Virus record (IMG/VR): IMGVR_UViG_3300025101_000198
Location: 1-23,354 of that record
From: a virus
Strand: one strand, 5' to 3'
Length of the DNA: 23,354 bases
The translations under genes and the position numbers were made by a program. This document shows positions 1-23,354 of the stretch, in pieces. Each line of letters starts with the position of its first letter. Positions within the stretch are counted from its first letter, which is position 1. Below the pieces are notes generated by a model, which was not told the DNA's origin, searched no databases, and saw only the letters and a list, made by a program, of their open reading frames with translations.

Positions 1-3000
1 GAAAGACCCTTTTCGCCAGTTCGGCTTTCAACCTGTTGTCCCAAAAAGGCTCTCACATAGCCCATGTGCGAACCAGTGTCATTTGAAGTGACCCTGTATA
101 TTCCAGCATCCGTGGTGAACAATGGAGGTGGATTGAAGGCACTCCCTCCGTTGCTGTTTTTGGCGTTTGGATGTCCGGCTTGATTGATTCTTCGGATGAG
201 TTCGTCAACAGCCTCTTCAAACTTGCTGACTGAACCAGCACTCCCTATGTCGCCCAAATTAAGGCGCATAGGACGAACCCAGTCCAATGTGTTGTCGTTG
301 CGCTTGCCTTTCAATGACAAATGACCGGAACGACATTCCACTGGTGGGAGAAGAGGTTTGGTGCCAGCACCATAGACATAATTGCCGGGGTCAAAGGTGA
401 AGCCCTCCATAGTCGGGCCGTCGTGAATAAGAATGGTTGCGCCTGTTGGATCACTGGGGTCAACTTGTATTCCACTTCGTATTGTTATACCGTTCGTGGT
501 GGTTCGCCCAAGTGCGAAGGTCTTTTCCAGCGGCCCAATGAAGTTCTGTGCCATTGTAGCGTTGTCGGTGCTTGCTATGGCATTGAGGGCGGAGAAAGTG
601 GCGTTGTTTCCAACAGTGCCAACCCCAACCGCACCATCGGAAGCGTCAGTGAGCCAGCAACCCATTGTCACTGGCAAACCAGTCGTGATTATGTTTTTGA
701 GTTCGGCGTAAGTCAACCCGTTGTCGTCAAAGTGGTGAAATGCGTCAAAATACAGACGGTGTTCACCGTTTGTCAATTGCGCCTTGTGAATGTGAAATCG
801 TATGCCCCTTTCACTGACAATACCTTCGCCAACGGTGACTACAAACGCCTTATTGGAGAAGGCTTGACCTTGTGTTAAAGAGTTGTAAAATGTTGAAGAG
901 TTGTTGGTTGAAGTTCCAGTGAATCCACCTTCTTCGTTCAACACGAATGGTAAAATGCTATCCACTGAAATGTATGACCCCGAATGCGAAAATGCACTGT
1001 TGCCCGAACTCCCGCCCAAAATACACGCTTTGTCGTCGTTATTGTCGTCGGGGCGGGTGAATGTCGCTGAACTTTCACGCATGGCTCGGATCCATGTTTT
1101 TCCCGAAACCGAATCAGCATCATTGACCTTTAACGATGAAACAACATTCTTCATGCCCCAATCAATGGCGTTTCGGTTCTCGTAGTCCTTCATTTGAGGT
1201 CGGTTTTTTGCTGTCATTGTAGCGTCAATAATCAATTCAGTGGACTTTGTTGAAGGTAAAGGACTACGCTTGCTTTCACTTTCAGCAAGCCTTTGCTCAA
1301 CATCATAGAACATTGATGGGAATAGTGGCAATTCAACCAACGCACGGGTTGAAGCATAGTAGGTGGAGGTTTGTCGATCATTCCGCACAGACGGGTTGTT
1401 TGAACCAATTACCTTGTCTTTCCATACTGGCAAAAAGGAGTGTTCAGTTCGGGTCGGTGCGATGTCAATGCCACCCTGTCCTAATCCACCCATAGTGAGG
1501 CTGACCGTAGGAGAACCGAGGTCGCCAATTTCTTTCAAAGCAAATCCTTCTGCAAGGCTAAAATCTCTTTCAGCAACACGATCTGAAATATCCATCAATT
1601 GAGAGCGACCACGAATAACCACACCTCCGCCGCCTTCACTGTCGCTGTTAGGAGCGATTTCTTCTATACGCCCACGCATGGAAACAAGTTCAATTTTACA
1701 AATGTGTTTTTCAATATCATTCGTCAGTCCAATATGGCCTAACACACCTGTTCTGTTCTTATTTTTCGGCTGAACAAGAAGTAATTGCCTATCGTTTTCG
1801 GTTTTGTTATCAATGATTTCATATTGCTCAAATGTCGCCGCTGACGAAGTGATGCCGAGTGCTTGAATTGATGTAGCACTGGTTTTATCGGCTCCCCCGT
1901 CAGTCAAAAGTGAAAAGGTGTGATATACACCCTCACTCTTTGACATAGGACTCCGTGTTCCGTGCTGTGCAATAGGTATGCCGTAGCCGTTATCAATGCT
2001 TTTTGAAATGCCCGGTGATGGCGATAATGCACCGTTTTGAACCAAAGTGTGAGCGCAATTTTCAAGGTTGATAAAAGGCGAATGCGTTTCCCCTCCTGTT
2101 GGATTTACTCTCATTGAGTGATCTTGCAGTGAACGGTTCGCCCCTCCTGCTGGCACTGAAACGATACCGCCCGGTGCCGTCACTGACAATGGTTCCCATA
2201 CTGTTTGCGCCCCGCTTGCCTTTTGCGCCGCTGTGAACGGTTCTTTCATCCAGTTAGCGAGTGTGCGGAATGTGGGTGCGGCGTTGGGGAGCGAAGTATC
2301 GGGATAAACCATATTGGAGTCGGGGACTGTCTTTTCAACGACAAGCCAGCCCTTTTTATCCATACCGTCAATGCCTTTGAGGTCGTTATGGGTATTGTCA
2401 AGGTTTGCCAACAAGTTCGGATAGTTGAATGTTTGATTGAGAACTGTGATTCCTGCTCTCCTATCTCCTTTCCATGCGGCAACGACTTCTCCTGTCAAAT
2501 CAATGGCACTATAATACACCAAAACTTTTGGTGGTAATCCATATTGACGCAAAGCCGAAGGGATGTCTATTGAAGCAACCCGTGATTCTTTTTCGGGTGT
2601 TAAGTGTCGCACATACTCTTGATTGGTTGGTTTCGTTGGGTTGGTTGCGTCAAACAACGCAGTGTGTTCAACATCAAGTCCTTTCAGTGCAAATGGGCGT
2701 ATGTCGTCAAGACCAATTGCTATAATAGAATCGGCTGTTGATGAAGCATGTGCGAGGTTATTGTTGTAGCCGTAGCCACCTTGCACCATAATGGCGGATT
2801 GCTTATGGTTGGGACTTAATGATTGGGTCAATGTAGCGATATTGCTTTTGTCAATGACATTCAATACTTCTCCTTGATACACGGTTTCAGTGATTTGAAC
2901 ATTAGCGTTCATTGAAACAATTGACGCCACCGACGGATCTTCGTGAGTGGTTTCAAACCGATCAGCCAGTCCTTGAACTGTTCTCGTTATGGTTTCGTCC

Positions 3001-3164
3001 TGTGGTTCGGGCAAACTCGCAAGGAAAAAATGTCCTTTCACACGATTATACGAAGTGACGCCCGAACACCCACCAATGTGATTCACGGGTTCTTTGTCAA
3101 TTCCGCTGATGTCCTCTTCGCCCACTCCAAGACTTGGGTTCGGGTAATTATCCTCTTCGGGCAT
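1..3164 (-). CDS. Very large putative distal tail, baseplate or fibre protein (partial, runs off left edge)
   Basis: Reading the minus strand from an ATG at 3164 gives one open frame with no stop to the window edge: 1054 complete codons, then two bases. The protein begins MPEEDNYPNPSLG. The start lies two bases after the stop of the lectin-like gene and is preceded by a GGGGGAT element at suitable spacing, so the two are probably cotranslated. I recognise no catalytic motif. The protein is rich in Asn, Thr, Ser and Gly, has alternating hydrophobic strand-like segments, a short Gly run near residue 510, and no signal peptide or membrane helix, which suits a beta-rich virion protein. Position after the tape measure, distal tail and lectin-like genes suggests a baseplate, receptor-binding or fibre component. 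This is inference by position. Every other reading frame here holds only short shadow frames. Confidence 0.75.
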   Translation of the reverse strand, partial: MPEEDNYPNPSLGVGEEDISGIDKEPVNHIGGCSGVTSYNRVKGHFFLASLPEPQDETITRTVQGLADRFETTHEDPSVASIVSMNANVQITETVYQGEVLNVIDKSNIATLTQSLSPNHKQSAIMVQGGYGYNNNLAHASSTADSIIAIGLDDIRPFALKGLDVEHTALFDATNPTKPTNQEYVRHLTPEKESRVASIDIPSALRQYGLPPKVLVYYSAIDLTGEVVAAWKGDRRAGITVLNQTFNYPNLLANLDNTHNDLKGIDGMDKKGWLVVEKTVPDSNMVYPDTSLPNAAPTFRTLANWMKEPFTAAQKASGAQTVWEPLSVTAPGGIVSVPAGGANRSLQDHSMRVNPTGGETHSPFINLENCAHTLVQNGALSPSPGISKSIDNGYGIPIAQHGTRSPMSKSEGVYHTFSLLTDGGADKTSATSIQALGITSSAATFEQYEIIDNKTENDRQLLLVQPKNKNRTGVLGHIGLTNDIEKHICKIELVSMRGRIEEIAPNSDSEGGGGVVIRGRSQLMDISDRVAERDFSLAEGFALKEIGDLGSPTVSLTMGGLGQGGIDIAPTRTEHSFLPVWKDKVIGSNNPSVRNDRQTSTYYASTRALVELPLFPSMFYDVEQRLAESESKRSPLPSTKSTELIIDATMTAKNRPQMKDYENRNAIDWGMKNVVSSLKVNDADSVSGKTWIRAMRESSATFTRPDDNNDDKACILGGSSGNSAFSHSGSYISVDSILPFVLNEEGGFTGTSTNNSSTFYNSLTQGQAFSNKAFVVTVGEGIVSERGIRFHIHKAQLTNGEHRLYFDAFHHFDDNGLTYAELKNIITTGLPVTMGCWLTDASDGAVGVGTVGNNATFSALNAIASTDNATMAQNFIGPLEKTFALGRTTTNGITIRSGIQVDPSDPTGATILIHDGPTMEGFTFDPGNYVYGAGTKPLLPPVECRSGHLSLKGKRNDNTLDWVRPMRLNLGDIGSAGSVSKFEEAVDELIRRINQAGHPNAKNSNGGSAFNPPPLFTTDAGIYRVTSNDTGSHMGYVRAFLGQQVESRTGEKGL

Positions 3165-3166
3165 AT

Positions 3167-6058
3167 TCAAATCCCCCATTTGTCTTCAACATACTGTCGC
3201 ACATCAGCCATAGAACTGCCGTGCGAACCAGCATAAATCAATACTTCGTGAACTATGAAACCCGGTGGTGCAGTAGCAGTAGCGGCATTTGATTCGGGAA
3301 CAAAATTGCCACCGCCGCCGCCGCCGCCGCCACCACCACCTTCGGGTTCTTCGGGTTCTTCGGGTTCAAATGGGTTAGCAATACCGCCGCCGGGGTTGCC
3401 GGGTTCTAATGGGTCAATTCCACCAATCCCTCCGCCGGGGCCTTCGGGGACGAATGGTAAGCCTTCGCCGCCACCACCTTCGGGGTCTTCTTGTTTAGGG
3501 GGATCTCCGCCACCGCCGCCGCCGCCGCCACCACCACTTGCTGGTGTGTGCGTTAAGAAGCCAAACAATTCCAATCCTCCTGTCCCAACGGTGGTATTCA
3601 AAAACGAAAGGTTGGCATTTGGTGTTCCGCTTAACGCTTGACTGTGGGTTGCCCCAGCACCCGAACCTTTCGCCCACATTTTGTAGGAGCCATTTTCTGT
3701 CCCGTTCACAGTGATAGCGACCAAACAGGGTTGACCTGCTGTCGGTTTTCCGTCTTGATGGAGTGCGACTGTGATGTTTGAATACGCTACGGATGGAACA
3801 CCACTCCCGTTATCCAATTGAAAGTCGGGCGTGTTTGCTATATTTTTCAATAAATGCAAGACACCGGATGCGTATTGCGGTGTAAGGACATAATAGAATG
3901 TAAAGTCCCCATTGTTAGTGGCAACACCGCCAATCGCCGTATTATGTGCGGCGGCGAAAATCAGTGGTGCTGGCCCGTTCACACTATCAAAACCGGGAAC
4001 TCTCCCCGGTTGCTGGAATGCACCCTCTCCGTTGACCCACATGGATTTTTCAGTGGTGGTTGGTGTAAGCGGTATGAGGTTTGCTTCTATGTTGCCCGCT
4101 TGTTCTAAACCGGGGTCAATTTCAGTGGCACCCTCCTGCTCGCCAATTCCAGCGGCTTGAAGCCCACCACGACTATTCACCTTCGGGTTGTTCTTAATCC
4201 AACGCCATGCGTTTCCGACTTTGTTGCCCCCATAAAAATGATAATCCGGTGCCGCAGGGGCTTTACTTGTCCACCACACGGGGTATTCGTTGTTATCACG
4301 AAGTGAAACGAGTGGCTGTAATTGTTGATTTAACATAGTGGCTGGATCGTCTGCATCAAGCCAAAGCAACAATGAAGGCGACATTGGTGGATAGTTGGTG
4401 TTTTGTGTCAAACCACCGACGCTTTGGAGCCTGTTTTTCATTTCGTTTGTATTCCTTGAGTGGGTATTGACAAAGTATGCCGCATTCCCGAACCCCGATT
4501 TATCCTTGAATCGTTGACCTTGAGTGAACCTTGCTCTTGTCATTTGTCCTGCTGGGCGTAAGTCGTTGCCGGGGTCAATCATCAAGTCCCCGTTTCCGAG
4601 AGTGAACCAAATGGGCGTATTGTCGGGATGTGCGAAAATAAATCCTTGACTTTTTGCATCAGCCACCCCGTCTTCGTTCTTGAGCATTGAGTTTTGCACG
4701 ACTATTGCATTCGCATTGAAGTCAAGAGCAATTATGCGGATTCGTTCTATTGGGTTCGCCATAGGGTCAAGACTGACACCACCTGCGGGGTCTTGAGCCA
4801 AGTCCTCATAATCGTATGATGATACCGGAACTCCTGTGTTCGGATCTGTGCCGCTGGCATTAACAATTGCGTTTAGGTTTGATACTGGCAACCCATCGGC
4901 ATGATAGCGTGCTTTAGTGACATGTGCGCCAATATCAAGAACACCTGTCCCATTATTCCACCACGGTTGGAGAGGCAATTCATCAATTGCTATGGATAAG
5001 ATGTGGGAGGCGAGCATTTCCAAAGAAGTGGGTTTGTTTCCCCCGAAATCACGGATTTTGAAAGTGGCGTAGTCATAGCCCGCTGTCAATGACAATGGGG
5101 TGGTTATGTTGCCGCCGACGACCACATTGGTAAAATCATACCCAATACACACCATTGGGTGCGACATTTTTCCATCACTTTGGCCGACCCCATCTCTCCC
5201 TGCATATTCAGCCTGTGCTGGACTCTTATGGTTGGCGAAAAAAAGGTCGGGGATGTCGTCTTCATCTTCAAAATCCCATAAGCCCATTGTGTTCTCTTGT
5301 TTAGTGAACGGTTGGAGTTTTGGTGCCACGACACCCCTGCTAATCCGAACACTTTCAATAACACCTCGGAACTCTCCCCCTCGCCCGCCTATGAATAGAT
5401 CAGAAGAACTTGCTTGAATTGTCCTTTCCTCTCCACCAAAGTCCGACTTTGCCACTAAATCCCCATTGATGTGAAGCCGTAAATCCTTCCCAGTGAATTG
5501 AGCATTCAAATACAACAATGGTTGAAAAGGCAAATCTAAATCATGGGGCTTGAGTCCTTGCTCGCCGTTTATCAGTGGGTTGAATTGATAAACGCCTTCG
5601 GCTGAACCTTGACTGTCCACCAATGTGCTATATGGGTTATTCAAAGCGGGAAAATTGAAAGAAGTGGCTACATTCACAGCGTCTTTAGCACCCGAAGTGC
5701 TTCGGGTGAACACAGTGAACACAGCGGATTTTGGCGCAAGTGGACTCCCTATCTCCAATGTGTAGCAGTTTTCCTTTGAAACGATTATACCCCCTTTATC
5801 GGGTATGACAAAGGCTTCTATGGTGAATGGGCCAATTATGTTGTTTAGACCATTCCCTTCGTTGGGTATGTGTCGCCTCCCTATTTTTGGGTCGTCGCTA
5901 TTATACGAAGGAACTTTGTTGGTTCCGCCTGTTTTTTCGCTGTGTGATGCGGCATACAAATCCACACCCGATTCTCGGAATGCGCCCGTAGGAACGACAA
6001 TACCGTCAGTGAAACCGTTGAAACGGATGGCCTGTGAATGCAGTTTCTTGATCGGCAT
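3167..6058 (-). CDS. LamG/concanavalin-like tail protein with polyglycine insert (putative receptor-binding)
   Basis: This 963-residue protein probably sits at the tail tip and binds host surface sugars. Residues about 76-243 look like a LamG (concanavalin A-like) domain: a strand GPFTIEAFVIPDKGG, then LHINGDLVAK, then LFIGGRGGEFRGVIESVRIS, the usual closing pattern. A second lectin-like domain starts near residue 562 with LLLWLDADDP and ends at the C terminus with FIVHEVLIYAGS and VEDKWGI, a typical last strand plus helix. Residues about 842-917 between these parts are low complexity: ten glycines, a Gly/Pro/Glu stretch, three EPE units, eleven glycines. The frame stays open to an ATG at 6115, but that would overlap the previous gene by 52 bases; the ATG at 6058 sits just after that gene's stop and is preferred. 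The binding role is inferred from fold and position; the ligand is unknown. Confidence 0.75.
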   Translation of the reverse strand: MPIKKLHSQAIRFNGFTDGIVVPTGAFRESGVDLYAASHSEKTGGTNKVPSYNSDDPKIGRRHIPNEGNGLNNIIGPFTIEAFVIPDKGGIIVSKENCYTLEIGSPLAPKSAVFTVFTRSTSGAKDAVNVATSFNFPALNNPYSTLVDSQGSAEGVYQFNPLINGEQGLKPHDLDLPFQPLLYLNAQFTGKDLRLHINGDLVAKSDFGGEERTIQASSSDLFIGGRGGEFRGVIESVRISRGVVAPKLQPFTKQENTMGLWDFEDEDDIPDLFFANHKSPAQAEYAGRDGVGQSDGKMSHPMVCIGYDFTNVVVGGNITTPLSLTAGYDYATFKIRDFGGNKPTSLEMLASHILSIAIDELPLQPWWNNGTGVLDIGAHVTKARYHADGLPVSNLNAIVNASGTDPNTGVPVSSYDYEDLAQDPAGGVSLDPMANPIERIRIIALDFNANAIVVQNSMLKNEDGVADAKSQGFIFAHPDNTPIWFTLGNGDLMIDPGNDLRPAGQMTRARFTQGQRFKDKSGFGNAAYFVNTHSRNTNEMKNRLQSVGGLTQNTNYPPMSPSLLLWLDADDPATMLNQQLQPLVSLRDNNEYPVWWTSKAPAAPDYHFYGGNKVGNAWRWIKNNPKVNSRGGLQAAGIGEQEGATEIDPGLEQAGNIEANLIPLTPTTTEKSMWVNGEGAFQQPGRVPGFDSVNGPAPLIFAAAHNTAIGGVATNNGDFTFYYVLTPQYASGVLHLLKNIANTPDFQLDNGSGVPSVAYSNITVALHQDGKPTAGQPCLVAITVNGTENGSYKMWAKGSGAGATHSQALSGTPNANLSFLNTTVGTGGLELFGFLTHTPASGGGGGGGGGGDPPKQEDPEGGGGEGLPFVPEGPGGGIGGIDPLEPGNPGGGIANPFEPEEPEEPEGGGGGGGGGGGNFVPESNAATATAPPGFIVHEVLIYAGSHGSSMADVRQYVEDKWGI
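3308..3340 (-). repeat. GGY trinucleotide tract encoding eleven glycines
   Basis: Eleven consecutive GGT or GGC codons on the minus strand (GCC/ACC triplets on the plus strand) encode an unbroken polyglycine run in the lectin-like tail protein. Gain or loss of triplets would change length without breaking frame. Confidence 0.95.
3341..3367 (-). repeat. Three tandem copies of a 9-base unit encoding Glu-Pro-Glu
   Basis: The plus-strand unit TTCGGGTTC occurs three times head to tail, giving GAACCCGAA on the coding strand and EPE three times in the protein. It directly abuts the eleven-glycine tract. The copies are identical in sequence, which suggests recent duplication or slippage. Confidence 0.95.
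3506..3535 (-). repeat. GGN trinucleotide tract encoding ten glycines
   Basis: Ten consecutive glycine codons (five GGC in a row inside) form the second polyglycine run of the lectin-like tail protein. Together with the tract at 3308-3340 it brackets a Gly/Pro/Glu-rich linker of 55 residues. Confidence 0.95.
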
Positions 6059-6063
6059 GAGTA

Positions 6064-7314
6064 TCAAATCCCAATCAATTGTTCCACTGCGGCAAAACCG
6101 AGCGAATAAGTCCAAACCGAATCACCTGCTTGATATGCAGGTTGGAATGTTTGAACTACACCCGGAATAGCAACCTTTTGTCGGAAAAACGGGTTGGGTC
6201 TTGTAATTTCTCCGCCTTCTGTGTTAGTCGGATCGAATGGTTCTGTGTTTTCTTCGGACGGATAATCTGTTCCCGGCCCCGAAGGGATGATGAATTGGCG
6301 CAATACTTCACCACTGACTCCTGCTGTCACCATTGATTCATACGGTATGCGAAGACCGACAATGTATTTGCGAATAGACGATGATTCACTGATTCCGAGC
6401 AGTTTTGATGTGTCAAAAGACGATAGTGAGTCCGGCATTTCAACGAGGTCGCCAGTCAGTGCTTGAGGTGAAACCATAAAACCACCAACATTTGCATTCA
6501 TTGTCATGTTAAGGAGATCTTGCACTTTGTCCCCTTTGCTTTTGCGTGAACCGTCCACACCGCCTGTGAATACCGAAGTGAAGAATGAATGCGACCAGTC
6601 AGCCGTCGTTGAGAAAGGCATAGCACCACGCTTGACGAGAGGCAAGTTTCCTGCCTTTCCTGTCGTTATGTTTGTTATTGTGATTTTCTCATTGACAGGG
6701 GAACTTAACCCCTGCTTGTTTGCGCTTAATGCGGATTGCTCACCGAGCGAAAGAGTGGTGGTTAAGAGTGAACTTATTGCGGTGTTTGCACCTCCGACTT
6801 TGACACTGCCTCCATCTAAGGCTGTTTTTATTGCCGTAGCCACATGGCCCGTGTGGTTCACTGTTCCCGACAAGTCAACACGAACGACGGACTCGGTTGC
6901 GACACTGCTTGAAAAATTGCTCGCTTTGTCAAAACGCAAAACAGTTTTTTCTCCAAGCCCTGCGCTCATTTGCCCCGCTGTGCTAAACATGATTTCCTTT
7001 CCATGCAACACATCCTTGAGAACATAAGCACCGTATTCGTTTCTCAATTGCTCATGCCAAGAAAGACAGACCGCAGTGGGTCTTGACAAATCCAAAACGC
7101 AGGATGCTCCGTTGTCGCCTGTGCTTGAAGTGTCGTCAGTAATCACACCGTTAATGGTGATAGCGAGCATGTTTGCGTTGAGATCTAATGCGGCACGGGT
7201 GGCGATGATTGGGATAGGCCATACTGACACCCCACGGGTGACTGACATGCCTATATCGGTCGCATCAAGTTCAATTATTTGCCCGTCTTTACGGATCAAT
7301 TGTATTTTCGGCAC
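6064..7314 (-). CDS. Putative distal tail protein (Dit-like by position)
   Basis: This 416-residue protein is encoded directly after the tape measure gene, where siphoviruses place the distal tail protein that closes the tube and anchors the baseplate. The start is a GTG at 7314, four bases beyond the tape measure stop, behind a G-rich AGGGGGGTATGA element. The N terminus (MPKIQLIRKDGQIIELDA) and C terminus (VWTYSLGFAAVEQLIGI) look like the two halves of a tail-ring beta-sandwich. Residues about 125-255 look inserted: VATAIKTALDGG followed by ITITNITTGKAGN resembles a small beta module common in phage structural proteins. A Pro/Glu-rich loop near residues 350-375 may be flexible. Function is inferred from gene order and general character, not from a specific motif; a hub or minor tail protein is the alternative. 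Confidence 0.6.
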   Translation of the reverse strand: MPKIQLIRKDGQIIELDATDIGMSVTRGVSVWPIPIIATRAALDLNANMLAITINGVITDDTSSTGDNGASCVLDLSRPTAVCLSWHEQLRNEYGAYVLKDVLHGKEIMFSTAGQMSAGLGEKTVLRFDKASNFSSSVATESVVRVDLSGTVNHTGHVATAIKTALDGGSVKVGGANTAISSLLTTTLSLGEQSALSANKQGLSSPVNEKITITNITTGKAGNLPLVKRGAMPFSTTADWSHSFFTSVFTGGVDGSRKSKGDKVQDLLNMTMNANVGGFMVSPQALTGDLVEMPDSLSSFDTSKLLGISESSSIRKYIVGLRIPYESMVTAGVSGEVLRQFIIPSGPGTDYPSEENTEPFDPTNTEGGEITRPNPFFRQKVAIPGVVQTFQPAYQAGDSVWTYSLGFAAVEQLIGI

Positions 7315-7317
7315 CCG

Positions 7318-8889
7318 TCATACCCCCCTGCTGAAACCACCAGTGCGTGATCGGCTTTTGAACAAACGCCCGACTTCATCACCCACCATTCGTGCTATCT
7401 TGCGAGGGTCGCCGTTTGCGCCGCTGACATTGATGTTGATTGTCGTTTCTCCACCCATGCCACCAGCGTTCCCTGTCATAGTGACTGGGATAGTGCGCCC
7501 GTCGGGCAGTGGGACTACGGCTTCTGTGCCGTGTAGTTCGGCTGGATAGCCGGACTTCGGGCCAGTAGCGATACCACCCTTTGCGAGTTTGAGGCCACCA
7601 ATGTCAATTTCCGGTATTTCACCGAATGGATTGATGGCGTTAAAGGCACCTATGACCTTGTTTATGAGTTTCAAAGCAGGGCTGGCGAAATCAATGAGGT
7701 TGTTGATGAAACCTTTGAAAAAGCCTATCACTCCGTCCAACACATCAACCCAAATGTCCTTGATTGAGTATAGGATTTCACCCACTTTGTCAAAGTCGCC
7801 ACGAAGCAGTGCGACGAAGGCACTGACGAGTTTCATAATAGTGCGAACAACACCCATGACGACGGTGAGGATCATGCCGAATGCGGCAATCAGCATTTTG
7901 TAGTATGGTGCGACATACGGATAGACGAACTTGACAATTTCAACGACGATGCGAATAATGACCGCCGCAAGGAACACCACTGTGCCGATGATTTCACCAA
8001 TCAATTGAATAATGTCACCAATGAATGCAAATATGCCCGAACTCACCAAGAAGTCCAACATATATGAAAACAGACCGACAACCATATCAAAGAAGTTCTG
8101 CACTCCCCCGTCGCCAAAGGCACCCATGATCATGTCCCAAGCCTCCATGAAAGAATCATAAACGGAAACAATTGCATCAATGATGGCTTGGAGAAGACCC
8201 GACTCGGCCAGTGCAGTGATGTATGCACTGATGAGTTCAATAATCATCATCCAATAGCCGGAAAATATCTCATAAACCATCGTGATGCCGTCAATAATGG
8301 CTGTGAAGAATGATTCGCTATCAGCCCCTTCGGGCAAAGTGAGGTTGGCTTTCAGTGTTTCCCAAATGTCCTTGACCGCTTGGATCGCCGCTTCAATTGT
8401 AGCCATCATCCCCCCGATAATCGGCAAATCAGCCAGCCATTGTTTCAGTTTCCCCCCGCCAGCGTCAAAGGCGGCAACAAATAACATGACAATACCCGTG
8501 ACGGCCATAACGACGCCCATGAGAGGCAATAGTCCCAACAACAGGCTCTTGAACATGCCTCCGACCATTTTGAGAGTGCCACCAAGTGCTACGAATGGAG
8601 CGTTGAGGATGCTCACTGCCTTGCCCATAGCACCTCCGCTTTTTTCCACTTTGCCGCCGCTTTCCTCCATCTTGTCGCCAAGTTCTTCAACTGGTTTTGA
8701 CGAATCCCCGAAGGTTTTGTTGAGGCTTTGAAGTGCTAAATCCACCTTCAAATAAGTGGACATCAAAGGCCCAAAGACCTTCAAAAGAACACGGGTTTTA
8801 TCGGGGAGAATAGCGAGTGCATCCCTATATGCTTCAAGGGTTGACACACCGTCAGCGAACTCCAGATCGAGTTTCTTTACTGCTCCCAT
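7318..8889 (-). CDS. Tail tape measure protein
   Basis: The tape measure protein sets tail length and leaves the tail at DNA entry. This 523-residue copy has the expected long hydrophobic helical centre (roughly residues 95-430, with segments such as LLGLLPLMGVVMAVTGIVML and AAFGMILTVVMGVVRTIM), and a C-terminal signature starting near residue 436: AKGGIATGPKSGYPAELHG then TEAVVPLPDGRTIPV, typical of tape measure proteins. It follows the frameshifting chaperone pair, as in lambda-like tails. An in-frame GTG at 8895 overlaps the preceding stop, but the ATG at 8889 is better spaced from GGGGAG and is used here. At about 1.5 angstrom per residue it would span about 78 nm, a short siphovirus tail; that figure is an estimate. 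Confidence 0.9.
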   Translation of the reverse strand: MGAVKKLDLEFADGVSTLEAYRDALAILPDKTRVLLKVFGPLMSTYLKVDLALQSLNKTFGDSSKPVEELGDKMEESGGKVEKSGGAMGKAVSILNAPFVALGGTLKMVGGMFKSLLLGLLPLMGVVMAVTGIVMLFVAAFDAGGGKLKQWLADLPIIGGMMATIEAAIQAVKDIWETLKANLTLPEGADSESFFTAIIDGITMVYEIFSGYWMMIIELISAYITALAESGLLQAIIDAIVSVYDSFMEAWDMIMGAFGDGGVQNFFDMVVGLFSYMLDFLVSSGIFAFIGDIIQLIGEIIGTVVFLAAVIIRIVVEIVKFVYPYVAPYYKMLIAAFGMILTVVMGVVRTIMKLVSAFVALLRGDFDKVGEILYSIKDIWVDVLDGVIGFFKGFINNLIDFASPALKLINKVIGAFNAINPFGEIPEIDIGGLKLAKGGIATGPKSGYPAELHGTEAVVPLPDGRTIPVTMTGNAGGMGGETTININVSGANGDPRKIARMVGDEVGRLFKSRSRTGGFSRGV

Positions 8890-8891
8890 AT

Positions 8892-9227
8892 TCACTCACT
8901 CCCCAGTTTCGCATTCATTCGCTCAAAGAAGTCGGAGTCACTTGTAGTGCGAACTGACCGCCCCTTAGACGCACCGACGGTGTTCTCACGCTTCAATTGT
9001 TCCATCTGTTCGGCCTCCATCTCCTTATATGCCGACAATGTGAAGTAATCTAAAACGACTCTTTCGGGTGGCAAGTGATCCCATGAAGAAGGGGCACACT
9101 TGAAAAAATGTCCGAGAAAAAAGGTGGGCATGTTGCCAGCAATCACTGGTATTTTGTAATCGTCAATCGGCAGTTCGCCCTCTCCGTCCCATTTCATAAA
9201 CGAACGGACATCATCAAGGGTTATTCC
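8892..9227 (-). CDS. Tail assembly chaperone, T-like extension made by -1 frameshift
   Basis: This frame encodes the downstream half of a G/GT-type tail chaperone, which binds the tape measure protein before tube polymerisation. The first ATG in the frame (9197) has no ribosome binding site, but the frame stays open upstream through the stop of the previous gene to the CCCTTTG heptamer. Slippage there would yield a fusion of about 231 residues: 120 from the G-like gene plus 111 from this frame, beginning GITLDDVRSFMKWDGEGELP. The segment has a Trp/Tyr-containing motif (DHLPPERVVLDYFTLSAYKEME) seen in the short T-like proteins encoded before tape measure genes, then a charged tail. The listed end is the first base read after the slip. 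Independent start at 9197 is the alternative and would make a 101-residue protein. Confidence 0.75.
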   Translation of the reverse strand, partial: GITLDDVRSFMKWDGEGELPIDDYKIPVIAGNMPTFFLGHFFKCAPSSWDHLPPERVVLDYFTLSAYKEMEAEQMEQLKRENTVGASKGRSVRTTSDSDFFERMNAKLGSE

Positions 9228-9586
9228 AAAGGGCCGCTTGCACCGGCCATACCGGCCATCAAATCCTCAAATGAAGGCAATACAGCCTGTATTGCGGCAC
9301 CGACTTCGGGGCGAATGTTCAGCAATTGCTTTGTCGTGAGTGCGGGTTCTGTGCGCTCAATGCAGGTCGTGAGAACGAACTTCCAGTAGCCCCCGAAGTC
9401 AATTTTCGGAGCCATGTTTCCGTCCCCGTCAGCCGACAAGGACACGAACTTCGTCAATGCTTTTTGTCGGTCAACCCAAGAAAGAGGGCGGATCCAAAGG
9501 GTCATTTCCCCGTATGGTGTTTCCACTCTCGTTTCTTCTGCATCTGTGCCTGTGATTAAATCACTCGCTATCGCTTTCTCCGCCAT
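9221..9586 (-). CDS. Tail assembly chaperone, G-like
   Basis: This 121-residue protein (MAEKAIASDLITGTDAEE...) fits the G component of the tail chaperone pair: a small, mixed alpha/beta protein encoded two genes after the tube and just before the tape measure. The segment PYGEMTLWIRPLSWVDRQKA followed by helical stretches is typical of tail assembly chaperones. The ATG at 9586 has an AAGGTGA element five bases upstream; the frame continues to an ATG at 9619 inside the previous gene, but that has no such site. The gene overlaps the end of the SAP-domain gene by 26 bases. Its last codons contain a CCCTTTG slippery heptamer in the correct register for -1 slippage. Confidence 0.8.
   Translation of the reverse strand: MAEKAIASDLITGTDAEETRVETPYGEMTLWIRPLSWVDRQKALTKFVSLSADGDGNMAPKIDFGGYWKFVLTTCIERTEPALTTKQLLNIRPEVGAAIQAVLPSFEDLMAGMAGASGPLE
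9227..9233 (-). promoter_or_regulatory. Programmed -1 ribosomal frameshift site (CCCTTTG)
   Basis: On the coding strand the heptamer reads C CCT TTG in the zero frame, matching the X XXY YYZ rule for simultaneous -1 slippage, and reads CCC TTT in the shifted frame. It sits one sense codon before the zero-frame stop (TAA at 9223-9221). The shifted frame is open from here to 8892. Tail chaperone genes of many long-tailed phages use a frameshift at this place (lambda G/GT), so the sequence and the context agree. I did not identify a clear downstream stimulatory hairpin by eye. Confidence 0.8.
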
Positions 9587-9917
9587 CTGTTTCACCTTCG
9601 GTTGCTGGTTCGGCTTCATCGCTTTCAGTCAAACGAGCAATCAGATCGGCTTTGGTTCCTGCGGTTGACAATTCACGCTGACTACATAAGACCTGTAATT
9701 CAGTCTTATTCATGTCGTCGTATGATGTCGGCTCCGCTGGGGCCAATTCCGGTGTTGCTGGTGTTGCAGGGGCGGGTGAAGCGACAGGAGCGTCAGCATG
9801 AACAACGATTTCTCCACTGGACAGGCCAGCACCTTCAACGATGCTTGTTCCTTCTATTGTCCAATTCAAGTATTCTCGTCGTCCTGCGATGTTCACATAT
9901 CCTGTCAGTCTTACCAT
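9561..9917 (-). CDS. Small SAP-domain protein in the tail gene cluster
   Basis: The 118-residue product has three parts: an N-terminal beta-like segment (MVRLTGYVNIAGRREYLNW), a Pro/Ala-rich linker at about 44-64, and a SAP motif at about 66-96 (SYDDMNKTELQVLCSQ, then RELSTAGTKADLIARL) followed by an acidic tail. SAP motifs are short helix-extended-helix DNA-binding elements; in phage structural clusters related HeH/SAP elements are often found on small proteins of unknown role. The ATG at 9917 is chosen because AAGGGTGA lies five bases before it; an upstream in-frame ATG at 9935 lacks a site. It may be a minor neck or tail protein or bind DNA during assembly. Domain call is firm; role is open. 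Confidence 0.8.
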   Translation of the reverse strand: MVRLTGYVNIAGRREYLNWTIEGTSIVEGAGLSSGEIVVHADAPVASPAPATPATPELAPAEPTSYDDMNKTELQVLCSQRELSTAGTKADLIARLTESDEAEPATEGETDGGESDSE

Positions 9918-9957
9918 TGTTCTCACCCTTCTCATTGTTGTTAATGAACTTTTTCAT

Positions 9958-10191
9958 TTAATTGTCTTCGTCGTATTCTCTTTCGGCTTTGCATTCTAAA
10001 CAATCAATCACGCCGTTTCTGTATGTTGAACAGTCGCCATCGTGCGAATTAGGCTCGCAGACATCCATGCCGCATGAGGCACATTCGTCATTGGTTGGCG
10101 CATCGCAGTTTTGGCACGACGATTCTTTGCGGATCGTGAGTGTATTGAGGCCAACACGCCCCGCTTTCCGAATAACCATGTCTTCTCGCAT
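9958..10191 (-). CDS. Small eight-cysteine zinc-binding protein
   Basis: This 77-residue protein has a basic N terminus (residues 1-23) and a cysteine-rich C-terminal two thirds: Cys26-x2-Cys29, Cys37-x2-Cys40, Cys45, His50, Cys54 and Cys64-x2-Cys67, then an acidic end. Eight cysteines and one histidine could bind two zinc ions, perhaps in a cross-brace or double treble-clef layout. A GGTGA element lies four bases before the ATG, right after the tail tube stop. It stands between tail tube and SAP-domain genes. Nothing identifies a specific partner; a regulator of late expression, a host-protein binder or an assembly factor are all possible. The gene itself is well supported by spacing, start signal and motif pattern. 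Confidence 0.8.
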   Translation of the reverse strand: MREDMVIRKAGRVGLNTLTIRKESSCQNCDAPTNDECASCGMDVCEPNSHDGDCSTYRNGVIDCLECKAEREYDEDN

Positions 10192-10200
10192 ATTCTCACC

Positions 10201-12450
10201 TCACACCACAAAGTATGGAGAAGTTTCGGCCACCTTCAAGTGGCGAACAGCGAACTCCACGGTCGCCGTGACTGGCCCTTTATCATCCGGCACTGGATGT
10301 TCGGCCTTAGTGACTGTATAGTCTTCAAGTGTGATTGTTGCGTTTTGGCGAGTGGCATGTGCGCCGGATTTTGTCAAAGTCAGCGTGCAATCGTTTGAGT
10401 TAATGTGATGCTTGCGTGTTCGCAATTGTTCAAACCAGCGATCATCCTCAACAAGTGCGGAGAACTTGAAAGTGTATTCACGGGCGGCTTCGGTTATTTC
10501 CGAAGCGAACTGTGTTGCGGCTTGTTGAACTTGATCTGCATCAAGGTGCGTTTGACTTGACCCACGAATGTAAAATTGGGCTGTGTTGGTGTTGGCAATT
10601 GACATCTCCACTGTTTTGGCACGAAGCACCGAAGCACCGAAGGCACTGAATTGCATGTGCTGGAATAAATATGGTTTTTCGCCATTCACAGCGATACCCG
10701 ACACTCTTCGCTTAATTTGAGTATTTGCGGTATTCTCAAACATTCGGTGGGGTGTGATGAACTTTGAGGCAGTGTCTTTGAACATGCGTGTGGATTCAAA
10801 AGATCCACTTAGTTTCAATTCCCCTTCGCTGTCAGCGGCAAGGTTCAAATCGCCCATTTTACAACCACTGAAAACACGAAGCAATTGATTGGCTCCCGGT
10901 GTTGAATCCGAAGAACGGAATGATTGCTCAACGGCAAATGTAGGAACATGTGAATAGCCAAAGAAAGTGTGTTCAACACCATATTTGAGTTCACCAGTGG
11001 ATAAAAGCGCAGGGCTTCCTCTTTTATGTTCATTGTCGCTATATGTGTATTGGAGTCTTTCAATGCCACATGAAGTGGCGGTATGATCGAACATGAAAGC
11101 CTCTTCAACATATAATTGTCCAGCGTCTTGGCCGTTGGCGGTTCCGATTGCGATAACACGACGGATTTCGTGCTTGTTGACTGTTGGTGCGGTGACATCA
11201 GCACCGGGAATAACCACCGTGTCTTTGTCATAGATTTGAATGTAGTCGCCGACCGAGAACTTGGCGGCGTTGGTTGCGCCCACATTGACTCTCAAATCAC
11301 CACAGGTGATGTTGCCAGTGAATGAAGCAAGCAATTGGATTGGTGCGTCGGCCTGTTGAGCCTCAACGACCGCATCAGTGTCAATATCAACACAGCCGGA
11401 GAGTGCTTTTGTTGCCGCCGCACCGCCTGTGTAAAAACCGAGCAGGGGCAAACCTGTGGTTCTGTGGAGGACTTTGAACAGGCCAGCCGCCTCCGCTGAT
11501 TCAAAAATCTCATTGAAGTTCTTTCCAGCGGCGTGAATGGTGATGTCCGTTCCAGTGTCGCTCAAAGCCAAAGCACCGATGAGAACATCAGATCCAACAG
11601 TGGCACTCAAGCCAGTGATAGTGGTTCCATTCGTAGCAGTGAGGTCGTTTTCCCGTGTAGCAGTTCCAAAAATCTGTGAACCCAGTTTTTGAGAGCCGAT
11701 ATTGCCTGTTTTGAAATTAAGCGGCAAGGCTGTCAAAATGGTGTTGGCACCAGTGACTTGACTGTATTCTCCCTTGCTTTTTGCAGTGTGCCCGCCGAGA
11801 GCGTATTTCCAATAACGAAGGCTGTGGGCGTTGAGATCAAAAGAACCGCCAGCAAGAGTTTCCTTGCCGGAGGTCAATACATTGACATCACGACCCATAC
11901 CAACGATGTGTTGCTTGCGAACATCTATTTCGGGTTCGGGGAGTGTGAATGAATTGAGAAGACCGATGAATTGGTCGGTCAAGACCCGTTGGTCGTTTTC
12001 ACCCATAGCCGCCTCAAAGGTTGGGACACGGTTGGCGTCTATGATGAAGTAGTCGCCTGTGTTTGCGACTGTTGCGGCTGTTGTTGCCAACGCAGGGGTG
12101 ATGGTGATTGCGTTTCCACTGTTTTGGGTGATGTAGTAGGTGCGCTTGGTCGTAGGATAGTGATCTGCGTTGTAGCGGGTGTTGTTTCCCGATGAATAAA
12201 TCCTAAGCGTTGCGCCTGTGAGCATTCCGTCGGGGACAAGAGCGTGAGGTGCATTCCCAGCGGCGTTTAGACCAACCCAATACATACCTGCACCGAGGCT
12301 AATGGTGGTGCTGTTGCCGGTGGTCGTCGTGTTCCACCCAGCAGTAGCACCAGTCCCCGAAGTGACATCCGTTCCTTGTCCATACAGTCCGGTTTCTTTT
12401 CCGAACGACACTTCAACAATGTCGCCCTTGAATACTTGATTTACAGCCAT
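10201..12450 (-). CDS. Major tail (tube) protein, unusually large
   Basis: The tail tube protein stacks as rings to form the DNA conduit. This 749-residue product has tube-like segments at about 165-225 (SFTLPEPEIDVRKQHIVGMG, then a GSFDLNAHSLRYWKYALGG pattern) and about 485-749 (VFSGCKMGDLNLAADSEGEL, then a strand-rich end with YTFKFSALVEDDRW and TATVEFAVRHLKV), matching the layout of major tail proteins of archaeal and bacterial siphoviruses. Two stretches, about 20-150 and 230-480, seem to be insertions, including a small beta module near 398-452 (FSVGDYIQIYDKD). Usual tube proteins are roughly 150-450 residues, so surface decorations are likely. The ATG is preceded by GAGATGATGA. Position after neck genes and before chaperones supports the call. 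A sheath protein is less likely. Confidence 0.75.
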   Translation of the reverse strand: MAVNQVFKGDIVEVSFGKETGLYGQGTDVTSGTGATAGWNTTTTGNSTTISLGAGMYWVGLNAAGNAPHALVPDGMLTGATLRIYSSGNNTRYNADHYPTTKRTYYITQNSGNAITITPALATTAATVANTGDYFIIDANRVPTFEAAMGENDQRVLTDQFIGLLNSFTLPEPEIDVRKQHIVGMGRDVNVLTSGKETLAGGSFDLNAHSLRYWKYALGGHTAKSKGEYSQVTGANTILTALPLNFKTGNIGSQKLGSQIFGTATRENDLTATNGTTITGLSATVGSDVLIGALALSDTGTDITIHAAGKNFNEIFESAEAAGLFKVLHRTTGLPLLGFYTGGAAATKALSGCVDIDTDAVVEAQQADAPIQLLASFTGNITCGDLRVNVGATNAAKFSVGDYIQIYDKDTVVIPGADVTAPTVNKHEIRRVIAIGTANGQDAGQLYVEEAFMFDHTATSCGIERLQYTYSDNEHKRGSPALLSTGELKYGVEHTFFGYSHVPTFAVEQSFRSSDSTPGANQLLRVFSGCKMGDLNLAADSEGELKLSGSFESTRMFKDTASKFITPHRMFENTANTQIKRRVSGIAVNGEKPYLFQHMQFSAFGASVLRAKTVEMSIANTNTAQFYIRGSSQTHLDADQVQQAATQFASEITEAAREYTFKFSALVEDDRWFEQLRTRKHHINSNDCTLTLTKSGAHATRQNATITLEDYTVTKAEHPVPDDKGPVTATVEFAVRHLKVAETSPYFVV

Positions 12451-12461
12451 TTTTCATCATC

Positions 12462-12893
12462 TCATAGGGTTGGTAGGGGTTGGGCGAAAATCACACATTC
12501 GGCTTGCATCGTGTAGCGGAATAACCTCTTGCTACGGTCAGACAAGTCCGTTCGGGTCTTGAAGATTACCCTATCAAATGTGTTATTATCGCCCTTTCTC
12601 ACCAAATGTAGTATGCGCCGGACTTCATCTCGGAGTGCGCTCAAGCGTTCCCGACTCTTCACGGATCGTATGTCAATGGTGAGGTTAATGTGTTCATTCA
12701 CGAAGTCAAAAGCCAATTCCGGCTGTGCTTCGTTATGCGCTGTTTCAAAAATGCGAATGATGTCGTGATCCTGCAAACGAGTTCGTTTTCCTTCGCCCAC
12801 ATCCAGCGTAGCGATGTCCAAAATAGACGGTTTTGGTGAAATAGACCAATTGCTATCCATTATATCACGGATGGCTTCAATTGCGTCAGTCAT
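12462..12893 (-). CDS. Putative neck / tail completion protein
   Basis: This 143-residue protein is encoded just before the tail tube gene, where tail completion (terminator) proteins usually lie. It starts with a helix (MTDAIEAIRDIMDSNW), has an RIFETAHNE segment, then alternating strands (LAFDFVNEHINLTIDIRSV), an amphipathic helix with RLSALRDEVRRILHLV, and a final strand pair (RYTMQAECVIFAQPLPTL). That alpha-beta pattern resembles the family that caps the tube top. The ATG overlaps the stop of the preceding gene as ATGA, with GGGGATGA four bases upstream, suggesting translational coupling. Role is inferred from size, secondary-structure pattern and place. Confidence 0.65.
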   Translation of the reverse strand: MTDAIEAIRDIMDSNWSISPKPSILDIATLDVGEGKRTRLQDHDIIRIFETAHNEAQPELAFDFVNEHINLTIDIRSVKSRERLSALRDEVRRILHLVRKGDNNTFDRVIFKTRTDLSDRSKRLFRYTMQAECVIFAQPLPTL

Positions 12894-13147
12894 TGTTTCA
12901 TCCCCTTTATCATTTTAGCGTGCGCTGTCGCCGTATCTAAGGCGAAGGGGCTTGCGGCTTTATGCGCTTGCATGACAGTGTTGACATCCTCTTCGCTCAT
13001 CGGCTCATCGGTGTCCTGTGTTTCACGCTCATAAATCTCCAATTTCTCCAAATGCGCTGGCTCGGCGGTTTGTTGTTTTTTCATAGCGGCCAGCAACTCA
13101 TCCACATTGGCAAGGTGGTCTTCAAGGAACTTGATGAAATCCTCCAC
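12890..13147 (-). CDS. Small helical neck-region protein, function unknown
   Basis: An 85-residue, mostly helical, acidic protein (MEDFIKFLEDHLANVDELLA...) lies between the adaptor and tail-completion genes. No ATG opens the frame; candidates are GTG at 13147 (one base past the adaptor stop, behind GGGTGG at five bases), GTG at 13156 and TTG at 13171. I choose 13147 for its spacing; the others would add 3 to 8 residues. Its stop overlaps the next start (ATGA), so it is tightly coupled. Place suggests a head closure or neck component or a small chaperone, but no motif confirms that. Confidence 0.6.
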   Translation of the reverse strand: MEDFIKFLEDHLANVDELLAAMKKQQTAEPAHLEKLEIYERETQDTDEPMSEEDVNTVMQAHKAASPFALDTATAHAKMIKGMKQ

Positions 13148-13148
13148 A

Positions 13149-14765
13149 TCAACCACCCATCCCTGCGACAATAATTGACTCTTGGAACGGCACCAGCAAT
13201 TTGGCGACTTCGGCCTCCAATTTTTGATGTTTTGAGTTCAAGTCAATGTTTTGAGTTCCTTCGGGGAACATAACGGAATAATCATCCGACATGAGAATAT
13301 CCATGACAACCAGTTTAGTGCAAGCCTCATGGATTGAACCCTCCACATATCTTTCTCCGTAAATGTAAGAACATCGCAACGAGTGGTTCTCAAAGAATGG
13401 GTATTCGTTGTTAAACAAAATCATTCCGTTTTCTTCAATACTCCACCATGACTTTTGGCGTTCTTCATCGGTGATGTCGTTTTTGAATCGGATTTGTTTT
13501 ACAGTGTCGCCGACCTGCAATTGGCCGTCAAAATCGTTCAATTGATCAGCCACCACGGTGAATGTGTTGCCGTTTCGTGTGCAAAGAGCCACCCTATTGG
13601 TGGTGCCGCTGGTGATATACACCAACCCATGCCCCTCAACAAAAGTAGTTCCGTCGTTTAGCACGAACGATGTGGCAGGTGAGCCTGTTTTGCTGGCAAC
13701 GGTGCTTGACACCATAGATGAGAGGCTTGTGTTGAACGACACAGCCGCTTCGTGGGTGACAGCGATTGTAGCATTTTCACCACCTTCGGTGCTACGCATA
13801 GAACTGATTTCAATAACGCCGTCGCCAGTGTCGCTATTGGATAAAGCCAAGAACTCTTCATGCACATTGAGGGCAACATTGGCGGAGTCGGCTGACTCCA
13901 CTGTGAGCGAACCAATCGGAACTGCGGATTTGTTGAATGCCGCATCCTTGTTGATGAGCGCACCGAGGTTTTCAGCCGCCGATTTATGATCGAAGTCAGA
14001 TCTCCACTTCGTCTGTGCATCATCACCCTCGGTCAATGTAGCGACTCCGTTGGCACCGGGACAAAGTAAAATTGACTCTCCTGCCATAGCGGTGTGATCG
14101 GACACCCTAAAGGACACCCGTGCGCCAGCCATCTCACGGTAATAGTCGCCCTGCCACGCACCTAATTTGAGGATGCGCTGAATAGCCCCCCGCTTGACGA
14201 AAACAGCACCCACATAATCGGTGTAGTATCGCCTTCGGAATGGTTTGAATGTGGTGAAATTGACATACTCTTCGGCGACAAGGCGTGGTCGCCATGCGTG
14301 GCGTGTCACCTTGTCAATGTAGTCTTGCCGTTGGCGAATTAGGTTCTCAACATGGCTTTTTTTGATGCCTCGTTCTGTGCTGTTCGTGATAGCCGACTGA
14401 TGTTGAACCTGTGCTTTGTTGGCTGTGGTAAATGACGGGGCAGTTCCTTTTGGTGCGACCAAATAGATTTGACCGTTTGAACCAACCGATTCAACACTGC
14501 CTATGGTGAACTCAATGCCCATAGCATTGGCGTCGTCATAAACCAGTATTTTTTCACCTGCGGAATACCCCCACCTGCGATAGTCAGCACCAGTTATTGG
14601 AAACTTGATGTCATTTGTAGCAATCACACTGTCGCCAGCCAACGATACTGGATCTGGCAAAGGCAGTTGTAAGTAGTCAGCCACTTTCTCAACGGTGGTG
14701 TATGTCAATTCGTCGGGATAAAGTGGTGCATCGGGACGATGGCCGGGAGTGAAAGCACGGGGCAT
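13149..14765 (-). CDS. Head-tail adaptor (connector) protein with inserted beta domains
   Basis: This 538-residue protein follows the head genes and precedes neck genes. The N-terminal helix segment DELTYTTVEKVADYLQL and C-terminal helical part (SIHEACTKLVVMDILMSDD, then SKHQKLEAEVAKLLVPF) match head-tail connector proteins, which join under the portal and use a helical bundle. The middle is expanded: a beta module at about 67-105 (GEKILVYDDAN, IYLVAPK), a core with RRRYYTDYVGAVFVKRGAIQ near 177-196, and a long insert at about 220-430 containing AENLGALINKDAAF and GVIEISSMRSTEGGENATIAV. Typical connector adaptors are 100-200 residues, so this one is decorated. The ATG lies one base after the zinc-ribbon gene stop, behind GGAGGG. 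Family assignment is fairly likely; the insert roles are unknown. Confidence 0.7.
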   Translation of the reverse strand: MPRAFTPGHRPDAPLYPDELTYTTVEKVADYLQLPLPDPVSLAGDSVIATNDIKFPITGADYRRWGYSAGEKILVYDDANAMGIEFTIGSVESVGSNGQIYLVAPKGTAPSFTTANKAQVQHQSAITNSTERGIKKSHVENLIRQRQDYIDKVTRHAWRPRLVAEEYVNFTTFKPFRRRYYTDYVGAVFVKRGAIQRILKLGAWQGDYYREMAGARVSFRVSDHTAMAGESILLCPGANGVATLTEGDDAQTKWRSDFDHKSAAENLGALINKDAAFNKSAVPIGSLTVESADSANVALNVHEEFLALSNSDTGDGVIEISSMRSTEGGENATIAVTHEAAVSFNTSLSSMVSSTVASKTGSPATSFVLNDGTTFVEGHGLVYITSGTTNRVALCTRNGNTFTVVADQLNDFDGQLQVGDTVKQIRFKNDITDEERQKSWWSIEENGMILFNNEYPFFENHSLRCSYIYGERYVEGSIHEACTKLVVMDILMSDDYSVMFPEGTQNIDLNSKHQKLEAEVAKLLVPFQESIIVAGMGG

Positions 14766-14766
14766 G

Positions 14767-15099
14767 TCAAATAACCCTCCGGCCCATGCTATGATGGCCG
14801 AGGTTGAAGGTCATAGGACTTCCGCAAGCACCGCACTTAGGTGCCCAGCAAAAGTGCAAACAACCACATGTGGTGCAACGAGTCCCCGAACCAATGTTTT
14901 GAATGTCTTTTCGCTCATTTTTCCTCATTTGAATACGCTTTGTTGTTGCGTGTCGCATGTTCTCATCGGAAAATGGGCTGTCGTCCTCTTGGACGGATGA
15001 ACGAGATGCGTGTTTAATTTCGGCCATTCGGACTTGGCGTCTTCGCTCAATGTCCATGACCTCTCCGAGATCGATGTCTTCAATTTCCATTCTTGGCAT
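14767..15099 (-). CDS. Small zinc-ribbon protein in head gene cluster
   Basis: A 110-residue protein with an acidic start (MPRMEIEDIDLGEVMD), a basic helical middle (about 19-65) and a cysteine cluster: Cys75-x2-Cys78-x-Cys80-x3-Cys84-x4-Cys89-x2-Cys92 (TRCTTCGCLHFCWAPKCGAC). The outer CxxC pairs form a zinc-ribbon-like knuckle set. GGGGTGA sits six bases before the ATG. It is encoded between decoration-type and adaptor genes. It could be a structural stabiliser, a nucleic-acid binder or a late regulator; I see no evidence to choose. Confidence 0.8.
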   Translation of the reverse strand: MPRMEIEDIDLGEVMDIERRRQVRMAEIKHASRSSVQEDDSPFSDENMRHATTKRIQMRKNERKDIQNIGSGTRCTTCGCLHFCWAPKCGACGSPMTFNLGHHSMGRRVI

Positions 15100-15122
15100 G
15101 TGAAGTCACCCCAACGGCGACT

Positions 15123-15494
15123 TCAAGACCGTGTGCCTGTAATGATAAGTTCAAGAGCAGTGATACCGGTTGCGTCAAAGTTGTTTGCGAACTCAATTGC
15201 CGCACGACCACCTGCGGCCACTGCTGTTGGTTCGTCCACTGCGTTGCCTGTTGCTTGGGTGGATTCACCGAAGAGTTGGAGTTTTTTGGTGGCGTGATTG
15301 TAGCGAACATCAAATCCTTCGGGCAAACCTGCACCGACATGAACCTTTTCCACAGACTTTAGGCCACATTGAGCGTTTGCATCAAATGGTTCGCCGCCAG
15401 CGGGGTATGTTCCTGTGAACTTGACGGTTCGGAAACAGGTTAGTCTTGATCCGTCAACGGAGTTTCTCTTATTTCGTGTGATAGTCAGTGCCAT
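15123..15494 (-). CDS. Small head (decoration-type) structural protein
   Basis: The 123-residue product begins MALTITRNKRNSVDGSRL and continues with a short beta pattern including VKFTGTYPAGGEPFDA, LKSVEKVHVG, FDVRYNHATKKLQLF and a last strand ITALELIITGTRS. This layout, with a Tyr-Pro-x-Gly-Gly-Glu-Pro turn, is common in small capsid-associated proteins of marine tailed phages. An AGAGATGA element lies five bases before the ATG at 15494; the frame extends to an ATG at 15521 without a start signal. It sits in the head block between two other small head-type genes. A decoration or head-fibre role is inferred. Confidence 0.7.
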   Translation of the reverse strand: MALTITRNKRNSVDGSRLTCFRTVKFTGTYPAGGEPFDANAQCGLKSVEKVHVGAGLPEGFDVRYNHATKKLQLFGESTQATGNAVDEPTAVAAGGRAAIEFANNFDATGITALELIITGTRS

Positions 15495-15537
15495 GTTGCT
15501 CATCTCTTGGGTGTAAGTCATTTGTTAAAAGGGTTCC

Positions 15538-16113
15538 TTATGAATACATGATAATGACACGGATAATTCCAGTGTCAGCCGCCCATGCAGTGGTCGATCT
15601 TAATTTGATAGTGTAGTTTCCACAGACTCGGCCAGTCCACGGTTGATTCTTGTTAATTGTAGTCTGTGTGCCGTCCACGATAGGTGTTTTTGGTGCCGCA
15701 GGGGTGTCATGTCCCGATAGTCCGGGTCGGACTGTCAAGGCGTGTTCCTGTGTGCCCATAGCCGCACCTTCATTGGTTTGAAATTGATAGTAGCGTCCGG
15801 GCACTTTGTTGGTGTAGTCAAGACTGGTGATTGGGGCAAAGGGCGTAATTTCGCCTCCTGCAACAGTAGGGATGTCGCTGATCAGACTGAATGACCCGTG
15901 GACTGTTTGAGTGTTGCCATTGGTTGCCAGTTTTGAATCCGAAACATCAAGAACGATTTGGTGAACTTCGCCGTTCAATCCGAACAAATCGGAGATAACT
16001 GTTGTTTGACCGCTTAGATCCGCTTGAGTGAACTCATAGACCATACGGTTGACACGGGTGCGACCTGCATAACGGGCTTCGCCGTCAAATATGGTGAGGT
16101 CGCTCTTAGACAT
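15538..16113 (-). CDS. Putative head-region beta-rich structural protein
   Basis: This 191-residue protein (MSKSDLTIFDGEARYAGRTR...) is rich in beta-prone segments such as VHQIVLDVSDSKLA, GRYYQFQTNEGAAMG and the final strands NYTIKLRSTTAW and GIIRVIIMYS. It has no catalytic or membrane signature. The ATG at 16113 overlaps the preceding stop (TGATG) and follows GGGTGATGA; a GTG one codon earlier is less likely. Its place between decoration-type genes and the final strand pattern suggest a capsid-surface or vertex protein. Function is not recognised beyond that. Confidence 0.6.
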   Translation of the reverse strand: MSKSDLTIFDGEARYAGRTRVNRMVYEFTQADLSGQTTVISDLFGLNGEVHQIVLDVSDSKLATNGNTQTVHGSFSLISDIPTVAGGEITPFAPITSLDYTNKVPGRYYQFQTNEGAAMGTQEHALTVRPGLSGHDTPAAPKTPIVDGTQTTINKNQPWTGRVCGNYTIKLRSTTAWAADTGIIRVIIMYS

Positions 16114-16559
16114 CACTCATCACCCTTTGAGGTGAGTGCGTGTGCCCTTTCAGTGAGAATTGCTTTGGTGTCAGCCTTTGATACGCTTTCACCCTGTGCC
16201 TTCATCCAGTCAACCATTTTGGCTCTTGTCCATGTTGTGTCAAAAGGCGGAATGATAGCGTCAGCCATCTGTTCAGTCTTTTCCTCTTCGGTTGCTGGTG
16301 TTGGTGTTGGTTCCGGTGCTGGGGCTTCTTCAACCACAGCAGGGGCTTCAATCACTTCAACCATTTTCTTGGTCTTTTCTTCGGACTTCTTTTCTTCGCC
16401 ACCAATGACTTTCCATTGGGGGTAGTTGTCGCCCTTGAAACGCTCAAGAAGTTCTTTAGGAACATCACTTCGTTCTGTGCCTCTTGCGAAGCCAAATGTC
16501 GTTTGTCCAACAGTGAACTCAACATACGGCCTGTCGCCAACATATTGTAGTATTGCCAC
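16113..16559 (-). CDS. Small head-region protein with C-terminal SAP/HeH-like motif
   Basis: The 148-residue protein starts with GTG (MAILQYVGDRPYVEFTVG...) behind an AGGAGGG element seven bases upstream, an unusually strong site that decides the start. Residues 1-52 form a compact beta-like module. Residues about 56-102 are a Lys/Glu then Pro/Ala/Glu/Thr linker. Residues about 107-142 (TTWTRAKMVDWMKAQG, then SKADTKAILTERAHAL) match the helix-extended-helix pattern of SAP/HeH motifs. This three-part layout is like the SAP-domain gene in the tail block. It may be a minor capsid or neck protein with a peripheral DNA- or protein-binding tip; that is inference. Confidence 0.7.
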   Translation of the reverse strand: MAILQYVGDRPYVEFTVGQTTFGFARGTERSDVPKELLERFKGDNYPQWKVIGGEEKKSEEKTKKMVEVIEAPAVVEEAPAPEPTPTPATEEEKTEQMADAIIPPFDTTWTRAKMVDWMKAQGESVSKADTKAILTERAHALTSKGDE

Positions 16560-16566
16560 GCTCGAT

Positions 16567-16573
16567 CCCTCCT
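16567..16573 (-). promoter_or_regulatory. Strong ribosome binding site for a GTG start
   Basis: AGGAGGG lies seven bases before the GTG at 16559. No suitable ATG exists nearby in this frame, so this element identifies the start. Confidence 0.7.
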
Positions 16574-16580
16574 AACCGAC

Positions 16581-17003
16581 TCAACGGTATAAGAAGGCGA
16601 TTCGGTAAGTGGTGTCCTTTCCGTTGGCTCCTGCACCAGTGAACTTAATTGCTGTTGGGCTTGAGATATTTCCGTTAGCAGGGATAGCCGAAGCGGCTCC
16701 TGCCGTTCCGTCCTCTTCTGCGCTTGAAATAATGCTCATAACAGCAATCAATTCAGTCCCAAGCACTGGGTTGGTAATCAATGGATCTCCACTGCCTGTG
16801 ATGTCATAGACGGTGGCGGCATCGCCATCGTCAGCGACAAGTTCAATGACAGCCATGTTCATTGAACCGACGGCGGATTCTGCTCCACCAGTGTCGGATC
16901 CCATTGGGGATTGTAGCCATGCTGTGCTATCTCTTGGACTTCCAGCCCAAAGGCGGGTGTCAAGTAGTGCGGTCGGTGTTCCTTTTACATTTGCGTTTGC
17001 CAT
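16581..17003 (-). CDS. Small decoration-type protein encoded next to major capsid protein
   Basis: A 140-residue, Ala/Gly/Ser/Thr-rich protein (MANANVKGTPTALLDTRLWA...) encoded directly after the capsid gene, the classic place for a capsid decoration protein. Strand-like stretches include MAVIELVADDGDAATVYDI, TELIAVMSIISSAEED, SSPTAIKFTGAGANG and the terminal TYRIAFLYR. The ATG is behind GGAGATGAT, an element also found before the capsid gene, as would suit another abundant protein. No signal peptide or membrane helix is seen. The decoration role is from place and beta-rich character. Confidence 0.65.
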   Translation of the reverse strand: MANANVKGTPTALLDTRLWAGSPRDSTAWLQSPMGSDTGGAESAVGSMNMAVIELVADDGDAATVYDITGSGDPLITNPVLGTELIAVMSIISSAEEDGTAGAASAIPANGNISSPTAIKFTGAGANGKDTTYRIAFLYR

Positions 17004-17036
17004 ATCAAATCATCTCCATATTTTTCATTTTTTGTA

Positions 17037-18203
17037 TCACGATAGGTCACGGATTTTTCCGCTTGCCTTGAAGAAGGATGCGATGAGTTCGCCCATTGTA
17101 TGGAACATTCCCATCTGTCCGAGCCTGTTGATACCGAAAGGATCTCCGGTTTCAATTCCCGATTCGTGATAGAGTGTTGGTTTTGCAGTGGTGAACCACA
17201 GGTAATCTGTGTCCAAGAAGTAAAGGCGAGAAGAACCGCCAGTGCCCTTGTGAACATCCTTTGATGGGATGATTGGGACACCGTTGTAGGTTGCGACCAT
17301 GAATCCACCTTGAATACCGGGGACACCTTTCACGCCGTTGACACCGGGGACAACACGCTTCATCTCAACGAATCGTTGTTGAGGTTGGAGCAATTGCTGA
17401 ATGGTTTCAAGAGTGTCGTAGCCTGTAAGAATGACCTTTGGCTGACCTCCCGCTTCCCAAATCTGTCGGAACATTCCGTCAAGGATGTTGAGAGTCAAAG
17501 CACGGTCAGTTCCGTTGTTTGCACCTGCGTCCACTTGGGCGTCATACCACTGTTGTGATCCAGCCCCAGCACCGTTTCGGGTAAGGTTGTAGATGTTGTG
17601 GTTGGTGATTGCATCAATGTCGCTGAATCCTGTTCCTTCAACGAAAGACGAAGAAGTGATTCGGTCAAGTGATTCAAAGTCGTTGCCAGCAACGGTGTTG
17701 ACATCCTTGAGTAGCATTTGGTTGATGTGTTCTGTGTGATGCTTTGCCATTTCCATTTTGATAACAGCCCTTGCATCGCCCAGTCCATCGTCCTTGTCAG
17801 CCAAGAACATGGCTGTTTCGGACAGGTCAAAGGAGTGTGCAACCGTCTTTGGCTTGGTTGAAACATGCTCAAAGGTCGGCTTGGTGGTTTCCGGTAGGGT
17901 TGCGTTTTCAGCCACACCGCCGCCTTTCGTGAAGTCGGGCTTTGCTGTGGTGACACGCCATCCACTCTTCTCCCACGGTTTCTTTGGGAGGATGGAGAAT
18001 GCGTTGAACTCTTGGTTCAATTGCGACCATACTTTGCGTCCGAAGATCGCTTGGTATGTTCCAGCAGTGCTGGACATCAACGGAGAGTCCGACTTCAAAA
18101 GGTCGGTTCCAGCGTATGCCCATGCGTTTTGTCCTGTTCCGGCTCCGTAATAGAGTCGTTCCATGTCTTCAATTGTGCGAATATATCCTGTGCTTCCACT
18201 CAT
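17037..18203 (-). CDS. Major capsid protein, HK97 fold
   Basis: This 388-residue protein forms the capsid shell. Its pattern fits the HK97 fold: an N-terminal arm (1-55), an extended loop region (about 75-125, KSGWRVTTAKPDFTKGGG and a Lys/Thr-rich strand), the long spine helix (about 140-170, DARAVIKMEMAKHHTEHINQ), a peripheral region containing PKVILTGYDTLETIQQLL (256-272), and an axial part with GGFMVATYNGVPIIPSKDVH (299-318) and LYFLDTDYLWFTTAKPTLYH. Place after a protease-scaffold gene agrees. The ATG follows AGGAGATGA at four bases. The N-terminal arm is short, so there is no large cleavable scaffold domain on the capsid protein itself. Confidence 0.92.
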   Translation of the reverse strand: MSGSTGYIRTIEDMERLYYGAGTGQNAWAYAGTDLLKSDSPLMSSTAGTYQAIFGRKVWSQLNQEFNAFSILPKKPWEKSGWRVTTAKPDFTKGGGVAENATLPETTKPTFEHVSTKPKTVAHSFDLSETAMFLADKDDGLGDARAVIKMEMAKHHTEHINQMLLKDVNTVAGNDFESLDRITSSSFVEGTGFSDIDAITNHNIYNLTRNGAGAGSQQWYDAQVDAGANNGTDRALTLNILDGMFRQIWEAGGQPKVILTGYDTLETIQQLLQPQQRFVEMKRVVPGVNGVKGVPGIQGGFMVATYNGVPIIPSKDVHKGTGGSSRLYFLDTDYLWFTTAKPTLYHESGIETGDPFGINRLGQMGMFHTMGELIASFFKASGKIRDLS

Positions 18204-18207
18204 TTAA

Positions 18208-18216
18208 TCATCTCCT
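18208..18216 (-). promoter_or_regulatory. Ribosome binding site of the major capsid gene (AGGAGATGA)
   Basis: AGGAGATGA lies four bases before the capsid ATG. GAGATGA-type elements recur before the adjacent decoration-type gene (17009-17017), the 123-residue head gene (15500-15507) and the tail tube gene (12454-12463). Confidence 0.6.
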
Positions 18217-18219
18217 GTT

Positions 18220-19539
18220 TCAAAGGTTTCCCCCGTGAAGGGCACGCTGTCCGAGTTCTTCAAGCGCACGCCATCCGTCCAATCCATCGCCAAGAGCCAT
18301 GAACTCTTCATGGGTAGGAACACGAATGTCCGACTGTGCCGGAACTGGCACTGCGGATTTCGCTATGGTGGAGGTTTCGTTGCGTAGGGATGCGATTTCT
18401 TGCTTCAACATCTCAATTTGGCCGGAGTAGTCGTTGGCCTTTTGCATGTGGAGGGCTGATTGGGTTTCCGCTTCGTAGCGGTCATGCCATTCTTTCTCAA
18501 CAAGTGCTTTGACCGCTTCTTCATCACGAATTGCGGAGTAAGCGGAGTAGCCACGCTCAAGGGAGGCTGGGGAAAGATCCAATCCGCCTTTGATGACATT
18601 TCGGCCACCGGACGGTGCATTCATTTGCATGTTTGGCACGCCATTTTGCTTAATGACATACTTGTTGGATTTTGCATTTGGGAGTTTTGGTGCTGGTGCG
18701 AGGGTTGCATCTTCACCACTGCCGTAAAGGTCACCTTGACCTCGGTGTCCGAAGCCATGTTCACCATCAACGCCGACCATGTAAGCCTTGCCGAGTCCGA
18801 AGTGATCTCGTAGGCCATCAAGGTTCACGCCTTGTTGGTGTGCGAACTTTTCAAGCGAGTCAATGTAAGCCACTGCCGCTTCTTCTTCTTTCGCCAGTGA
18901 ATCATCAGCGACCGCTGGTTCTTCGTAGGTGTTCGTGTCTTCAATTTGCTTGTTGATTCGGGACAGTGCGTCACGGATCTCGGTCAAGGTTTCTGCTTCG
19001 TTGCTCATTGTATCATCATCCATTTTCAGTAGGGTGTATGTGCTTTCGGGGTTAATACCCTTTTTGCACAAGGTAATCTCATGCAACTCCATATCCGTGA
19101 TTTCACGGTGGGTGCCATGTTCCGGTGTAGTCTTGCTAACACGGAACAACGCTTGGCCCCCAATGGAGAATGCTCGTAGTTCGCCACTGCGAACTTGCTT
19201 TTGGACTTCACGGGCTTTTTCAATGTCGTTGCGGATTTTGCACACGACAAACAGCCCGTGATCATCAACAGTGGATTTCCATACTCGGCCTTCACTGTCG
19301 GTGTAATTTGGGAGAACTTCTCCCACTTGAATACCACTGTGTGCCAATTGCACATTACGGTATGCTGGGTCGGCCATAAAGCCGTTGAATGCTTTCTTGA
19401 GAGCCGACACTGGGATTCTATCTCCCTGTTTGTCAACCATGTCAACGGAGGCGTAGCCAGCAATAACAAGGTCGTTTCCGGCACCGGACTTCAAAATGAA
19501 GTCTGCTCCGGTCGCTGTCCATGTCGCAGTGGTCGCCAT
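18220..19539 (-). CDS. Prohead serine protease fused to scaffold-like region
   Basis: This 439-residue protein matures the prohead. Residues about 22-175 match the caudoviral prohead protease family: DLVIAGYASVDMVDKQGDRI, then NVQLAHSGIQVGEVL with the likely catalytic His67, then GELRAFSIGGQALF with the likely catalytic Ser125, then ITDMELHEITLCKKGINPES, which supplies acidic candidates for the third residue. The rest (about 178-439) is long, acidic and partly helical, with a probable coiled coil near 370-405 (MQKANDYSGQIEMLKQEIAS), and looks like an internal scaffold. HK97-like systems may keep the scaffold on the capsid protein, on a separate protein, or fused to the protease as here. GGTGA lies four bases before the ATG. 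Family call is firm; the exact third catalytic residue is uncertain. Confidence 0.9.
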   Translation of the reverse strand: MATTATWTATGADFILKSGAGNDLVIAGYASVDMVDKQGDRIPVSALKKAFNGFMADPAYRNVQLAHSGIQVGEVLPNYTDSEGRVWKSTVDDHGLFVVCKIRNDIEKAREVQKQVRSGELRAFSIGGQALFRVSKTTPEHGTHREITDMELHEITLCKKGINPESTYTLLKMDDDTMSNEAETLTEIRDALSRINKQIEDTNTYEEPAVADDSLAKEEEAAVAYIDSLEKFAHQQGVNLDGLRDHFGLGKAYMVGVDGEHGFGHRGQGDLYGSGEDATLAPAPKLPNAKSNKYVIKQNGVPNMQMNAPSGGRNVIKGGLDLSPASLERGYSAYSAIRDEEAVKALVEKEWHDRYEAETQSALHMQKANDYSGQIEMLKQEIASLRNETSTIAKSAVPVPAQSDIRVPTHEEFMALGDGLDGWRALEELGQRALHGGNL

Positions 19540-19566
19540 TAACTCACCAATTTTATGTCATGGTAT

Positions 19567-22500
19567 TTAAGCCATAGGGGTGGCAGGGGGTTCGGGCGGC
19601 ATCATTTCATCCTCCTTTGAATCCTCCATTGGAACCTTAATTTCTTGCTCGTCTTTGGCTTCTTGCTCCGTTTTTTGCGGGAAACGCAAAGTCGCAGTGT
19701 TGCCTTCAAGGGTCAAATCTCCATCAATTTCTTGACCCTGCCCGTCGGTTGCTTGGATCTTGATGTGCTGTGGCATTCCCTCTAATTCTCCATCATCCGG
19801 TTGCATTGGGTCAAAAAACGGCGTTGCTTCATCGTCAAGTAATTCTGTTGGCCCTCTTGGAGCCGTATAAGCGTCCATCATGCCATTCCAGCCACCACCT
19901 TGAACACTGCCGCTTATCCTTGCTATTGGTGAACTGATGGCTTTTTCTCCCATCATATCGTCGTCAATCGCTTGATTGACAGTCCACTTTCCGTTTTCAG
20001 TCGCTTCTAAACCATATTCGGCACCGAACTGATCGAGCATTTCATCGGTTAAACCTTTGACATTAGCCTTCAATTCGGCTGGTGTCAGTGCTTCGTCACC
20101 GCCCGACAAGTGATGTCTTGCGAAAGTCAATATGCGTTCAACGGGGTTGGCTTTGCCATCTGTGTCTAATAAGGAGGCTTTGAACAGCATTGAAGAGGCT
20201 GTGGGGATGAAAGGAGGATAAGGTGTAATAGTGCTGATTTCATATTTCAGCAGGTGAACACCCACTGGCCCCCACACATCAATTTGCCTTTCAGCGTGAA
20301 TTAACATTGGTCGTGTCCCTTTCTCAAACCCTTGATAGTCAAAACCTTCACCATCCCACTCGCCCTTCACCACCAACGGTGTGGGTTGTCCGGGATATTC
20401 AAGAATCATTTTTCCGTTGCGGATTGAAACCGAAGGGAATGGGCCATACATTTTCTTGACGCCATCTCCGTCCGGTGCGTAGTGAACCCACTTATGGTGT
20501 GCTTCTTTTCCTTTCATAAAGGTGGAGGTGGAGTCCCGAAGCCATAGTTCACCGCCGAGTGCATCCATGTTTGAGCGCAAACCTTCACGGTCGCTGAACT
20601 TACAGTCAGCGGGCATTGGGAATGAAACTCCTTCGTCGGTTTCGTAAAGAGTGCGGAGAATCGTCAGCCTGTCCTCCAATTTCTCCATGTGAATATCGTC
20701 GCCCTTATGCACCAACAGATCGATGGCTCGGAACCTGCCGTCTTTCAAAACACCATCAAAAGTGCAATCTCCTTCTTGTTTGCGTATGCCTTCTTTGACC
20801 TTCTTCGGCAAAGACACATCCCTGCCCTTTCCGTTGCTGGCTTTGATATGACCGCCTTTCTTTTGGATGAATACACGCTTTCCTTCGGGTTTCTTTTGAA
20901 CGACCCAATCACCAGTGAATCCTCTCAAGTCGTCTATTGAACTAAAATCATAAACAGTATGTGCTGGGACAATGACTTTCTCAAACACTCCTGTTGGTTC
21001 ATAATCGTCGGCTTTGAAAATGTCGCCATTTAGAATAGGAGGTGCGCCCATTTCATCAGTGACTTCAAGGGCCGGAATTGAATTGACCTTTGGTTTCAAT
21101 GCGTGATCTGCATGTGTAGGGTGAACCATTCCCACATGGCCTTCATGGACGGTGCGTTGAAGAGTTTCAAACGGCCTGTCCTTTACCTCAAACCGTGTGC
21201 TATTGTTTTCCCTATCCCAATTGAATGCGAGAGTCGCTGGCATTTTATGTCCCCAAGCGTCTTTATCGCCTGTCAAATACACTGGCGGAATTGTAGCATG
21301 TGATTGAGGGTGAATTGGCCCAAGAGGCACTTCTTGAGTGGCAAGTCCTCCCCCTGCAACCATTGGAGCAAAAGTTGTCATATTTTCCAAACCTCCACCT
21401 CTCATCAATTGCATGTTGGCGGCTTTCGCTAATTGTTGAAGGTTGCCACGGGCGAGAGTGTTTCCTTGAATGTCATTTGGATTGGTGCCGTGCAACAATG
21501 CAGGGCCGTGTTCAGCCATCAATTCCATAGCCATTTTTTGCATCATTTGACCGATTAACACATCGCTTTTTTCATAATGGTCGTTATGGAATGTGTGGTA
21601 TTCTTCATCACCGGGGTGTCTTTCCCTTGTAGGGCCAATTCTTGGTTGTCCTTGATCTGTGTGAGAAGAAATGATTCGTCCTAAACCATTTGGGTTTGTT
21701 GCGAAAGCGTAGGATGGGATAATCATGCGCTTGCCCCCGCCTTGTATTTCCGAGGGGTGCAAATGTGCGCCGTTTGACACAGACGACCAAAGAGAACGAC
21801 GGCGTGGGAATGAACGCACATACGGATGATCAGAACCAGCCGCCCATCCCGTTGATACTGCCGAACGGTGTGGGTGCCCAGCCATCATTGGATGATTTGC
21901 TGTCATAGGGAAAAATGATGAACCACTGCTGTGGTATGCGTCTTCACTGTCATTCAAGGGGTGTTGTCGGTCAGCGAGAAACCCAATCATTTCATCACCG
22001 AGCCATCCTTGCATAGCGGCTGGGTATGAATCTCTCAACATTGTTTGAAGGGACTGTGCATCACGCCCAACCCCTCCCCAGTGTTGAAATGGCAACCACC
22101 AATGGTGGTTTGCTGACGGTTCAATCATGTTGTCATTTGGGTCAATCATGTCAGCATTCTTCACCCACGGTGATTTCATGTGATTCAAGCCGGAGGGTAT
22201 GTCCTCCGCTGACACTGGCCCGTGCCTGTCGGATGGCCGTTCCCACCAGCGGGCTATGGGAATAAGACGCTCAAACCAATTGCGCTTGGCCCTATCCCAC
22301 GAAATACCCGCAGAAGCGGTGAAATCATTCATAACTTTGCGGGCATTTGGATCTGTTGGCCCTTCGGTTCCTCCTAATTTTTTGAGAGTGTCCATGAAAG
22401 CCTCTCGTTGGTCGGAGGATTGCCATTCAAGACCAAACAAATATGAAAGCAAACCAAGACGACTGTTGTTTCCACTCCACTGCTCTTTTTTGGCTGAAAT

Positions 22501-23097
22501 ATATTCATCATCGTCAGCATAGGAAAAGCGGTTTTTGCGGTCAGTCATGTAAAGGTCGTGAAGACTTTCAGTAGGTCGGCCAACAATTTCAGCGTATTCT
22601 TTGGGGATAACTCCCATGCGCTCGGCGTCTTTCATTGATTTGATAATTGATTGACCTTCTTCATCCTCTTCAATCAAGTGCAAAAGGTGATCGACAAAAG
22701 CGGGTTCTCCCCATTCGGCTCCATGAAGTAAAGGCATGGTTGGTAATTCGTATGAAAGAGGGTGCCTTTTCCCGAAACGGTTCTTTTCACTCGCCATAGG
22801 CCAGTCTTGGGCGTATGTTTTTGCGAACCTTCGTTGACCTGCGATGTAGTCTTCATAGCCAGCAGGGAGGTTGAGTGTGGTTATTGGCGACGGATTATCC
22901 ATGTTCTCCATGTGATATTGAGGTGGTGCCGTCATAGGGAGCATTCCGAGAATAGCCTGATCTTCTTTTTCAATTGAAGTTTCATCTCCATAGTAGTCGG
23001 AAAAGGCTTTCAAATACAAGTCTTTGTTGACCTCATGGTTTGACACCAACGACAGGAGTGTATCGGTTCGTATTCTCAAGAACTCTTGCCTATTCAT
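19567..23097 (-). CDS. Giant morphogenesis-region protein with ATP-dependent-ligase-like nucleotidyltransferase domain
   Basis: The 1176-residue protein is encoded just before the protease. Residues about 700-960 resemble the covalent nucleotidyltransferase fold of DNA/RNA ligases: GDWVVQKKPEGKRVFI (Lys736-x-Glu-Gly-x-Arg741, motif I), IKASNGKGRDVSL (compare SRNG), DCTFDGVL (motif III region), FRAIDLLVHKGDDI (motif IIIa), KLEDRLTILRTL, GGELWLRDS (motif IV region) and HHKWVHYAP (possible motif V). Motif III lacks the usual Glu after Asp-Gly, and motif IV is irregular, so activity is uncertain. Residues 1-690 show no fold I recognise and are rich in His, Met, Trp and Pro near 330-450. The C terminus (about 1060-1176) is acidic with Pro at the end. 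TGGAGG lies seven bases before the ATG. Place between an upstream, possibly portal, gene and the protease is where minor head proteins carrying extra enzymes are known in phages. Confidence 0.65.
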   Translation of the reverse strand: MNRQEFLRIRTDTLLSLVSNHEVNKDLYLKAFSDYYGDETSIEKEDQAILGMLPMTAPPQYHMENMDNPSPITTLNLPAGYEDYIAGQRRFAKTYAQDWPMASEKNRFGKRHPLSYELPTMPLLHGAEWGEPAFVDHLLHLIEEDEEGQSIIKSMKDAERMGVIPKEYAEIVGRPTESLHDLYMTDRKNRFSYADDDEYISAKKEQWSGNNSRLGLLSYLFGLEWQSSDQREAFMDTLKKLGGTEGPTDPNARKVMNDFTASAGISWDRAKRNWFERLIPIARWWERPSDRHGPVSAEDIPSGLNHMKSPWVKNADMIDPNDNMIEPSANHHWWLPFQHWGGVGRDAQSLQTMLRDSYPAAMQGWLGDEMIGFLADRQHPLNDSEDAYHSSGSSFFPMTANHPMMAGHPHRSAVSTGWAAGSDHPYVRSFPRRRSLWSSVSNGAHLHPSEIQGGGKRMIIPSYAFATNPNGLGRIISSHTDQGQPRIGPTRERHPGDEEYHTFHNDHYEKSDVLIGQMMQKMAMELMAEHGPALLHGTNPNDIQGNTLARGNLQQLAKAANMQLMRGGGLENMTTFAPMVAGGGLATQEVPLGPIHPQSHATIPPVYLTGDKDAWGHKMPATLAFNWDRENNSTRFEVKDRPFETLQRTVHEGHVGMVHPTHADHALKPKVNSIPALEVTDEMGAPPILNGDIFKADDYEPTGVFEKVIVPAHTVYDFSSIDDLRGFTGDWVVQKKPEGKRVFIQKKGGHIKASNGKGRDVSLPKKVKEGIRKQEGDCTFDGVLKDGRFRAIDLLVHKGDDIHMEKLEDRLTILRTLYETDEGVSFPMPADCKFSDREGLRSNMDALGGELWLRDSTSTFMKGKEAHHKWVHYAPDGDGVKKMYGPFPSVSIRNGKMILEYPGQPTPLVVKGEWDGEGFDYQGFEKGTRPMLIHAERQIDVWGPVGVHLLKYEISTITPYPPFIPTASSMLFKASLLDTDGKANPVERILTFARHHLSGGDEALTPAELKANVKGLTDEMLDQFGAEYGLEATENGKWTVNQAIDDDMMGEKAISSPIARISGSVQGGGWNGMMDAYTAPRGPTELLDDEATPFFDPMQPDDGELEGMPQHIKIQATDGQGQEIDGDLTLEGNTATLRFPQKTEQEAKDEQEIKVPMEDSKEDEMMPPEPPATPMA

Positions 23098-23111
23098 GCC
23101 TAAACCTCCAA

Positions 23112-23354
23112 TTAGAGGTTCTTTGCGACATTTTCCATAAGGGAGGCAATTTCCTCAATGAGTCCGGGATTACCATATCCTTTTCTCAATTGCGTGAGGC
23201 GTTCTTCAATTGGAGCGATGTTCCAATTGCCGTCTTTACGGTCGCCTCCGTCTGTTAAGTGCATGTGAACTGAACTGCCTTTTTCGTCATAACCTGTCTT
23301 GGCAAAGGCTGGCATTTTAGCGACTTCGCTGATTGCGCTTTTTTTCGGCGCAAC
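23112..23354 (-). CDS. 3' end of an unidentified upstream gene (partial, runs off right edge)
   Basis: The frame is open from the right edge to a stop at 23114-23112, giving 80 codons that begin VAPKKSAISEVAKMPAFAKT and end IASLMENVAKNL. The Met at 23315 has no ribosome binding site, so it is probably internal and the gene begins outside the window. The tail is helical (IEERLTQLRKGYGN, GLIEEIASLMENVAK). By place before the protease block it could be the C terminus of a portal or another packaging protein, but nothing here proves it. The stop lies 14 bases before the next ATG. Confidence 0.6.
   Translation of the reverse strand, partial: VAPKKSAISEVAKMPAFAKTGYDEKGSSVHMHLTDGGDRKDGNWNIAPIEERLTQLRKGYGNPGLIEEIASLMENVAKNL

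What the first reader, a model, noticed from the sequence alone, without database searches (positions are those of the whole stretch)
20218..21000. Ligase-type nucleotidyltransferase domain embedded in a giant protein of the virion assembly block
Motif I (KPEGKR at 20875-20892), an NGKGRD segment like the ligase SRNG element, a DG motif III, an IDLLVHKGD motif IIIa and a LEDRLTIL segment occur in the order and spacing of ATP-dependent ligases, inside a 1176-residue protein encoded directly before the prohead protease. Viral ligases are normally stand-alone replication or repair proteins. A ligase-like domain on a probable virion or assembly protein suggests an enzyme packaged with, or acting on, the genome at packaging or entry (nick sealing, end joining, circularisation), or a repurposed fold.
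Basis: partly seen in the sequence, partly recalled or inferred. Interest (0 to 1): 0.78.

Follow-up and report, generated by a model that had tools for sequence, protein, structure and literature searches.

The report
Worn-out ligase fold in virus-assembly protein
Tailed viruses that probably infect abundant ocean archaea carry, in a very large protein encoded among their head-building genes, a domain with the shape of a DNA ligase that has lost the residues a ligase needs, so it is strongly conserved but most likely does a different, non-sealing job during virus assembly or DNA packaging.

Summary
Residues about 700-960 of the 1176-aa protein (window 19567-23097, minus strand) form a ligase-type nucleotidyltransferase fold: AlphaFold pLDDT 85, and the top solved structures are archaeal ATP-dependent DNA ligases (E 6e-10). 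Sequence profiles agree, weakly but above shuffled controls, with K736 in the motif I register. The protein lies between portal and prohead protease, in the order TerL-portal-giant-protease-MCP, conserved in all 36 relatives checked as far as their contigs reach. One relative lies in a Ca. Poseidoniales single-cell genome.

The active-ligase reading is not supported. In 84 distinct relatives the motif I lysine is K in 59, M in 21, R in 2 and V in 2, with at least five changes on the tree. The motif III glutamate is missing in all 84. The motif V lysines are missing, with one exception at one position. All these residues are 35/35 in real ligases. Yet this domain is the most constrained part of the protein (dN/dS 0.01-0.02), with a different invariant residue set.

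Best reading: a domesticated, ligase-inactive fold, probably binding DNA or a nucleotide during head assembly or packaging. Binding and timing are inferred.

The parts
19567..23097 (-). 1176-aa giant protein carrying the ligase-fold domain
   Evidence: ORF; 84 distinct relatives of the domain, nearly all in ORFs of 1050-1200 aa where the contig is complete
21028..23097 (-). N-terminal module, residues 1-690, mostly helical, no recognisable fold
   Evidence: AF2 pLDDT 83.4, pTM 0.85; no PDB match, best E 3.6; no Pfam match of note in 36 members
20479..20982 (-). Nucleotidyltransferase core (residues about 706-873)
   Evidence: AF2 model of residues 688-960; Foldseek to DNA ligases; most conserved part of the protein
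20875..20892 (-). Motif I equivalent KPEGKR, Lys736 at 20890-20892
   Evidence: Aligned with ligase K-x-D-G-x-R; K59/M21/V2/R2 in 84 relatives
20818..20835 (-).
   Evidence: Gap in 24 of 36 relatives
20749..20760 (-). Motif III equivalent FDGV (780-783); catalytic Glu replaced by Val
   Evidence: Position 783 is Y/V/F/T, never E, in 84 relatives; E in 35/35 ligases
20656..20724 (-). Motif IIIa region IDLLVHKGDD...LEDRLTIL (residues 792-814)
   Evidence: Aligned with ligase FDiLylDG.dl...p..eRr.iL; D793, H797, D801, D809, R810 invariant in 84
20476..20550 (-). Motif IV-V equivalent ELWLRDSTSTFMKGKEAHHKWVHYA (residues 850-874); ligase lysines absent, R854 D855 S858 F860 K862 H867 W870 invariant
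   Evidence: Extended hhalign (low confidence in this part), residue counts, ligase control
20326..20436 (-). Beta-rich segment after the core (residues about 888-924), in the position of the ligase OB domain
   Evidence: DSSP strands of the model; OB identity not separately shown
19570..20217 (-). C-terminal region (residues 961-1176), least conserved, ends in an acidic Pro-rich tail
18220..19539 (-). Prohead (head maturation) protease, next gene downstream
   Evidence: PF04586 1e-8, phrog_23555 3e-19
17037..18203 (-). Major capsid protein
   Evidence: phrog_24667 5e-47; 31% identical to Haloarcula virus HVTV-1 MCP
23112..23354 (-). 3' end of the gene before the giant (homologue of the 385-aa ORF in L002)

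Best explanation
The 1176-aa protein is a conserved head-assembly-operon protein of tailed viruses that probably infect Poseidoniales (marine group II archaea). Its middle is a genuine DNA-ligase-type nucleotidyltransferase domain (NTase core plus a beta-rich domain where the OB domain would be) that has been domesticated and no longer seals DNA: the lysine nucleophile is dispensable and the metal- and phosphate-handling residues of motifs III and V are gone. Shown by computation: the fold, the loss of ligase residues, the strong purifying selection, the fixed place between portal and protease. Inferred: that the protein acts in or on the prohead. The step I think most likely is that the domain uses the inherited ligase surface or pocket to hold DNA (or bind a nucleotide) without adenylylation, for example anchoring or guiding packaged DNA near the portal, while the 690-aa N-terminal module makes contacts in the head.
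For: Fold: model pLDDT 85, pTM 0.78; 109 PDB matches at E<=0.001, the top ones archaeal ATP-dependent DNA ligases, then LigIV, LigD, Lig1 and capping enzymes; LigIII NTase alone (10ye_L) TM 0.63 normalised to target; BFVD hits are largely viral DNA ligases. Sequence: PF01068 weak in 26/36 and the snurportin cap-binding family in 4/36; hhalign 36.7 against shuffled maximum 24.3; in a ligase-profile search of ORFs from several virus contigs the top-scoring ORFs are the giant proteins, though only at E 0.02-0.2. Ligase chemistry lost: K736 K59/M21/V2/R2, motif III Glu 0/84, position 872 Lys 1/84, position 874 Lys 0/84, against 35/35 in ligases; at least 5 K/non-K changes on the tree. Functional constraint: NTase core dN/dS 0.010-0.017 against 0.05-0.07 N-terminal and 0.12 C-terminal; conservation 3.07 bits against 2.53 and 2.42. 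Context: TerL-ORF472-portal-(ORF205)-ORF385-giant-protease-MCP in 36/36 loci as far as contigs reach (TerL and portal identified). Host: Poseidoniales single-cell contig.
Against: No direct evidence of presence in virions or of DNA binding. K736 is kept in 59/84 relatives, including the window copy, so a nucleotide-binding or even adenylylating role in that subset is not excluded. Sequence-level similarity to ligases is marginal (no curated cut-off passed).
Confidence: 0.62

Rival explanations
1. An active (possibly minimal or unusual) ligase or nucleotidyltransferase in the Lys736-bearing clades, packaged with or acting on the genome to seal nicks or join ends; the M/R/V clades are secondary losses.
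For: K736 and the K-P-x-G-x-R frame are intact in the window copy and in 59/84 relatives. No stand-alone ligase of PF01068, PF01653 or PF09414 type was found in 25 virus contigs up to 108 kb, so a ligase could be wanted. A profile of real ligases also found none in parts of four contigs near 100 kb.
Against: Motif III Glu absent in 84/84 and both motif V lysines lost apart from one sequence at one position, in K-bearing copies too, while 35/35 in ligases; R at 736 in relatives with 67-69% domain identity; the most constrained residues are others.
Confidence: 0.1
2. A remodelled enzyme: the old NTase pocket carries a new catalytic set built from the invariant D781, D793, H797, D801, R810, R854, D855, K862 and H867, acting on nucleic acid, nucleotide or protein during assembly or after delivery into the host.
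For: These polar residues are invariant in 84/84 and lie in or beside the old motifs; dN/dS 0.01-0.02. Enzymes fused to head proteins or encoded near portal/terminase genes are common in phages (PMC9503650); related haloviruses encode a zeta-toxin giant protein in the same interval.
Against: No active-site geometry examined; several invariant residues (D793, D801, R810, W870) are also ligase structural positions; no family match naming another activity.
Confidence: 0.15
3. A purely structural use: the ligase fold is only a rigid building block of a head, portal or scaffold protein and binds no nucleic acid or nucleotide.
For: Loss of catalytic residues; constant architecture and place in the operon; no detectable enzyme features in the rest of the protein.
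Against: Highest conservation of the whole protein sits in the old pocket motifs rather than on an arbitrary surface.
Confidence: 0.13

Closest known systems
Archaeal ATP-dependent DNA ligases (PF01068; e.g. Thermococcus sibiricus 4eq5, Pyrococcus furiosus 2cfm)
   Same: Fold of the NTase core; motif I frame K-x-x-G-x-R, motif III FDG, motif IIIa and the W of the motif V region in order
   Different: Motif III Glu and motif V Lys missing, motif I Lys not conserved, N-terminal 690 aa with no recognisable fold in place of the ligase DNA-binding domain, encoded in the head operon
Snurportin-type m3G-cap-binding domain (PF21974)
   Same: Weak Pfam match in 4/36 members (best 0.0047); from my own knowledge an NTase-fold domain that binds a ligand without catalysis
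   Different: Match is below cut-off; no cap biology is known in these viruses; cap-binding residues not tested
Head-packaged effectors and polyvalent proteins of phages (MuF, portal or protease fusions; PMC9503650, PMC5512222)
   Same: Enzyme-like domain in a large protein encoded next to portal and protease
   Different: No MuF domain; a ligase-type NTase was not mentioned in the passages I read; domain appears catalytically degenerate and is present in every relative rather than swapped
Druskaviridae (HVTV-1) gp113-gp115, including zeta toxin giant gp115
   Same: Related MCP (31%) and a giant multidomain protein in the same portal-protease interval
   Different: No detectable homology between gp115 and the window protein
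Magrovirales (Aoguangviridae, Apasviridae)
   Same: Host Poseidoniales, tailed, about 100 kb, MCP clade shared with Druskaviridae in the literature (PMC8651126, PMC12999244)
   Different: Published magroviruses are said to encode an ATP-dependent DNA ligase in a replication set (PMC10768690, PMC12999244); none was found here by Pfam, and those genome records were not held, so whether that annotation is this domain or a separate gene could not be checked

Membership tests
ATP-dependent DNA ligase (covalent nucleotidyltransferase) | NTase fold of the ligase/capping superfamily | tested here: met
   AF2 pLDDT 85, Foldseek E 5.6e-10, probability 1.00, hhalign above shuffled controls
ATP-dependent DNA ligase (covalent nucleotidyltransferase) | Motif I lysine nucleophile conserved | tested here: not met
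   K in 59/84, M 21, R 2, V 2; at least 5 changes on the tree. Present in the window copy.
ATP-dependent DNA ligase (covalent nucleotidyltransferase) | Motif III glutamate | tested here: not met
   Y/V/F/T in 84/84; E in 35/35 ligases
ATP-dependent DNA ligase (covalent nucleotidyltransferase) | Motif V lysines (W-x-K-x-K) | tested here: not met
   Position 872 is K in 1/84, position 874 in 0/84; 35/35 in ligases. Register from low-confidence part of alignment.
ATP-dependent DNA ligase (covalent nucleotidyltransferase) | Motif IV glutamate and lysine (EG..xK) | tested here: inconclusive
   Acidic residue at 850 in 76/84, but the Lys position aligns with invariant Asp855; register uncertain
ATP-dependent DNA ligase (covalent nucleotidyltransferase) | C-terminal OB domain | tested here: inconclusive
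   Four strands follow the core and Foldseek alignments span it, but OB topology was not separately verified
ATP-dependent DNA ligase (covalent nucleotidyltransferase) | Adenylylation and nick sealing in vitro | not testable with these tools
   Needs protein
Snurportin-type non-catalytic NTase fold | Ligand pocket without lysine nucleophile | tested here: inconclusive
   Pfam PF21974 weak in 4/36; K736 dispensable; ligand unknown
MuF-linked head-packaged effector / polyvalent protein | MuF or portal domain in the same chain | tested here: not met
   PF04233 found in HVTV-1 but not in nine records of the window family; hhalign with archaeal MuF no match
MuF-linked head-packaged effector / polyvalent protein | Encoded beside portal, terminase and capsid genes | tested here: met
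   36/36 loci as far as contigs reach
MuF-linked head-packaged effector / polyvalent protein | Protein present in virions and delivered to the host | not testable with these tools
   No proteomics available
Magrovirales (viruses of Poseidoniales) | Poseidoniales host | tested here: inconclusive
   One relative on a 106-kb contig of Ca. Poseidoniales single-cell genome AG-422-I20, not shown to be infection
Magrovirales (viruses of Poseidoniales) | Phylogenetic placement with reference magroviruses | not testable with these tools
   OR863078 and ON649702 not held

The most novel reading that the evidence does not exclude
A DNA-ligase fold has been recruited into the head or portal assembly machinery of archaeal tailed viruses and its old active site rebuilt around a new invariant residue set, giving a previously undescribed activity on packaged DNA or on host molecules.
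Probability: 0.15. Interest if true: 0.85.

Novelty: new variant of a known kind. Interest (0 to 1): 0.56.

Why it matters
Several hundred marine virus stretches encode this protein (alone confirmed 387). The viruses probably infect one of the most abundant ocean archaeal groups, and the protein has no name or domain in the general family libraries. Showing that its most conserved part is a ligase-inactive DNA-ligase fold gives it an ancestry, warns against annotating it as a DNA ligase, and makes the role of the portal-protease interval protein directly testable.

Tried and rejected
Direct library searches with the whole protein: nothing in Pfam, PHROGs or NCBIfam; single-sequence and profile search of PDB sequences: nothing credible. 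Search of annotated phages with two family members: no match. PHROG hits in single members (phrog_4938, 15689, 8871) are 28-83 residue matches, not pursued beyond one check. Idea that the N-terminal module hides a MuF domain (an IAR...N motif at 548-561): rejected by PF04233 and hhalign. Idea that gp115 of HVTV-1 is a homologue: rejected. Idea that the domain came from a host ATP ligase: the Poseidoniales cell and its 20 nearest relatives lack PF01068, and the single-cell genome has an NAD-dependent ligase.

Full report
What is there. The window is a 23-kb IMG/VR virus fragment. On the minus strand it carries a tailed-virus head and tail block: a 1176-aa ORF (19567-23097), a prohead protease (Peptidase_S78), a major capsid protein of phrog_24667 type, and a tape measure protein.

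No name by simple search. The whole protein has no Pfam, PHROG or NCBIfam match, and no match in annotated phages. It has relatives in IMG/VR: 25 from the full protein and 387 confirmed stretches from the domain profile (the best 80 were kept). From these and a further scan I took 84 distinct full-length copies of the domain. Where the contig is complete, the domain sits in an ORF of about 1050-1200 aa.

The fold. Taken alone, the domain sequences hit PF01068 (ATP-dependent DNA ligase domain) weakly but repeatedly: 26 of 36 diverse members, best E 7.7e-4. The next credible family is the snurportin m3G-cap-binding domain (4 of 36), which from my own knowledge is another nucleotidyltransferase-fold domain. 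All are below curated cut-offs. I therefore aligned the family profile with 35 real ATP ligases fetched from Thermoplasmatota genomes: score 36.7, P 2.9e-4, against a maximum of 24.3 in 100 column-shuffled controls. The confident part of the alignment places K736 on the motif I lysine, FDGV on motif III FDGE, and DLLVHKGDD...LEDRL on motif IIIa. AlphaFold2 on residues 688-960 with 36 natural relatives gave pLDDT 85 and pTM 0.78. Foldseek returned archaeal ATP-dependent DNA ligases first (4eq5 E 5.6e-10, probability 1.00), then LigIV, LigD, Lig1 and capping enzymes. Global rmsd is about 10 angstrom for most hits, which I take to reflect different inter-domain angles; the isolated LigIII NTase domain (10ye_L) matches at TM 0.63 of its own length, rmsd 4.5. 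The fold is therefore well supported.

The chemistry. In 84 distinct copies the motif I lysine position is K 59, M 21, R 2, V 2. The motif III glutamate position is Y, V, F or T, never E. The two motif V lysine positions are lysine in 1/84 and 0/84. In the 35 real ligases every one of these is 35/35. On a maximum-likelihood tree built without column 736 the K/non-K state changes at least five times, and the two R copies belong to the window's own half of the family (67-69% domain identity). NGKGRD, proposed as an SRNG element, is missing in 24 of 36 relatives. A canonical ligase mechanism is therefore not conserved in this family. The window copy itself keeps K736 but lacks the motif III and V residues.

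Why it is not simply decaying. The NTase core is the most conserved part of the whole protein (3.07 bits per column against 2.53 and 2.42). Against three close relatives its dN/dS is 0.010-0.017, compared with 0.05-0.07 for the N-terminal part and 0.12 for the C-terminal part. A set of polar residues is invariant in 84/84: D781, D793, H797, D801, D809, R810, R854, D855, S858, K862, H867, with P737, G739, F860 and W870. Several coincide with ligase structural positions; H797, R854, D855 and H867 are not ligase consensus residues in my alignment.

Context. In 36 of 36 loci examined the gene order, as far as each contig reaches, is TerL - ORF472 - portal - (ORF205, found in the window's half of the family) - ORF385 - giant - protease - MCP, all on one strand (TerL and portal identified). 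A virion or assembly role is an inference from this. Residues 1-690 give a confident model (pLDDT 83, pTM 0.85) with no PDB match at all (best E 3.6), so the carrier module looks like an undescribed fold. It is not MuF.

Host and kin. One relative lies on a 106-kb contig of the Ca. Poseidoniales single-cell genome AG-422-I20. The MCP is 31% identical to Druskaviridae haloviruses, consistent with the published link between magroviruses and Druskaviridae (PMC8651126). HVTV-1 has a different giant protein, annotated zeta toxin, in the same interval. Pfam searches of 25 virus contigs found no stand-alone ATP-, NAD- or RNA-ligase-family gene; a ligase profile run on parts of four of these contigs and on flanking loci found none either, its best hits being the giant proteins themselves, all weak. 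These contigs may be incomplete. Papers state that magroviruses encode an ATP-dependent DNA ligase (PMC10768690, PMC12999244, PMC10160649). The named genomes were not held, so I could not tell whether that annotation is a separate gene, this domain, or a feature of other groups.

Interpretation. I commit to a domesticated, ligase-inactive NTase domain inside a head-assembly-operon protein, most likely binding DNA or a nucleotide during prohead assembly or packaging. Shown: fold, loss of ligase residues, constraint, fixed context. Inferred: assembly role, ligand, timing. Rivals are an active enzyme in K736-bearing clades (0.10), a rebuilt active site (0.15) and a purely structural block (0.13).

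Novelty. I found no description of a ligase-fold domain in a head-assembly protein in the passages read, but only open-licence papers could be searched. Precedents of the same general kind exist: enzymes fused to or encoded beside head genes (PMC9503650), polyvalent proteins (PMC5512222), and a stand-alone ligase DNA-binding domain in jumbo phages (PMC7824862). I therefore call it a new variant of a known kind.

Noticed in passing
window 21028-23097 (residues 1-690 of the giant protein): Confident AF2 model (pTM 0.85) without any PDB fold match: a candidate new fold shared by a large set of marine archaeal virus contigs.
   Followed up: partly
L170:6560-10501 (HVTV-1 gp115): Giant protein annotated zeta toxin in the same portal-protease interval; by eye its C-terminus also looks like an ADP-ribosyltransferase (VYRGL...GGFQSTS), untested.
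   Followed up: no
BFVD A0A516LT18 (827 aa): Unnamed viral protein is by far the closest structural match (E 4.8e-17, 18% identity) to the domain; identity and neighbours could not be read.
   Followed up: no
L102 (CACGHY010000002.1, 106 kb): A Poseidoniales single-cell genome contig carries the whole TerL-to-MCP block: possibly a virus caught in an infected cell.
   Followed up: partly
25 virus contigs of this family: PolB (PF00136) is found in 7 virus contigs, all from the window's half of the family (and in the single-cell genome), suggesting two replication strategies under one head module.
   Followed up: partly
window 8892-9935, minus strand: Upstream of the tape measure gene, ORF 9221-9619 seems to continue by a +1 or -2 shift into ORF 8892-9197 (sequence near GGCCCTTTGGAATAACC): candidate tail assembly chaperone frameshift.
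   Followed up: no
window 10201-12450, minus strand: 749-aa protein with a weak match to the K1-lyase Rider domain (PF24149, E 4.9e-5, below cut-off): possible tail spike or fibre.
   Followed up: no
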